DNA of 54,191 nucleotides, taken from contig NZ_JHZS01000005.1 of NCBI RefSeq assembly GCF_000620865.1, positions 1 through 54,191 on the forward strand, in the 5' to 3' direction. Shown here one piece after another: positions 1-54,191 of the stretch (within the stretch, counting starts at the first letter, position 1; every line of letters starts with the position of its first letter). A program made the position numbers and the translations under genes. The notes beneath the pieces are model-generated. The model worked only from the letters and a program-made list of their open reading frames with translations. It was not told the DNA's origin and searched no databases. The DNA comes from Exiguobacterium sibiricum 7-3 (lineage in GTDB: Bacteria > Bacillota > Bacilli > Exiguobacteriales > Exiguobacteriaceae).

Positions 1-95
1 AACAGTGGGTACAAATAATTAGGTCTGGCTTTACTTCCTGGATAAGACATCTCATTTTATATAAAAAAAAACTTAGGTACCATTCGTTTGATTTT
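1..95. repeat. 95-bp terminal direct overlap, left copy (circular molecule)
   Basis: Bases 1-95 are identical to bases 54097-54191, including a run of nine A. The overlap lies inside a minus-strand coding sequence and joining the ends keeps its frame. This is the usual signature of a circular molecule linearised by an assembler rather than a biological terminal repeat. The true circle would be about 54,096 bp. Confidence 0.93.
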
Positions 96-340
96 TGTTT
101 ATCCCGAGTTTTATAAAAAAACTTTCGATAGACGATACTGTATGAAGTCGAGGCATAACGAATCCAGTTTAAGTAAATCATTGATGTCAGATGCTCAATT
201 GTTGGGTTTATATAACTTAAGAACTCTACTTCTTTTATTTCGGTTTCCATTTTTCGGCCGAGATTTTCAGCCAACGTTTCAGCTACTGCATGGTGACCTG
301 AACGCATATTCAAAAAAGGTAATATTAAGATTTTAGCCAT
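1..340 (-). CDS. Glycolipid glycosyltransferase (MGDG synthase/UgtP type), 5' part; gene continues at the other end of the window
   Basis: This is the N-terminal part of a GT28/MGDG-synthase-like diacylglycerol glycosyltransferase, which would move a sugar onto a membrane lipid at the inner leaflet. ATG at 340-338 follows a GAAGGAG site at good distance. The first 95 codons lie at 340-56, and codon 96 onward is the ORF that ends at 53318 across the circular junction, giving 372 residues, close to the 377 of its paralogue at 1345-2478. Residues about 11-20 (NMRSGHHAVA) match the family's GxGHxxAA loop, although the usual glycine run is replaced by NMRSG. The gene starts 58 bp after the dedA stop and is followed by the polysaccharide deacetylase, so the three form a minus-strand operon. 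The exact sugar and lipid cannot be read from the sequence. Confidence 0.85.
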   Translation of the reverse strand, partial: MAKILILPFLNMRSGHHAVAETLAENLGRKMETEIKEVEFLSYINPTIEHLTSMIYLNWIRYASTSYSIVYRKFFYKTRDKQKSNEWYLSFFLYKMRCLIQEVKPDLIICTHC

Positions 341-398
341 GATAGATTTACTCCTTCATTGGGCACAAAGACACTCAAGCATCATTGGATCTAATCGC

Positions 399-995
399 TC
401 ATTCATTTAGCCGTTTAACTTTTTTGAAAAAACGCTTAAATAGGATACGAATGAGGAATAGACTTAACAAAATCACTCCTAAGTAAGGAACCCACTCAGG
501 TTTGATATGAAACGTATTTCCCGCATAATAACCGATTAACACGAATGGGAACACCCACAACCCAGTACCTATGAAAGAAAACAGAAGAAAGGTAGCAAAT
601 GGAACGGGTTTGAGCCCGGCGAAGTAAGGATTAATTTGTCGAAGTCCAGGAATGTAGAAACCAAACAAGATTGTTTTTGGAATATTCGTCATATAGTTTT
701 TTTTAAGCTTCACCCACCGTTTATCAGTTAAACCGATGAACCTACCATACTTCATGACGTAAATCATAAAAGACCGTCCAATTAAATAAGCAAACAGCAT
801 CCCGGAAAATGAACCAGCGAATGCTGAGACGAGAGTAGGCATTAAGTGCAAATCATGTTGGTTACTCAAGATTCCTACTAAGATGAGTAAAGATTCTTCA
901 GGAGCTGGGATGCCGACGATACCACAAAAAAGAAAGAAAAAAATAATCCAATAGCTATAAATGTCTAAATAATAATTCAGTTGATCCATACTCAT
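399..995 (-). CDS. DedA/SNARE-associated family membrane protein
   Basis: A 198-residue polytopic membrane protein of the DedA family. Members are thought to be undecaprenyl-phosphate or phospholipid flippases. It has the family's early segment (FCGIVGIPAPEESLLILVG, about residues 24-42), a glycine-rich middle with AYLIGR, and the conserved FYIPGLRQINPYFAG stretch near 113-127 with its arginine and proline. Hydrophobic segments fall near 15-40, 55-75, 130-155 and 165-187, and the C-terminus is basic (FKRFFKKVKR). The ATG at 995 sits 13 bases after AAGGAG, which is long; ATG 989 is possible. It is the first gene of the operon that continues into the glycosyltransferase at 340, so a lipid-carrier transport role would fit, but that is inference. 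Confidence 0.85.
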   Translation of the reverse strand: MSMDQLNYYLDIYSYWIIFFFLFCGIVGIPAPEESLLILVGILSNQHDLHLMPTLVSAFAGSFSGMLFAYLIGRSFMIYVMKYGRFIGLTDKRWVKLKKNYMTNIPKTILFGFYIPGLRQINPYFAGLKPVPFATFLLFSFIGTGLWVFPFVLIGYYAGNTFHIKPEWVPYLGVILLSLFLIRILFKRFFKKVKRLNE

Positions 996-1344
996 GAGAT
1001 ACCATCATCTCCTTAGGTACCAAGAGGTCCTATGATTGGTTGAAATAGTTGGTTGATGTGAACCCATGTTGTTTTTATATATACTTTTATTCCCTAAATG
1101 ATTAAAAGTGAAAGATGTATCCTGATTTTTTCATAACTTTACATATAGTGAAACGAAAATATTAAGCGAACGAAACGTTATGATGATCAGAAGGTGTTAG
1201 GTTTTCTGAACTTGCCATGTGAATCAAGAAAATAATAAGAGGAGGTCTATAGTGCAGTGTGGAAGGGTTTACATAATTAATAAAGTGTCTAAGGTCAATC
1301 TAAATGTAAAATGCTTCTAGCTTTTAGTAGGAAAGGAAAACGTC
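996..1344. other. Divergent intergenic region between dedA and second glycosyltransferase
   Basis: There are about 350 bases without a convincing gene. It must hold the promoters of the minus-strand dedA operon and the plus-strand glycosyltransferase. The segment around 1150-1175 repeats the word CGAAACG or CGAAAA (GAAACGAAAATATT, GCGAACGAAACGTT), which could be a regulator site, but I cannot assign one. AGGAAAGG at about 1330-1337 is the ribosome binding site of the gene at 1345. Confidence 0.4.
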
Positions 1345-2478
1345 ATGAGAGACAAAAAAGAGAAAATTTTAATTCTTTCTGCTTCATTTGGTGAAGGCCA
1401 TAAGCAAGTTGCAATCGCAATTATCGAAGAAATAGAGAAGTCCTTTACAGAAGTGGTGCCAGTTTCGATGGATATCATGAAGACGACTCACCCGTACTTG
1501 TCCCCCTTAAGTCAATATTTGTACAAAGGAATCATCCGAGATTTTCCATGGCTTTATAGCTTTCTTTATCAAAAAACTTATCTCGAAAGTACATTTTCCA
1601 AGCAATTGAACACTATTTTTTTATCGAGAATGAATTCAATTTTAAGTGTGATTGATCAAATTCAACCTAAGGTAATCATTAGTACGTATCCTTTTGCTGC
1701 TGGTATCGTATCTAAATTGAAACAGGCAGGACTTATCAATCTACCTACGGTGACAGTTCTGACTGACTATGCATTGCATTCCTACTGGATTCATGCCACG
1801 ACAGATTTTTATCTTGTAGGTTCTCAAAATCTCCAAGATCGGTTACTTGCGTTAAATGTTGCACCTGAAAAGATTCTATTCACAGGAATTCCTGTTCGCC
1901 AGCAGTTCAAACAAATTTCTAAAGAGGGACTCATTGAGAAATATCAACTCCATCCAGAAACGTTGACCCTCTTAATTATGGGTGGAGGAGATGGTTTCTT
2001 CGGAAAAGGAATGTCAATGTTCCAGGCAATTGAATCTATCTCACATCCACTTCAGATCATGATTGTCTGTGGGAAAAACCATAAATTAAAGACTAGACTT
2101 GAACGGGAATTCAAATATTCAAGACATCTGATTAAAATCTATGGTTTTTTTTATGACGTGCACGAACTGATGGCTCTTTCGGATCTCATGATTAGTAAAC
2201 CTGGAGGAATCACGACATCCGAGGCCCTAACTGTAGGATTACCATTACTCATTCAACACGTCTTACCTGGTCAAGAAGAGGAGAATGTAAATTTTTTGAT
2301 CGGATCCGGATATGCTTTGTGCGCTGATACCGAACTCGAACTGAAAGAAATCTTACAACGTATTATAGAGAATACTGATATTTTAAAAACGCTCCGTCAT
2401 AACATCCATAGTATTAGGTCTGGCATTTCACTTAAAGAAGCGTTGGAAACAGTGAGACTCGCAGAAAAACTGTCATAG
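1345..2478 (+). CDS. Glycolipid glycosyltransferase (MGDG synthase/UgtP type), second paralogue
   Basis: A 377-residue enzyme of the processive diacylglycerol glycosyltransferase group (UgtP/MGDG synthase, GT28 fold). The N-terminal half has KILILSASFGEGHKQVA (about residues 7-23), the GxGH loop expected to contact lipid acceptor and sugar donor. The C-terminal half has the donor-site motif SKPGGITTSEAL near 285-296, then GLPLL and LPGQEEENVNFL near 308-320, as in the family. It would act at the cytoplasmic membrane on diacylglycerol or a related carrier, probably with a UDP-sugar. The ATG at 1345 follows AGGAAAGG. It is divergent from the dedA operon, which encodes a clearly related but distinct paralogue, so the region is built around glycolipid or wall-polymer modification. 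Confidence 0.87.
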   Translation: MRDKKEKILILSASFGEGHKQVAIAIIEEIEKSFTEVVPVSMDIMKTTHPYLSPLSQYLYKGIIRDFPWLYSFLYQKTYLESTFSKQLNTIFLSRMNSILSVIDQIQPKVIISTYPFAAGIVSKLKQAGLINLPTVTVLTDYALHSYWIHATTDFYLVGSQNLQDRLLALNVAPEKILFTGIPVRQQFKQISKEGLIEKYQLHPETLTLLIMGGGDGFFGKGMSMFQAIESISHPLQIMIVCGKNHKLKTRLEREFKYSRHLIKIYGFFYDVHELMALSDLMISKPGGITTSEALTVGLPLLIQHVLPGQEEENVNFLIGSGYALCADTELELKEILQRIIENTDILKTLRHNIHSIRSGISLKEALETVRLAEKLS

Positions 2479-2670
2479 TAAAAAAATAAGCATCCGACTA
2501 AACACTTGAAAAGTATAGGCTATTTTTTCAATTCGGCCAGTCTAAAAAGAATATTTTTTTGAATCTTAGATAGCATCGATTTTGATGAGTGTACTACATT
2601 TAAATGGTATCGTCATGATGTCAAAACAACCATACATTACTTAACTATATTTGTTTCCGAGGAGGAATTA

Positions 2671-2708
2671 AAAAGATGATCCCTGTTCAATACAGGAATC
2701 ATCTCTAA
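2671..2708 (-). terminator. Intrinsic terminator after the DUF2231 gene
   Basis: A hairpin with arms AGATGATCCCTG and CAGGAATCATCT (one mismatch) around the loop TTCAATA. Read on the minus strand it ends in CTTTTTAATT, so it can end the DUF2231 transcript. The same TGTTCRATACA loop design recurs in the terminator at 52307-52347. Confidence 0.7.
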
Positions 2709-2766
2709 AATATACTGTTTTTATGATTCTTGACACCGTATGAAGACTAAACGAGACAATATTTTT

Positions 2767-3177
2767 TTACCTAGCATAGACCATTTGACCACCAAGGTGA
2801 CCAGCATAGGCGAGGAGACCACTACCAATCAGTGCCACGAGGATACTTGCGAGGAAAATCATCTTATTTTTCGTCCGATAATCAAGAAGGACGAGCAGGA
2901 GGGATAGACCGAATGTGATGAGGCTGTACAACGCAAAATTCTCATGCGTATGGATGGAGTCCCGAGCAATGTTCCATTGATCCATGCCGAAGCGTTCTGC
3001 CCCGTCACCCGTGAGATAGGCGATGATACCAGAGAGAAGACCGACAACTAACGTGATCACGGCGAACAATCGGAGCCCGGACCATCGTAATGCACCCATC
3101 AGTAGAAATGTCGCGAAAATCAACAAGGCGATAGGTGCATGGACGACAAGCGGGTGTAACGGAATACCATTAAACAT
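2767..3177 (-). CDS. DUF2231 family membrane protein
   Basis: A 136-residue membrane protein of the DUF2231 family, whose function is not established. The hallmark N-terminus LHPLVVHAPIALL (residues 6-18) is present with its two histidines, followed by four hydrophobic segments near 11-30, 38-60, 80-100 and 108-130. A conserved HTHENFA segment sits near 83-89. The histidines have led to suggestions of metal or haem binding in relatives, which cannot be judged here. I chose the ATG at 3177 because AAAGGAGG lies seven bases upstream; an upstream in-frame ATG at 3210 has no such site. The gene stands alone and is followed by the terminator at 2671-2708. Confidence 0.83.
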   Translation of the reverse strand: MFNGIPLHPLVVHAPIALLIFATFLLMGALRWSGLRLFAVITLVVGLLSGIIAYLTGDGAERFGMDQWNIARDSIHTHENFALYSLITFGLSLLLVLLDYRTKNKMIFLASILVALIGSGLLAYAGHLGGQMVYAR

Positions 3178-3505
3178 CAGAAATCCTCCTTTAAATGGGA
3201 TTATCTGCATTTTATCAACATTATGATCTGAAAATGTGAATGTTTTTTTAAATATGGTAATGGAAATTTTATTAGAGGTGAATAATTCATAAAAATTGAT
3301 GACTCAATTCTTGAAAAATGAAAGTGAAGTATCCAACAGAACGTTTAGTATCTTCCCAAAGGGTCACTGAATCGGTTTCGTTATCCTATCAAGATTTAGA
3401 CCAGTCATAGGTGTAAGAATCTTGAGGGGAAGATGCTATAAATCTTAACCTTTAACAAGAGTCTAAATTAACATAATAAATTTCTTTTTTATTTATCAAT
3501 TAATG
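3178..3505. other. Intergenic region before the toxin-antitoxin operon
   Basis: There are about 330 AT-rich bases between the minus-strand DUF2231 gene and the palindromic operator at 3506. It must contain the DUF2231 promoter on the minus strand. I see no convincing ORF, hairpin terminator or repeat in it. Confidence 0.5.
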
Positions 3506-3551
3506 TATAAACCTTTTAAAAGACTTTTAAAAGTCTTTTAAAAGGTTTATA
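3506..3551. promoter_or_regulatory. 46-bp perfect palindrome, operator of the toxin-antitoxin operon
   Basis: A perfect inverted repeat with two 23-base arms, each running TATAAACC-TTTTAAAAG-ACTTTT (or its complement) towards the centre at 3528/3529. The inner TTTTAAAAG words form smaller nested palindromes. The right end, TATACT at 3548-3553, can serve as a -10 box for the antitoxin gene at 3581, so a bound YefM-like antitoxin dimer would cover the promoter. Autoregulation through such a palindrome is standard for this antitoxin family. Confidence 0.8.
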
Positions 3552-3580
3552 CTAAAGTAAATAGCAAGGAGGAAATTATT

Positions 3581-3901
3581 ATGGGAATGAGAACGCTCGA
3601 TATTCCAACCACTTCAATTTCTGATGTAAAACGGTCGCCTATGGAAGCGTTCCAAAGAGCTGATCGTGAAGCAGCTGGTGTTTATGTCTTTAACCGAGAA
3701 AAAATTGCTGGCGTCATGCTTACCCAACAGCAATACGAGTCACTAAATAAAGAAATTGAAGAATTGTACAGCCGATTAGATGATTTGACAGTCGAGATGC
3801 GACTATCTAATAAAAATGTCCGCACATATTCTGATTCAGAAGTTCGTGGAGCACGAGTAAATCACCCATCGACTATTGATGAAATGGATGGGTGGGAATG
3901 A
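3581..3901 (+). CDS. Phd/YefM-family antitoxin
   Basis: A 106-residue type II antitoxin. The N-terminal part (residues about 3-60) shows the Phd/YefM pattern: an early strand with ISDVKRSPMEAFQRA, then GVYVFNREKIAGVMLTQQQYESL, which forms the DNA-binding dimer. The acidic C-terminal tail, ending in TIDEMDGWE, would be the toxin-neutralising region. The ATG at 3581 follows AAGGAGG by a few bases. It is followed three bases later by the toxin gene, the usual antitoxin-first order, and its operator is the 46-bp palindrome just upstream. Its role here is plasmid maintenance. Confidence 0.9.
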   Translation: MGMRTLDIPTTSISDVKRSPMEAFQRADREAAGVYVFNREKIAGVMLTQQQYESLNKEIEELYSRLDDLTVEMRLSNKNVRTYSDSEVRGARVNHPSTIDEMDGWE

Positions 3902-3904
3902 TTA

Positions 3905-4195
3905 TTGTATCAGATTGAGTGGACGCAGTATTCAAAGGGAGACTACGATGACCTCGATGGTAGCCAAAAGATATTTGTGGATAAAGCATTAGATCGAATC
4001 ATTTCCAAAGGAATGGAGGCAGGACAGCCACTTAATGGAAACCTTTCTCATTGCAATAAGTTGAAAAACAGGAAGATGGGGTTACGTGTTGTCTTTAGAG
4101 AATTAGAAGGTAAACTCCAAATCATTCAGATTGTTGCGATCGGTAAAAGAGATAAAGATGAAATTTATAAAATCGCTGAAAAGCGTTTGTATTAA
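3905..4195 (+). CDS. RelE/ParE-superfamily toxin
   Basis: A 96-residue toxin of the RelE/ParE fold, expected to be a ribosome-dependent mRNA interferase or a gyrase poison and held in check by the antitoxin encoded at 3581. The pattern is typical: an N-terminal strand (YQIEWTQYSKGDYDDL), two helices with a basic stretch, then PLNGNLSHCNKLKNRKMGLRVVFRELEGKLQIIQIVAIGKRDKDEIYK, with the central arginine and the final strand that ends in the IGKRD motif. The start is TTG at 3905, six bases after GGGTGGGA; this site lies inside the end of the antitoxin gene, so translation is probably coupled. RelE versus ParE activity cannot be told from sequence alone. Confidence 0.87.
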   Translation: MYQIEWTQYSKGDYDDLDGSQKIFVDKALDRIISKGMEAGQPLNGNLSHCNKLKNRKMGLRVVFRELEGKLQIIQIVAIGKRDKDEIYKIAEKRLY

Positions 4196-4308
4196 GTTTT
4201 TGAAGAGGATCACGTATAGTTACTTTTAAAGTATCAATATGTTGATCCTTTTGACCGTGTAATGACTGATTTTAATGATTGGGTTGTCAACGGAATGAAA
4301 GAATAACG

Positions 4309-4350
4309 AAAAAGGGGAGAAAACGCTAAAAGACGTTTCTTCCCTTTTTT
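4309..4350 (+). terminator. Intrinsic terminator after the toxin-antitoxin operon
   Basis: A stem of AAAAGGGGAGAAAACG with CGTTTCTTCCCTTTT around a short A-rich loop, followed by a T run. It lies 115 bases downstream of the toxin stop codon. Confidence 0.75.
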
Positions 4351-4464
4351 AATCCAAACATTCTCAAATAGAATACTTCCATACAATTTCTTCCTTTAAA
4401 ATTTTATAAACTAATTTACGAAGGCTAAAGGACTAAGTTTCTTTAAATTCGAAAATCGAAAAAT

Positions 4465-4600
4465 AATTATATAAAACGGTCGTTTAATATAAAAAACCAA
4501 CACGCCGATAAATTTAGTATAATGAGCAGGAAAGGCTTATATTTTCTCGTATATTAATCAACATCTATTTATAAAGAAGATTTAACGTTTTATATAAAAA
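4465..4600 (+). repeat. Candidate res site of the serine resolvase (site I plus accessory half-sites)
   Basis: Site I is the near-palindrome at 4467-4493: TTATATAAAACG, a GT centre, then CGTTTAATATAAA. An exact reverse complement of the 12-base half, CGTTTTATATAA, lies at 4586-4597, and a looser copy (TTATATTTTCTCGTATATTAA) at about 4538-4558. Three dyads within 130 bases just upstream of a resolvase gene is the normal layout of a res site. A second copy of site I occurs at 45001-45031. Confidence 0.62.
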
Positions 4601-4620
4601 AACCCCTCGCTACGAGATCA

Positions 4621-4640
4621 TTGTTTGCTCGAGCAAACAA
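4621..4640. promoter_or_regulatory. 20-bp perfect palindrome before the resolvase start
   Basis: TTGTTTGCTCGAGCAAACAA is a perfect palindrome centred on CTCGAG, ending just before the AGGAGGTG ribosome binding site of the resolvase gene. As RNA it would form a hairpin beside the ribosome binding site; as DNA it could be an operator for the resolvase-parA operon. Confidence 0.55.
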
Positions 4641-4659
4641 AAAAACAGGAGGTGTCTAG

Positions 4660-5223
4660 ATGGCGAGCATTGGATATGTCAGAGTATCGACCATTGAACA
4701 AAATTTAGAGTTGCAGCTTGACGCAGTTAAGGCGGCCGGCTGTGAAAAGATTTTTGAAGAAAAGAAGAGTTCAGTAAAAGAGCGTCCAGAGTTTGAAGCT
4801 TGTTTAAATTATTTACGTCCTGGAGATACATTGGTTGTTTGGAAGTTAGATCGTTTAGGCCGTCAAACAAAAAAATTACTCGAGTTATCAGAGTGGTTAG
4901 AGGAGAACGGTGTGGGACTGAAAATACTTACTTTAGGCGTTGATACAAATACACCAGCTGGTAAGCTGTATTTCACGATTATGGCAGGTCTTGCAGAAAT
5001 GGAGAGGGAATTAACAATTGAGCGAACTAAAGCAGGATTAGCTGCAGCAAGAAGTAGAGGGAGAGTCGGTGGTAGAAAGCCGATTGATCAATCAGTCATT
5101 GATAAGGCTAACATGATGTTTGAAGCTGGAATGACTGTAAAGGACATTTGTAATGTCTTACCACTGAAACCACCTACGTTTTATAAGTACCGCCAAAAAA
5201 AGCTGAGGAAGTATGAGGTGTAA
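4660..5223 (+). CDS. Serine recombinase (resolvase/invertase family)
   Basis: A 187-residue small serine recombinase. The catalytic domain (about 1-135) starts with GYVRVSTIEQN, where Ser10 is the expected nucleophile, and has the conserved LVVWKLDRLGR segment near 65-75 and AGLAEMERELTIERTKAGL near 107-125. The C-terminal 45 residues (GGRKPIDQ onwards) form the DNA-binding helix-turn-helix. Such plasmid resolvases keep plasmids monomeric and resolve cointegrates. The gene is preceded by a res-like region at 4465-4600 and overlaps the parA gene by its stop codon, so multimer resolution and partition are one operon. The ATG at 4660 has AGGAGGTG upstream. Confidence 0.92.
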   Translation: MASIGYVRVSTIEQNLELQLDAVKAAGCEKIFEEKKSSVKERPEFEACLNYLRPGDTLVVWKLDRLGRQTKKLLELSEWLEENGVGLKILTLGVDTNTPAGKLYFTIMAGLAEMERELTIERTKAGLAAARSRGRVGGRKPIDQSVIDKANMMFEAGMTVKDICNVLPLKPPTFYKYRQKKLRKYEV

Positions 5224-5225
5224 TG

Positions 5226-6026
5226 ATGCCTGGAGAAGTAATTGCAGTCATAAGTAATAAGGGTGGGGTATTGAAAACCTCCATGACGACAAACCTTGCT
5301 GGTCAACTCTCTTTAATAGATAAAAAAGTCCTAATCGTGGACATGGACATACAATCAGATGTGGCCGTGACTTTTGGTCAAAACCCGGATCTGTTAGAAG
5401 AAGATGTGGAGTTTTCTTTATATGATGCACTCATTAAGGGTGCCGATCCTAAAAAGGCGTTAGTCAGTGTTGATAAGAATATCGATCTTCTAGTTACGAA
5501 TGATGATATGCTCTCATTTGAATTTGATGTATTGTTAGATGCACGACAATTTCCTACACAAAAACGATTTTCATTACTCAAAGAAGTGATTGAAAAAATT
5601 AAGATGGATTACGATTATGTATTAATCGATACACCAACAAGTTTCGGTTTAATACAAGGAAATATTTTAGTGGCATGCCAGGACATGATAATTCCATTCC
5701 AGCCCGAAAAATATGCTATGCGTTCATTACAGAAAACCTTGAAGATAGTGAATGATTTTAAGAGTCAAATGAATCCTGAGTTACGTGTACGAGCGATTGT
5801 TCCTACACTAGTTAATCAAAGAACACTCTTACATAGAGGGATTATGGAACTTTTACAAGATTACGCAATGAACTCGAAAATAAAGGTCACTAAAACTTTT
5901 ATACCGACAACAATTGAGTTTGCTTCTAGTGTTGGTTTTGATCAGAGACCGTTGTCTTTAGCAGCTCCTACTTCTAAAGGAGCAAAAATATATAGCGAAT
6001 TATTAAAAGAATTGAAGCTTGGATAA
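5226..6026 (+). CDS. parA: ParA-family partition ATPase
   Basis: A 266-residue ParA/Soj-like ATPase. The deviant Walker A motif SNKGGVLKTSMT is near residues 10-21, with both signature lysines, followed by KVLIVDMDIQSD (Walker A' aspartates) and DYVLIDTPTSF (Walker B). It would bind the nucleoid and pull plasmid copies apart with its partner, the RHH protein encoded next. ATG 5226 is preferred to ATG 5223 because GAGGTG lies six bases before it. The resolvase stop codon overlaps this start region. The plasmid also has an actin-type system at 14-16 kb, so it carries two unrelated segregation motors. Confidence 0.9.
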   Translation: MPGEVIAVISNKGGVLKTSMTTNLAGQLSLIDKKVLIVDMDIQSDVAVTFGQNPDLLEEDVEFSLYDALIKGADPKKALVSVDKNIDLLVTNDDMLSFEFDVLLDARQFPTQKRFSLLKEVIEKIKMDYDYVLIDTPTSFGLIQGNILVACQDMIIPFQPEKYAMRSLQKTLKIVNDFKSQMNPELRVRAIVPTLVNQRTLLHRGIMELLQDYAMNSKIKVTKTFIPTTIEFASSVGFDQRPLSLAAPTSKGAKIYSELLKELKLG

Positions 6027-6038
6027 GGAGACTATGAA

Positions 6039-6314
6039 ATGAGTAATAAAGAAAGAAAGCTAAAGGGTTTTAATGAAGTTGCTAATAATCCATTTGATAA
6101 TACTAGCAATAACGATAGTGAAAATGTGAATAATAGTGCTCTTAAAGAAATTTTGCATGCAAAAAGAAGTAATACGGTGTACACAGGATTTTATATAGAA
6201 GAAGACTTATCGAAAGTTTTGAATAGTCTTCAGCAAAGAGGGCAACGAGGAGTAAAGTCTGCTACTGTAAACCTTGCTTTAAGAGAATTATTTAAAAGAG
6301 AGGGTTATTTATGA
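6039..6314 (+). CDS. Small ribbon-helix-helix protein, likely centromere-binding partner of ParA
   Basis: A 91-residue protein with a polar, asparagine-rich first half (about 1-45) and a C-terminal ribbon-helix-helix-like segment: a strand with VYTGFYIEEDLSKVLNSL, then a basic turn (QRGQRGVKSATVN) and a final helix (LALRELFKREGYL). A flexible N-terminus with a C-terminal DNA-binding domain is the ParG/omega layout: the tail stimulates the ParA ATPase and the RHH binds the centromere. It follows parA by 12 bases in the same operon and its stop overlaps the next start (ATGA). Assignment rests on length, fold pattern and position, not on a recognised family. Confidence 0.65.
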   Translation: MSNKERKLKGFNEVANNPFDNTSNNDSENVNNSALKEILHAKRSNTVYTGFYIEEDLSKVLNSLQQRGQRGVKSATVNLALRELFKREGYL

Positions 6315-7303
6315 GTTATGAAGGGTTGACAGGTAAAGAATTATATTCAGAAAGAAATTTCCCTACAGCATATGATGTATTAAAGTATCATGAAATATCT
6401 AAAAAAGTAAGAGTACAAATCTTTCACCAGATGAATACTCTCGTTCAAACTCTAGAAAGTAAAGCGGGATATCCAGATCGCGATACTGTCTTTTACAATG
6501 CAATGCGCACTCTAAAGCAAAGACGTGGAGTTCTAACATATCATCATTTACTTCCTAAAACGACTCTTGAGAAAATAGCTATCGAGAATGAGTTTAGTTA
6601 CCTATACTCTTATTTATCTGACGACGAATTAGAATTTTATACTCTACTTATCTACGCTGACCCTACCGATTATTTATTAATTTTAGATTTAATAGAATTG
6701 TTATCTTATTGGGTTAATGAGGCATATGTAGATCAATCTTCTAAAATAGTAGATCAAATGATCAATGAATTAATCAGGACTAACGGGATAGGTTACGAAT
6801 TAATAAATAATATTATTATTCATAAAGGAAATGAGGTCGTCCATAAAGATGTTGTTCGACCAGTTCTTTATTTATTATCAGAACCTATTTATGCTGGGGC
6901 TAATAATGAAATGTTACAAGCATTTGAAAAATTTAAAGAAAACGATCTCAAAGGATCTATCCATAATGCCAGTAATGCTTTTGAAAGTACAATGAAGATA
7001 ATTATCGAAAAAAATAACTGGCAGCTAGTAAATCCAAATCCTCGTCAATCAGTACCTACATTACAAAAAGCAACAGCATCTGTGTTAATTCATACTATAA
7101 GCAAGAATAGTGATCTCGAAGGTTTTGAATCGTCAGCTTTTAGAAGCTTAAAAGATACCCTTCAGGTGTTATCAAACCTTAGAAATAGCCATACAGGTCA
7201 TGGTCAAGGATCGGAAATCAAAGAAACTCATATAAGACACTGTGAATTTGCATTGCATACTGCAGCTGCAAATATACTGTTTTTGATCAAAACTTATGGA
7301 TAA
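6311..7303 (+). CDS. Abortive-infection (Abi-C domain) protein
   Basis: A 330-residue protein whose C-terminal third (about 215-330) matches the Abi-C domain: FEKFKENDLKGSIHNASNAFESTMKIII, then a long helix and LRNSHTGHGQGS. The RNxHxGHG core resembles the RNase motif of HEPN proteins and is probably the active site. The N-terminal two thirds are helical and I do not recognise them. Proteins with this domain are linked to phage abortive infection. The start overlaps the preceding stop (ATGA), so it is translated as the fourth gene of the resolvase-parA operon. That is an unusual place for a defence gene and suggests it may help plasmid maintenance or protect the host. Confidence 0.78.
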   Translation: MSYEGLTGKELYSERNFPTAYDVLKYHEISKKVRVQIFHQMNTLVQTLESKAGYPDRDTVFYNAMRTLKQRRGVLTYHHLLPKTTLEKIAIENEFSYLYSYLSDDELEFYTLLIYADPTDYLLILDLIELLSYWVNEAYVDQSSKIVDQMINELIRTNGIGYELINNIIIHKGNEVVHKDVVRPVLYLLSEPIYAGANNEMLQAFEKFKENDLKGSIHNASNAFESTMKIIIEKNNWQLVNPNPRQSVPTLQKATASVLIHTISKNSDLEGFESSAFRSLKDTLQVLSNLRNSHTGHGQGSEIKETHIRHCEFALHTAAANILFLIKTYG

Positions 7304-7305
7304 AA

Positions 7306-7340
7306 ATGAGGAAAGGACTAGCTCCTCTCCTTTTTTTATT
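7306..7340 (+). terminator. Intrinsic terminator of the resolvase-parA-Abi operon
   Basis: GAGGA and TCCTC arms just after the Abi-C stop codon are followed by a TTTTTTT run. No other strong terminator is seen between 4660 and this point, in keeping with a four-gene operon. Confidence 0.6.
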
Positions 7341-7416
7341 TAAAACAAAGCTAGCACTAACAATATTGCTAATAGTAAAGGATTTTATTTTTTGTTGTTT
7401 ATTTTGTAGGTATTTG

Positions 7417-7425
7417 TGATATAAT
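7417..7425 (+). promoter_or_regulatory. Extended -10 promoter of the tandem-RHH gene
   Basis: TGATATAAT (TG, one base, TATAAT) lies 25 bases before the ATG at 7451. The surrounding sequence (TTTTGTAG.TATTT.TGATATAATTAA) is nearly repeated before the VbhA/Fic operon at 42438-42464, so the two promoters probably have a common origin. Confidence 0.75.
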
Positions 7426-7450
7426 TAATCATAGTAAGAGAGGTGATTGT

Positions 7451-8350
7451 ATGAAACGCTACAATTTTTATGTGTCAAAATCCGTTAATAGAGCTTTCCA
7501 AGCGAAAAAGTTTGGACGACAAGGTAGTAAGCAACTTCGAGAGGTTCTTGATAAAGGATTAGATAAAGCCCAATTAATCCGGTACATTCGTGATAATAAA
7601 ATGAGTGATAAGAATGATGTTGAAAAAGAAGTTAAGTTATTAACTTTAACCGAATTTCAGAGTAAAGAAATTGATGATCTTTGTGATAGCTTAAAACAAA
7701 TGGGATTGAACGCTAATAGATCTACAATCATCGAGTATCTTCTTACGATTTTAGAACCAAAAGGGCAAAAGGAATTGAAAAAACGTATGTATTACGTGCC
7801 TAAAGATATCCTAGAGTTGTTGGATATAGCTATAAAAAAACAAACTACAACGCTAAACTCTAATGGAACTTTTGTTCGAAGAAAAGACGAAATCATACGT
7901 TTTATAGATGAAGGTCTTTATAAGCCGTTAGAAAGCTTAAGAGATTATGAATTATACAACCATTGGTCAGATGAGAAGCATCAACTACAGCTGGTTTTAG
8001 ACGTAGAGACTGATGAATACATTGGTGAACAATCCATTCGTTTATTTGGAAATGATGAATCAAAGAATCGCATTAAAATTTTATGCGATGTATTCAGGCA
8101 GTATGTTAAATACACTGAAGAAGACACTATGAGTAAAATTAGAGAGGTGAAATTACTAATGCATAAAGCAATTGAGCGCTCTGTTGATCTTGTAGGATGG
8201 AATGAATCGAAAGAAATCGTTAATGAAGTTATGGAAGTATATGAATTGGAAGGAGATCAAACTATGTATCCGACAGGGAAAGAAGAATTGATTTATCCAG
8301 GACACGAATCAGAAGTGAACTACACAGCTGATAAAACTAGCGAAAAATAA
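7451..8350 (+). CDS. Putative DNA-binding protein with tandem ribbon-helix-helix-like modules
   Basis: I do not recognise the 299-residue family. By eye it contains four stretches that each read as a strand followed by two helices, the ribbon-helix-helix pattern: about 2-40 (YNFYVSKSVNRAF, then SKQLREVLDKGL), 63-105 (LLTLTEFQSKEIDDLCDSL, then NRSTIIEYLLTIL), 113-160 (RMYYVPKDILELLDIAI, then RRKDEIIRFIDEGL) and 177-220 (LQLVLDVETDEYIGEQ, then KNRIKILCDVFRQYV). The last 60 residues are acidic. RHH proteins normally carry one module and dimerise, so four in one chain would be unusual. It lies between the partition operon and the replication gene, so it may be a regulator or an origin or centromere binder. 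It has its own extended -10 promoter. Confidence 0.6.
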   Translation: MKRYNFYVSKSVNRAFQAKKFGRQGSKQLREVLDKGLDKAQLIRYIRDNKMSDKNDVEKEVKLLTLTEFQSKEIDDLCDSLKQMGLNANRSTIIEYLLTILEPKGQKELKKRMYYVPKDILELLDIAIKKQTTTLNSNGTFVRRKDEIIRFIDEGLYKPLESLRDYELYNHWSDEKHQLQLVLDVETDEYIGEQSIRLFGNDESKNRIKILCDVFRQYVKYTEEDTMSKIREVKLLMHKAIERSVDLVGWNESKEIVNEVMEVYELEGDQTMYPTGKEELIYPGHESEVNYTADKTSEK

Positions 8351-8742
8351 TCTTGTCCTATATAGCTTTTCCGAGTATTGTTAATGTAATGCGAGTAATT
8401 TTGGAATATTTTTTACAAAGGGAATTACAAAAGAGACCTTTACTAATATATAAAAAGTAAAATTGAATAAAGGAAAAGGACCTGAATCATAGATTCAAGC
8501 CCTCAGAGAACATGCATACCCACTCAATTGTCTTTGGCCGGACGGGAGATGAATTTGCTGTTCTAATTAACATACTTATGACCTCATATTAGCATGCTTA
8601 AACATGTCTGACAAGGTTATAAGTATAAAAAGCGTGACCTCCAATATACGGGTGTGCATGTTCTCTGTTGTTTTTACTAAAAATCAACGGGAGCAGCATA
8701 CCCTTTTTGTGTGCTCTTCTTACTAGTTGGAGGAGAAGTCTG
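8351..8742 (+). promoter_or_regulatory. Replication-gene leader with attenuator
   Basis: An 18-base inverted repeat (one mismatch), CAGAGAACATGCATACCC at 8504-8521 and GGGTGTGCATGTTCTCTG at 8650-8667, spans the leader, and its right arm is followed by TTGTTTTT. Pairing of the arms would form a terminator before the rep gene. A minus-strand promoter lies in the loop, so an antisense RNA can pair with the left arm. This resembles the antisense-driven transcription attenuation of Inc18 plasmids such as pIP501, by analogy only. I see no iterons, so the origin itself may be in the gene or close by. Confidence 0.65.
8478..8580 (-). ncRNA. Candidate antisense copy-control RNA
   Basis: On the minus strand a promoter reads TTGTCA (8614-8609), a 17-base spacer, and TAATAT (8591-8586). 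Transcription would start near 8580 and run through the left arm of the attenuator. A terminator follows: GGGCTTGAATC, loop TAT, GATTCAGGTCC, then TTTTCCTTT, ending near 8478. The RNA of about 100 nt is fully complementary to the rep leader. Both promoter boxes are close to consensus and the spacing is ideal, which makes this the best-supported regulatory RNA of the window. Confidence 0.7.
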
Positions 8743-10275
8743 ATGTACTCGAGTCTTTCTAAAAGTCCTGTAAGACAGCATTCGTATTTAGAACAAGAAG
8801 TTTTAGAAACTATTTTCGGTCGTGGAATTGGGTTGTACGATAACTATGCAAATAACGTACCGAGATCTATCAAACAAAAGTGTGATTTTGAGTTGAAAAC
8901 TCAAGGAAGTATACGAGTTGCTTACAGTAAAGAAAGTATTTTTGACCTCTCTTTAGGAGGTCAAGATATTGCGCGAAGTATCCAGGGTGTTTTGCACTAC
9001 CATAACAATAGCCATAGTGGAGTAACCCATTTTACTCCAAATACATATTATAAGGCCGTAAAGCCATCTGACATTGCCGATGAAAACTTAAGACGGGTTA
9101 GAACATTTGGTTTTGATATCGATCAAAAAACTTCAGTACAACAAATCCTGTTTGCTTTCGAAGTAGCAGGGATTCCGTGTAAGCCGACATTAATTTTAAA
9201 AACTTCGAAGGGAGTGCAGTTTTTTGTTGTGTTTGCAGATAATGAAGCTTGGTACGGTTCAGTTTCTGCTATTCAATATGCAAAAGCCATTGGAGAAGCA
9301 ATACGTTCTTCTTTGTATGAACAAGGATTACCAATTGACTTGAACAATGCACTTTTTGGATGGGCGCGTTTTCCAAGAGAAGAAACAATCATGTATTTTG
9401 AAAAGGAAAACGTTTGGTCTAAAGATGAAGCTACTGAATGGTTTCAAGAATTAGGTCTTAAACGTGGTAATGCATCAGTCAATGGATCTTGGTTAACTAG
9501 TAAGGCTGGACGTGCTCTGTGGAATACAGACGAAAAAGGAACTCGTAACATGGCAGCGTTTGAATTAAGTGTTATGGCTAAGAGAGATGGATATGAGCTC
9601 GAGGATACCCTATTGATGATGAAAGAGCGAAATGCAGTAGCTACCTATCCTATCGGTAACAGAAGACTCGAAAAAGCCGTAAGAAGTGCATATAAAAAAG
9701 ATTACTTTGTGAGACCAGATGTAGTTGAAATGATTTGTGGTGTACGTCCTCAGTTACGTGGTTATTATAAACACAAAAAATCAAAGGAAGAACGTGCTTA
9801 TGAAAAAATAGAAGAGCTTGTAGAACGTACTATTGATCACCTTGAAAAAAGGTTGCCCGTTGGGGAGGGGAGTAGTCTGTCCATTAGTGCCTCACAACTT
9901 GCAGAAGAAATGAATCATGAAAAAGCACAAGTCAAAAGTTTGACTCGTGCTTTTAAGAAAGTCTCAAAATCTAAGTTCATTATTCGTAAAAAAAGAGATT
10001 TAAAAGGCAATGTGGTGAAAGGTAGATACGCTGGATTTGTTATTTATCGGACTCAGGATTTTATGTTGGAGATCTCGAGTCAAAAGCAGAAGATTCAATT
10101 ACCTGTAGGTACATATAATGTATTATGTGCATTAGAAAAGACAAAAGAATACGCCTCAAAATTAATGTGTCAACTGCCAAAACACTTAGGTACCGTATCG
10201 AGCGCCCCAGTTCTGGGGCTTATTTATACAACAGGTTTACTACCTGGTCCTGGTTTGTGGTGGCTTTCTGAGTGA
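8743..10275 (+). CDS. rep: Plasmid replication protein with primase-like (AEP/PriCT-type) domains
   Basis: A 510-residue probable initiator. The segment around 118-128 (VRTFGFDIDQKTS) carries the DxD metal motif typical of archaeo-eukaryotic-type primases, and 215-235 (DLNNALFGWARFPRE) is another conserved-looking block. Residues about 265-310 (KGTRNMAAFELSVMAKRDGYELEDTLLMMKERN) match the helical PriCT domain that follows such primases in plasmid Rep proteins. The C-terminal 150 residues look like a winged-helix DNA-binding region. No helicase Walker motif is seen, so a host helicase would be recruited. ATG 8743 is chosen for its GGAGGAG site; the ORF is open further upstream, but that would include the attenuator. 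A GCCCCAG-TT-CTGGGGC hairpin lies near the 3' end. Confidence 0.75.
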   Translation: MYSSLSKSPVRQHSYLEQEVLETIFGRGIGLYDNYANNVPRSIKQKCDFELKTQGSIRVAYSKESIFDLSLGGQDIARSIQGVLHYHNNSHSGVTHFTPNTYYKAVKPSDIADENLRRVRTFGFDIDQKTSVQQILFAFEVAGIPCKPTLILKTSKGVQFFVVFADNEAWYGSVSAIQYAKAIGEAIRSSLYEQGLPIDLNNALFGWARFPREETIMYFEKENVWSKDEATEWFQELGLKRGNASVNGSWLTSKAGRALWNTDEKGTRNMAAFELSVMAKRDGYELEDTLLMMKERNAVATYPIGNRRLEKAVRSAYKKDYFVRPDVVEMICGVRPQLRGYYKHKKSKEERAYEKIEELVERTIDHLEKRLPVGEGSSLSISASQLAEEMNHEKAQVKSLTRAFKKVSKSKFIIRKKRDLKGNVVKGRYAGFVIYRTQDFMLEISSQKQKIQLPVGTYNVLCALEKTKEYASKLMCQLPKHLGTVSSAPVLGLIYTTGLLPGPGLWWLSE

Positions 10276-10325
10276 TCATTCTTTAGAGTATGGTATTTGA
10301 AATATCTTACTAGTGATTAAAAGAC

Positions 10326-11324
10326 TTAGATGTTTATTTCTTTAAATGCTCCAGAGTATATTTTCCCTATTAAAGTAAAACCATTTGCGCTCAATTTCTT
10401 TGTCACAAATGGTATTTCTCCTATCGTTTGTTGGGTAACTTCAATCAAACCGAGTGGTTGAATTACTTTAACAAGATGGACTTTTAGCATTTCGTCTAGG
10501 GGTTTAGTTTTAACCTCAGGAATACCGTCTGCTAACAACGCATGATATTCGATTAGTAACTCTAATAAGGTTAGATGCGTTTTATCTAATCCAAATTCTC
10601 TAGCATCGTCTTCATCTATATTTATAGATCGACTAGTTAATGCATATAAGATTTCCTCATAAGTAAAATCACCTAATTTAGTTTGTCTCGATTCTGGAGC
10701 AGGGCGCGAAGTTTCTCTAATCAAGATTTGTTGCTTAGACTTTACTTTCTCTAATTCTCGTTGCAATTTTTCGACTTCTTGATACGCAGGGTGTTTTTCT
10801 GCTCTAATCCATCCATTTAAGCCTAAATGGACTTCTGCTTCAGAAAGAGATCTCATTACATATGTTTTAAGTTGTTCTAAATGATTAATATTAAGGACAG
10901 CGTTTTGCGACGTAATTCTATGCTTAAAACCTCTAAATCGTGCTCTATGGTGACTTTCATACACTTCTTCCAATGAGAATGCACCAGAATCAACTTTCGT
11001 TCTCAATATATCATTAGATATTCTAAATACGAAAATGGGCTTATTTAGTTCACGTGCCAAAAGATATTCATAATTAACCTGACTAGTGTTCATGAAAAAT
11101 GAGGGTCCAAACTTTTCTCCCAAAATTAAAATGAATACATCTGAATCAGTGATTAAACGAGTCATGAGACCCATATGAATATTAACAGAAGGAGAGGTGT
11201 CTTCTGAGTAATACAAATCTGATGGAAAATGATTTGCATCTAAAATAGCTTGCTTTACCAATTCATGTTCTTCAGTCAAAGCATCGAAACCAGATGATAT
11301 ATATACTTGCATTTTTTTCTCCAA
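10326..11324 (-). CDS. DUF4062 domain protein, candidate TIR-like effector
   Basis: About 332 residues. The N-terminal 110 match DUF4062: MQVYISSGFDALTEEHELVKQAIL, then a mid segment with SEDTSPSVNIHMGLMTRLITDSDVFILILGEKFGPSF. This is a TIR/nucleoside-deoxyribosyltransferase-like fold often at the N-terminus of immune or signalling proteins. A coiled coil follows (EVEKLQRELEKVKSKQQILIRE, about 190-215) and then a helical, possibly winged-helix, C-terminus. A TTG at 11324 has AAGGAGG nine bases upstream; ATG 11312 with GGAG is the alternative. It is the only minus-strand gene in the replication-maintenance backbone. It is divergent from the large structured RNA at 11377. The role is unknown; a phage-defence role is a guess from the family. 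Confidence 0.68.
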   Translation of the reverse strand: MEKKMQVYISSGFDALTEEHELVKQAILDANHFPSDLYYSEDTSPSVNIHMGLMTRLITDSDVFILILGEKFGPSFFMNTSQVNYEYLLARELNKPIFVFRISNDILRTKVDSGAFSLEEVYESHHRARFRGFKHRITSQNAVLNINHLEQLKTYVMRSLSEAEVHLGLNGWIRAEKHPAYQEVEKLQRELEKVKSKQQILIRETSRPAPESRQTKLGDFTYEEILYALTSRSINIDEDDAREFGLDKTHLTLLELLIEYHALLADGIPEVKTKPLDEMLKVHLVKVIQPLGLIEVTQQTIGEIPFVTKKLSANGFTLIGKIYSGAFKEINI

Positions 11325-11376
11325 AGTAAAGATCCTCCTTATTACTAATATGTATATAGTAGCATTAATATCTTTA

Positions 11377-11880
11377 GGGCTCATAGAACGTCCTGTAGCG
11401 CATATACATGCTGACAGGACCTAACTACCGCTGACAGCCTACTCCGGCCGATAACGACGTTTCCTAAGCGCCCAAGGCGCTAGGATCCGTACGTTCCTGT
11501 CCATCGTTTAACGGCAGCCACGGAGCGTAAGTCAAGATCAAATGCATTATGCTAGCACTATCGTTAACGCTAGCATTGAAAAAAGGAAGTCCGGCCAATG
11601 CCGGACGAGAGCATTTTTCCGATTTGCCCCTTGGAGCGTACACTTCACTGACCAGGGCTGATGATGTAGGACCCGAGCCTCGGCTTCGCCTCTCGGGATC
11701 CTCCAGCACCTAGACCTGGACTCCTCATCAAGGGACGGAAACTTTGTATCATTCTCTGAAGATCGGAGAATGATACAAAGTTTCCTCAGGAGATCCCTTG
11801 ACACGTCGTAGGCAGCGAGTGTCCGCATGCGGTGCCAAACCGGCAAAAATAAGCCTGGTGAGGCCTTTTAAGCGCCCCAA
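11377..11880 (+). ncRNA. Candidate large ornate structured RNA (about 500 nt)
   Basis: A G+C-rich island in an AT-rich plasmid with many stable helices and no credible gene. The first 154 bases (11377-11530) are a diverged copy of 15908-16061 with compensatory changes. Further helices: ATGCTAGC/GCTAGCAT (11545-11574), GTCCGGC/GCCGGAC (11590-11608), CCCGAG/CTCGGG (11680-11698), TCAAGGGA (11728-11735) with TCCCTTGA (11794-11801), enclosing a perfect 18-bp stem 11739-11756/11766-11783, and a long-range CCTTGG (about 11631) with CCAAGG (about 11876). A weak -10 (TATAGT, 11355-11360) lies upstream. The plus strand is favoured because the copy at 15908 is in the leader of a plus-strand gene. It recalls the ornate RNAs of phages and plasmids (GOLLD, ROOL), but I cannot assign it to either. 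Confidence 0.6.
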
Positions 11881-11897
11881 GGAGACAAAGACGGAAA

Positions 11898-11911
11898 AAC
11901 CAAGTTCGAAA
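11898..11911 (+). promoter_or_regulatory. Candidate small-RNA target site in the leader of the 68-aa gene
   Basis: AACCAAGTTCGAAA pairs over 14 bases, with one G-U pair, with TTTCGAATTTGGTT of the candidate small RNA at 13830-13843. The following ACGAAAAGAGGAA, which contains the ribosome binding site, is shared with the leader of the RadC-like gene. Confidence 0.5.
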
Positions 11912-11938
11912 ACATCAAAAACGAAAAGAGGAAAACCA

Positions 11939-12145
11939 ATGAAATCAGTTCAAGAGATTACAGTGCTAGGATTCATCAACTATTGTTTGAAAGCAGATTA
12001 TGAATCGCTTAAACAATACTTAGGGTGTACTCAAGAAATATCTGAAAATGAAGAAGATTTTTTAGATAAGATTGAAAATATGCTTAATCTGATTACTGAA
12101 GCAAAGTTAGATGGGACATTTTTCTTCATTGATGAAAGTGAATAA
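11939..12145 (+). CDS. Small protein of unknown function (68 aa)
   Basis: I do not recognise this 68-residue acidic protein. It is predicted to be mostly helical and has no membrane segment; a run of glutamate and aspartate (EISENEEDFLDKIENML) fills the middle. The reading frame is open much further upstream through the structured RNA, but ATG 11939 has AAGAGGA seven bases before it and the protein-like composition starts there. Its leader shares about 30 bases with the next gene, including the AACCAA-TTCGAAA motif that the candidate small RNA at 13798 could pair with. Confidence 0.6.
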   Translation: MKSVQEITVLGFINYCLKADYESLKQYLGCTQEISENEEDFLDKIENMLNLITEAKLDGTFFFIDESE

Positions 12146-12150
12146 AATAA

Positions 12151-12199
12151 CTATTTTTAGTTTAAAAATAGTGTAATTTTATACTTTTTATGTTATAAT
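12151..12199 (+). promoter_or_regulatory. Promoter of the RadC-like gene with a TAGTTTAA-type palindrome
   Basis: CTATTTTTA and TAAAAATAG at 12151-12171 are perfect 9-base arms around GTT, containing TAGTTTAA. They are followed by an extended -10 box, TGTTATAAT, at 12191-12199. The palindrome sits over the -35 region, so a protein bound there would control this promoter. Confidence 0.65.
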
Positions 12200-12244
12200 A
12201 GATATAGGAGGTGAGGGAGAGAAAACTTGTAACACCAAGAGTTT

Positions 12245-12258
12245 TACCAAATTCGAAA
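12245..12258 (+). promoter_or_regulatory. Candidate small-RNA target site in the RadC-like leader
   Basis: TACCAAATTCGAAA gives 13 consecutive Watson-Crick pairs with the candidate small RNA (13830-13843). It lies about 20 bases before the AGAGGA ribosome binding site of the gene at 12289. Confidence 0.5.
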
Positions 12259-12288
12259 GTATAAAAAACGAAAAGAGGAATGTCATTT

Positions 12289-12738
12289 ATGATGCTAGAG
12301 TCAGTTGTAGAAGTAGTTAGAATTTCCCAAGAAACTAAGGTACGAAAAGGACGAATTGCTACTCCAATCAGTAGTCCTAATGAAGTTGCTAATTTAGCTT
12401 CATTTTATATCGGTGATGAAGATCGCGAAGTTCTATTAGTAATTGGTTTAAATACTAAGAATAAAATTAATATGATTAACCGAGCGCACATGGGGTCACT
12501 TAGTTCCTCGATCGTTACGCCTAGAGAGGTTTTCAAACCTCTCATTCTAAATAACTGTGCTTCATTTGTAATCTGTCATAACCATCCGAGCGCAGATTTA
12601 AGACCGAGTTCCGAAGACATCCAGTTAACGCAACGATTTGTTGAAGTTGGGGACTTAATGGGAATTAAATTGCTAGATCATCTGATTGTAAATAATGAGA
12701 CGGGATTCCTTTCATTAAAAACTGAAGGTTTGTTCTAA
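12289..12738 (+). CDS. RadC-type JAB domain protein
   Basis: A 149-residue protein consisting of the JAB/MPN domain found at the C-terminus of RadC. The metal-binding signature HNHPSADLRPSSED is complete (HxH, then S and D), near residue 97, preceded by the family's REVFKPLILNNCASFVICHNHP stretch. The helix-hairpin-helix region of full-length RadC is missing, as is usual for plasmid and prophage versions. RadC-like JAB proteins are common beside plasmid maintenance genes, but their substrate is unknown. I chose ATG 12289, nine bases from AGAGGA; ATG 12280 is too close to it. The leader carries a candidate small-RNA target and the promoter a palindromic operator. Confidence 0.85.
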   Translation: MMLESVVEVVRISQETKVRKGRIATPISSPNEVANLASFYIGDEDREVLLVIGLNTKNKINMINRAHMGSLSSSIVTPREVFKPLILNNCASFVICHNHPSADLRPSSEDIQLTQRFVEVGDLMGIKLLDHLIVNNETGFLSLKTEGLF

Positions 12739-12745
12739 AAATGAA

Positions 12746-12769
12746 CGGTGAGGAGTAAAGTCCTCACCG
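12746..12769 (+). terminator. Intercistronic hairpin
   Basis: CGGTGAGGA and TCCTCACCG form a perfect 9-bp stem between the RadC-like gene and the next gene. There is no T run after it, so it is more likely a transcript stabiliser or partial terminator than a full stop. Confidence 0.5.
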
Positions 12770-12804
12770 CCCTATTAATAAACCAATAAGGAGATGATGA
12801 GCTT

Positions 12805-13119
12805 ATGAGTAAATTAACTATCGATGAGTATATGAAGATGCACAATGTAAAGAATCACCATGTTCTAAACGATTTATCTAAATTAGGAAACCCATTAGTT
12901 GAGTTAAAAACATACGGTGATTTCTATGATTCACATGGAGAATCAAAAACAAAAACTGAACGTTTGTTTTACTTAACTCGTAAAGGTGCTAAAGAAATTA
13001 TCGGAAATGTTATTACTACTATGAGGTCTGAATTAGATGAATGGACTTATGATGAAACTTGGCTAGTATATCGAATCGCAAAGGATAAAAAGTTATTAGT
13101 TTCTGAAAAATTGATATAA
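12805..13119 (+). CDS. Unknown protein (104 aa)
   Basis: I do not recognise this 104-residue soluble protein. The middle reads GDFYDSHGESKTKTERLFYLTRKGAKEIIGNVI, and such a LTxxGxxxI pattern is often found at the end of a phage antirepressor-type or winged-helix segment (compare Rha-like and KilA-N-associated proteins), so a DNA-binding role is possible but weak. The ATG has AAGGAGATGATGAG upstream. It lies between two GC-rich hairpins in the run of small maintenance-region genes, all on the plus strand, and is probably cotranscribed with the RadC-like gene. Confidence 0.55.
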   Translation: MSKLTIDEYMKMHNVKNHHVLNDLSKLGNPLVELKTYGDFYDSHGESKTKTERLFYLTRKGAKEIIGNVITTMRSELDEWTYDETWLVYRIAKDKKLLVSEKLI

Positions 13120-13124
13120 GGAGA

Positions 13125-13149
13125 CTTTCCGAGGCATTGCCTCGGAAAG
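13125..13149 (+). terminator. Intercistronic hairpin
   Basis: Arms CTTTCCGAGGC and GCCTCGGAAAG (11 bp, perfect) around ATT. No T run follows. It separates the genes at 12805 and 13180 and resembles the hairpin at 12746. Confidence 0.5.
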
Positions 13150-13179
13150 CTTTATATTAAGAGAACGGGAGATCCGTAG

Positions 13180-13749
13180 ATGAAAACTTGTATTTATTGT
13201 GGTGGAAAGGTTGAACTATTATCAGGTGAAATATATAAATGTGCATTTTGTAACGTCAATCTTGGCCCTAATAGTCCATATGGTGAGGTAGGAGAAGATG
13301 GTGCTCGACCTCAAATAAATGGTTTTAAAATAAGGGTTATCTTGAGAGATGAAGATTACTTAGCAGGAATTTCTATTAATGAACTTTTGAACACGATGAC
13401 ATTAAGTATGATTTACTCGATTTTGAAAGAGATGAGACTTATTCGTTCTGAAGCATATTTACTTTTAAAAAACGCAAAAGATTTTTTAAAAGTAAACGCC
13501 GATAAGCTATCGGAACAAGAAAAGCGTGATTTTGAACAATCAATTAATTCACAGGGAGAAACGTACGAGTTCTGGACAAGAAAAATGTGGATGGTTGAAA
13601 ATGTTTGTATAAAGAAGTTTGGGTACTGTCCTGCAGCTATTCAAGAAAGAACTTTAGATCAGATGGAACAGACTACAATTAAGTTGTCTAGAAAAACGAT
13701 GAGAATTAACAGCAACAATAACGTTTCACGTGAAACGGCGAATGTATAA
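13180..13749 (+). CDS. Unknown protein with an N-terminal zinc ribbon (189 aa)
   Basis: The first 30 residues carry two CxxC knuckles (CIYCGG and CAFCN), a zinc-ribbon pattern. The remainder is mainly helical, with a basic C-terminus rich in asparagine (MRINSNNNVSRETANV). I do not recognise the family. A zinc ribbon of this sort usually binds nucleic acid or another protein. The ATG at 13180 has GGGAGAT seven bases upstream. It lies at the end of the small-gene cluster, directly before the candidate small RNA and the parM-like gene, so a part in regulating them is possible. Confidence 0.6.
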   Translation: MKTCIYCGGKVELLSGEIYKCAFCNVNLGPNSPYGEVGEDGARPQINGFKIRVILRDEDYLAGISINELLNTMTLSMIYSILKEMRLIRSEAYLLLKNAKDFLKVNADKLSEQEKRDFEQSINSQGETYEFWTRKMWMVENVCIKKFGYCPAAIQERTLDQMEQTTIKLSRKTMRINSNNNVSRETANV

Positions 13750-13782
13750 ATGTATTAATTAGTATTGTTTCGGGAATATTTT

Positions 13783-13791
13783 TGTTAAAAT
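13783..13791 (+). promoter_or_regulatory. Extended -10 promoter of the candidate small RNA
   Basis: TGTTAAAAT (TG, one base, TAAAAT). A TTGTTT at 13765-13770 is upstream, but the spacing (15) is short, so the extended -10 would carry most of the recognition. Transcription would start near 13798. Confidence 0.5.
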
Positions 13792-13797
13792 AAAAAT

Positions 13798-13879
13798 ATG
13801 AGGAATTAAAGCTCTTTTCGCTTTAATTTTTTCGAATTTGGTTAGAGTATTCTTGCGGAAACAAGAATACTCTTTTTTT
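13798..13879 (+). ncRNA. Candidate small regulatory RNA with a seed complementary to three plasmid leaders
   Basis: About 80 nt, with a clear three-part design. A 5' hairpin (AATTAAAGC 13804-13812 with GCTTTAATT 13820-13828) comes first, then a single-stranded stretch holding TTTCGAATTTGGTT (13830-13843). An intrinsic terminator ends it (12-bp stem AGAGTATTCTTG/CAAGAATACTCT, 13844-13873, then a T run). The single-stranded stretch is the reverse complement of AACCAAATTCGAAA before the parM-like gene (14029-14042), where pairing would reach the ribosome binding site. It also pairs with the leaders at 11898-11911 and 12245-12258. It may instead be just the terminator of the preceding gene; the complementarity argues otherwise. 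Confidence 0.58.
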
Positions 13880-13907
13880 AATGTAATTATAAATTAATTT
13901 TAGTCTT

Positions 13908-13966
13908 AATTTAAACTAAAAATAAATTTATTTTTAGTTTAAATTAGAGTTAATTAGTGATATAAT
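13908..13966 (+). promoter_or_regulatory. parM-like promoter with a 38-bp perfect palindrome
   Basis: A perfect palindrome covers 13908-13945. Its 19-base arms start AATTTAAACTAAAAATAAA. It is followed by an extended -10 box, TGATATAAT, at 13958-13966. The palindrome overlaps the place where a -35 box would be. Two smaller palindromes of the same type follow at 13995-14011 and 14018-14031. This is a likely operator, and possibly the centromere, of the actin-type segregation system. Confidence 0.7.
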
Positions 13967-14028
13967 TTACTTGTAAGTAATAATTGCTATTCATTAGTTT
14001 AATTAAAACTATTGATAGTTTATTTTTA

Positions 14029-14042
14029 AACCAAATTCGAAA
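14029..14042 (+). promoter_or_regulatory. Candidate small-RNA target overlapping the parM-like ribosome binding site
   Basis: AACCAAATTCGAAA is perfectly complementary over 14 bases to 13830-13843. Its last bases run into AAAGGGG (14041-14047), the ribosome binding site for ATG 14055. Pairing would block translation. Confidence 0.55.
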
Positions 14043-14054
14043 GGGGTCATTTAT

Positions 14055-15290
14055 ATGACATACTCACTAATTACAGGATTGGATACTGGTAACACTAGCA
14101 CTAAGACTAGCTATATTGATTCGAAAACGGGTAACATTGTTTCTTTTCCAATTCCTTCAGTTATTGCTCCAGCTCCTCCAAGCGTGATTGAGTTACATAC
14201 TGAAGCCAGTAACCATAAGATCAATCCAGAAGAAATGCTACACGTATATATTGAAACAGATTCTTTAGAACAGCATCAAAGAAAGAGTTATTTCTATGTC
14301 GGTCAATATGCGATCGATAAAGCAGATATGCAGCAACCGCAAATCGATACTGACAAGCATAATAGCTCTCTTCATAAAATCGTGTCACTAACGTCACTGG
14401 CTGTTGCAGCCTTAAAAGATAATATTGCAAGTACTGAAGATGAAATCGTAGTTGAAATTAACTATTCTGGTGGCCTACCAATTGAAGAACATAAAAAAGT
14501 AGGGCAGAAGCCGTTAGAAGATCTTAAAGGAAAACATAAGATTCAGTTTTTAGATGGTCCTGCTAAGGGAAAAACAGTTGTATTGAACATTACAGGTGGA
14601 AAGCTTCGAGTTGAGGGCGCGACTAGTGGTGTCTCATTGTCATTCGATATTCAATCTAATGAGCTTGTTGCTACAAAAGACCAAAATCTTTTGACATCAC
14701 CTGAAGCGAATTATATTGTTGCGGATCTTGGAGCCGGAACGCTAGATGAAGCCTTGTATGAAAACAGTCAACTTAATAAAGTTGCATCAAGAAACGTTAA
14801 TCTGGGTACTAACACATATGTTGACCAGTTACTCGATAAAGTACTGGAAATACCTGAGTTTCAGCCAATCATTGAGGCGTTGAAAGTAAACAACCAGGAT
14901 GGTAAACCGTACCGTACTCGTGAGGAGTTTATGAAGCAAGTGATCTATCCAGGCGTAAAGTTAGCTGTTGAAGGAAAGACGCCTAAATTCACTGTTTCTT
15001 GGGGACGTAAACGTAACATTGACTTTACTCGGCAGACATTAGAGGTAATGGAAGCGTATGCTTCAGATGTTATGAAAGAAGTAGATTCTTACTGGAGTGT
15101 TAAAGGTGTTAACGCAGAACACTTTTATTTAGTCGGTGGTGGCGTTCTCTTTGGATATGAGTTCTTTAAAAATGAAGAAGATATCAAATTACCGGATGCA
15201 TCAATCATTTCGGAATCGCCGTTCATTACGAGTCGGGCATATTTGATCGCTAACTACTTTGAGCAAAAACTTGCAGGTGCTTTGAATTAA
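14055..15290 (+). CDS. ParM/Alp7A-type actin-like plasmid segregation protein
   Basis: A 411-residue actin-fold ATPase. Phosphate-1 motif GLDTGNTSTKTSY is near residues 8-20, phosphate-2 IVADLGAGTLDEALYE near 222-237, and the adenosine motif EHFYLVGGGVLFGYEF near 354-370. Plasmid actins of this kind (ParM, AlfA, Alp7A of pLS20) polymerise into filaments that push plasmid copies apart, with an adaptor bound to a centromere. The next gene fits as the adaptor. The promoter carries a 38-bp palindrome and the leader a candidate small-RNA target, so expression seems tightly controlled. An additional ParA-type system is encoded at 5.2 kb. The ATG has AAAGGGG upstream. Confidence 0.87.
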   Translation: MTYSLITGLDTGNTSTKTSYIDSKTGNIVSFPIPSVIAPAPPSVIELHTEASNHKINPEEMLHVYIETDSLEQHQRKSYFYVGQYAIDKADMQQPQIDTDKHNSSLHKIVSLTSLAVAALKDNIASTEDEIVVEINYSGGLPIEEHKKVGQKPLEDLKGKHKIQFLDGPAKGKTVVLNITGGKLRVEGATSGVSLSFDIQSNELVATKDQNLLTSPEANYIVADLGAGTLDEALYENSQLNKVASRNVNLGTNTYVDQLLDKVLEIPEFQPIIEALKVNNQDGKPYRTREEFMKQVIYPGVKLAVEGKTPKFTVSWGRKRNIDFTRQTLEVMEAYASDVMKEVDSYWSVKGVNAEHFYLVGGGVLFGYEFFKNEEDIKLPDASIISESPFITSRAYLIANYFEQKLAGALN

Positions 15291-15308
15291 CTAGGGGAGT
15301 GAATCGAG

Positions 15309-15884
15309 ATGGCAAGATCAAAAAATCATAAGCCTGGTCTTTCACCAGGAGAAGGTTTAACGTACACACCTAGTAACGATGCGACTTATACAGAAGCGTT
15401 TAACGATTACTTGAAAAAACGTAATATTAATCGAAATCAAGCAATTGGAGAGCTTTTAACAATAGCTCTCCAAACGCTTAAAGACTCATATGATTTACCG
15501 GATCCTACAGCTGTTCACTATATGAATAATCAAGTTCCAATTTATCCGACACCAAATTTAATAAATCGTTCTATCGAACAGTCTGTATCGGCCTCTTTAA
15601 ATACCGTAGAAAAACCAGATAGTTCTCCAAATCAGTTTAAAGAAGAAGATTCCAGTAATGCTGTTCCTTTAAATCAGAAGATTGAGCAAAATGAAAACAA
15701 GCGCAAAGTACTCTCAGATTTTATTAATACTGTTTCGAATGAAGAAAACCCAAAAAGAAATGCGCTTGACGTTAATAGTGGTGAACAAATCAAGTCTTCT
15801 GCATCTGAAAAGCCTTCAAATAATTTAATTAAAAATAGTACGGATATAAATGATCTCGCTCTTATGCTAAAAGGTATGGAATAA
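15309..15884 (+). CDS. Probable ParR-like adaptor of the actin segregation system
   Basis: A 191-residue protein starting 18 bases after the parM-like gene. The N-terminal 60 residues contain a plausible ribbon-helix-helix (TYTEAFNDYLKKRNINRNQAIGELLTIALQTL). The rest is polar, low in complexity and rich in serine, asparagine and lysine, ending in a short predicted helix (INDLALMLKGME). A DNA-binding N-terminus plus a disordered tail with a terminal helix is what ParR-type adaptors use to hold the filament end. I infer the role from position and layout; no family match is claimed. If it binds the TAGTTTAA palindromes it would also be the operon repressor. Confidence 0.62.
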   Translation: MARSKNHKPGLSPGEGLTYTPSNDATYTEAFNDYLKKRNINRNQAIGELLTIALQTLKDSYDLPDPTAVHYMNNQVPIYPTPNLINRSIEQSVSASLNTVEKPDSSPNQFKEEDSSNAVPLNQKIEQNENKRKVLSDFINTVSNEENPKRNALDVNSGEQIKSSASEKPSNNLIKNSTDINDLALMLKGME

Positions 15885-15907
15885 AGTCTTTAAAATAAAA
15901 TGACTTA

Positions 15908-16061
15908 GGGCTCATAGAAGTGTCTGTAGCGCATTTCATGCTGACAGACACTAAATCTACCGCTACTGCCTTATTCAAGCCGATAACAACGATCCTTTGC
16001 GCTTACAGCGCAGGATTCGTATGTTCCTGTCCTTTCATTTAACAGGCAGTACGGAGCGTAA
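15908..16061 (+). ncRNA. Second copy of the 154-nt structured RNA domain (leader of the 45-aa gene)
   Basis: It matches 11377-11530 along its length with many substitutions that keep base pairing. Helix A is GTGTCTGT (15920-15927) with ACAGACAC (15944-15951), against GTCCTGT/ACAGGAC in copy 1: three pairs changed on both sides. Helix B is ATCCT..GCGCT with AGCGC..AGGAT (15992-16016), against TCCTA.GCGCC/GGCGC.TAGGA. Conserved unpaired blocks include GGGCTCATAGAA at the start, TGTAGCGCAT, and CGGAGCGTAA at the end. It lies between the ParR-like stop codon and the ribosome binding site (AAAGGAG) of the gene at 16081, so it may be a cis-acting leader. Confidence 0.66.
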
Positions 16062-16080
16062 TAAAGGAGAGATATACTGC

Positions 16081-16218
16081 ATGGGAGTTGTAATTCACGC
16101 AGCATCAAGATTTACTAATAAAAAAAATACGGCTTCAAACAAAATCGATTCGGCTTTGCTGGAGACGATGTTTAAAAAAATAGAAGAGATTAAAAAAGTA
16201 GAACAAAAGAAATCATAA
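16081..16218 (+). CDS. Small protein of unknown function (45 aa)
   Basis: A 45-residue basic peptide, mostly helical towards the C-terminus (LLETMFKKIEEIKKVEQKK), with no membrane segment. The ATG at 16081 follows AAAGGAG by about ten bases; the frame is open upstream, but that part is the structured RNA domain. It ends the parM-like transcription unit, with a strong terminator one base after the stop codon. No function can be assigned. Its leader RNA makes it the only gene placed directly under that element. Confidence 0.5.
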   Translation: MGVVIHAASRFTNKKNTASNKIDSALLETMFKKIEEIKKVEQKKS

Positions 16219-16244
16219 AAAAACGCTAATAGCGTTTTTTTTTT
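16217..16244 (+). terminator. Intrinsic terminator of the parM-like operon
   Basis: AAAACGCT, loop AAT, AGCGTTTT followed by a run of T; a strong, compact terminator. Confidence 0.85.
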
Positions 16245-16339
16245 GCCCACACGTTGTATATCGTTTATTGATCATTTAACAATTGCGATTTTTTACAACA
16301 CAGATTTATAAAAAGTAATTGAGAGTACTTGCTATATAA

Positions 16340-16545
16340 GTACTTTTAGCCTATTTATAGTTTTTAATTAATTTATAAAAAGTTTTTTAATAGTTTAATT
16401 AAAAACTATAAAAAAATTAAAATAGGTTTTTATAATAACTGAATTATTAGAATTCACTTTTATATTATAAAAAACTAAAGATTTAATGGTATAAAACCGA
16501 TATTCATAGTTTTTATTTAAACTAAATATAGTTTAAATAAAAGTT
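16340..16545. promoter_or_regulatory. AT-rich palindrome cluster before the transfer region
   Basis: Two perfect inverted repeats share the words TAGTTT and AAACTA: TATAGTTTTTAATTAA (16356-16371) with TTAATTAAAAACTATA (16395-16410), and TTTTATTTAAACTA (16511-16524) with TAGTTTAAATAAAA (16529-16542). CCTATTT and AAATAGG flank the first. The segment lacks a gene and is almost free of G and C. It could be the centromere of the actin system, the operator of the transfer operon, or both. Confidence 0.6.
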
Positions 16546-16720
16546 TTTAAATGTAGGTAAATCGGAAATTAATTCAAAAAAATGAGATAATAGGGCTTTA
16601 CAAAACTCTAAATTATCCTTAATCTGATAAAGAAGTCATGGATTATCCATGTAAATCCATCTAAAGTCATTTTTAAATAGCTATTAATGTAATATTATAC
16701 TTTTGGGTGGTGAATTTTAT

Positions 16721-16936
16721 TTGTACATTATCGCATTAATACTGTATGTACTCGTTGCGTTGGTAGTCGCCTATTTGTTTGTAAAAGGAACATACTGGAT
16801 GACCCAACTTATTTTCGGAAGATTTATAGCAATACTCAGTTCTACTGTGGTCGGAATCTTTTTTTTGATCTCAATCATTGTATTTATCAATTTTGTTAAC
16901 AGCAACTTAGAACCACCAGTTAGTTTTATCGAATAA
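16721..16936 (+). CDS. Small membrane protein (71 aa)
   Basis: A 71-residue protein that is nearly all membrane: hydrophobic segments at about 2-27 and 34-60, then a short polar tail (NSNLEPPVSFIE). The start is TTG at 16721, seven bases after GGGTGGTGA; the upstream TTG at 16703 would overlap that site. It is the first gene after the palindrome cluster and probably the first gene of the transfer region. The family is unknown. Small two-helix proteins at the head of conjugation operons sometimes act in entry exclusion, but nothing here proves it. Confidence 0.5.
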   Translation: MYIIALILYVLVALVVAYLFVKGTYWMTQLIFGRFIAILSSTVVGIFFLISIIVFINFVNSNLEPPVSFIE

Positions 16937-16963
16937 ATCAATCAAAAGTTAGGTAGTGGGATT

Positions 16964-17158
16964 ATGGGGAATCAACGTTGGACTATAGAAGGATGGGCAC
17001 ATAAATTTGGAGTGTCCCTTCCAAATGAACGAGAGATAGGCGAGTTACCTTCAGTAAGACCTGATGGAGAATCAATCAATCTTGATCAGATTTACTTACA
17101 AGAAAATGTAGCAAAACTAGCGTTAGATCGATTTGAAAAAAGCATTAGAAAAAACTAA
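16964..17158 (+). CDS. Unknown small protein (64 aa)
   Basis: A 64-residue soluble protein that I do not recognise. It begins with tryptophans (QRWTIEGWAHKFGVSLP) and ends in a basic amphipathic helix (NVAKLALDRFEKSIRKN). The ATG at 16964 follows a GTAGTGGGATT stretch, a weak ribosome binding site. It lies between the membrane peptide and the oriT region, with a terminator downstream. A part in DNA transfer or its regulation is possible from position only. Confidence 0.5.
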   Translation: MGNQRWTIEGWAHKFGVSLPNEREIGELPSVRPDGESINLDQIYLQENVAKLALDRFEKSIRKN

Positions 17159-17159
17159 A

Positions 17160-17419
17160 ACCGCAAAAACAAATCGTCCCTAGAAATCAAGTGACGATCC
17201 TTTTTTGGACAAAGATCAGTCCAAAAAAATAGGCAGGATAAGAGACGTGTGCCACGTCTTGTTACAGATGCCAGGCAAAGCCTGTCACTGAGCCAATCTA
17301 GCTTGTGCTAGATTGTGTGCTAAAGAACAACCGATTAGAAAAATCGTGTGCTGGGACTTAATTAATCGTTCTGATAGAACATTTTGGGCATGTGACAGCT
17401 ATAGAAAGGAGGTGATGCA
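17160..17419 (+). other. oriT: Candidate origin of transfer (oriT)
   Basis: A non-coding, hairpin-rich segment directly before the relaxosome genes. Hairpins: TTTTTTGGAC/GTCCAAAAAA (17201-17228), AGACGTG/CACGTCT (17243-17259), CAGGC/GCCTG (17272-17284), AATCTAGC/GCTAGATT (17294-17313) and CGATT/AATCG (17332-17346). The last two are each followed by the same word, GTGTGCT, as GATTGTGTGCTAAAG and AATCGTGTGCTGGGAC. Stem-then-nick-site is the common oriT plan, so one of these may be the nick region and the other a decoy or termination site. CTGTCAC (17283) and GTGACAG (17392) form a long-range pair enclosing them. Confidence 0.62.
17173..17207 (+). terminator. Intrinsic terminator between small tra-leader genes and oriT
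   Basis: ATCGTC and GACGAT arms followed by CCTTTTTT. It would end transcription from the small genes at 16721 and 16964 before the oriT hairpins. Confidence 0.6.
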
Positions 17420-17809
17420 GTGAATAAAAGAGTACACATTTATCTTCCTGAAAATGTTGTTGAGGAGATCGACAAATTATCAGAGGATTTTGGTATTAAC
17501 CGATCAAACTTGATTGAGAAAGCTTGTCTTCAGTACATCGAAAACGAAACAAAAGAGTCAGTTAAAGACTCCATCGTCGCAGACTTAACAAGGGCTCTCG
17601 ATAATGCACTGGATCCTAAAATTGAGCGATTAGCGAAATTAATTTCTAAAGGAGCTATCTTCTCAGGAGTATCGCAAAATCTATTAATCGAGTACCTGGA
17701 TGAGGCTACGACATTTGATGTCTTGAGCTCGTATACTAAAGCACGAGTAAAAGCTGTAGATGATCTAAAAAAACCATTTGAGACAGTAATGGGAGGCGGT
17801 CTTAAATGA
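17420..17809 (+). CDS. RHH relaxosome accessory protein
   Basis: A 129-residue protein with a clear N-terminal ribbon-helix-helix: KRVHIYLPENVVEEIDKLSEDFGINRSNLIEKACLQYIE (residues 3-42), including the NRSxLI turn. The remainder is helical, with a basic end. Small RHH proteins encoded directly before a relaxase bind oriT and position the relaxase. The GTG start at 17420 has AAAGGAGGTGATGCA upstream, and the stop overlaps the relaxase start (ATGA), so the two are made together. The likely target is the repeated hairpin-GTGTGCT region just upstream. Confidence 0.8.
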   Translation: MNKRVHIYLPENVVEEIDKLSEDFGINRSNLIEKACLQYIENETKESVKDSIVADLTRALDNALDPKIERLAKLISKGAIFSGVSQNLLIEYLDEATTFDVLSSYTKARVKAVDDLKKPFETVMGGGLK

Positions 17810-20217
17810 ATTCTCCTTTGATAGTGAAAATGCGATTTAAAACTCCTACAGCAACTAATCAAAAGTTGAATCGCAATTACGCCACGTACATTGCAACTAG
17901 ACCAGGCACTGTAATGAATAATACGAAAAGCGTACTAGACGAATTCTCACCGGATACTGCTGCAGGACATGTCAAATATGCATCTGAAAGACCAGGATCG
18001 CATGGACTTTTTGGAAAAAGTCAGGACGAACTTATTTCACTTACTACCATTCAAAATGAATTATCGAAGCATAAAGGGATTGTATGGCAGTACATAGTTT
18101 CTTTACGGGGAGATGATGCCGCTAATCTCGGATTCGAAAAAAAAGGTGATTGGGAGAGATTCATGCGTGCTACAACTGACCAGGTCTTTAAAGAGATGGG
18201 GATCAGTAGCAGCAATGGAAAATGGGTAGCAGCTTATCATGAAGAATTAGGACATCCTCACGTACATCTGATGATGTGGGAGAAAAATCCGCAAAAAGAA
18301 GAAGGAAAACTAGATCGTAAAGAAATGAGAAATGTACGAAATATTTTCTTGAAGCATATTGCTAAAGAAGAGCGTCAACAACTAAATATTTTAAAAACAA
18401 TAAGCAGAGACAACATTGGAGAAGTAGCAAACCAGCTTCTAGATAAGAGTATTCTAAGTCTTGTCGGAAAAGAGAATGAGACTCCGAATGAAATTAAACT
18501 AGATCCTAAACAATTGAAAACCGTATATGCAGAATTTAATCAGCTTGCAGAGATGATTCCTACTAAAGGTCGACTTGCATATGGATATATGCCTGAAGAG
18601 GTTAAAGAAGAATTGAATAACTTCTCGAAGTGGATGTTAGACCAACCTCAATTTAAATCTGAGATGACTAATTACCTTGAAGCCGTTCAAAAGTTAGCGA
18701 AATTTCATTTGAAAGATGCACAAAAAATTGAGGACTCTACAAATAATACTCTTAAAGACTTAGAAAAGAGATTAGCAAATCAAGTGTTGAAATCGGTTGA
18801 TCTGTATCGGAAATCAAATCGTGTCGAAGTAAAGCAAAAAAACGTATTAGAGTTTGAACAGGCTCTTTTAAGCTCGAATACTCTTATTAAGTCACTGGAG
18901 AAACAAGTAATTGAAGTTACGAAAAGTCTTTTACTAGATAAGGGCTTGAATAAGAACGAAATGGTTAAGGTGTTTGAAGAACTAAAAGAGAACGCTGGGA
19001 TGGAAATAACTCTTAATGAGTTTTTAGCAGCTAATAAAGTAGACGTAACCAATGTTGAGTCTAAAGTAAGTGACTTAGCAGCGTATTCGCCGTTTCTAAA
19101 AGCTAAATTTGATCTCGAGATACCTTCAACAGATTTAAGTAGAAAACCTAGCATAAGCAAAATCGAATGGGAGATGCTAAAACGATCCTTAGATTTAAAA
19201 AGTGATCCACCATTCGAAGTTGATCGAAAAGTAGAACTTTTAGTTGAAAAAAAGGAACTTACTCATGCACTTTCAAATATGATTTTGTCTGAACATGACA
19301 TGAGAAATACGGTGTTCAAGCAATTGATTATCATGAAAGAAGCTAATATAGATCCAATCAACCAACTATCCGTATTAAGAAATTGCTTAGAGAAAAACAA
19401 AATACCTTTTGAATCACAATCTAACTGGATTGATCAACAAGTTAGTAAAGTAGCGACCCAAAAGTTCATGGCCGGACAAAATGTTTGGACTAAGCTTGAG
19501 AATGAATCTGGATTAAATATGAACTATCCATTTTCAAACACATATGAGTTTAGTCCAAGCAGGGAGAGCGCAATTAAAGTCCTTCAGGAAGTTGAGTTGA
19601 AGATGGATAAGATTAATCTCGAATCAATATCTCCAACTCATATCAAGTTGCTCCAAAAGCTCACTGGTATTTCAAAAGTGACGTTAGAAAATCCAGACTT
19701 GAAACAACTCCTGGAACGAAAAGGACAGAATAACCAAGCAAGCATCAATTTAAATGCTCTCAACGCTAAATGGGAGCTAAAAAACACTGAGCGCACCACT
19801 TTAAATAGAGCAGCTACAGTGCTCATATCAAGTGGAATGAATGAACAACAAGCTACTGCAGTATTGAGTAAATGGAACAAAAATACACAAAGTCTTGTCC
19901 CCGAAAAAAATATTGAAGCTGTAGTAAAGGCTGTAAATAGTAGAAATGTAGAAATGGAGAGATATGGAGGGAATGTATCGCTCAGTAAGCAAGAGTATAG
20001 ATACATGCTCTCAGATCTAAAATTAAGTGGTCTAAAAGATGTTTATAACTACCCAAAAGAAAGTGTACAGATAAGTGTAATTACTGATTTGTGGAAAGGC
20101 GCATTTAAAGGGCTTCGAGATGAAATCAACCAATCGGAGTACGAAGCTCAAAGAAGTCTTCGGAGAAGGCTGATGAAAGAAAAGAATAACGAGAGAAAGA
20201 ACTCACGAGAAAGGTAA
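17806..20217 (+). CDS. MobL/MobP3-like conjugative relaxase
   Basis: An 803-residue relaxase. The N-terminal 160 residues form a HUH nuclease domain: early tyrosines Y25 and Y28 as candidate nucleophiles, a YASERPGSHGLFG segment near 58-70 typical of the Gram-positive MobL/MobP3 proteins, and the metal site HEELGHPHVHLMMW (H145, H150, H152, H154). It would nick oriT and stay bound to the transferred strand. Most of the rest (about 200-800) is helical and charged with no recognised motif; in other relaxases this part binds the coupling protein and accessory factors. The size is larger than the roughly 400-residue relaxase of pLS20. A VirD4-like gene follows nine bases later. Confidence 0.85.
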   Translation: MNSPLIVKMRFKTPTATNQKLNRNYATYIATRPGTVMNNTKSVLDEFSPDTAAGHVKYASERPGSHGLFGKSQDELISLTTIQNELSKHKGIVWQYIVSLRGDDAANLGFEKKGDWERFMRATTDQVFKEMGISSSNGKWVAAYHEELGHPHVHLMMWEKNPQKEEGKLDRKEMRNVRNIFLKHIAKEERQQLNILKTISRDNIGEVANQLLDKSILSLVGKENETPNEIKLDPKQLKTVYAEFNQLAEMIPTKGRLAYGYMPEEVKEELNNFSKWMLDQPQFKSEMTNYLEAVQKLAKFHLKDAQKIEDSTNNTLKDLEKRLANQVLKSVDLYRKSNRVEVKQKNVLEFEQALLSSNTLIKSLEKQVIEVTKSLLLDKGLNKNEMVKVFEELKENAGMEITLNEFLAANKVDVTNVESKVSDLAAYSPFLKAKFDLEIPSTDLSRKPSISKIEWEMLKRSLDLKSDPPFEVDRKVELLVEKKELTHALSNMILSEHDMRNTVFKQLIIMKEANIDPINQLSVLRNCLEKNKIPFESQSNWIDQQVSKVATQKFMAGQNVWTKLENESGLNMNYPFSNTYEFSPSRESAIKVLQEVELKMDKINLESISPTHIKLLQKLTGISKVTLENPDLKQLLERKGQNNQASINLNALNAKWELKNTERTTLNRAATVLISSGMNEQQATAVLSKWNKNTQSLVPEKNIEAVVKAVNSRNVEMERYGGNVSLSKQEYRYMLSDLKLSGLKDVYNYPKESVQISVITDLWKGAFKGLRDEINQSEYEAQRSLRRRLMKEKNNERKNSRER

Positions 20218-20225
20218 GGTGATTC

Positions 20226-22157
20226 ATGTTAAAAGCGAAAATATTCGTAGTGCTAGCAATAGCGATAGCAGATGTAATGTTTATTCCATCTCTTTTACTT
20301 ATTCCTGAGTACATTGAGAGCAATCCTGTTGAGACCATTAAAAAGTGGGCTTCGTCAATTGATCTTGTAGAATCGTGGTTTCTCATGCTTGACTCTGAAG
20401 TGACACTGAGATTATTTATGTACGTTCAGGCTCCAGTCTTATTGTTCACACTTTCTTTATTTTTAATGGGACCAATAAAAATAAAGAACGAAAAATTGAA
20501 AGGGTTAGGTGGACCTGAAGCGACTGGTAAAGGACAGTTTGGAACTGCTCGTTTCTCTACTGATAAAGAAATGCAGAAATCTAATGGTACGTGGATCATG
20601 ACAAATGGAACTAGCCCAAAGTCAGGTGGAGTGGTTCTAGGCATGGACACCAAAACCCAAAGAGCATATTACGTTCACGATGCATCGCATACCTTACTTT
20701 TAGGATCTACCCGGTCAGGTAAGTCTCGTAAGTCGTTAATGCCTTCAATTTATTTAACAGGTAAAGCTGGCGAGAGTATGGTCATAACGGATCCAAAAGG
20801 TGAATTGTTTAGCCTTACAAGTGGATATTTGAAAAATGAAGGATACAAGGTAATAAAAATCGATTTAAGAGATCCCGGAAAAAAGAGTAATACATGGAAC
20901 CCTATGCAAACGGTCGTAGAAGCCCTTAATGATCCCGAATTGTCTAAACAAGATCAAATGGCACTAGCTACTGAGCGTGCGCGAGATCTAGCTTACATGA
21001 TTGTATTCCAAAAAGAACGAAAAGGAGATCCAATTTGGGCGAATGGTGAGCTGTCAGTAACTACAGCACTGATTATGTACGTAGCAATTGAAGAGACTAA
21101 CCCAGCAAAACAAAACTTGATTTCTGTATTTAGATTGTTACGTGACTACGGTCAACCAATCGTCGATCCAGAAACTTCTGAAGAATACATTCCTCTTAAC
21201 AATCTAATGATGGAACTTAATCATGATCATCCTGCAAGAGATGCATTCACAGTTGCAGCCTTAGCGCCATCTAGGCAACGAGGGAGCTTCTTTAGCGGTG
21301 CAGCATCTAACCTGTTATTGTTCTCGGATCCTAACATTGCCTTAATGACAGAGGAGAATGATCATCGTCTCGAAGATATAGGAACAGTAAAGTCCGTTGT
21401 TTTCTTAGTAATTCCTGATGAAACGACTTCAAGACATTTATTAGCAAGTTTATACATCGACCAACTCTATTCAAAATTAGTAAAAGAAGCTAACCACTTT
21501 GGCGGAAGGTTACCCGTTCAAGTGAATTTCTTCTTAGATGAGTTCGGGAATATGCCTCAAATTTCAAAATTTGATACCAAAATTACTGTTGCAGCTGGTC
21601 GTGGTATGAGATTCACTTTAGCCCTTCAAGATTTGAATCAATTGAAAACAACTTATGGAGATGCTGCAAAAACTATCACCGGAAACTGCTTAGTTTGGAT
21701 TTTCCTAAGAACGACTGATTTAGATACGGCTAAAGCCATTTCAGAAAAAACAGGTAAGTATACTATTTCGACTAATAGCGTGTCTAATAACTACAAAAAT
21801 TTAGAGCCTAGTGGAACGACGAGTACTAGCTTAACAAGTCGCTCATTACTTTTACCTGATGAAATCGAAAGATGGCCAACTGGAATGACACTTGTATTAA
21901 GATCAGGTCAATTTCCTTCCAAGTTGACTGCTCCTGATATATCAGAATGGTCAGCAATGAAGGAATTTAATAATCACAAACCAGTAATTATTGAAAGGAG
22001 GAATGCCGAAAGTCTACCTAAGGTTATCAAGGTAGTAGAAAAAGAATTGGAAGTGAAAACGGAAAGTATGAAGAAAGAAAAATCAGTATTAGAAAAAATT
22101 CGAGAATTAGAAGGAGGAATTGAAGTAGATGAACTTCAAGAAGAGCAATCAAATTAA
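20226..22157 (+). CDS. VirD4/TraG-type coupling protein
   Basis: A 643-residue coupling ATPase that hands the relaxase-DNA complex to the secretion channel. Two N-terminal membrane segments (about 5-27 and 60-82) anchor it. Then comes GTARFSTDKEM, Walker A GSTRSGKS (160-167), and VITDPKGELF followed by the long TraG/VirD4 body. Walker B is in VNFFLDEFGNMP near 428-440, and GRGMRFTLALQDLNQL is close behind. All these are hallmarks of the family. The C-terminus is acidic and charged, a possible substrate-docking tail. The gene overlaps the pilin-like gene that follows. Confidence 0.92.
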   Translation: MLKAKIFVVLAIAIADVMFIPSLLLIPEYIESNPVETIKKWASSIDLVESWFLMLDSEVTLRLFMYVQAPVLLFTLSLFLMGPIKIKNEKLKGLGGPEATGKGQFGTARFSTDKEMQKSNGTWIMTNGTSPKSGGVVLGMDTKTQRAYYVHDASHTLLLGSTRSGKSRKSLMPSIYLTGKAGESMVITDPKGELFSLTSGYLKNEGYKVIKIDLRDPGKKSNTWNPMQTVVEALNDPELSKQDQMALATERARDLAYMIVFQKERKGDPIWANGELSVTTALIMYVAIEETNPAKQNLISVFRLLRDYGQPIVDPETSEEYIPLNNLMMELNHDHPARDAFTVAALAPSRQRGSFFSGAASNLLLFSDPNIALMTEENDHRLEDIGTVKSVVFLVIPDETTSRHLLASLYIDQLYSKLVKEANHFGGRLPVQVNFFLDEFGNMPQISKFDTKITVAAGRGMRFTLALQDLNQLKTTYGDAAKTITGNCLVWIFLRTTDLDTAKAISEKTGKYTISTNSVSNNYKNLEPSGTTSTSLTSRSLLLPDEIERWPTGMTLVLRSGQFPSKLTAPDISEWSAMKEFNNHKPVIIERRNAESLPKVIKVVEKELEVKTESMKKEKSVLEKIRELEGGIEVDELQEEQSN

Positions 22158-22509
22158 TGTGGTGGGAAAGAAAATTAAAAAGAATCTGAACGCATTGGTC
22201 ACTTTATCACTAGCTATGATGATTTTATTCCTTACAAGTCCTTTAGCAGAAGCAGCTGCAAAGAAGGGTACACCTTCTTTGTTCTCAAATACGAAAACAC
22301 TCTTGGGTGATGCTGGTGGTTGGATTGTCGGTATTGCTGGAGCGGTAGCAGGATTTATCATGATTGGACTAGGGCTTAAATATGCTATGACTGATGATCC
22401 AGGTTCACGAAACGAAATTAAAAAGCAAATGAAGAATGTATTTATCGGACTTGCGATCTGTCTATCAGCTGTATCATTAATTGCGATTATCGTAACGTAC
22501 TACGCTTAA
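22129..22509 (+). CDS. VirB2/TrbC-like pilin protein
   Basis: A 126-residue protein with a basic N-terminus (about 1-20), a long signal segment (LNALVTLSLAMMILFLTSPLAEAAAKK) with an AEAAA cleavage site near 43, and a mature part with two hydrophobic segments (GWIVGIAGAVAGFIMIGLGLKYAM and VFIGLAICLSAVSLIAIIVTYY) joined by a short charged loop. This is the VirB2/TrbC conjugative pilin layout. The start at 22129 overlaps the end of the coupling-protein gene by 29 bases, inside the segment that carries GGAGGAATTGAAGTAG as ribosome binding site. It is followed immediately by the VirB6-like gene. Confidence 0.8.
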   Translation: MNFKKSNQINVVGKKIKKNLNALVTLSLAMMILFLTSPLAEAAAKKGTPSLFSNTKTLLGDAGGWIVGIAGAVAGFIMIGLGLKYAMTDDPGSRNEIKKQMKNVFIGLAICLSAVSLIAIIVTYYA

Positions 22510-22510
22510 G

Positions 22511-23383
22511 ATGGGCGGTTTCCTTTCGAAAGCAATTAACACGCTGTTTGAAGACTGGATTGATGGAGCTATTGACTTTATTTTAGTGTTACTCGCTCAA
22601 ATAGGTGGATCTGGAATAAAGATTCTAGAGATGGATATCGTCGTAGATTCGATCATATACGCTCAAGGAATAGGAATAACTCTTTTATCTGTTGTTTTAG
22701 CAAAAGAGATGTTATTCCGTTACATCCTTCAAGAATCTGGTGATGAAGTTGCTGATCCGGCAAAAATACTCATTCGAGTGGTTAAATCGGTAGCTGTAAT
22801 CATGAGTGTTCCTTGGATAGTAACCACTATCTACAAGTTTGGAACTACTTTAGCTATAGACGTAGCCAAACTAGAAGGTGGCGGTTTCGGTAGTCCAGCA
22901 GGTAAAGGATCGCTCAAAGACATGTTAAAAGCGTTCTCAGCATTACAATACTTGCCGTTATTTATCTTAGTAATGGTAATCTCCATCGTAATTTTAATGT
23001 TTATTATTGTTATTCAGGCATCGATCCGAGCAGCAGAATTAGCATTTTTAGCTGTCGCTGGTTGTTTCATGGCTGTCTCTCTAATGAACCCTAATAGTGA
23101 GATGTATTCCTCATGGTGGAGACAACTGCTAGCGATATCACTAGCACAAGCTTCGCAGCTATTGCTCATAAAAATAGGATTTGAATCTTTGCAGACCATG
23201 TTTAAGGGGCCAGAAGAAGCATTATTAGGATTTTGTTTGTTCTTTGGTGTATTGATTGTGGCTGTAAAAGTACCGACGATCCTTAAAGAACATATTCACT
23301 CTACAGGTACAGGAAAGATGGGCTCAAGTAGTGGTCAACAATTTAGCATGATGGCGGTCTCAAGAATGGTCATGAAAAAATGA
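22511..23383 (+). CDS. VirB6/TrbL-like membrane channel protein
   Basis: A 290-residue polytopic membrane protein. Hydrophobic segments are near 20-35, 50-65, 90-112, 145-175 (LPLFILVMVISIVILMFIIVIQAS), 182-197 and 235-255. The arrangement, with the central RAAELAFLAVAGCFMAVSL followed by WWRQLLAISLAQASQLLL, fits the VirB6/TrbL family that forms the inner-membrane part of type IV secretion channels. It starts one base after the pilin stop with a poor ribosome binding site, so translation is probably coupled. The VirB3-like gene follows eight bases later. Confidence 0.75.
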   Translation: MGGFLSKAINTLFEDWIDGAIDFILVLLAQIGGSGIKILEMDIVVDSIIYAQGIGITLLSVVLAKEMLFRYILQESGDEVADPAKILIRVVKSVAVIMSVPWIVTTIYKFGTTLAIDVAKLEGGGFGSPAGKGSLKDMLKAFSALQYLPLFILVMVISIVILMFIIVIQASIRAAELAFLAVAGCFMAVSLMNPNSEMYSSWWRQLLAISLAQASQLLLIKIGFESLQTMFKGPEEALLGFCLFFGVLIVAVKVPTILKEHIHSTGTGKMGSSSGQQFSMMAVSRMVMKK

Positions 23384-23391
23384 GGTGAATC

Positions 23392-23742
23392 ATGAATTTC
23401 GATTTCGAAAAAATGGTGAACCAACAAACTGAAACGAAATACATCATTCCTAAAAACATTAAAGCTAGATTTGAAATTTTCGGTGTAGGGTTGCGAGAGA
23501 TTATCGCAATCCTAATTGCCGGAATAGTTGGACTGATTATCATTTCAACTGTAGATCTAATTATTGATGTTAAAGGATTGGTAAAGGCACTGGTCGTTCT
23601 AGTTTTTGGTGGTGTTTCGTTCTTACTTGTTGTCGAAGATCCAAGAGAAGGTGTATCGGTCATAAAGTTTGTTCAGTATTATAAAGATTTTCTAAAAAGA
23701 CCTAGAAAGTATCTATATTCGAAACTCGATAGAGGTGAATAA
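23392..23742 (+). CDS. PrgI/VirB3-like membrane protein
   Basis: A 116-residue protein with two adjacent membrane segments near 37-58 and 63-82, preceded by TKYIIPKNIKARFEIFGVGLREI and followed by a basic tail (YYKDFLKRPRKYLYSKLDRG). This is the PrgI/VirB3-type layout, and these proteins accompany VirB4 in Gram-positive conjugation systems. Its place directly before the VirB4 genes matches. AGGTGAATC precedes the ATG. Confidence 0.78.
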   Translation: MNFDFEKMVNQQTETKYIIPKNIKARFEIFGVGLREIIAILIAGIVGLIIISTVDLIIDVKGLVKALVVLVFGGVSFLLVVEDPREGVSVIKFVQYYKDFLKRPRKYLYSKLDRGE

Positions 23743-23798
23743 ATATTTTTACACTTAAAAGAAAAAAAGTAACGACTGAAGAAAAAAATAAGATTGAG

Positions 23799-24398
23799 AT
23801 GAACAGTAATAAGCAAAATGCTCAAAATTGGTTCAATATTTCTGATGTAAATGACAATCTGATTATAAAAAAAGATCAAAAAGTAATTGCACTGATTAGG
23901 GTTGGAGCAGTAAATATGTCACTTTTATCAAAGACCGAAAAAGACATGAGAATTCGTCAACTTTTTGAGGTCATGAATGGAATCGATACTAGGTATAAAA
24001 TTTTTTCAATCGCGCGACCTGTAGATTTGGATGGTTTCATCGAGCAATTGAAAGTAAAACAATCTCAAGAATCAATTGGTATGAAGAAAAGGCTGTTAAG
24101 TAATGCAATGTCACATGCAGCCATCATGGCTTCTGGTGGTGAAGCAGTTGAACAGCAATTCTACCTCCTACTAGAGGGAGACATTTCGACAAATCCAGAG
24201 TATGAAAAAAATACATTGATTAGAAGAACTAAGGAAATTGCTGCTAATTTAACTTCAGCTGGATTAGGTGGGCATCTATGTACCAATCAAGAAATCAGGG
24301 ACCTCTTATTCATTTTTGCGAATCCTCAACAAGCAGCTTATGAAAGAGCCCCACAAGACAATGGACCGTATTTTACTAACTATGTGGAGGGTAAGTGA
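23799..24398 (+). CDS. VirB4 N-terminal-domain-like protein, possible ATT start upstream
   Basis: A 199-residue soluble protein that corresponds to the N-terminal domain of VirB4-type ATPases: NWFNISDVNDNLIIKKDQKVIALIRVGAVNMSLLSK, then a helical part and EQQFYLLLEGD. It contains no Walker motifs. The next gene encodes the ATPase part, so VirB4 is split in two here. ATG 23799 is the first conventional start but has only a weak ribosome binding site. The frame is open back to a stop at 23736, and GAGGTGA lies six bases before an in-frame ATT at 23745, which would give 18 more residues (FTLKRKKVTTEEKNKIE) and a 2-bp gap to the previous gene. Confidence 0.72.
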   Translation: MNSNKQNAQNWFNISDVNDNLIIKKDQKVIALIRVGAVNMSLLSKTEKDMRIRQLFEVMNGIDTRYKIFSIARPVDLDGFIEQLKVKQSQESIGMKKRLLSNAMSHAAIMASGGEAVEQQFYLLLEGDISTNPEYEKNTLIRRTKEIAANLTSAGLGGHLCTNQEIRDLLFIFANPQQAAYERAPQDNGPYFTNYVEGK

Positions 24399-26245
24399 AG
24401 ATGGCAAAAAAAGTAGAACAAACGTCGCCATTGATTGAGCAAATTTCTCCAATGGTGATTGAATTTAAGCCTAAGAAAGTTGTATGGGGAGATCGGGTAC
24501 AGCGCACTTATGTCATCACGCAATATCCTAACCAGGTGTCGGCTGCTTGGTTGTCTCGAGTCTCGAATATGGAGGGTGTGACAGTGTCAATTCAAATTGA
24601 TCCTACAGACCCCTTTGAACTTGTAAAAGAAATTAGACGTTCTAGTGGTGAGTTGTCATCTCGACTAATGGAAGTCAAAAATCCATTTGAACAACAACGA
24701 ACAAAAGACCAACTAGAGGATGTACAGCAGTTATTAAAAGATATCGATAGAGATCAACAAAGTGTTCTTAATTTAACTACCTTGCTTTTAGTAGGTGCTG
24801 AGAATGATGAATCCTTAGAAGTACGGTGTAGACGAGTTGAAGCAGAGTTAGCTGCAGGCGGACTTAGAGCACGAACGCCGATTCTTAGACAAGAAGATTG
24901 CTTAAAAGGACTTACTCCTTGGGAGATGGTACCGAAAAATATCACTGCAATCGGACAACGAAACATGACCGCCAAAACTGCTGCTGCAAGTTATCCCTTT
25001 GTATTTTCTGGACTAAATGATGGTAAAGGGATTTTGTTAGGTACAGATACAGCTGGAGGAATTGTATTAACAGATTTTTGGGTTCGACAGTCAGACAGAA
25101 CGAACAGTAACGTTACTGTTATCGGAAAGCCTGGTGTAGGTAAATCAACCTTAGTAAAAAAAATATTAGCTAATGAGTGGGCTCAAGGTTCTAAAGTAAT
25201 CGTAATCGACCCTGAAAATGAATATGGAGACTTATGTAAGAACCTTGGAGGGCAGTATATTGACGCTGCAGGAGATCCTAAAGGACGAATTAATCCCTTA
25301 CAAGTTAGAGCAGTACCAGCTGATGACGATGAAGAAAGTGATCCACTGTTTGAAGATAAAGTAGATGATGGGAAAGCTAAACGTGGTCCTCTAGCACAAC
25401 ATTTTCAGGTTCTACGATCATTCTTCAGAATGTACTTGAAAGACATGACGGTTTTAGAAGAGGTTTTACTAGAAAGAGCATTAGAAGTCCTTTATAAGAG
25501 TAAGGGCATCTCTTGGACTACCGAACCTACATCTATATCAAATGAAGACTGGCCAACTCTAGAAGAGTTATACGAATTGATTTTAGAGACTTCTAAAACG
25601 AACACTGAAAATGATTCCTCTAAAAATGAGTCAGAAAAAGAGTGGAAAACGCTAGCGATGCGATTGCGATCAAGCGCAATCGGGGCCGACTCATTTTTGT
25701 GGAACGGACCAACGACAATTAAAGCTGAAAGTGACTTCATTGTTCTAAATATAAATAAACTCCTTGAGGCAGATGAACGAACTATGAGAGCACAATTTTA
25801 TAATATTTTAGGTTGGGTTTGGGATGAAGTGAGTAGAGATAAGGACGAACGAGTATTTATTGCTGTCGATGAAACATACTTGTTAGCTGATCCAGATCAT
25901 CCGCAGCCACTACAATTTTTACGAAATACTTCTAAACGTATTCGTAAACGTGAAGGTGGATTGATGTCAATTTTTCATAACTTAGTGGATATGCTGGATC
26001 CTTCAGTTCAAAGATATGGTCAAGCGTTGATTGATAACCCGGTCTATAAATTCATTATGGGTCAAGGGGATAAGGATATCGAAGCGTTACAAAAGCTTAT
26101 GTCGCTTTCTGAAAGAGAGGTACAAACATTAGCAGATGGTAGACGTGGGGAAGCTCTATTTGTGGCAGGAAGTAAAAGATTGCATTTAAAAATAGACGTC
26201 ACTCAAGAAGAACTTGAGCTATTTGGGGCTGGAGGTGGACGTTAA
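24395..26245 (+). CDS. VirB4-type conjugation ATPase
   Basis: A 616-residue ATPase that energises the secretion channel and pilus. Walker A is VIGKPGVGKST near 242-252, followed by KVIVIDPENEYGDLC, and Walker B ERVFIAVDETYLL near 487-499, with the family's arginine-rich LQFLRNTSKRIRKREGG downstream. Residues 1-200 contain the later half of the VirB4 N-terminal region; the earlier half is the separate gene before it. Starts GTG 24395 and ATG 24401 are both possible after GAGG. The genes overlap by four bases, so the two VirB4 parts are made in step. Confidence 0.9.
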   Translation: MKMAKKVEQTSPLIEQISPMVIEFKPKKVVWGDRVQRTYVITQYPNQVSAAWLSRVSNMEGVTVSIQIDPTDPFELVKEIRRSSGELSSRLMEVKNPFEQQRTKDQLEDVQQLLKDIDRDQQSVLNLTTLLLVGAENDESLEVRCRRVEAELAAGGLRARTPILRQEDCLKGLTPWEMVPKNITAIGQRNMTAKTAAASYPFVFSGLNDGKGILLGTDTAGGIVLTDFWVRQSDRTNSNVTVIGKPGVGKSTLVKKILANEWAQGSKVIVIDPENEYGDLCKNLGGQYIDAAGDPKGRINPLQVRAVPADDDEESDPLFEDKVDDGKAKRGPLAQHFQVLRSFFRMYLKDMTVLEEVLLERALEVLYKSKGISWTTEPTSISNEDWPTLEELYELILETSKTNTENDSSKNESEKEWKTLAMRLRSSAIGADSFLWNGPTTIKAESDFIVLNINKLLEADERTMRAQFYNILGWVWDEVSRDKDERVFIAVDETYLLADPDHPQPLQFLRNTSKRIRKREGGLMSIFHNLVDMLDPSVQRYGQALIDNPVYKFIMGQGDKDIEALQKLMSLSEREVQTLADGRRGEALFVAGSKRLHLKIDVTQEELELFGAGGGR

Positions 26246-26262
26246 ATAAGGGGATGACCAAA

Positions 26263-26436
26263 ATGATCAAATCAAAAGAACAAGACTATAACTGCTGTAT
26301 CAAGTTTACGATGGATCAAAAATTTGAGCTTGAGAATATAGCTAGAGATTACGGCCTATCAATCACACAAATCATTAAAGTAATCACTTTAAAAAAATTA
26401 AAAGAGTATAAAGAGTCACCTAATCAATTTATCTGA
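26263..26436 (+). CDS. Small RHH-like protein (57 aa)
   Basis: A 57-residue protein. NCCIKFTMDQKFELENIARDYGLSITQIIKVITLKKL reads as a strand and two helices, the ribbon-helix-helix pattern. The ATG at 26263 is nine bases after AAGGGG; ATG 26254 is too close to it. It lies between the VirB4 gene and the Tad-like genes. It may be a local regulator. Confidence 0.55.
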   Translation: MIKSKEQDYNCCIKFTMDQKFELENIARDYGLSITQIIKVITLKKLKEYKESPNQFI

Positions 26437-26453
26437 TCGAAAGGGGGAGCAAT

Positions 26454-27761
26454 ATGTACGGAATAATTTCTAGTCCAAGAAATAATCATCTGTTTAAGTC
26501 TGTTTCCGAAGAAGAATTAGTCTTTGAGGCTATTGACGAGTTTGGTGATACCGAGTTTTTAAATGCATGTACTAAGGTTTCGAGAGTAACACTAAATTAT
26601 GTTTTGATTGATCTTACTTGTGCCTCAGAACAAGCTCTTACAAAAGGAATAATTAATATCGTATTGAATAAACCATCTACTCGTATCATAACAGTTGGAA
26701 TTGATCTTAAGGTCGGAGATAAAACGCTTAGTCTACTTATATCTTCTGGTATTTACGATATTGTTTCCCTTCAAGATCCTACTGGTCAAGACTATCAAGA
26801 AATATATGAAATGAATCAATACAAGTTAACAGCAGCCATTGAAGAGCGAAAGACATTAGCCGATGCTATACGATGGAAAAGCAGTATGGAACGTTCAGAG
26901 ATGCTTGCAGATTACGAAGAACCGGAAATTGCAGATAACTCTAAAGAGATTAAGGTTAAAGAAAAAATTATTGTCAAAGAAGTAGTGAAGACTAAAGTCA
27001 TTAATGTAGAGTCTAGCAGTTGGTTTGTAGTTAACCTTACTCGAAGGGCAGGAACAAGCTTAGTAACGCAATCTTTAGCTAAATTTTTAGCTGATATGGA
27101 CTTCGATATAAGGGTAACTGAATCACCTTTCAATAAACCTACTTTTTTGTACTCCACAGGTAATCACTATGAATTACCAAGTTCCATAATCGATGGAGAC
27201 GGAGATACATACTACCAGCCTTACGAGTATAAAAAAATTAAGTGGGATCTCAAAACAAGCTATAGGGAAATTTCCTTTGAGGATGTGGATTTCTTAAAGT
27301 TACTAATAAAGGTGAAACAAGGTCTTAACTTGATTGATGTCGGTGATAGCTATTTCGAAAGACCACAAATCATGCAGGATGTTAGAAAGTTAATTGTTGT
27401 GTTAGAACCAGAAATTAACGGGCTCTGGGAATGCAGAGAACGAAAGAAGCAAATAGACTTACTAAGCAAAAAAGGTGTAGAGGTCATCTACGTAATAAAT
27501 AAGTCACATGATCTAATTTCTGATGAATTTGCAAGTAACAATGGATTCGAAAATTATGTCTTCTTACCAATTTTGGATTCAGAGATTATTTATAAAAGAT
27601 CGTTAAAGAACCAACTTCTTCTAAATTCAACCGATGATATAGATGATGCATTTATCCAAGGTCTAAATAACCTTTCAAAGATAATGAGTATTCCTATTTA
27701 CCAAGATGCGCGAGAACCAAGAAAAAGAAGAAAAATAAGAATACCGTTCTTGAAAAACTGA
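26454..27761 (+). CDS. CpaE/TadZ-like protein with a degenerate ATPase loop
   Basis: A 435-residue protein. The first 130 residues look like an atypical receiver domain (YVLIDLTCASEQALTKGII, then RIITVGIDLKVG). A charged linker follows, then an ATPase-like domain from about 180 with WFVVNLTRRAGTSLVTQSLAKFLADM, a degenerate form of the CpaE/MinD loop that lacks the lysines. Receiver plus MinD-like ATPase is the CpaE/TadZ plan; these proteins place the Tad pilus at the cell pole. A second, shorter TadZ-like ATPase is encoded at 33279, so this one may be a diverged regulator. The ATG at 26454 follows AAAGGGGGAG. Confidence 0.6.
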   Translation: MYGIISSPRNNHLFKSVSEEELVFEAIDEFGDTEFLNACTKVSRVTLNYVLIDLTCASEQALTKGIINIVLNKPSTRIITVGIDLKVGDKTLSLLISSGIYDIVSLQDPTGQDYQEIYEMNQYKLTAAIEERKTLADAIRWKSSMERSEMLADYEEPEIADNSKEIKVKEKIIVKEVVKTKVINVESSSWFVVNLTRRAGTSLVTQSLAKFLADMDFDIRVTESPFNKPTFLYSTGNHYELPSSIIDGDGDTYYQPYEYKKIKWDLKTSYREISFEDVDFLKLLIKVKQGLNLIDVGDSYFERPQIMQDVRKLIVVLEPEINGLWECRERKKQIDLLSKKGVEVIYVINKSHDLISDEFASNNGFENYVFLPILDSEIIYKRSLKNQLLLNSTDDIDDAFIQGLNNLSKIMSIPIYQDAREPRKRRKIRIPFLKN

Positions 27762-27770
27762 TTGACCTCA

Positions 27771-27808
27771 TTGTCAAGTGAAGGAATTTACTTTATTTAG
27801 TTTAATTG
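27771..27808 (+). promoter_or_regulatory. Candidate promoter of the SH3-Tad block
   Basis: TTGTCA (27771-27776), 17 bases, TATTTA (27794-27799), immediately followed by the plasmid-wide word TAGTTTAATT at 27798-27807. It lies in one of the few gaps within the transfer region, so the Tad block may have its own controlled promoter. Confidence 0.5.
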
Positions 27809-27877
27809 TTATCATATATATAGGAAGAAAAGCGGATAAAAGCATTTAATCACCTATATCATAGGGAGGAATATTTT

Positions 27878-29122
27878 ATGAAAAAGAGTTTATCAGCAGT
27901 GATCGCAGCTACAGTATTTTTATCTGGAGTACCTAGTGTAAGCATTCTCGAGAATGCTCCTGGCCAAGTACGAAAAGTAGAAGCAGCTACTTTCAAACAG
28001 TTTAAAGGTACGTCTACTGCAGATTTAAATGTACGGAGTGGCCCAAGCACGAAATATAAGAAATTAGGTCTTCTTAAAAAAAATACTGCAGTTACGGTAA
28101 CTGGAAGTAAAGATGACTGGTATAAGATCTCGTATAAGGGAAAAACTGCATACGTTTCAGCTAAGTACATCAGAAAGAATGAATCAGTCAGTATGTTTAA
28201 GCAATTTTCAGTTACTACTACTGAGGCTTTGAATGTACGCCAATCAAGATCTGTGTCATCTAAAAAGTTGGGGCAACTTGCTAAAGGAATTAAAGTGACA
28301 GTAATCGGGTCAAAATCAGGCTGGTACACAATCAAGTACAAAGGTAAAACTGGTTACATTTCTTCAAAATATACAAAAAAGACTTCAACAACTCTTAAAG
28401 TTCAGTATTACGCTTCTGTAATTTCGACTAAAGCATATGTACGAACTGGTGCATCAACTAAATACAAGGCGGTAGGTACACTGAAAAAAGGAACGAAGGT
28501 AGGAGTCTATGGTACTAGCAATGGCTTCTCAAAAATTCTGTTCCAAAAATCGTATCACTTTATCAAATCGTCAGATATTAAAAAGGCTGTCATTTCTTCA
28601 AAACCTACAGTTCCTTCGAAACCTACAACTCCTCCAAAAGATACATCTGATAAACCAAGCAATGTATCGGGATATGAGCTGCAAACTGGTAGCTATGCTT
28701 TAGCATTGAAATTTGATGAAGTCAATAAAGTAAAAATCTCAAACTCATTTTCTTACGAAACAAAAGTGAAAGAAACAAAGGCAATCGCTGATGCTCTAGG
28801 TGCTAAGTCAAACGGATCTGTGATCAATTTGGTAAACACTGTAGATGGGTTTGAATCTTTAGATGATGTTAAGGTTGCCTACGATTTTGCCTACGGCTCG
28901 CAAAAATTCAAAATGTATTACTCAAGTGGACGTGATTTACGAATTAAAGAAAGTAAGTACATCATGAAAATCATGTTAAAACCATATCTACCTAATGGCT
29001 ATGAATCAGTAGTAAATAAATACTTTGACGGTCAATACTACGGTGGAGATGGTTATGGTCCTTATGAAGTTGATGGCTATAAGGTCACTTTCAACGCTGG
29101 AAGTATTCGTTTTGAGAAATAA
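27878..29122 (+). CDS. Secreted protein with three bacterial SH3 repeats
   Basis: A 414-residue exported protein with a signal peptide (about 1-30). Three SH3b repeats lie near 45-105, 110-168 and 178-235; the first two have ALNVR/DLNVRSGPSTKYKKLG and the GxWYKIxYKGKTxYVSxKYI end. A proline-rich linker (SSKPTVPSKPTTPPKDTSDK) leads to a C-terminal domain of 130 residues I do not recognise. SH3b repeats bind peptidoglycan, so the protein probably sits in the wall and helps the transfer apparatus or pilus cross it. The ATG follows AGGGAGG. It is the first gene after the internal promoter. Confidence 0.8.
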   Translation: MKKSLSAVIAATVFLSGVPSVSILENAPGQVRKVEAATFKQFKGTSTADLNVRSGPSTKYKKLGLLKKNTAVTVTGSKDDWYKISYKGKTAYVSAKYIRKNESVSMFKQFSVTTTEALNVRQSRSVSSKKLGQLAKGIKVTVIGSKSGWYTIKYKGKTGYISSKYTKKTSTTLKVQYYASVISTKAYVRTGASTKYKAVGTLKKGTKVGVYGTSNGFSKILFQKSYHFIKSSDIKKAVISSKPTVPSKPTTPPKDTSDKPSNVSGYELQTGSYALALKFDEVNKVKISNSFSYETKVKETKAIADALGAKSNGSVINLVNTVDGFESLDDVKVAYDFAYGSQKFKMYYSSGRDLRIKESKYIMKIMLKPYLPNGYESVVNKYFDGQYYGGDGYGPYEVDGYKVTFNAGSIRFEK

Positions 29123-29141
29123 GCATATCGGGGGATTCTGA

Positions 29142-31946
29142 ATGAAGCTGAAGAAAGTACCGCTTATTTTATTGACTATGTTTTTGCTGACAAGTACCTC
29201 TGTTGCAGAAGCTAACACAGTCAGTGTAGGTGATAATGAACAAAATGCAGTCAACATTCAAGATGTTGAATTTATTGAGAGTAACGGCATAAAATCTTTT
29301 CTTGATTCGACAGTAAGTAGGACTAAAGGAAGAGTTCCTATTCATTCATGGAAAGACCTAGAAGGAAAAATGATCACATCTGATAGTGGGAAAGTAGTTA
29401 AACTCATCGATTCAGATCATAACGGAGAAGTAATCGTTACTGAAAGTAAACAACCTACAGTATTTGCTACTTATCGAACAATTGGAGCAGCTGTTCAAAA
29501 TACGAATTCCGGTTATTCAGCCTTAGCGATTCAGGCATGTGGTGATACAGACTGGCTATCATACGTAAAAAGTATTGGTGTACCTACAGTCTCAAACAGA
29601 ATAGGTGGGAAGACATATAGCTTAAATCCGAGTCTTTCACGAAAGTATAGACTATTGATTTATGGAACTCCTAAAGATGTCAATGACAGTAGCTATGGAA
29701 ATGATTACTCAGGTGGACAGTGGCGATACCTTGGTTATTCTCGCTATGGCGGACTGATGATTAATGAAGACTATCCTGAATATATCGGTATCAGTAAATT
29801 TGATGCCGATCTATTCTTAAAGTCTGAAAACTATGCAACACGAGTAAAGTACGCTTATGCAATGAAAGATGTTTTCTACTCTCCAAGAGGAAGTCTTTAT
29901 GATGAAGCTGTTAAAACAATGGGTTACTTTTCTTGGTTAGGGAAAAAGTTGCTCGATTATAAATCTGGATCTTGGTGGTTAAAAAACGAAGACGAAGCTA
30001 GAATTCGAATTCAAAGTATTCGAAGAGGATATGAGGCCGGGTTAGCAGTCACACAATATCGAGATCCGAATTCAGGGATATATTGGTATCAGGCATACAT
30101 CGTTAAAGCACTAGACTTCCCAGAGTGTCCAGAACCCGATATGAAAGCTAATTCACTGACAGCTTCTCGATCATCAAATAACGTAAACCTTACATTCAAA
30201 GTTCAGAATGCATCGCCAGATAAACAAATCGTAACTTCAAAAGTAGCAGTACCTTGGAGTGTGAGATGGAATTTTGATGGAATAGATGCAAAGGGAAAAG
30301 CTGTTTCCAAAAGTGGAACATTATCAACAGCAACATTACCAAAGTACGGTAAGTCATTCCCGTATGGAACAGTATATAGCAAGTCTTACGGATTCAATCC
30401 GAATATAACCACGACGTGGGCGGGCGTGCTTAAGTTTACTGCAGAGTTTAACCCTAATGGAAGCAAGGACATGACAGAGGAGAATTATGCTAACAATAGT
30501 GCTAGCGCTAGCTTAATCTGGAGTCCTAAAAGCGTTCCGCCACCTAAACCAGGCACATGCCAAATTGAAGATATAGATCCTCCAGAATATCGATATGACT
30601 ATGAGTTAGATTTATCAGTTGAACGGCTTGAAACCAAAACTACGGAATCAAATTCCATGACTACAACACCGATTTCGGTTTACAGAGCTAATTATGCAGC
30701 GAATCGATTAAAAGCAAAAAATGCAATTAACAAAGACTTATCTTCAAAAAAAGCAACTAAGTCAAGTCAAGAACTAAAAAAGGCACAGTATCAATCAGAG
30801 TTAGTCACGTTAAACAAGAAGTTAGCTGATGCTAAAAAAGGTGATGAAGTAGAAAGCTGTGTAATTGATGGAAATGGCAAAGAACAGTGTACGACTAAAA
30901 CTGTCGTAAACGCTGCTGAAGTCAATGCTGCTCAAGCAGCTGTTAACAGCAAGCAGACTCAAATCAACGATTTAGAATGCGATATTGGTCAAACCGATCA
31001 GTGGATTGATCACTACGAGAAAGAATTGGATGAAGTCAATGCTGATGAATCTAAATATAGCACCACTAATCCTAATTTAACGCTAAAAGTGAACAACGAT
31101 GTGAAAAGCGAAACGCATGTTTCGTTGAAGGAAGGAGAACGGAAAACAGTAAGTTTATCTTGGAAGGTAGAGGATGAAGCAACTGTAGTGGCAGAAATCA
31201 ATGAAGACGGAACTTATGAAGAATATGTTGACGGCGTGGAAGACGTTTACGCAAATAATGTTCGTGAAACGACGATATTCACACCTTCAAGGGAAGTTGG
31301 TATGTGTGGACCAAGTTCTGAAGCTAGTGGTCCAGTAATCACTATAAGCGACTCTATTTTAGGAGACAGAACGTATACCGAGACATTAAGAGGATCCATA
31401 AATAGTGTGTTTCCTGCAAAGTTAAGAGCTGGATATGGGTTCACGTATACAGTTGATACTCAATACTTCAATGAATATCAACCATTGTATAACGGTACAG
31501 CGAAGAACGCAGCAGTTCAATATGAATATTCACCTAATGAATTGGACACTATGCAAGCTCTCGAAAGAATCACAGATACAGGTCAGTTTGCTCGATTCGT
31601 ACCAAAAACTGTATATGTAACAAGAAATTCAGGCGTTGTGTTTAATACTAACAATCCAGCGCAATCATCAGAAGAACTAATTAATGGTGGACGAAAATGG
31701 TATTCAAATTTCGAACAAAAAGACGGTAAATATCCTTTTGAAGTAAACGTAGGACGAGGCGGAGTAAATGAGCTCGGCTTATGCCTTACAAGTGAAGTAG
31801 AGATTAAAGGTACCGCCATGGATGACTTCGTTCGTAGATCCGTTTCACCGAGTAAACCGTTTCCTACAGGAAACGGATGGGACTGGACCGGTAAGAGCAA
31901 TATTATTAGTGGTTTGGTTGACTGGGTTAAAGGAGCAAACTTATGA
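29142..31946 (+). CDS. Large secreted protein with coiled coil, possible pilus-associated surface protein
   Basis: A 934-residue protein with a signal peptide (KVPLILLTMFLLTSTSVAEA). From about 340 to 465 there is a beta-rich segment resembling CARDB-type domains (NNVNLTFKVQNASPDKQIVTSK to NYANNSASASLIW). A charged coiled coil follows at about 520-640 (KKAQYQSELVTLNKKLADAKKG, then AAQAAVNSKQTQINDLECDIGQ), and then further beta-rich parts with a few cysteines. There is no LPXTG anchor and no clear C-terminal membrane segment. I do not recognise the whole protein. Its size and place between the SH3 protein and the pilus genes suggest a surface adhesin or a TadG-like tip factor. The next gene overlaps its stop by four bases. 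Confidence 0.6.
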   Translation: MKLKKVPLILLTMFLLTSTSVAEANTVSVGDNEQNAVNIQDVEFIESNGIKSFLDSTVSRTKGRVPIHSWKDLEGKMITSDSGKVVKLIDSDHNGEVIVTESKQPTVFATYRTIGAAVQNTNSGYSALAIQACGDTDWLSYVKSIGVPTVSNRIGGKTYSLNPSLSRKYRLLIYGTPKDVNDSSYGNDYSGGQWRYLGYSRYGGLMINEDYPEYIGISKFDADLFLKSENYATRVKYAYAMKDVFYSPRGSLYDEAVKTMGYFSWLGKKLLDYKSGSWWLKNEDEARIRIQSIRRGYEAGLAVTQYRDPNSGIYWYQAYIVKALDFPECPEPDMKANSLTASRSSNNVNLTFKVQNASPDKQIVTSKVAVPWSVRWNFDGIDAKGKAVSKSGTLSTATLPKYGKSFPYGTVYSKSYGFNPNITTTWAGVLKFTAEFNPNGSKDMTEENYANNSASASLIWSPKSVPPPKPGTCQIEDIDPPEYRYDYELDLSVERLETKTTESNSMTTTPISVYRANYAANRLKAKNAINKDLSSKKATKSSQELKKAQYQSELVTLNKKLADAKKGDEVESCVIDGNGKEQCTTKTVVNAAEVNAAQAAVNSKQTQINDLECDIGQTDQWIDHYEKELDEVNADESKYSTTNPNLTLKVNNDVKSETHVSLKEGERKTVSLSWKVEDEATVVAEINEDGTYEEYVDGVEDVYANNVRETTIFTPSREVGMCGPSSEASGPVITISDSILGDRTYTETLRGSINSVFPAKLRAGYGFTYTVDTQYFNEYQPLYNGTAKNAAVQYEYSPNELDTMQALERITDTGQFARFVPKTVYVTRNSGVVFNTNNPAQSSEELINGGRKWYSNFEQKDGKYPFEVNVGRGGVNELGLCLTSEVEIKGTAMDDFVRRSVSPSKPFPTGNGWDWTGKSNIISGLVDWVKGANL

Positions 31947-32395
31947 GTAAAATGACTTGGTTTGGTTTAGTTGTAACTCTATTCACCATGTGTTTTGCCT
32001 TTCAAATTGACTCTATCGTTTTGAATGCAAGTATGATTGATAATCGTGACGCAGTTAAACAAGCTTCAGAATCATCCATTCAAAAATCGATAAACAAAGG
32101 TACTTTAAGGGTTAATGAAATGATTGAAATCGATCCCGTGAAGTTTAGTCAAGAGTATCAAAAAGATTATGCCTTAAATAATGATTTCAATTATGAGGGT
32201 AGTAAACGAAACTTTAAAATCGTCAAAGTAAACACTTCCCCAGCGATGATAGCCGTCGAGGGGGAGGTTGTAAACGATTCTACATTTAAGCGTATTACTA
32301 AAGATCAAGAAGAAGAGGTAAGTATACTGTCTAAAAATATTGTTATTTATGAAGCACGAAGTAAGCTGAAGATTCCAGGGGGGAACTTAGATTGA
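31943..32395 (+). CDS. Pseudopilin-like small membrane protein
   Basis: A 150-residue protein with one N-terminal hydrophobic segment (about 5-28) and a soluble part of about 120 residues. This is the layout of TadE-type pseudopilins and DUF5411-like proteins found in Firmicute Tad loci. It is overlapped by the genes on both sides, so it is translated as part of the pilus block. The family assignment is tentative. Confidence 0.5.
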   Translation: MSKMTWFGLVVTLFTMCFAFQIDSIVLNASMIDNRDAVKQASESSIQKSINKGTLRVNEMIEIDPVKFSQEYQKDYALNNDFNYEGSKRNFKIVKVNTSPAMIAVEGEVVNDSTFKRITKDQEEEVSILSKNIVIYEARSKLKIPGGNLD

Positions 32396-33267
32396 AAAAA
32401 ATCAAAAAGCAGACTAAACGAAAAATCATAGCAGCTGCACTCTCATTAACAGTAGTTGGATCCATGTACGCATACAATGCTTATGCAGTGGAAACAGCTG
32501 TTAATCCTACTAAGATTGTTCTAGTTAAAAACGATATTCAACCACATACAAAAATTACGGAAGAAATGATTTTTGAGCGAGAGGTACCAGGTAACGCTAT
32601 CCCTCCTAACGCATATTTAAGTAAGGAAGAGGTTGTAGGAAAGTACACTACAGAAGGTTTTGGGATTTCTGCTAATAGTTTTTTCCTTAAGAACAATGTC
32701 AAGAGCAAAAACAAACTTCCTGATTCAGCAATCCTATCTTTACAAGAGGGTGAAGTCGCTTTTCCTTTACTGGTAGATCTAGAAACTAGTTCAGGAAATT
32801 CAATTGTCCCTGGTACTTTTGTAGATCTATATTTCTTAAATGTAGAGGGTTCGCAGGGAGAATTAATGACTGATGTTAGCAGTAAAAGTGTTTTGTTTGG
32901 TGGTCTATTTCCTCAAGTAAGAGTTACTAGTGTAAAAGATAATGAAACAAATGATGCTTTTCGAGAGGAGCAAGATTCAGAAGGTGAAACAAGAGAAGTC
33001 AAAAGTGCGGCAAGACTGTACACATTGGCAGTCACTCCGGCACAACTACAGTACTTAAATCGTGCTAAAAATCTAGGTACGATCATGCCGGTCGCAACTC
33101 AGAATGTTGAGCAGAAAAATGATAAAAGTCTAATCACATCATTTAATCAAGTATCAGATCAGACTGTAATTTTAAAATACATTGAAGAAAAGTCTAAAAA
33201 CAAAATTAGTGATCTCGTTAAAGCACAACTTAGTCTAGGTAGAGAATTTAGTCAGGTGAAAAAATAA
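32392..33267 (+). CDS. CpaB/RcpC-like SAF-domain pilus assembly protein
   Basis: A 291-residue protein with a signal anchor (about 9-30). A SAF domain follows: KIVLVKNDIQPHTKITEEMIFEREVPGNAIPPNAYLSKEEVVGKYTTEGFGISANSFFLKNNV (about 43-105), which is the CpaB/RcpC signature. The C-terminal part is beta-rich and includes YTLAVTPAQLQYLNRAKNLG, as in CpaB proteins. CpaB works on the outer side of the membrane in Tad pilus biogenesis. The start is TTG at 32392, overlapping the previous stop, with AGGGGGG eight bases upstream. Confidence 0.82.
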   Translation: MKKIKKQTKRKIIAAALSLTVVGSMYAYNAYAVETAVNPTKIVLVKNDIQPHTKITEEMIFEREVPGNAIPPNAYLSKEEVVGKYTTEGFGISANSFFLKNNVKSKNKLPDSAILSLQEGEVAFPLLVDLETSSGNSIVPGTFVDLYFLNVEGSQGELMTDVSSKSVLFGGLFPQVRVTSVKDNETNDAFREEQDSEGETREVKSAARLYTLAVTPAQLQYLNRAKNLGTIMPVATQNVEQKNDKSLITSFNQVSDQTVILKYIEEKSKNKISDLVKAQLSLGREFSQVKK

Positions 33268-33278
33268 GGAGGATAATT

Positions 33279-34088
33279 ATGCCAACAATTATTGCTTTTA
33301 GAAGTGTCACTAGGGGAGCAGGAGCCTCAACTTTAGCAGCAACATTTGCTAAGGAAACTGCTGTTTTAAAACAAAAAGTCTTGCTTGTAGAAGCGAACCT
33401 AATTAGTCCATCTTTTGCTGCTAATACTGGTGTATCACACAGTACAAAGAACTTTTTGAACCTTGTCAATCAAGGGAACGAGAGCTACAAAATCACTAAT
33501 TTTATTGCTAGTCCTGAAGACGTTGATAATAAAAAACTTGCTGCTCAATTAAACGGAATGGACGTACTAGTTGTTCCACGTTATCAAGGTAAACTGGATC
33601 AAATTAAGCTAGAGAACCCTAGTCAATGGATTGAAAAATTCATGAATACACTTAAAGAATTACCATACGACTATATTGTAATTGATGTTCCAACTGAATT
33701 AGACGAGTTCACATCCTATCCGATTTTAAGTGCATCCGATGAAGTTATCAATGTAGTAGATAATACTCCGAAATCAGTCATTGAATACAGAAATGAAAAG
33801 ATATGGTTAAAGGAAAATTCGCTGGAATTTAAAGAAATATTAGTCATCAATAAACATGAAAAAGATTATCAAGGAAACATCTACGAACTTATTAACGATA
33901 CACCTTATATTCCGATTCCATATGATCCATTACGTTCTAGAGAAGAATGGCTACTTAAAATTGGTAGTGATTTAATCAATGTCAAAATCCAAATTCTACA
34001 GAATCACATTGGGGTTCAAGGTGTTGGATATCAAGATAAGTCAAGAAATAAGGGGGGGTTACTAACTCTTCTAGGATTAAATAAATAA
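33279..34088 (+). CDS. tadZ: TadZ/CpaE-like ATPase
   Basis: A 269-residue MinD/ParA-superfamily ATPase. The nucleotide loop FRSVTRGAGASTLAATFA (about 6-23) has the GAGAST form common in CpaE/TadZ; the signature lysine of ParA is missing. KVLLVEANLISPS and YDYIVIDVPTELDEF correspond to the later motifs. Its position between CpaB-like and TadA-like genes is the usual one for TadZ, which localises the pilus machine. The ATG follows AAGGAGG. Confidence 0.78.
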   Translation: MPTIIAFRSVTRGAGASTLAATFAKETAVLKQKVLLVEANLISPSFAANTGVSHSTKNFLNLVNQGNESYKITNFIASPEDVDNKKLAAQLNGMDVLVVPRYQGKLDQIKLENPSQWIEKFMNTLKELPYDYIVIDVPTELDEFTSYPILSASDEVINVVDNTPKSVIEYRNEKIWLKENSLEFKEILVINKHEKDYQGNIYELINDTPYIPIPYDPLRSREEWLLKIGSDLINVKIQILQNHIGVQGVGYQDKSRNKGGLLTLLGLNK

Positions 34089-34093
34089 CAGAG

Positions 34094-35545
34094 GTGAGAA
34101 AAATTAGTACAAAAATTGATTTGTTAAATCCATCGAAGGGCGTAAATCAATCAGCCAATAAAATTGATTTCTTTGAGATGTCCTATGCTGACAAACAAAG
34201 TAAGACAAAATTATTAGGAGAAAAAGAACAAGACCTAATTGAAGAATCTGTAGAAAGGGTTAGAAAGTATCTCATTGAGACAAATAAGTCATTGTTAGAA
34301 TCGTCATTTCTTGATAAGGAGAAGAGACAAAAATTAAACTCAAGAATTTCAGAGTTCATTCAAAGGAATGGTATTGCTATTCCTAACATTGATCACCAGG
34401 AACTTGTAAGTACAATACTTGATGAAATAACTGGATTTGGTATCATCCAGCCACTTATTGATCGAGATGATATTACTGATATATTCGTTAACGGAGTGAG
34501 TTCGATTCGATATATTGGTCCAAACGGAGACACTATCTTTAAGGATCCTTATACCGATGAAAAAATCACATTCTCAAGCGAAGAGGAAATTTTAAGACTT
34601 GCATATAGATTAGTAAACGTTACGGAGTCTACTTTAACAACTGCAAAGCCATATACGGATGCAGCTCTTCCTAGATTGCGATTGAACATAATGAAATCAG
34701 ATATTTCTGGAATCGGAACCTCTATTTCAATACGAAAAAGTTCTTCAGAACTTAGAGCAACTCGAGAAAGAATGTTACGTACCAATCAAGCTTCGTTGGA
34801 AGAATTAGACTTCTTTAAGGCTGCAGTTCAAGCGAAGCTTAAAATTCTTATTGTGGGTGGTACTGGTACAGGGAAGACAGAATTTATCAAACACCTAGCC
34901 CAGCATATTCCCGATAATGAACGAACTTTAGTCGCAGAAGATGATCCTGAGTTGTTCTTACATGAATTGTATCCCTCTAAACACTTCTACACTTTTGAAT
35001 GTCGTATGACTGGTAACCAAGAAACTGATATTCCATACAGTATAGGTTTGAAACTGGGACTACGACAGCATCCTCGAAGAATCATTGTCGGAGAAAGTCG
35101 GGGAGAAGAAGCTATGCAAATGATAGAATTTTTTGAATCAGGACATAGTGGATTCACGTCAATTCATGCTGAAAGTAGTGAAGAAGCTCTTCAACGTCTC
35201 AAAAAGATGTGTCTACGATCAGGTGTTAATTTAAGTGGAACAGATATTCTACAATCTATAGCTGGAGCTTTTGATTTAATTGTTGTTTTAGAAAAATTAG
35301 AAGACCATAACCGTTATTTTACTCAGGTATCTGAAATCGCTAAATTTGATTATGGAAGTGGCCAAGTAATATTAAACGATTTATTCGGTTTTGATTATAA
35401 CAAAGACGATTTTCAATTTAATACTGAAGGAAAAGTTGAGAATTTAAATGGTGTACACATCATAAGAAATAAGTTATCGGAACGTTTGAAGAAAAAGCTA
35501 TCTAGATCATTAGCGAATCCAGAACTGTACAGCAGCTTAACATAA
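34094..35545 (+). CDS. tadA: TadA/CpaF (VirB11-like) secretion ATPase
   Basis: A 483-residue hexameric ATPase that powers pilus assembly. The N-terminal domain (about 45-230) has GFGIIQPLIDRDDITDIFVNG. Walker A is GGTGTGKT (255-262), the Asp box VAEDDPELFL is near 278-287, and the His box HSGFTSIHAES near 349-359, followed by ALQRLKKMC. It can double as the VirB11 of the conjugation system, which has no other. GTG 34094 is the conventional start but lacks its own binding site; GAGGTGA overlaps it, five bases before an in-frame ATT at 34103, which may be the real start. Confidence 0.88.
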   Translation: MRKISTKIDLLNPSKGVNQSANKIDFFEMSYADKQSKTKLLGEKEQDLIEESVERVRKYLIETNKSLLESSFLDKEKRQKLNSRISEFIQRNGIAIPNIDHQELVSTILDEITGFGIIQPLIDRDDITDIFVNGVSSIRYIGPNGDTIFKDPYTDEKITFSSEEEILRLAYRLVNVTESTLTTAKPYTDAALPRLRLNIMKSDISGIGTSISIRKSSSELRATRERMLRTNQASLEELDFFKAAVQAKLKILIVGGTGTGKTEFIKHLAQHIPDNERTLVAEDDPELFLHELYPSKHFYTFECRMTGNQETDIPYSIGLKLGLRQHPRRIIVGESRGEEAMQMIEFFESGHSGFTSIHAESSEEALQRLKKMCLRSGVNLSGTDILQSIAGAFDLIVVLEKLEDHNRYFTQVSEIAKFDYGSGQVILNDLFGFDYNKDDFQFNTEGKVENLNGVHIIRNKLSERLKKKLSRSLANPELYSSLT

Positions 35546-35568
35546 ATTTTAAGGAGGTGAGGTGATAA

Positions 35569-36486
35569 ATGGACTGGATTCTAACAGCTATTCTTTTTTT
35601 GATCATATACACATTTATTCGATTCGTTTTTCAACCGAATAGTAATATTGCTGATTTACTGGTCGAGAATCAAAGTTCCTATAAAGTGCAAAATTATGAG
35701 TTGAAAAATCGATACTCAAAGTTTACCTTAAGCCCTAAAAAACTGAGGGAAGAAGCTCTGTTCTATGAATGGAACTTAACCCCTTTGAAATGGTTGGGAA
35801 TAACAATATTATCAGTGACTACAATCTCGTTATTCTTTTACTTCTCGTTTGGTAAGAATGAGTTAATGCTTCCTTTAGGATTGCTTGGAATTGTCGTTCC
35901 AAGAATCATGGTAAATCGAAAGAAGCAGAAACAACGAGTGATCTTGCTTGATAGACTACTGATTTTCTTGAGTGCCTTTACTTCAACTCTACTTGTTACT
36001 CATCAATCTGTTAAAGCTTTAAAAGAAATCAAGAGTCTCCAGCATTATACGATTCAAGATGATATCGACAAGATTATAGTAAGTATTTCTTCTGGTGTCG
36101 GAATTCGAAAATCATTTGAGGACTTTGTAGAGAAATACCCGTTCAAAATGCTGAAGTTTTATGTAGATCAGCTCGATATAGCTGATCGGGATGGTGGTAC
36201 AGATTCTTATAAAATTTTAGCTGATATAGTGAACGACATTGAGTCCGAAAAAACTCTTATTGCAGAATTGAAAACTAATTTGGTTAGAGAAAAAAGAGCT
36301 TATTACCAGAATGCTGCATTTGTCTTATTAGTACCTTTGTTGTTTAATTTCATGCCAAAAATGGCTGATGCGCTAACCCAAACATTTGAAGGTAGAGCAG
36401 TGATTGCATTCAATTTTTTAGCTGTCATAGGAATATATTTCATCGTTAGAAAACTTTCTAACTTTAATCCAATGGCAGAGAAGTAA
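35569..36486 (+). CDS. tadB: TadB-like pilus platform protein
   Basis: A 305-residue membrane protein of the type II/IV secretion inner-membrane F family. An N-terminal membrane segment is followed by a cytoplasmic stretch, a pair of hydrophobic segments near 75-115, a helical T2SSF domain (LLDRLLIFLSAFTSTLLVTHQSVKALKEI onwards), and two C-terminal segments near 245-262 and 272-293. It would form the platform that TadA turns. AAGGAGGTGAGGTG precedes the ATG. The TadC-like gene follows 14 bases later. Confidence 0.8.
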   Translation: MDWILTAILFLIIYTFIRFVFQPNSNIADLLVENQSSYKVQNYELKNRYSKFTLSPKKLREEALFYEWNLTPLKWLGITILSVTTISLFFYFSFGKNELMLPLGLLGIVVPRIMVNRKKQKQRVILLDRLLIFLSAFTSTLLVTHQSVKALKEIKSLQHYTIQDDIDKIIVSISSGVGIRKSFEDFVEKYPFKMLKFYVDQLDIADRDGGTDSYKILADIVNDIESEKTLIAELKTNLVREKRAYYQNAAFVLLVPLLFNFMPKMADALTQTFEGRAVIAFNFLAVIGIYFIVRKLSNFNPMAEK

Positions 36487-36500
36487 GAGGGGGTGAAAAA

Positions 36501-37340
36501 ATGCTAATATTTCTTTCAATTCTGTTGTTTGTAGTTGTATCTGTAGCAATTTACTACATTGTCACTCCTAATGATGGAATAACAGCTACAGAAATACTCT
36601 TGGAAGGAGGTGATGATCAGGAAAATATTTTCAATACAAATAGTCAAAAAGCAGGAGTGACAAATCAGAAAATAAGAGAATTAGAAGACAAGCTAAGATA
36701 CGCTGGAATGCAACTTGACGTAAAGAAATTTAGACAGATTAAAATTCTTTATGCAGTGGTACCTACTACGTTATCTTTACTGTGTATGACTTTAACAGGT
36801 GCACTAATGTTTAAGATTTTAGCGTGTGTTTCTCCATTCTTGTACTTCTATCCGAACTTTCAGTTACGCCAAAATATGAGGTCGGCAATTACGAATAGGA
36901 GACTTGAGCTACCAGGGTATTTAAAGATTGTTGCTACTCTTTTAAAAAACTATACATCTACGAAAGCAATAAAAAAATCGGTTGAATATGCTGGGCCATA
37001 TCTAAGACCCTTTGTTGAAGAACTTGCAATGAACTTAGAAACAAGACCCGGTGATGATTTAGTTTTAAAAGAGTTTGCACAGAAACTAGAGATTGCTGAA
37101 GCTCATACCTTCGTAATTGCTATCAAGCAAGCTACAGAGGTAAATAAAGAAGGGGCTCAAATGATCTTAGATGACCAAATTAAACTTATGGATAAACTTC
37201 TTCGTGAGAATTACAAGTACCTTATTTCTACTAAACCTATGGCGTTTTCTAAATGGAACTTTGCTGTAGTTATGCTAATTCTTCTTTATCCACTGGTAAT
37301 TTTGTATGTGACCTTTAATCAGTCAATGTTATCTATGTAA
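36501..37340 (+). CDS. tadC: TadC-like pilus platform protein
   Basis: A 279-residue partner of TadB, with the same T2SSF plan: an N-terminal membrane segment (about 1-20), paired segments near 90-125, a helical domain with RRLELPGYLKIVATLLKNYTSTKAIKKSVEYAGP, and a C-terminal membrane segment (FAVVMLILLYPLVILYVTF). TadB and TadC are always adjacent in Tad loci. GAGGGGGTGAAAAA precedes the ATG. Confidence 0.8.
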   Translation: MLIFLSILLFVVVSVAIYYIVTPNDGITATEILLEGGDDQENIFNTNSQKAGVTNQKIRELEDKLRYAGMQLDVKKFRQIKILYAVVPTTLSLLCMTLTGALMFKILACVSPFLYFYPNFQLRQNMRSAITNRRLELPGYLKIVATLLKNYTSTKAIKKSVEYAGPYLRPFVEELAMNLETRPGDDLVLKEFAQKLEIAEAHTFVIAIKQATEVNKEGAQMILDDQIKLMDKLLRENYKYLISTKPMAFSKWNFAVVMLILLYPLVILYVTFNQSMLSM

Positions 37341-37372
37341 CTTACTCAACTTAATTGAATGGAGAGATAGAA

Positions 37373-37624
37373 ATGAATTTAATGATTATCTTAACAGTAT
37401 TAACGCTAACGCTAGCGCTAGCAAAAACACTTGCTCCTAAGTGGACAGCCTCAGAGGTATCGCAGAACTCATCAGAAACGGGAATGTGGATCGTAGGTGG
37501 AATCTTCGCAGCAGTCATGGCTGTTGGATTGATCTATACAGCGCTACAAACGTCATTCACGAATCACGGTACGAAATTAAAAGACACATCTAATAAGTTC
37601 GATCCTGGTACTTGGTCTAAATAA
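37373..37624 (+). CDS. Pilin-like small membrane protein, copy 1
   Basis: An 83-residue protein with an N-terminal hydrophobic segment (NLMIILTVLTLTLALAKTLA), a polar stretch (KWTASEVSQNSSETG), a second hydrophobic segment (MWIVGGIFAAVMAVGLIYTAL) and a polar tail. Its place after TadC is where Flp pilin is found, and the size fits. However, the classical G/xxxxEY prepilin site is not obvious, so processing may be by signal peptidase or another route. ATG 37373 has GGAGAG nine bases upstream; the frame is open to a TTG at 37355. The next gene is a near-identical copy. Confidence 0.62.
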   Translation: MNLMIILTVLTLTLALAKTLAPKWTASEVSQNSSETGMWIVGGIFAAVMAVGLIYTALQTSFTNHGTKLKDTSNKFDPGTWSK

Positions 37625-37675
37625 AAAAACTTCAATTAAAATATCAAAAAAATTAAATTGAAAAGGATGATAGAA

Positions 37676-37927
37676 ATGAATTTAATGATTATCTTAACAG
37701 TATTAACGCTAACGCTAGTGCTATCAAAAACGCTTGCTCCTAAATGGACTGCTTCAGAGGTTTCGCAAAACTCTTCAGAGACAGGAATGTGGATTGTAGG
37801 TGGAATCTTCGCAGCAGTCATGGCTGTTGGATTGATCTATACAGCGCTACAAACGTCATTTACGAATCACGGTACGAAATTAAAAGATACATCTAATAAA
37901 TTCGATCCTGGTACTTGGACTAAATAA
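37676..37927 (+). CDS. Pilin-like small membrane protein, copy 2
   Basis: An 83-residue paralogue of the preceding protein that differs at only three places: LALAK becomes LVLSK in the leader and the C-terminal TWSK becomes TWTK. The second hydrophobic segment and the polar middle are identical. AAAGGATGATAGAA precedes ATG 37676. The hairpin at 37951-37978 just downstream could stabilise the mRNA and favour high output, as expected for a major pilus subunit. Confidence 0.62.
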   Translation: MNLMIILTVLTLTLVLSKTLAPKWTASEVSQNSSETGMWIVGGIFAAVMAVGLIYTALQTSFTNHGTKLKDTSNKFDPGTWTK

Positions 37928-37950
37928 TCAATGAACTGTAACGAGTAAGA

Positions 37951-37978
37951 CAAGAGAAGAAGAGTACTTCTTCTCTTG
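37951..37978 (+). terminator. Hairpin after the twin pilin genes
   Basis: CAAGAGAAGAAG and CTTCTTCTCTTG form a perfect 12-bp stem around AGTA. No T run follows. It probably protects the upstream pilin mRNA or lowers expression of the genes after it. Confidence 0.6.
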
Positions 37979-38007
37979 CTTCTTATTAAGTAAGGGGAGG
38001 ATGTACT

Positions 38008-38403
38008 TTGCAAAACACAGCAACAACAGCAATCTTGATTACAATGTTCATTCTTTTTAGTCTATTGATTCCTGAAGGAATAATTATGAGCAATGAGAAA
38101 ACGAAGGTTCAGAACTTAGCAAATGATGCAGTGGAATTAGCAGAAAGACAGGGCGGATTTGATTATGAATACGAAGGAGTTACTCACTCAATCGTAGGAC
38201 AAATTAAAACACGCATGAAAGAAGATGGACTAGAGAACTACAAGATTTCCTATACACAAGGGAAGGTCCAACACAATCAAGGGTTGTACTTTGAAATCGA
38301 AGGAACCTATAGGTATGAAATATTTAACTTGATTGGAATATCGAATATGGATTTCACATTACATGCTAGGAAAATGGGAGTCAGCGAGGTTTTATTTAGA
38401 TGA
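38008..38403 (+). CDS. TadE/DUF4320-like minor pilin
   Basis: A 131-residue protein with an N-terminal hydrophobic segment (TTAILITMFILFSLLIPEGIIM) followed directly by a helical and then a beta-rich soluble domain. NEKTKVQNLANDAVELAERQGG after the membrane segment is typical of TadE-like and DUF4320 pseudopilins of Firmicutes. The start is TTG at 38008, seven bases after AGGGGAGG. The prepilin-peptidase gene overlaps its end (ATGA). Confidence 0.65.
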   Translation: MQNTATTAILITMFILFSLLIPEGIIMSNEKTKVQNLANDAVELAERQGGFDYEYEGVTHSIVGQIKTRMKEDGLENYKISYTQGKVQHNQGLYFEIEGTYRYEIFNLIGISNMDFTLHARKMGVSEVLFR

Positions 38404-38996
38404 TCAGATTCCCTATAGAACACGTACGTATAAATATTTTGTTCGAAAGCGCCACACTCAATCTCATTTTATTAATTGGTGCTTGTTTATTATTTAGCTA
38501 CTATACGATTTACAACCTGTATACGGATATCAAATTTCGAAGAACCTCTAATGTTCAGCATGTAGTATTTCTTATCTTAGGACTCTTCTACTTTGATTAC
38601 GTTCATCCTAATAGTTTAATTGTTTTATTTGTCATGCTTATTGCTTTAATTTTTGGGATAATCATTGAAAAAATGAGAACTTCTAGCCCAGGTGATACAA
38701 AAATGTTTGTGGTTATGAGCGTTTGGATTACATCATTTACAAATGATAATTTGATTCATCAAACCTTAGTATTTTGTGTAATTACGTATCTACTGCAGTT
38801 AGGAATCGGATGGATCTCATGGATCAGAAAAGAAGGATTTCTTAATGCTTTGAAACAACAAAGAGAGCAACTTATCCTAGTACTTACTCCTGGTGCGCCG
38901 TTAGGAAAGGAAGTCATTTTCGAAAATTGGCCGGGTGCTGTTAATATGTGTTTAGGAGCAATCTTAACACTTTTAGCAAGGGGGATTTTGGTATGA
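38400..38996 (+). CDS. tadV: TadV/CpaA-like prepilin peptidase
   Basis: A 198-residue membrane aspartyl protease (A24 family). The first catalytic aspartate is in YTDIKFRRTSN (D43), with the conserved D....R..N spacing, and the second in TSSPGDTKMF (D99), a variant of the GxGDxK motif. Hydrophobic segments lie near 20-40, 55-65, 70-92, 100-115, 120-142 and 180-196. It would process the prepilin-like proteins encoded next to it. Start and stop overlap both neighbours. Confidence 0.75.
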   Translation: MIRFPIEHVRINILFESATLNLILLIGACLLFSYYTIYNLYTDIKFRRTSNVQHVVFLILGLFYFDYVHPNSLIVLFVMLIALIFGIIIEKMRTSSPGDTKMFVVMSVWITSFTNDNLIHQTLVFCVITYLLQLGIGWISWIRKEGFLNALKQQREQLILVLTPGAPLGKEVIFENWPGAVNMCLGAILTLLARGILV

Positions 38997-39703
38997 GCAA
39001 AGTATGGACTACTGAAGATTTAAGAAAAGAAGAACGTAGATGGCTTGAAGCGAGGTGGGTTTTTGCAATAGGAGTCACTATAGCATTTATTGGAATGTTT
39101 TCTACAAGGTTTATAACTGAATCATTGACAAGTCCAGTATCAAAAATATCTGATGTGATTTTTTATGGATCGATATGTTATGTGGTAGTATGCACTATCT
39201 TGTATTTAAGAATCTATAAAAAAGTAGATTATAAAAAAGAAGGAAAACAGCTTAGAAAAGAGTTGGGAATTAAAAAACTAGATTTCCGTAAGTTGAATGA
39301 TGGAAGTTATGAAATGCACCATCAATTGTACTTAAAAGAAGAAATGAAAGAGATGCGTGATAAAGGCATAACCTCAGATGAAATAACAGCAAGGTGGAAA
39401 AAAGATCTTGTGAGTGATTTTAAACGACTTGAGTCGTTTATGAGAGCTAAAGATTTGAAAGGTGACCCTGTAGTCATACACACATATACACACATAAGAA
39501 TGTATAAAATTTGGAATGAAATAGCCCAAGATGTAGGGATCGAATTAGAAGTGATGAAAGGCAATAATCAAAAACCAGTAGGGTTCAAGTGGCGTGCCTG
39601 GAAGGATGGAGTCTATAGAACGAGTGGGAAAAAGGCAGATAAAGGCTCTATCCCTAAAGACATTGAATGGAATAAGTATGTTCTGACTTCTAAAACCGAA
39701 TAA
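38993..39703 (+). CDS. Unknown two-segment membrane protein (236 aa)
   Basis: A 236-residue protein with two membrane segments near 20-42 and 57-77 and a basic cytoplasmic C-terminal domain of 155 residues. I do not recognise it. ATG 38993 overlaps the prepilin-peptidase stop (ATGA), so the frame open further upstream is not used. It ends the tightly packed Tad block; a gap of 134 bases follows. Confidence 0.6.
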   Translation: MSKVWTTEDLRKEERRWLEARWVFAIGVTIAFIGMFSTRFITESLTSPVSKISDVIFYGSICYVVVCTILYLRIYKKVDYKKEGKQLRKELGIKKLDFRKLNDGSYEMHHQLYLKEEMKEMRDKGITSDEITARWKKDLVSDFKRLESFMRAKDLKGDPVVIHTYTHIRMYKIWNEIAQDVGIELEVMKGNNQKPVGFKWRAWKDGVYRTSGKKADKGSIPKDIEWNKYVLTSKTE

Positions 39704-39837
39704 AGACGCATTTTCAACTACCAATTATTGGTTCGTATTGCATCTTTATATCACTTTGTGACATTATGAAGTTAGAAAAGTCTTCTTCTTCATAACCTGT
39801 ACACGAAGAAAATCTTTAGAAAGAACAGGGATGCTAT

Positions 39838-40227
39838 ATGCCATTTAAAACATTTGCGGTACGCAATGAAGTAATCCTACCCATCCATTACCTTAGAGGT
39901 TTAAGTAAGTTAAGAGAGAAGGAAATGGGATGGAATGAAATTTTTGATAACGGTCTTGGAGTGGTTAAAGAAATCAAGGAACGAAATCATAAAATAATTG
40001 CCCCACCGACAACCGGTGTACGAAAAGAACGAATGGGACATGATTTTAAAGATGGCGTTTTTGATGAAATGAAAGTATATGCAAAGCATTTTGGCTTAAA
40101 ACAAGCAGAATTGATTGAGCTATTTGCTTGGATATACTTCTCCACTCAATTTACTGAACAGGAAAAAGAATTCTTCCGACTAAATGAATGGATTTTTTAT
40201 GTCGAAAGTGATTCTGACACTGAATAG
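39838..40227 (+). CDS. Unknown soluble protein (129 aa)
   Basis: I do not recognise this 129-residue helical protein. It starts with VRNEVILPIHYLRGLSKL, a strand-then-helix that could be part of a DNA-binding fold, and ends in acidic residues (YVESDSDTE). The ribosome binding site (ACAGGGATG) is weak. It lies between the Tad block and the hydrolase gene and may be a regulator of the last transfer genes. Confidence 0.5.
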   Translation: MPFKTFAVRNEVILPIHYLRGLSKLREKEMGWNEIFDNGLGVVKEIKERNHKIIAPPTTGVRKERMGHDFKDGVFDEMKVYAKHFGLKQAELIELFAWIYFSTQFTEQEKEFFRLNEWIFYVESDSDTE

Positions 40228-40283
40228 TAAATCTTCACTTCAGATCCTGCAGCCTAATAATAATTAGCTGAGGAGACGACTTT

Positions 40284-41912
40284 ATGATGCTAAAAATTAA
40301 ACTAGCTTCTTTTGCACTTAAGCATTGGAAAGAGCTGGCGGGCGCAGTGGGTATAATCTTAGCGATTATTCTTACTGTGCCTTTTCTTGTCTTTACAGGT
40401 TTTATGCCTGGGGGAGAGGAAGCTAAAGTTAAAGAATATGCCAATGTAGCTAGTGAGTTCGGTATAGATTGGCAAGAACTCATTGCGTTTGATATGGTGC
40501 GTTTTGATAATGATCTCGATAAAGGTGATCCAGAAGAAGCAGCATTGTATTTTATAGAGTTGAGTGTAGAAAAGCTAAAGGTAGAGAGTGTTAAATGCGA
40601 AAAGAAAAATAAGAAAGGTGAGTGTATCAAAGGCGGAGGAACAATAGAAAAAGTAGTATCGAAAAAAAAATACAAAGGTAAGAATCAAATCTTATCGTTT
40701 ATAAAAAGTAGTGGTAGTAGCACAAAGAACATAGCAGAATCGCTAAGGGAAATTGGTGCTAAATCAACTTATAGAGTATCGATGTCTTCACATGGTGTAG
40801 ACGAAGCTATGGATCTCGCAAAGTTTACTAAAGTGATGAAAAGAGACGTCAAGCGTATTCTGGATAGTGGGATGCTCATGGAGATGTATCCTGATCTCCA
40901 ATCAGTATCAGGAGGGATTGGTCTTTGTATTGGTGATGTTGCCCCTGGAGGTAGTGCTAAAGGCGTTACAGATAACGTGAAGGGCTATAAGTCGCTCATT
41001 GAAAAGTATGCAAAGAAATACGGAGTAGAACAGTACACAGGATGGCTTATGGCCATGATGCAACAGGAAAGTTCAGGAATGGGAACGGATCCAATGCAAT
41101 CCTCAGAAGGACCATATAACACGCGATATCCTAAAGGGCCTAACGGTATTCAGGATGCTGAATACTCGATCCAAGCAGGTGTACAAGAGTGGAAAGCATC
41201 AATCCAAAAGGCTGGAGGTGACATGATGATCGCCGTTCAAACCTATAACTTCGGTGGCGCATTTTTACCTTGGATTAAGTCGCACGGAAACAAATATACA
41301 CTAGAAAAAGCGCAAGAGTTTTCTAAATACTGGTGTTCGTCACACCCAACTCAACTAGGATGTGGTGATGGAGTACACGGTACACCTCAACATGCCATGA
41401 TGGTGTTGAAGTATTATAACAACCCTGGTAAAGCATCGTGTGATTCGATGGGTGGAGATTTCATCGCTGGTAAAGGTGATTTCATTTCACCTATGCCAAA
41501 AGATACCTACACTAAAGGTACTTGGCACCAATTCAGGTCGCCAGCCTGGCATGCAGGTGTTGATTTGAACGTTCATTCTTGGGCAGATGAAGGGAAAATT
41601 GGAATTTATTCGATTGCTGCAGGCAAAGTAACTAGAGCAGAATACTCATCGTCTTACGGAAATGTAGTGTATATCAAGCACAAGGTAAAAGGTAAGAGTT
41701 TTGAATCGGTATATGCTCACCTAGCTTACACGCCGTTGGTTAAAACAGGAATGAGTGTCAAGCAGGGGCAAAAAATTGGAATGGTAGGAAATACGCCCGG
41801 GGTTCCATGGTCCACTTTCCCACACTTACACTTTGAAGTACATTCTCCAGCTTGGACTGTCGATAAAAAGAATGCAATTAATCCAGAACTAGTAGTAAAG
41901 GGGCTGTTTTGA
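40284..41912 (+). CDS. VirB1-like bifunctional peptidoglycan hydrolase (muramidase plus M23 peptidase)
   Basis: A 542-residue wall hydrolase with an N-terminal membrane anchor (about 16-40). Residues about 235-380 form a CwlT-like lysozyme domain, with LMAMMQQESSG holding the catalytic glutamate and VQTYNFGG further on. The C-terminal 130 residues are an M23 endopeptidase: HAGVD (first metal ligands), YAHL and HLHFEVH (HxH). M23 members cut peptide cross-bridges. The enzyme would open the wall for the conjugation channel or pilus, the VirB1 role, as in other Gram-positive systems. The ATG follows GAGGAG. Confidence 0.9.
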   Translation: MMLKIKLASFALKHWKELAGAVGIILAIILTVPFLVFTGFMPGGEEAKVKEYANVASEFGIDWQELIAFDMVRFDNDLDKGDPEEAALYFIELSVEKLKVESVKCEKKNKKGECIKGGGTIEKVVSKKKYKGKNQILSFIKSSGSSTKNIAESLREIGAKSTYRVSMSSHGVDEAMDLAKFTKVMKRDVKRILDSGMLMEMYPDLQSVSGGIGLCIGDVAPGGSAKGVTDNVKGYKSLIEKYAKKYGVEQYTGWLMAMMQQESSGMGTDPMQSSEGPYNTRYPKGPNGIQDAEYSIQAGVQEWKASIQKAGGDMMIAVQTYNFGGAFLPWIKSHGNKYTLEKAQEFSKYWCSSHPTQLGCGDGVHGTPQHAMMVLKYYNNPGKASCDSMGGDFIAGKGDFISPMPKDTYTKGTWHQFRSPAWHAGVDLNVHSWADEGKIGIYSIAAGKVTRAEYSSSYGNVVYIKHKVKGKSFESVYAHLAYTPLVKTGMSVKQGQKIGMVGNTPGVPWSTFPHLHFEVHSPAWTVDKKNAINPELVVKGLF

Positions 41913-42421
41913 TGGGGTACAAACGATTTATTTTGATTTTAATCGGTACATTTATAGTTACGACAACCTTGATCATTACAGCTGCAGTAAAAATTGGTGA
42001 AGTAAGACATGAAAAACATCAAGTTGAGACTACTAATAATGAGTCTCAAGAGCCCCTTTCTACATTTTTACATGAACTTCCTGAAGTGGACGTAAAGAGT
42101 AGGGCTGAAGAGTTCGGTAAATCGGTCGTAGATGGATATTCTTTGTTTAGCTACTTTTCACCTGAAGCCTTTGGGGTTAAGGGAGCTCCTGAAATAATTG
42201 AAGGTCCAAATGGAGAAAGCCCGGAAGAGATGGATCAATTAATTATGAATAAGGTGAAACCGTATGGCTTTGTGAAGAAGTATAAGATAAAACAAATAAA
42301 GGAGGTGGAAGGTAATACTGAAACTTTATTCGAATTCACTACGGCTAAAGAAAAAGTATATGATGTAAAGCTTCTATACAATAATAAAGGCTTAATAATC
42401 ACTAAAATAGTCACGGATTAA
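41912..42421 (+). CDS. Unknown membrane-anchored protein (169 aa), VirB8-like topology
   Basis: A 169-residue protein with one N-terminal membrane segment (about 4-26), a short charged linker and an external domain of about 120 residues (residues 45-169) with mixed helix and strand. VirB8/TcpC-type channel proteins share this topology, but I see no family motif, so this is a suggestion only. The ATG at 41912 overlaps the stop of the hydrolase gene and uses AAAGGGG as binding site. It is the last gene of the transfer region. Confidence 0.5.
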   Translation: MGYKRFILILIGTFIVTTTLIITAAVKIGEVRHEKHQVETTNNESQEPLSTFLHELPEVDVKSRAEEFGKSVVDGYSLFSYFSPEAFGVKGAPEIIEGPNGESPEEMDQLIMNKVKPYGFVKKYKIKQIKEVEGNTETLFEFTTAKEKVYDVKLLYNNKGLIITKIVTD

Positions 42422-42452
42422 GCAATAAACAATCGTGTTTTGTAGTTATTTA

Positions 42453-42468
42453 TGATATAATTAAACTA
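42453..42468 (+). promoter_or_regulatory. Extended -10 promoter of the VbhA/Fic operon with a TTAAACTA site
   Basis: TGATATAAT (42453-42461) followed directly by TTAAACTA (42461-42468), which would lie near the transcription start. The promoter closely resembles that at 7417. Confidence 0.65.
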
Positions 42469-42489
42469 TAAAACAAGGAGGAGATATAC

Positions 42490-42687
42490 ATGAAAAAACT
42501 CCAAAATGCCGATAAAATGCTTGAACTATTACCAGGTTTTTTAGCTTCATCTGCAGCTGAGGGATTGCCTATAGAAGAAGATCTAGTGAAAAAAATCAAA
42601 GAGATGTTGTCATTAGGATTAGATCCTACTGAAGAAATTGATGCTTACTATGATGAAAAATTAAAAGAAATATCTTCTAACACGTAA
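42490..42687 (+). CDS. VbhA-family antitoxin of the Fic toxin
   Basis: A 65-residue helical protein with the Fic-inhibition motif [S/T]xxxE[G/N] as S20-SAA-E24-G25 (SSAAEG). In this family the glutamate reaches into the ATP site of the Fic protein and blocks it. It lies 14 bases before the Fic gene. AAGGAGGAG precedes the ATG. The extended -10 promoter with a TTAAACTA site lies just upstream. Confidence 0.86.
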   Translation: MKKLQNADKMLELLPGFLASSAAEGLPIEEDLVKKIKEMLSLGLDPTEEIDAYYDEKLKEISSNT

Positions 42688-42701
42688 GGGGAGGGAACAC
42701 A

Positions 42702-43373
42702 TTGAGCACAGATCCTTATTCTCAAGATGGTGTATTGAAGAATAAATTTGGCGAAAAAGATCCTAGAAAGTTGGAGATTTTAGAGAAGAGGTCTACGATT
42801 CGTGGATGGATTAAACTACAAAACGAATTGATAGCTACTCCGAATTTAAAGCTAGATGTTTCTTTGATAAAAAAGATTCATAAAAACTTATTTGAGGATG
42901 TATATGATTGGGCCGGTGAGTATAGAACGGTGAACATCGTTAAAGGAAAAACGATGTTTGCTAATGCTCTGTATGTACCAGCTGCATTAGAAGATTTAGT
43001 TACAAAGCTAAATAGGGACATCACCTCGAAGTCTATTACGTCCAATAACATAGGTGAAAAATTAGCTTATTATTATGGTGAACTTAATATGATCCATCCG
43101 TTCCGAGAGGGGAACGGACGTACACAGAGAATATTTATTGAAAAAGTAGCAGATAAGCTGGGTTACTCTCTCCAGTTGGAAAAGGTAGACTCTAAGAAAT
43201 TACTCGAAGTAACGATTGAGTCAGTAAATGGAACTGGAAGACCTCTAAAGAAAGTCTTTGAAGAGGTGATTGTAACCAAACACTTTAAGAGCCAATCTGA
43301 GAAACCACATATAAATAGTAAAAGTATCACTTCAACAAATGTAACCAAAAACAATTATGATTTAGAGAGATAA
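42702..43373 (+). CDS. Fic-domain toxin (AMP transferase)
   Basis: A 223-residue Fic protein. The complete catalytic motif HPFREGNGRTQR starts at H132; the histidine activates the target hydroxyl and GNGR binds the nucleotide phosphates. Upstream, DVYDWAGEYRTVNI and the flap region (KGKTMFANALYVP) are also typical. Members AMPylate targets such as gyrase and topoisomerase IV. Paired with the VbhA-like antitoxin, it makes a class I Fic toxin-antitoxin module that would favour plasmid retention. The start is TTG at 42702 after GGGGAGGG. The C-terminal 30 residues are polar and variable. Confidence 0.9.
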   Translation: MSTDPYSQDGVLKNKFGEKDPRKLEILEKRSTIRGWIKLQNELIATPNLKLDVSLIKKIHKNLFEDVYDWAGEYRTVNIVKGKTMFANALYVPAALEDLVTKLNRDITSKSITSNNIGEKLAYYYGELNMIHPFREGNGRTQRIFIEKVADKLGYSLQLEKVDSKKLLEVTIESVNGTGRPLKKVFEEVIVTKHFKSQSEKPHINSKSITSTNVTKNNYDLER

Positions 43374-43380
43374 AGCTATA

Positions 43381-43500
43381 GGACTAAGTCGAGGCTTCTT
43401 TATGAAGTGGATGACTTAGTCCTATTTGCATTTAAAAATAAAAAAGTTTTTAGTTAGTTAAAAAAGGTTATTATAAGAACATATATTCTTATTTTTAAGG
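43381..43500 (+). repeat. Diverged direct repeat, copy 1 (terminator plus promoter of yolD)
   Basis: It contains GGACTAAGTC and GACTTAGTCC, the arms of a hairpin after the Fic gene, then an AT-rich promoter part with AAGAACATATATTCTT at 43475-43490. The same order (GACTTAGTC, TTTTTAG..AGTTAAAAAA, AAGAAC....ATTCTTATTTT) is found at 45692-45813. AAGAACATATATTCTT resembles the Firmicute LexA box (GAAC-4-GTTC) with one mismatch. Confidence 0.65.
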
Positions 43501-43509
43501 GGGTGCAAG

Positions 43510-43839
43510 ATGTATAAAGATCGAGGAAACTTAAAGTGGATACCATTTCTTATGCCGGAACATAAAGCATTGTTATACGAGTACTATAAAGAAAAGCAAA
43601 AAATCCAGATGCCGGAATTGGATGAACAGATGTTGTCTATTTATGATGAATTCTTAACAGAAGCACTCTTTAAAGGAAACCAGGTCACAGTTCACTATTT
43701 TGAGAGTAGAGATAGTGAAATAAAAACATTTAAGGGCTATGTGCAAAAAATAGACGAATATAAAAAAAGAATAGAAATAGTCTCCCTTAAGGGTGAAAGG
43801 AAATTAATTTCATTTGGTTCCATTACAAATCTTGAGTGA
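43510..43839 (+). CDS. YolD-like protein
   Basis: A 109-residue protein of the YolD family: [21 protein letters not shown] at the start and a C-terminal beta-rich half with [30 protein letters not shown]. In B. subtilis, yolD-like genes precede Y-family polymerase genes and are SOS-regulated. No polymerase gene is next to it here, so it is an orphan. A LexA-like palindrome lies 20 bases before the AAGGGGGTG binding site, so SOS control is plausible. Confidence 0.8.
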
Positions 43840-44085
43840 AAAAATAGTGAGAGTGGGTTTAGTTTTTATCGAATATGTAAACATTCATAGTAAGAAGACA
43901 TAATAAAATATATGATTTATAACCTATACAATAATAGGTTAAACTAAAAATGAGATCTAGTGGGGGGCACTAGATCTCATGAGAGAATTTGCTAGATTGT
44001 TCGACGTTTTTTAAGCATTTTCACTGGAAAGAAGCTTATCTTGATAACCTTTGCTGTTGGTAGCAACAAAGGTTATTTTTTTGTG
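43840..44085 (+). ncRNA. Hairpin-rich non-coding stretch ending in a terminator
   Basis: A perfect 13-bp stem ATGAGATCTAGTG/CACTAGATCTCAT around GGGGG (43950-43980) and a terminator AACCTTTG/CAAAGGTT with a T run (44045-44082). TTAAACTA occurs at 43939-43946. The terminator overlaps the 3' end of the small minus-strand ORF at 44073, so a transcript from here would be antisense to its end. The promoter is not clear, and this may only be the yolD 3' region. Confidence 0.4.
44045..44082 (+). terminator. Intrinsic terminator
   Basis: GATAACCTTTG, loop, CAAAGGTTATTTTTTT: an 8-10 bp stem with a run of seven T on the plus strand only. Confidence 0.75.
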
Positions 44086-44216
44086 CGTTTGTTCGTTTTA
44101 GTATCATTCGGTGGAATGCGTGTAGAAATAATGGTATAGATTACAGGACAAATGACGATACTCCAAAAAGAAGTAATCATCAATTCGATTGTGTTCAATT
44201 TATAAAACACCATCAT
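44073..44216 (-). CDS. Small hydrophobic peptide, candidate type I toxin
   Basis: A 45-47 residue peptide: a hydrophobic helix (ELMITSFWSIVICPVIYTIIS) followed by a polar, basic tail (RIPPNDTKTNKRTKK). This is the pattern of small membrane toxins such as Fst and TxpA, without a clear match to either. ATG 44216 or GTG 44210 follow AAAGGCGAG; the GTG has the better spacing. Its stop codon lies inside the terminator of the plus-strand transcript, so the two RNAs could overlap tail to tail, as in txpA/ratA of B. subtilis. It stands near the Fic module in a region of maintenance genes. Confidence 0.42.
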   Translation of the reverse strand: MMVFYKLNTIELMITSFWSIVICPVIYTIISTRIPPNDTKTNKRTKK

Positions 44217-44321
44217 TTCTCGCCTTTATTAACAACCTGCAATAGCTTCTCTTAATAACAATATATCCACTAATCAGGATTAATAATCACGCGCATTTCA
44301 TATTTCATAATACTAAATTAC

Positions 44322-44933
44322 TTACGATGTAATCATCTGAGTTAATGCAGGAATAAAAGGAGTGAGAATTGTAATGTGATTAGCAGCACTTGTTACAAAT
44401 TTTTGGTATGCCTGAGTGAAAGCAGAAGTATTTTGAGTGCTTTCCATATTGTTTACTAATATTCTTAACTCACGTAACTCGTCTTGATCATTAACGTTTT
44501 CACTAAGAATTTTTTTTATTTCATCGAATACTTCATGATTCGAGGCGTTTACTACATTCATTGAATGATCTGTCGAATGATTATTGACTCGAGTGTTGGC
44601 GCCATTAAGGTTATACACTATTGATTGAGCAGGTCGTTCTCGTGCTTTTTTTTCTTCATATTCAACCTTTGTTAAGAAGAAACATTTTTTTTGAAAAACT
44701 TCCCCATTAACAATATCAGAAGTAATATCCCGAATATAAAATACATTTTTCGTTACTTTACCTTCTAACCAATCTCCTACTTGAATATCTACTTCCGGTA
44801 CGAAACCGACGAATTTTTGATTACTTCCCTTTTCTGTATTCTTCAATCCTCTAACAACACCTAGATCCTGTCCGCCTCGTGTTAGTTCGTAGTCTTCTCC
44901 ATGAGAGTCTAAGAATGATTTAATATTTAACAT
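44322..44933 (-). CDS. Unknown protein (203 aa)
   Basis: A 203-residue soluble protein. The N-terminal half (about 1-95) is beta-rich, with GWLEG-like and YIRDI strands. The middle has IVYNLNGANTRVNNHSTDHSMNVV, an asparagine-rich link that I have seen in several small Firmicute proteins of unknown role. The C-terminal 75 residues form helices ending in YQKFVTSAANHITILTPFIPALTQMI. I can assign no function. On the minus strand, AAAAGGAG precedes the ATG, and TTTAAACTATAAT upstream gives a -10 box overlapped by the TTTAAACTA motif shared across the plasmid. Confidence 0.6.
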   Translation of the reverse strand: MLNIKSFLDSHGEDYELTRGGQDLGVVRGLKNTEKGSNQKFVGFVPEVDIQVGDWLEGKVTKNVFYIRDITSDIVNGEVFQKKCFFLTKVEYEEKKARERPAQSIVYNLNGANTRVNNHSTDHSMNVVNASNHEVFDEIKKILSENVNDQDELRELRILVNNMESTQNTSAFTQAYQKFVTSAANHITILTPFIPALTQMITS

Positions 44934-44977
44934 TGTGTAGTCTCCTTTTAATTAATTAAGTAAGTACCATTTAATTA

Positions 44978-44986
44978 TAGTTTAAA
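44978..44986 (-). promoter_or_regulatory. TAGTTTAA-type site over the promoter of the 203-aa gene
   Basis: TAGTTTAAA on the plus strand; on the minus strand it reads TTTAAACTATAAT, in which TATAAT can be the -10 box. Confidence 0.5.
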
Positions 44987-45000
44987 AATACTTATAAATG

Positions 45001-45031
45001 AATTATATAAAACGGTCGATTGATATAAAAA
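45001..45031 (+). repeat. Second res-I-like site
   Basis: AATTATATAAAACGGTCG (45001-45018) is identical to 4465-4482, and the next 13 bases differ at two positions only (29 of 31 identical in all). It is in the same orientation as the res region at 4465. The accessory sub-sites seen near the resolvase gene are not present here. It lies at the border between plasmid backbone and envelope cargo. Confidence 0.68.
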
Positions 45032-45270
45032 TATACAGAGGATAGTATATGGGAAAACGGGTAAATACTCTATGTTGGATGTGTGCATTCCTCTTATCGA
45101 ATCTTCTGACAGTAAATGGAGTCCCGATAGATGTTCATTTAACGGCGTTGGTGGTGTCCTTTTTTTATGGGGAGATGGATGGATAACTAGTGTCTTGCTC
45201 CTCTTTGTATAGGAAATGATGTGAGTGGATCAGGCAGTGTGATAGCTGTTGCTGGATTATAAACACTAAA

Positions 45271-45600
45271 CTAGACAATTTTCTTAAGGAGTGATTGCTT
45301 GTAGCGAACGGAGCTTTGATAATTCAATGTACCGTGTATGCGAAGGTGGTTGAACCCATTTACGTAATCCTGGAACTCGCGTTCCAGCTCCGTCAAACTC
45401 GAGAACACTCGTTTTTTGACAAACTCTGTCTTGATGATTTTTAACGTGGCTTCCGCGACTGCATCGGAAAATTTCAAGTATGGCTTCCACCACATCATCG
45501 ACCAATGGTCGTTGCCTGGATTCATAATAAAAATGTACTTCTTGGTAATTGGAGGACGTTGCACATTACTGATACCGAGTATTTTTGTTGATTATTCTTG
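45271..45600 (-). pseudogene. Remnant of an IS3-family (IS150-group) transposase
   Basis: The last part of an integrase-core transposase: AVAEATLKIIKTEFVKKRVFSSLTELEREFQDYVNGFNHLRIHGTLNYQS, including the final catalytic-region glutamate and the YN.LRIHGTLNY end of the family. Everything before it is missing, and the segment before AVAEA (MMWWKPYLKFSD) replaces the expected KGNPYDN. I find no intact element or terminal repeats. It marks a past insertion or recombination at the backbone-cargo border. Confidence 0.8.
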
Positions 45601-45691
45601 ATCACATTTACTTTCGTCCTATGTCCAACTAACTGTAGGCCATCCACAATCCAAGAAAGAGGATATAGCGAAAGAGTAGAGAAAAATCTGA

Positions 45692-45813
45692 AGACTGGGT
45701 CCGAGCTTCTTACGGAGTGGGTGACTTAGTCTTATTTTTATAAAAAACTAAAGAAGAGTTTTTAGACAGTTAAAAAATGTTATTTTAAGAACAAGAATTC
45801 TTATTTTATACAG
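45692..45813 (+). repeat. Diverged direct repeat, copy 2 (leader of the response regulator)
   Basis: It corresponds to 43381-43500: GACTTAGTCTTATTTTT, then GTTTTTAGACAGTTAAAAAATGTTATTTTAAG, then AAGAACAAGAATTCTTATTTT. The two-component operon may therefore be expressed from a promoter of yolD origin. Confidence 0.6.
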
Positions 45814-45868
45814 GTTGAATACTCTTCTTCGTATAAAAAATAATCCATTCAGGAGGAAATTAAATCAG

Positions 45869-46543
45869 ATGAAGATTCTAGTTATCGAAGACGAGGAAGG
45901 ATTATCCGAATTTATAGACTTAGAACTTAGCCATGAAGGATATCAAGTCACTGTAGCATCGGATGGTAGGCAAGGATTAGAATTAGCACTTAATAACAGT
46001 TGGGATATTATATTACTCGATTTGATGTTGCCAAAATTGAATGGGGTAGAAGTATGTCGACGAGTGAAATCAGTGAAAGACATACCAATCATCATGATTA
46101 CTGCCAGAGATAGTGTGATGGATCGGGTCATGGGGCTCGATAATGGAGCAGATGACTATGTGTCGAAGCCATTTGCGATTGAAGAACTATTGGCTCGGAT
46201 CAGAGTAATCGTGAGAAGAAACGAAAAAAAGGTTGAACTAGACGCGTATTCAATAAAGTTTAAGAATCTTGATTTGAATATTGAATCTCGATTATTACAC
46301 AAAGAAGATGAAATCATTGAGCTGACGAAGAAAGAATATGATTTATTGTTCATGCTCATGAAGAATAGGGATCGTGTACTTACACGAGAAGTCATTTTGG
46401 ATCACATTTGGGGATATGAGAGTGAAGCAGAAACCAATGTCGTAGATGTCTACATACGACACCTTAGGAATAAACTCAATGCTTCAAATAAAGAAGAGTA
46501 CATTCAGACCATTCGCGGATTAGGATATGTGATGCGACAATGA
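45869..46543 (+). CDS. OmpR/PhoB-family response regulator, ArlR/CssR-like
   Basis: A 224-residue two-domain regulator. The receiver has the acidic pair (IEDEE, residues 7-10), phosphorylation site D51 (ILLDLML), the conserved T in MITARD and K in VSKPF. The winged-helix output domain (about 130-224) ends in VYIRHLRNKLN and IRGLGYVMR. Start ATG 45869 begins the receiver; upstream codons are not family-like. AGGAGG lies 12 bases upstream. It overlaps the kinase gene (ATGA). Three 11-bp repeats before the gene at 48083 are a likely target. Confidence 0.92.
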   Translation: MKILVIEDEEGLSEFIDLELSHEGYQVTVASDGRQGLELALNNSWDIILLDLMLPKLNGVEVCRRVKSVKDIPIIMITARDSVMDRVMGLDNGADDYVSKPFAIEELLARIRVIVRRNEKKVELDAYSIKFKNLDLNIESRLLHKEDEIIELTKKEYDLLFMLMKNRDRVLTREVILDHIWGYESEAETNVVDVYIRHLRNKLNASNKEEYIQTIRGLGYVMRQ

Positions 46544-47937
46544 AAAATACCAAACGAAATTTGAAAATCAATGGAAAGTTAACGTTATGGGCAGCATCCA
46601 TATTACTTATCTTATTTTTCATATACACAATGCTACAGTATTTTTTAGTTCAAAATTGGATTATGGTGCATGAAAAAAGCTCACTTCAAAAACGGATGGA
46701 TGAAGTTGTAGCATATATTCAAGAATCTGACTCAGCCGAGAATATTTCAGAACGACAAAAATATCTCAAGGTTTTGAATGAGCAGGATCAAATGATTCGT
46801 CTGGTACGAGAAGATGGGCACGTGGTGTTTACTATCACGGATGGGATTCCTAAAAAGTGGGTGCCCGCAACATTCATGACACGATCTGAATTGATTGAAA
46901 AAAAGATTACGAATGAAACAGTTCTCATTTATCGGAAACCACTTACGGTGGGTGAGTTCCAAGGAACCGTTGAAATCATCCGCAATGTGGAAGGATTCGA
47001 TAGTCTCATTGACCAACTTCTAGCATTAGTCGTCAGTACAGGCGTGGTAGCGATTCTGCTAAGTTTTGTTGGTGGACGAATCATTGCCTTTCAACTGTTG
47101 AAGCCAATCAATACAATGATTCAATCCTTAAAACAAATTAAAGGTGAAGGCATCGATAAGCGGTTACCCATCAGCGAGCAAAAAGATGAGATCTCAGAAC
47201 TGGGAATCGTATTCAACGATTTGATGACCGACATCGAAAAATCATTCATCCAACAAAAACAGTTCGTGGAAGATGCTTCGCACGAACTGAAGACGCCGCT
47301 ATCGGTCATTCATGGACATTTATCACTCATCAAGCGTTGGGGAAAAGAGGATCCTCAAGTGCTTGAGCGTTCCATCGAGTTGAGCTTAAATGAAACGAAT
47401 CGCTTGATCCGTCTCGTTTCAGAGTTGGTCATTTTATCGAGGGTAGATGAAACACCTTCTGTATCAAAATCACTAACCTCTGAAGAATTAACTGGCATAT
47501 TTCAAAATATCGTCGAAAATTTTAAGTTACTCCACAAAGACGCAAGCTTTTCCATAAATTGTACATTCAAGAATCACTTTCGTGTGAACATCTCTAAAAA
47601 TCATCTTGAACAAGTTGTGGTCATTTTATTAGACAATGCGATCAAATATTCCAAGGAAGAAAAAAACGTAAGCATCAGCTTACTCACTGCCAATGATCGG
47701 CTAGTGATTGAAGTGAAGGATGTGGGAGTCGGAATTCCTGAAGAAGAACTCCCTCATGTCATGGATCGGTTTTACCGCGTCGACAAAGCGAGAAGTCGGA
47801 AGCACGGAGGAAGTGGTCTGGGGTTGTCGATTGCTAACGTTCTGCTCACGCAGTATAAAGGCACATTAGAGATAGATAGCGTCTTTAATGAGTGGACGAA
47901 AGTCAGCATATCCATACCACTTATAAAAAGTGAATAA
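46540..47937 (+). CDS. Sensor histidine kinase, ArlS-like
   Basis: A 465-residue membrane kinase. A first membrane segment (about 13-34) and a second (about 165-190) enclose an external sensor of about 130 residues. A HAMP region follows (LLKPINTMIQSLKQIKGEGIDKRLPI), then the H box ASHELKTPLSVIHGH, N box VVILLDNAIKYS, G1 KDVGVGI, F and G2 GGSGLGLSI. All catalytic residues are present, so it should autophosphorylate and pass the phosphate to the regulator encoded just before. The signal is unknown; relatives respond to envelope stress or secretion stress. Confidence 0.92.
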   Translation: MKNTKRNLKINGKLTLWAASILLILFFIYTMLQYFLVQNWIMVHEKSSLQKRMDEVVAYIQESDSAENISERQKYLKVLNEQDQMIRLVREDGHVVFTITDGIPKKWVPATFMTRSELIEKKITNETVLIYRKPLTVGEFQGTVEIIRNVEGFDSLIDQLLALVVSTGVVAILLSFVGGRIIAFQLLKPINTMIQSLKQIKGEGIDKRLPISEQKDEISELGIVFNDLMTDIEKSFIQQKQFVEDASHELKTPLSVIHGHLSLIKRWGKEDPQVLERSIELSLNETNRLIRLVSELVILSRVDETPSVSKSLTSEELTGIFQNIVENFKLLHKDASFSINCTFKNHFRVNISKNHLEQVVVILLDNAIKYSKEEKNVSISLLTANDRLVIEVKDVGVGIPEEELPHVMDRFYRVDKARSRKHGGSGLGLSIANVLLTQYKGTLEIDSVFNEWTKVSISIPLIKSE

Positions 47938-47992
47938 TCTCTAACTATGATATTCTCTTCTAAAAAAGATGACGTACCCATTCTGAAAAAAA

Positions 47993-48036
47993 TTTCATTT
48001 TAAATTCATTTCTCGCTCATCTTTCTCTTTTATAGT
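47993..48036 (+). promoter_or_regulatory. Three 11-bp direct repeats and -10 box before the COG4705-like gene
   Basis: TTTCATTTTAA, ATTCATTTCTC and GCTCATCTTTC follow each other without gaps (47993-48025), sharing TCATYTT, with TATAGT at 48031-48036. Direct repeats spaced one helical turn over the -35 region are how OmpR-type regulators bind, so the adjacent two-component system probably activates this promoter. Confidence 0.65.
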
Positions 48037-48082
48037 TAGCCTATCGAAACAGTTACTGACTAAAGAAGAGGAGGAAAGACGA

Positions 48083-48892
48083 ATGAAAAGGTTCGAAGAA
48101 ACTCAGACCACTATTTTAAATGTCGAAGACGAAACGATGACAAGAAGCTTGTTGAACAAAGTACCTGAAGTGACGATTTTTTTCTGGATCATAAAAATCA
48201 TGGCGACGACAGTAGGCGAAACTGCAGCTGATTTTTTAAACTTTAATTTACATTGGGGATTGTCGAATACGACCATTATTATGACGGTCCTTCTGATGGG
48301 GACGCTCTATCTACAGTTTAAAAAGCGTCAGTACGTACCGTGGGTGTATTGGTTGACCGTCGTATTGATTAGCGTTGTAGGAACACTGTTCACAGACAAT
48401 TTAGTCGATAACTATGGAGTATCACTCGTCACGACCACTGTCATTTTTGCCATTGCCACGATTGTCGCCTTCAGTGCATGGTATATCAGCGAGCGTACGT
48501 TATCCATCCATTCAATCTTCACGATGAAAAGAGAGATTTTTTATTGGACGGCGATTCTCTTTACGTTTGCATTAGGTACAGCAGCAGGGGATTTATTGTC
48601 TGAAGGCTTAGGACTAGGATATGCTCTATCCGGTATCATTTTCGCTCTTATGATCATCGCAATTACGATAGGGTATTATGCATTCAAGTTAAATAGCGTT
48701 GTTGCTTTTTGGATGGTCTATATTCTAACACGTCCTCTTGGTGCATCTTTGGGAGATTTCTTGTCACAATCGCATAAGAATGGAGGACTAGGACTTGGTA
48801 CTGTAGGTACGAGCATCTTATTCCTTTGTACGATTTTAGGGCTAGTAACGTATTTGACGGCTACTAAAAAAGATCAAGTGTTTGCAAAATAA
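48083..48892 (+). CDS. COG4705-like polytopic membrane protein
   Basis: A 269-residue membrane protein with about eight hydrophobic segments. It shows an internal two-fold repeat: KVPEVTIFFWIIKIMATTVGETAADFL near 24-50 and EIFYWTAILFTFALGTAAGDLL near 150-173, each followed by similar segments, with TRPLGASLGDFL near 215-226. The repeated GE/GDxxxD pattern is typical of the COG4705 proteins, whose function is not established. The promoter carries response-regulator-type repeats, so it seems to be the output of the two-component system encoded before it. AGGAGGAAAG precedes the ATG. Confidence 0.78.
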   Translation: MKRFEETQTTILNVEDETMTRSLLNKVPEVTIFFWIIKIMATTVGETAADFLNFNLHWGLSNTTIIMTVLLMGTLYLQFKKRQYVPWVYWLTVVLISVVGTLFTDNLVDNYGVSLVTTTVIFAIATIVAFSAWYISERTLSIHSIFTMKREIFYWTAILFTFALGTAAGDLLSEGLGLGYALSGIIFALMIIAITIGYYAFKLNSVVAFWMVYILTRPLGASLGDFLSQSHKNGGLGLGTVGTSILFLCTILGLVTYLTATKKDQVFAK

Positions 48893-48902
48893 AATAGACT
48901 CA

Positions 48903-48945
48903 AAAGACATCTCTTAAAGTATATAGGAGATGTCTTTTGACTTTT
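48903..48945 (+). terminator. Intrinsic terminator after the COG4705-like gene
   Basis: AAAAGACATCTC and GAGATGTCTTTT arms, followed by a T-rich stretch. Confidence 0.75.
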
Positions 48946-49272
48946 AATAGCAATTACATTATGTGATTCTCAAGTTATCCCTCCATTTGTTTCCATTCTT
49001 ATATTATGATGATACTAACTTTTGGTATTCAGTACGAAGGTGACCAGATTTTTGGAAATTCTTACGTGGAAATACTATCTTAAAATCATGTATATTTTTA
49101 GTCATTTTTGATACAGGTTGAACTAGCTAACTTGGATGGATGAACTAAAAAGACTCATCCACTCCGATGGAGTAGGCATCAGAATGGAACAAACGCTTGA
49201 ATAAAAAGGAAAGATGTATCGTATCCTTTTGATGAACATATGATTGTTTATGCATCAAAATTAGGGAGTGAG
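48946..49272. other. Intergenic region before the glycosylation operon
   Basis: There are about 325 bases between the terminator and the YkoS-like gene. I see no convincing gene. TGGATGA and TCATCCA near 49136-49161 could form a small hairpin in the leader. The promoter of the operon should lie here, but no strong boxes stand out. Confidence 0.4.
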
Positions 49273-50946
49273 ATGGTGAAAGAAAGAACACGTATCCTAA
49301 TTGGAATCTTAGCGGCTTGTGTATATATCCTGCCCATGATTCTTTTAGGAGAACAGGCACATATCCGAATTCATGACAATTTAGATTCAAACATCGTCTG
49401 GTACAAGACATTAATCGATACGAACACGCTTTTTACAGGTCTTCATGCGAACGTTCCTGATCTATTGAACGGGGTCGTCTCAAGGAACGCCTTCGTCAGC
49501 AGTTTCACGGGCATCGTCTGGTTATACCAATGGTTCCCCCCCTATACGGCGTACGTCATCAGTCAATTGTTGGTCCGTATCTTTGCTTTTCTAGGCATGT
49601 ATTTATTATTGCGCGATCATGGGAAGACAGTCATACCTCATTCCTATGCACTATGGGTCGCTGTCCTGTTTTCTTGGACACCGTTTTGGCCATCCGGCAT
49701 GTTGAGCACGCTTGGGATGCCCCTCTTATTATGGGCATATTGGAACATCTGGAAGGGAAGACGGAAGAAGGCGAATGTCCTCGTCCTGTTACTCGTCCCG
49801 TTCTATTCAAGCTTCGTACTAGGGATATTCTTCTTCTTGGCGACGCTCGCCATCTATCACGTCATCAAAGAGATACGGGGGCGCCATTTCCATGGTCGTT
49901 TTTGGCTTGCCTATTGTACACAAGTCATCCTGTACTTACTGATTGAATATCGATTGGTCTATTCGATGTTATGGGAAGAAGAACCTACGAGTCGGAATGA
50001 TTTCGAGATTGGAAGCAACGGTTTCTGGGCAACTATCCGTCTGTTCTTCAAGCACCTGGTGCTGGGGCATACGCATGACCGGGCAGCACAATCGCCAGTC
50101 ATTCTACTGACATTGCTCGTCTTCGGAGTCATCGTTTTTCGGAAACGAGAGGAAGAATCGAAGCCGATTCGCTCTTTGATTTGGTTTTTGCTTGGCTTAT
50201 CGCTTTGGTATGCGTTTTGGTTCTATGACGGGTGGAATCCACTGAAGCAACAGGTGTCCCTTATGCGGACCTTTAACTTCTCGCGATTTCATTTCTTGCA
50301 GCCGATGGTGTGGTACGGCTTGTTCTTCTTGATGCTCGACTGGTTATGGAAGATATCAAAACGAAAAATTGCACTAGTATTGCTCACCGCACAAACAGCC
50401 ATTCTACTCACATGGAATCCGGAGTTTGTTTATCGTCATCATCCATCATACGAAGCGTTCTATGCGACGGCCCAGTTCGATGACATCAAACGCTATATCG
50501 ACCGACCGACGAAGAATTATCAAGTCGCCTCGATTGGGATGCATCCTGCCATCGCACAATACAACGGCATGCGTACCGTCGATGGTTACGTCAACTTTTA
50601 TCCACTGAGTTATAAAGCGTCCTTCCGGAAAGTCATTAGGGGAGAATTGGATAAAAGTAAGATGCTCCAACACTATTTTGATACATGGGGAAATCGCGTT
50701 TACTTGTTCTCTTCAGAGCTCGAGAAGGAATATGAATTTACGAAGCATCATCAGGTACCAATCCGTCATTTATCCATCGATGCGACACAGTTGAAACGGA
50801 TTGGTGCGACGTATGTCTTGTCCGCCGTACCGATTCAAAATGCGGAAGCCACCGGACTACGCTATGAGAAGACGTTCCAGAATCGGCAGTCGGCATGGAA
50901 GATTCGGCTGTATCGAATCCAAGCACCATCAAAAAACATGAAGTAA
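49273..50946 (+). CDS. YkoS-like (DUF6044) polytopic membrane protein
   Basis: A 557-residue membrane protein with about ten hydrophobic segments spread over the first 370 residues and a soluble C-terminal part. IRIHDNLDSNIVWYKTL near 33-49 and DLLNGVVSRNAF near 65-76 resemble the YkoS (DUF6044) family, membrane glycosyltransferase-like proteins usually encoded beside a YkoT-type enzyme, as here. Such a protein would transfer a sugar from a lipid carrier on the outer face. ATG 49273 has GGGAGTGAG directly upstream; GTG 49276 is an alternative. The base composition is visibly richer in G+C than the backbone. Confidence 0.7.
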   Translation: MVKERTRILIGILAACVYILPMILLGEQAHIRIHDNLDSNIVWYKTLIDTNTLFTGLHANVPDLLNGVVSRNAFVSSFTGIVWLYQWFPPYTAYVISQLLVRIFAFLGMYLLLRDHGKTVIPHSYALWVAVLFSWTPFWPSGMLSTLGMPLLLWAYWNIWKGRRKKANVLVLLLVPFYSSFVLGIFFFLATLAIYHVIKEIRGRHFHGRFWLAYCTQVILYLLIEYRLVYSMLWEEEPTSRNDFEIGSNGFWATIRLFFKHLVLGHTHDRAAQSPVILLTLLVFGVIVFRKREEESKPIRSLIWFLLGLSLWYAFWFYDGWNPLKQQVSLMRTFNFSRFHFLQPMVWYGLFFLMLDWLWKISKRKIALVLLTAQTAILLTWNPEFVYRHHPSYEAFYATAQFDDIKRYIDRPTKNYQVASIGMHPAIAQYNGMRTVDGYVNFYPLSYKASFRKVIRGELDKSKMLQHYFDTWGNRVYLFSSELEKEYEFTKHHQVPIRHLSIDATQLKRIGATYVLSAVPIQNAEATGLRYEKTFQNRQSAWKIRLYRIQAPSKNMK

Positions 50947-50970
50947 TCATAATTGGGAAGGGGTATTTTT

Positions 50971-51927
50971 ATGACGATGACGACAATCCCTACCTTAGGG
51001 ATAATTATTCCTTGTTATAACGAGACAGAGGTTTTACCACTGACGATTCAGGTGATGGGCCGCTTCCTTGAAGATTGGAAGGAGGAGAGACTGATTTCGA
51101 AGGATTCCTTCGTTCTGTTCGTCGATGATGGAAGCCATGACGACACATGGTTACAAATCGAGCGTGCCCATGCTAAGGATGCACGATTCCGGGGATTGAA
51201 GCTTGCCCATAATGTTGGACATCAAAATGCGTTGTTCGCTGGACTCATGGAAGGACATGCGACCGCAGATTGTATCGTATCAATGGACGCCGATCTTCAA
51301 GATGATGTAAAGGTGATTGAACAGTTCCTGGGATGCTTCGCACAAGGAAATGATATCGTGTATGGTGTACGAGAGGATCGAAAAAGTGACAGCTGGTTCA
51401 AGCGTTCTACGGCCCAAGGATTTTACCGATTTATCGATTGGCTTGGAGTCGAGACGGTTTACAACCATGCAGATTATCGCCTGATGAGCAGACGTGCAGT
51501 CGAAACGCTCTGTTCCTACCCGGAGCGAAACCTTTTCCTCCGCGGGCTTGTTCCATCGCTCGGTTTTCGGACGACAGAAGTGACATATACCCGTAATCCC
51601 CGACAAGCTGGTGAATCAAAATACCCGCTGCGAAAGATGTTGGCGCTTGCATGGGATGGTGTAACCTCCTTCAGTGTCCGTCCCATCAAACTCTTGTTTC
51701 TATTGTCGCTCTTCATGTTGGTCGTCTCGGCAGGGTTCGTTTGCTATGCATTATATCGTAGATATGAGGGTGAAACGATGGATGGTTGGACCTCCTTGAT
51801 GATGTCAATCTGGTTCATCGGAGGGCTTCAATTATTTGGAATCGGACTCGTGGGCGAATATATCGGGAAAATTTATCGGGAAGTGAAACGACGTCCCCGA
51901 TATGTCATCGAGGAGAAAAGAGAATGA
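50971..51927 (+). CDS. Polyprenyl-phosphate glycosyltransferase, YkoT/DPM1-like
   Basis: A 318-residue GT2 enzyme. The catalytic domain has GIIIPCYNETEVL, VDDGSHDDTW, KLAHNVGHQNALFAGL and SMDADLQD (metal site), then DYRLMSRRAV and RNPRQAGESKYPLRKM. Two C-terminal membrane segments follow (about 240-262 and 275-300). It would load a sugar onto undecaprenyl phosphate on the inner face. Together with GtrA (flippase) and the YkoS-like protein it makes a three-part glycosylation system like the O-antigen glucosylation genes. ATG 50971 follows GGAAGGGG. Confidence 0.9.
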   Translation: MTMTTIPTLGIIIPCYNETEVLPLTIQVMGRFLEDWKEERLISKDSFVLFVDDGSHDDTWLQIERAHAKDARFRGLKLAHNVGHQNALFAGLMEGHATADCIVSMDADLQDDVKVIEQFLGCFAQGNDIVYGVREDRKSDSWFKRSTAQGFYRFIDWLGVETVYNHADYRLMSRRAVETLCSYPERNLFLRGLVPSLGFRTTEVTYTRNPRQAGESKYPLRKMLALAWDGVTSFSVRPIKLLFLLSLFMLVVSAGFVCYALYRRYEGETMDGWTSLMMSIWFIGGLQLFGIGLVGEYIGKIYREVKRRPRYVIEEKRE

Positions 51928-52307
51928 TAACGCTGTTTCGATTTCTACTCGTCGGTATTCTGAATACATTGGTCGGTCTTACGATTACCTTATTTTGCTT
52001 TCATGTCGCTCATACGGGGTACTGGGTGGCGACGGCAATCGGAAATGCGTGTGGTGTGTGGGTCAGTTACATGCTGAATCGTCGGTTCACGTTCCGTCAA
52101 GAAGCAGGTGGCTGGACCTACTGGATTCGCTTCCTGATTGTCGTGCTGCTAAGTTATATACTTGCCTATCGCATCAGCTTATGGGGAGTATATTATTTCT
52201 TTCCACATCTGCAGGAAACGGGAGCCATCTTGATTGGAATGATTCTGTATACCGGACTCAATTTTTGGGGACAGTCTAATTGGGTCTTTCGAAAGTCGAT
52301 TTCATAA
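51924..52307 (+). CDS. GtrA-family membrane protein
   Basis: A 127-residue protein with four membrane segments: FRFLLVGILNTLVGLTITLF at the start, then WVATAIGNACGVWVSYMLNRRFTF, with the typical NRxFTF motif, and two further segments. GtrA proteins are thought to flip undecaprenyl-phosphate sugars. ATG 51924 overlaps the GT2 stop; the longer upstream frame is not used. Confidence 0.9.
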   Translation: MITLFRFLLVGILNTLVGLTITLFCFHVAHTGYWVATAIGNACGVWVSYMLNRRFTFRQEAGGWTYWIRFLIVVLLSYILAYRISLWGVYYFFPHLQETGAILIGMILYTGLNFWGQSNWVFRKSIS

Positions 52308-52347
52308 AAGAATGATTCCTGTTCGATACAGGAATCATTCTTTAAAA
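52307..52347. terminator. Bidirectional terminator
   Basis: A perfect stem AAGAATGATTCCTG/CAGGAATCATTCTT around TTCGATA directly after the gtrA stop codon, with A and T runs on both sides. It can also serve the minus-strand operon that ends at 52527, although that is 180 bases away. It resembles the terminator at 2671. Confidence 0.8.
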
Positions 52348-52526
52348 GTAACCTAACTTTTTAATTTGTCACGACATCTGGTACAGATCACCAGGGGGAT
52401 TTCACTCCTCAATCGCTCCTTATAGTAATAGAACCGTTGAATTAAGACTTCGCAAGTATAGATTAATTCATTGGACTAATCTATACTTGCTAACATGCTA
52501 ACGGTATTCGTACGAAATCCAATGAA

Positions 52527-53258
52527 TTAACCCATCGTATCAGTCCGACATATTCGCGGATCTTTCGCTATCCATTTATCTAGTTTCACGAACTGGAGTC
52601 CTCGATCCTGCAATTCTGGTAATACGATGTCTAACGCTTGTATTGTGTTCATCGGTGCCATCTCTTGAGCACCAAACGTCTTTCCACAATCATGCAATAA
52701 AATGATATCCCCTCCTTTGCTCTTCAAAAGGTGTGACACTATCTTTGGTATTCCACCTGCTATTCGCCAATCCTCTGCCATTAAAGACCAGAGTACGATT
52801 GTGTAAGGAGTTTTCTTCAATAAATCATATGCATTCAACATACCCCAAGGTGGTCGATAGACTGTTGCTCGTTCACCTATTAATGAATAGATGAGCTGAG
52901 AAGTTCTTTCCACACCTTTCTGCACCGTTTTTGGACGCATGGACCAATTTGGTAGATGTGCCTCGTTATGAATCCCAATCTGATGTCCTTCATCATGAAT
53001 TTTTTTGATGATATCCGGATAAAGTTGTGCCTTGTACCCTAATACAAAAAAGGTAGCTTTCACATTATATTTCTTTAGAATATCGAGTAGCATTGGTGTA
53101 TACAGTGGATTCGGTCCATCATCGAATGTTAAAGCAACCTCTGAAAGATGGGTGCTTTTTTTGATTACTTTCCAACCAAATCCACGTGAAAGAAGATAAG
53201 GTAGTACACCATAAAAAAAAAGGATCACAAGACAAAAGCGTGTCATCATAGTACGCAT
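52527..53258 (-). CDS. Polysaccharide deacetylase (NodB/PdaA-like)
   Basis: A 243-residue enzyme of the carbohydrate esterase 4 family with an N-terminal membrane anchor (about 6-25). Motif 1 is TFDDGP (general base and metal), motif 2 HNEAH (HxxxH metal ligands), motif 3 RPPWG and motif 5 LLHD. All main residues are present. The enzyme would remove acetyl groups from peptidoglycan or another envelope glycan outside the membrane. GAGGAG lies nine bases before the ATG at 53258. It follows the glycosyltransferase stop at 53318 by 60 bases and is the last gene of the dedA operon, which crosses the circular junction. Confidence 0.92.
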   Translation of the reverse strand: MRTMMTRFCLVILFFYGVLPYLLSRGFGWKVIKKSTHLSEVALTFDDGPNPLYTPMLLDILKKYNVKATFFVLGYKAQLYPDIIKKIHDEGHQIGIHNEAHLPNWSMRPKTVQKGVERTSQLIYSLIGERATVYRPPWGMLNAYDLLKKTPYTIVLWSLMAEDWRIAGGIPKIVSHLLKSKGGDIILLHDCGKTFGAQEMAPMNTIQALDIVLPELQDRGLQFVKLDKWIAKDPRICRTDTMG

Positions 53259-53317
53259 TTTAACCGCTCCTCACCCATAGTATCTTCATATGCCGTATGC
53301 TTTGGCTAATTTCTTTA

Positions 53318-54191
53318 TTAGAATGTCCCCTTTTCTAACAGAAGTTGAACGAACTCCGCTATAAATGTTTGGGGAGCATCAATGCGATCGTTTTGATAAG
53401 TGACTAGAGCTGAGTTCCATTCCTTCATGACAATTGGGTTTTTTAACGTGTTCGCTAATATCTCATCTAACGATTTTTTTGTATCAAATCGAAAGACGAG
53501 GTGTTGATTGATTAAAAATTTTAGGTTGATTTCCTCTTGACCAGGGAGGGCGCCGTGTACGAAGACGGGAATCCTTTTTTCGATGGCCTCACTGATTGTC
53601 ACGCCTCCTGGTTTTGTAATAAGGGCATCCATTTCTTCGTATAATTTATTCATCACACGTCTTGAAGAAACATAAGCAATAGGCGTGATATGGTCGGAGT
53701 GCCAAGAAGTGATATCACGAAACAGTTTTTTGTTGTTTCCACATAAGACATAAAAATCGGTATGAATACAATACTTAACCTGTTGCAGCAGTGACCCTAA
53801 ATCTCCAAGCCCGCTATTCCCACCTGCAATTAATATTTTCATGCGTCCTGTATGAGCTCTTTTGTGTGAACCCTTTAAGATTTCCGGATGAACCGGAATC
53901 CCGGTCACGAACATGCGGTGATTGTGAATTCCAAATTCGTCGTGCAAACGCCGTTTCGTTTCCTGATTCGGAAGAAAGTGATAGTCGATTTGATGTTTCC
54001 CCCAAGCTTGATTAACGAAGAAATCCGTATAGGCATTGATGACTGGTATTTCACACAAGTGATTTTCTTTTAGAAGATTTAAAAGATGGGAAGGGAAACA
54101 GTGGGTACAAATAATTAGGTCTGGCTTTACTTCCTGGATAAGACATCTCATTTTATATAAAAAAAAACTTAGGTACCATTCGTTTGATTTT
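53318..54191 (-). CDS. Glycolipid glycosyltransferase (MGDG synthase/UgtP type), 3' part; gene begins at position 340
   Basis: This is the larger part of the gene interrupted by the window ends. It contains the donor-binding C-terminal domain: KILIAGGNSGLGDLGSLLQQ, FYVLCGNNKKLF, MDALITKPGGVTISEAIEKRIPVFVHGALPGQEEINLKFL. An internal methionine at 54151 gives a 277-residue ORF, but the frame is open to the window end and continues at 1-340 with a good ribosome binding site. The joined protein has 372 residues, equal in layout to its paralogue at 1345-2478. It lies between dedA and the deacetylase gene in one operon. Confidence 0.88.
   Translation of the reverse strand, partial: KSNEWYLSFFLYKMRCLIQEVKPDLIICTHCFPSHLLNLLKENHLCEIPVINAYTDFFVNQAWGKHQIDYHFLPNQETKRRLHDEFGIHNHRMFVTGIPVHPEILKGSHKRAHTGRMKILIAGGNSGLGDLGSLLQQVKYCIHTDFYVLCGNNKKLFRDITSWHSDHITPIAYVSSRRVMNKLYEEMDALITKPGGVTISEAIEKRIPVFVHGALPGQEEINLKFLINQHLVFRFDTKKSLDEILANTLKNPIVMKEWNSALVTYQNDRIDAPQTFIAEFVQLLLEKGTF
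54097..54191. repeat. 95-bp terminal direct overlap, right copy
   Basis: Identical to 1-95; see the left copy. One of the two copies should be removed to give the circular sequence. Confidence 0.93.

Follow-up and report, generated by a model that had tools for sequence, protein, structure and literature searches.

The window, the whole stretch of DNA analysed here, is contig C2, 54,191 b long, from a genome of 3.08 Mb, and its positions 13799-13880 would encode a terminator-ended small RNA (sRNA) of about 75-80 nt that pairs in trans with the leaders of plasmid genes. A trans-acting repressor of parM and of two neighbouring genes, T1 and T2, is the best-supported reading of the sequence, and we put the probability that a genuine small RNA, under selection, pairs here with three or four plasmid targets at roughly two in three. 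In the leaders of T1, T2 and a further gene, T4, found in relatives, the hairpin loop of the RNA is predicted to cover the Shine-Dalgarno (SD) sequence and the linker to pair about 10 nt upstream of it; at parM the linker alone would pair, up to the SD. We infer from this arrangement that pairing blocks translation of the target genes in plasmid-carrying cells. The original prediction, a trans repressor tying plasmid segregation to two neighbouring genes, stands as regards the repressor, whereas the regulated set is better seen as a small regulon that joins parM with establishment-like genes. Conservation in three relatives strengthens the repressor reading, and so do two additions to the first observation, a second pairing block (loop on SD) and a fourth target in the relatives; a third addition is that the likeness of the T1 and T2 leaders ends at the target module.

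The unit is made up of the following elements (positions in the window).

13765-13791, + strand: candidate sRNA promoter, with TTGTTT (13765-13770), a 15-nt spacer and an extended -10 element, TGT-TAAAAT (13783-13791)
13799-13832, + strand: 5' hairpin, from the fold; identical in 4/4 plasmids
13830-13843, + strand: linker seed TTTCGAATTTGGTT, from the fold and complement searches
13844-13880, + strand: intrinsic terminator with a 12-bp stem and U-run, from terminator prediction

As had been proposed for an 80-nt unit, 13799-13880 folds as a hairpin, a linker and a terminator, with coordinates and sequences correct, and the fold (-25.9 kcal/mol, z -4.43) was matched in stability by none of 200 shuffles. 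The linker had been described as single-stranded; this applies to 11 clearly unpaired bases (CGAATTTGGTT), whereas the leading TTT of TTTCGAATTTGGTT belongs to the hairpin's weak base. The 7-nt hairpin loop with its closing pair, CTCTTTTCG (13812-13820), forms an anti-Shine-Dalgarno block. The promoter elements were read directly from the sequence and are not in the consensus promoter list; the extended -10 box noted earlier is present at 13783-13791, and transcription would start at about 13798-13800. An Rfam covariance-model search gave no match for the sRNA and two chance-level matches elsewhere, below the gathering score.

The targets and the genes behind them are listed below. All of them lie on the + strand, like the sRNA, 0.2-1.9 kb from it and without overlap.

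11390-11938, + strand: long, structured, GC-rich leader of T1, EGeRS1-like in GC content and fold
11899-11933, + strand: T1 target module (linker site 11899-11911, SD block 11922-11931)
11939-12145, + strand: T1, a 68-aa protein with no Pfam family at E 0.001
12191-12199, + strand: candidate extended -10 of T2 (TGT-TATAAT), read directly; absent from the consensus list, which requires a -35
12246-12280, + strand: T2 target module (linker site 12246-12258, SD block 12269-12278)
12289-12738, + strand: T2, a RadC-like JAB-domain protein (Pfam RadC, E 2.4e-36, computed on the ORF from 12280; start set as in pEYLC1.2)
13938-13966, + strand: candidate parM promoter, 10/12 consensus with TG before the -10
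14029-14047, + strand: sRNA target of parM, AACCAAATTCGAAA continuing into the SD AAAGGGG
14055-15290, + strand: ParM/Alp-type plasmid segregation protein (Pfam ALP_N, 2.6e-10)

The parM product is annotated as ParM/StbA in pEYLC1.2, a plasmid of Exiguobacterium acetylicum and the only plasmid-collection record matching this region, and in most records with a matching ParM. On the strength of the pEYLC1.2 match the window is taken for a plasmid of Exiguobacterium, a genus of soil and water. A MobL/MobP3 relaxase gene is present in the window, and in pEYLC1.2 a VirD4-like gene follows the relaxase gene.

The complement reported at parM was recovered: AACCAAATTCGAAA is exact at 14029-14042 and runs into the parM SD. 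The two near-exact complements were also as described, the one preceding T1 (11898-11911) being one base off, with a G-U pair, and the one preceding T2 (12245-12258) one off at the outermost base. The sequence ACCAARTTCGAAA occurs exactly four times in the 3.08-Mb genome, at the sRNA and at the three leaders, and a reversed control gave no occurrence. Complements with up to three mismatches were not in excess in the window (14 found, 15.5 expected), nor were complements of at least 12 nt between its terminator-preceding stretches and its leaders (7 pairs, against 6 with reversed leaders). Since 12-nt complements are not in excess as a class, the case is placed on the longer, multiple and two-block matches. 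Among the script-detected terminators, the sRNA is the sole unit with 13-14-nt complements to two non-opposite leaders.

The second block lies in the hairpin loop. CTCTTTTCG exactly complements CGAAAAGAG, the SD region of T1 (11922-11931) and T2 (12269-12278), and exact copies of CGAAAAGAGG are found nowhere in the window besides these two SD blocks. The order of the blocks fits a single antiparallel duplex, with the loop on the SD and the linker on the site about 10 nt upstream. Random 30-mers drawn from the window minus its 11.7-14.2 kb matched both the T1 and T2 modules by at least 9 nt in 93 of 40,000 cases, which puts the contribution of the loop block, on top of that of the linker, at about 1 in 400. 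At parM the linker block stands alone and ends in the SD. The predicted contact is two-part and SD-covering for T1, T2 and T4, and that of parM is the weakest of the set.

A very improbable reading is that ACCAARTTCGAAA serves a plasmid repressor protein as its DNA operator, with one copy in inverse orientation. In its favour are the palindrome TTCGAA, the recurrence of the site in leaders, as is usual in regulons, and the use of a Reg repressor for the establishment genes of p576 (PMC8708921), but the T1 site is located some 500 nt inside its leader, 28 nt before the start codon, and an operator leaves unexplained the loop-SD match, the collinear order of the blocks and site differences that are all compatible with G-U pairing.

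The duplex prediction against plasmid leaders, proposed earlier as a check, favoured the same genes. Plain duplex energies of -29.6 for T1 and -29.2 for T2 were the best of 155 leaders and were equalled by only 2 and 1 of 2000 random window 45-mers, respectively; parM, at -19.1, was outside the best 12 of the 155, and 45 of 2000 random 45-mers were as good. With self-structure counted, that is, with the cost of opening each RNA included, T1, T2 (with two start codons) and parM took the first four places among 144 window leaders. Two duplex matches, at 18163 and at 35114, fall within long ORFs and were rejected as targets.

In a trans repressor, pairing with the SD would lower translation. It is quite improbable that the RNA is real and acts instead as an activator, a copy-number or incompatibility sensor or, with a toxic small protein as its partner, an RNA antitoxin. 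Such roles are common among plasmid antisense RNAs, and T1 is a small protein without assigned function; however, SD pairing predicts repression, the replication gene is not among the twelve best self-structure-counted matches, and T1 is on inspection acidic and not membrane-like.

The T1 and T2 leaders are equal at 31 of 35 positions within the module and at about chance level on both sides of it, indicating that otherwise dissimilar leaders share exactly the part that pairs with the RNA. It had been argued that duplication of leaders could explain why the targets look alike; the modules of T1 and T2 plainly derive from one another, but their likeness is confined to the 35-nt module and parM has only 14 nt in common with T2. 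A minus-strand unit in the T1 leader (11869) with a 12-nt match to T2 was discarded, its match being explained by the modules being copies.

Four closely related plasmids were compared: the window, pEYLC1.2 (G001:C3), G013:C22 and G016:C4. A parM of this kind was found in 4 of 19 Exiguobacterium genomes, our own included, and the same four hold the RNA with strong scores in a covariance-model search that covered 38 genomes, which also gave a weak fifth match in G011 (E 0.0093); G002 showed a partial DNA match (E 2e-5). Within the class, the RNA pattern was present in 4 of 398 genomes, all Exiguobacterium, and absent from 394. The RNA core (13799-13842) is identical at 44/44, 44/44 and 43/44 positions in the three relatives, against 159/185, 156/185 and 137/187 in the flanks (14-27% change; Fisher p 0.006, 0.002 and 0.0002, with positions treated as independent). 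GTATTGTTT and TGnTAAAAT are kept in all four plasmids and the promoter spacer has diverged; in the terminator stem of pEYLC1.2 one pair is changed on both sides and another to G-U, with pairing kept.

This conservation bears on the alternative explanation that the unit is a mere terminator of the upstream operon (ORF 13180-13749) plus a hairpin, the leader likeness being a functionless relic of an inverted duplication. The unit does lie 50 bp behind that ORF and does end in a strong terminator, the T1 and T2 modules are copies of one another, and one related contig, G018:C2, retains a target without the unit. Yet the core is conserved far better than its flanks, with a promoter-like element kept in front, terminators need no conserved hairpin loop and linker, and parM has only the linker block in common; we consider this explanation unlikely.

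Further support for a trans-acting RNA comes from the target sites of the relatives. A fourth target, T4, with both blocks, is present in all three, and in pEYLC1.2 it precedes a 115-aa protein. All 16 target sites (15 in the four plasmids and one in G018) pair unbroken with the seed. Where a site departs from perfect complementarity the change is one of three, each an A-to-G substitution that leaves a G-U pair; for G013 and G016 the search pattern permitted only G at the variable positions, while the sites of pEYLC1.2 were found permitting any two mismatches, and the four homologous leaders of each relative are all accounted for. The comparison of related plasmids proposed in the original prediction thus found a seed that never changes and unbroken pairing, but no covariation of seed and targets in the four plasmids, which are too close for joint changes to be visible, and a target without RNA in G018:C2.

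That plasmid contig, 105 kb long and scanned over its whole length, retains a perfect target in a shortened leader and lacks the sRNA: it has no further seed match at up to one mismatch, its best covariance-model match has E 0.23, and it holds no module complement longer than 11 nt besides the target's own opposite strand. The leader (L086, 10017-10460) is about 110 nt shorter, apparently between two GGAGCGTA repeats, and the gene behind it seems altered, with no good start codon seen by eye after the SD. The target may be a relic here, and this contig is a case of a target persisting without the RNA.

Pattern searches of IMG/VR with the target module, the RNA and the leader gave 0 matches each. 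A pattern scan of genome contigs returned five matches, from Exiguobacterium sp. RIT594 and four unrelated organisms without a two-block target. No similar sRNA was found in stretches of 9.9-13.2 kb from six plasmids with a distant ParM (L054-L059, six of the 14 records besides pEYLC1.2), in one genome stretch (L087) or in pLS20. Six of these seven stretches had no complement of at least 12 nt, and in L055 a single leader was matched, over 13 nt; pLS20 had eight units with 12-13-nt complements against 11 reversed-control matches. The covariance model gave best E values of 0.15 and 0.4 in pLS20, and in the seven stretches no match at E 1 or better.

The repressor could serve to keep parM and the establishment-type genes low once the plasmid is settled in its host, and a burst of expression would follow when the DNA enters a cell without the RNA. 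Because an RNA repressor stays behind when the DNA moves, it offers a simple route to rapid, transient establishment expression. A more far-reaching version, to which we give tentative and rather doubtful status, makes the RNA the master switch of an establishment regulon: donor RNA would keep T1, T4, the RadC-like protein and ParM low, the genes would fire in the RNA-free recipient on transfer, and the RNA would then shut them down there. If true, it would offer one explanation of the transient expression from EGeRS1-type leaders, and a single tiny RNA would run a small regulon of several genes, the segregation motor among them, on a Gram-positive conjugative plasmid.

FinP is a short stem-loop antisense RNA that masks the ribosome-binding site (RBS) of the plasmid gene traJ by loop contact, and the RNA described here is predicted to act on plasmid genes by a similar contact. 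However, FinP is cis-encoded and has one target, whereas this RNA is encoded apart from its three or four targets and is not transcribed opposite any of them. RNAIII and RsaE are Gram-positive trans-acting sRNAs with anti-SD, pyrimidine-rich loops. The present RNA would resemble them in acting in trans and has a pyrimidine-rich loop, and it is encoded on a mobile element like the plasmid sRNAs XrrA/XrrB (PMC7843513) and the SGI1 sRNA (PMC9299015); all of these have other targets, and their sequences, compared through Rfam only, gave no match. StbA of R388, encoded beside oriT, is likewise a plasmid regulator, linking stability and conjugation (PMC3098194), but is a protein.

A close counterpart in logic is that of p576, a clade II plasmid of the pLS20 family, where the ribbon-helix-helix repressor Reg_p576 acts on EGeRS2 promoters and, because the protein stays in the donor, a burst of establishment genes takes place in the recipient (PMC8708921). 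In both systems one plasmid-encoded trans factor would repress several scattered establishment-type genes, but Reg_p576 is a protein acting on promoters, whereas here an RNA would act on ribosome-binding sites, with induction in the recipient as its expected outcome. An RNA repressor would, by this analogy, do the job of the p576 protein. The claim of novelty held in a search of the open-access literature, outside which most subscription journals lie: no described sRNA adjoining parM or acting on establishment genes was found. In a leading-region paper the term "small RNA" is absent from the main text as far as accessible (PMC11541004), and in the accessible text of another paper RadC is named solely as a DUF3085 neighbour (PMC12826799).

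The leader of T1 is unusual in itself. Its GC content is 51.4%, against 36.8% for the window, and 11390-11960 (571 nt) folds to -207.5 kcal/mol. The leaders before T1 and T4 measure 543-549 nt (six full copies aligned); each of the three relatives has two long copies, one of those in G016 being split over contig ends, and the window has one long and one short copy. Each copy of this noncoding element of about 550 nt precedes a small gene, and Rfam gave no match for it. The copies are as follows.

Window, 11390-11938: long copy
L005, 1578-2124 and 5690-6235: long copies
L050, 4391-4936, 8715-9259 (-): long copies
L052, 5795-6337: long copy
Window, about 15917-16062: short version of the 5' part of the element
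L050, 255-413 (-): short version
L051, 4092-4250: short version

When long and short copies were aligned, 13 of 45 predicted pairs were changed on both sides, nearly all along the long/short split, suggesting that the element is likely to be a structured RNA or single-stranded DNA element. The short copy in the window stands directly before the RBS of a 45-aa ORF (about 16081-16218), downstream of parR. In the window leader, 11737-11785 forms a nearly perfect 23-bp hairpin (96%); six other aligned leader copies miss 4 nt on one arm, which leaves a bulge. Divergent from the window leader is a DUF4062 gene (10326-11384, - strand) with a weak ThsB TIR-like match (E 0.0017). The gene in this position varies between copies, resembling exchangeable defence or anti-defence cargo, and DUF4062 was rejected as an obligatory partner of the leader, since in G013 and G016 the T4 leaders have other genes in the divergent position.

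The EGeRS1 leaders of pLS20 are 420-750 bp long, occur in several copies, form multiple hairpins and lie directly before the RBS of establishment operons; their GC content is 51.4 vs 37.7%, and most fold to about -220 kcal/mol as RNA (PMC8708921). The leaders described here are similar in being about 550 nt long, GC-rich, highly structured, immediately before an RBS and present in several copies per plasmid. Membership would call for more than 60% identity to EGeRS1 of pLS20, and the T1 leader has no significant blastn match to it; the leaders therefore only resemble EGeRS1 and are not members. The likeness extends to promoters. The EGeRS1 paper detected no constitutive promoter in these leaders, argues that EGeRS1 is not a single-stranded promoter and, in section 4.1, calls the mechanism of transient expression unknown (PMC8708921). 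In the leader here no promoter is evident by consensus, as no sigma-70-like consensus site was found on the + strand of 11000-12446.

No separate sRNA was found in pLS20; a search for RNAs complementary to the pLS20 leader tails (10-12-mers) gave, among the matches listed, mostly the leaders themselves and scattered short matches. In a chromosomal reporter, EGeRS1-B stops expression from an upstream promoter (PMC8708921), and as the accessible text mentions no plasmid in those cells, EGeRS1-B may need no RNA in trans. EGeRS1-B contains an internal pyrimidine stretch, CCTTTTTTTAGACGCCTTTTTTGTTTTTG (L065, 46075-46103, -), that nearly complements its own A-rich 3' tail and RBS (about 45769-45800, -). 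This stretch is possibly an anti-Shine-Dalgarno acting in cis, and would apply the logic proposed here within a single RNA.

A perfect 20+20-bp palindrome (13907-13946), placed after the sRNA terminator and before parM, overlaps the parM -35; G001, G013 and G016 also match it in the inverse sense, and it is a candidate operator or centromere. Between the parR and relaxase genes, a stretch at about 16250-16750 has 18-22% GC and many TAGTTTTTAATTAA-like words, and is possibly a parC or oriT region.
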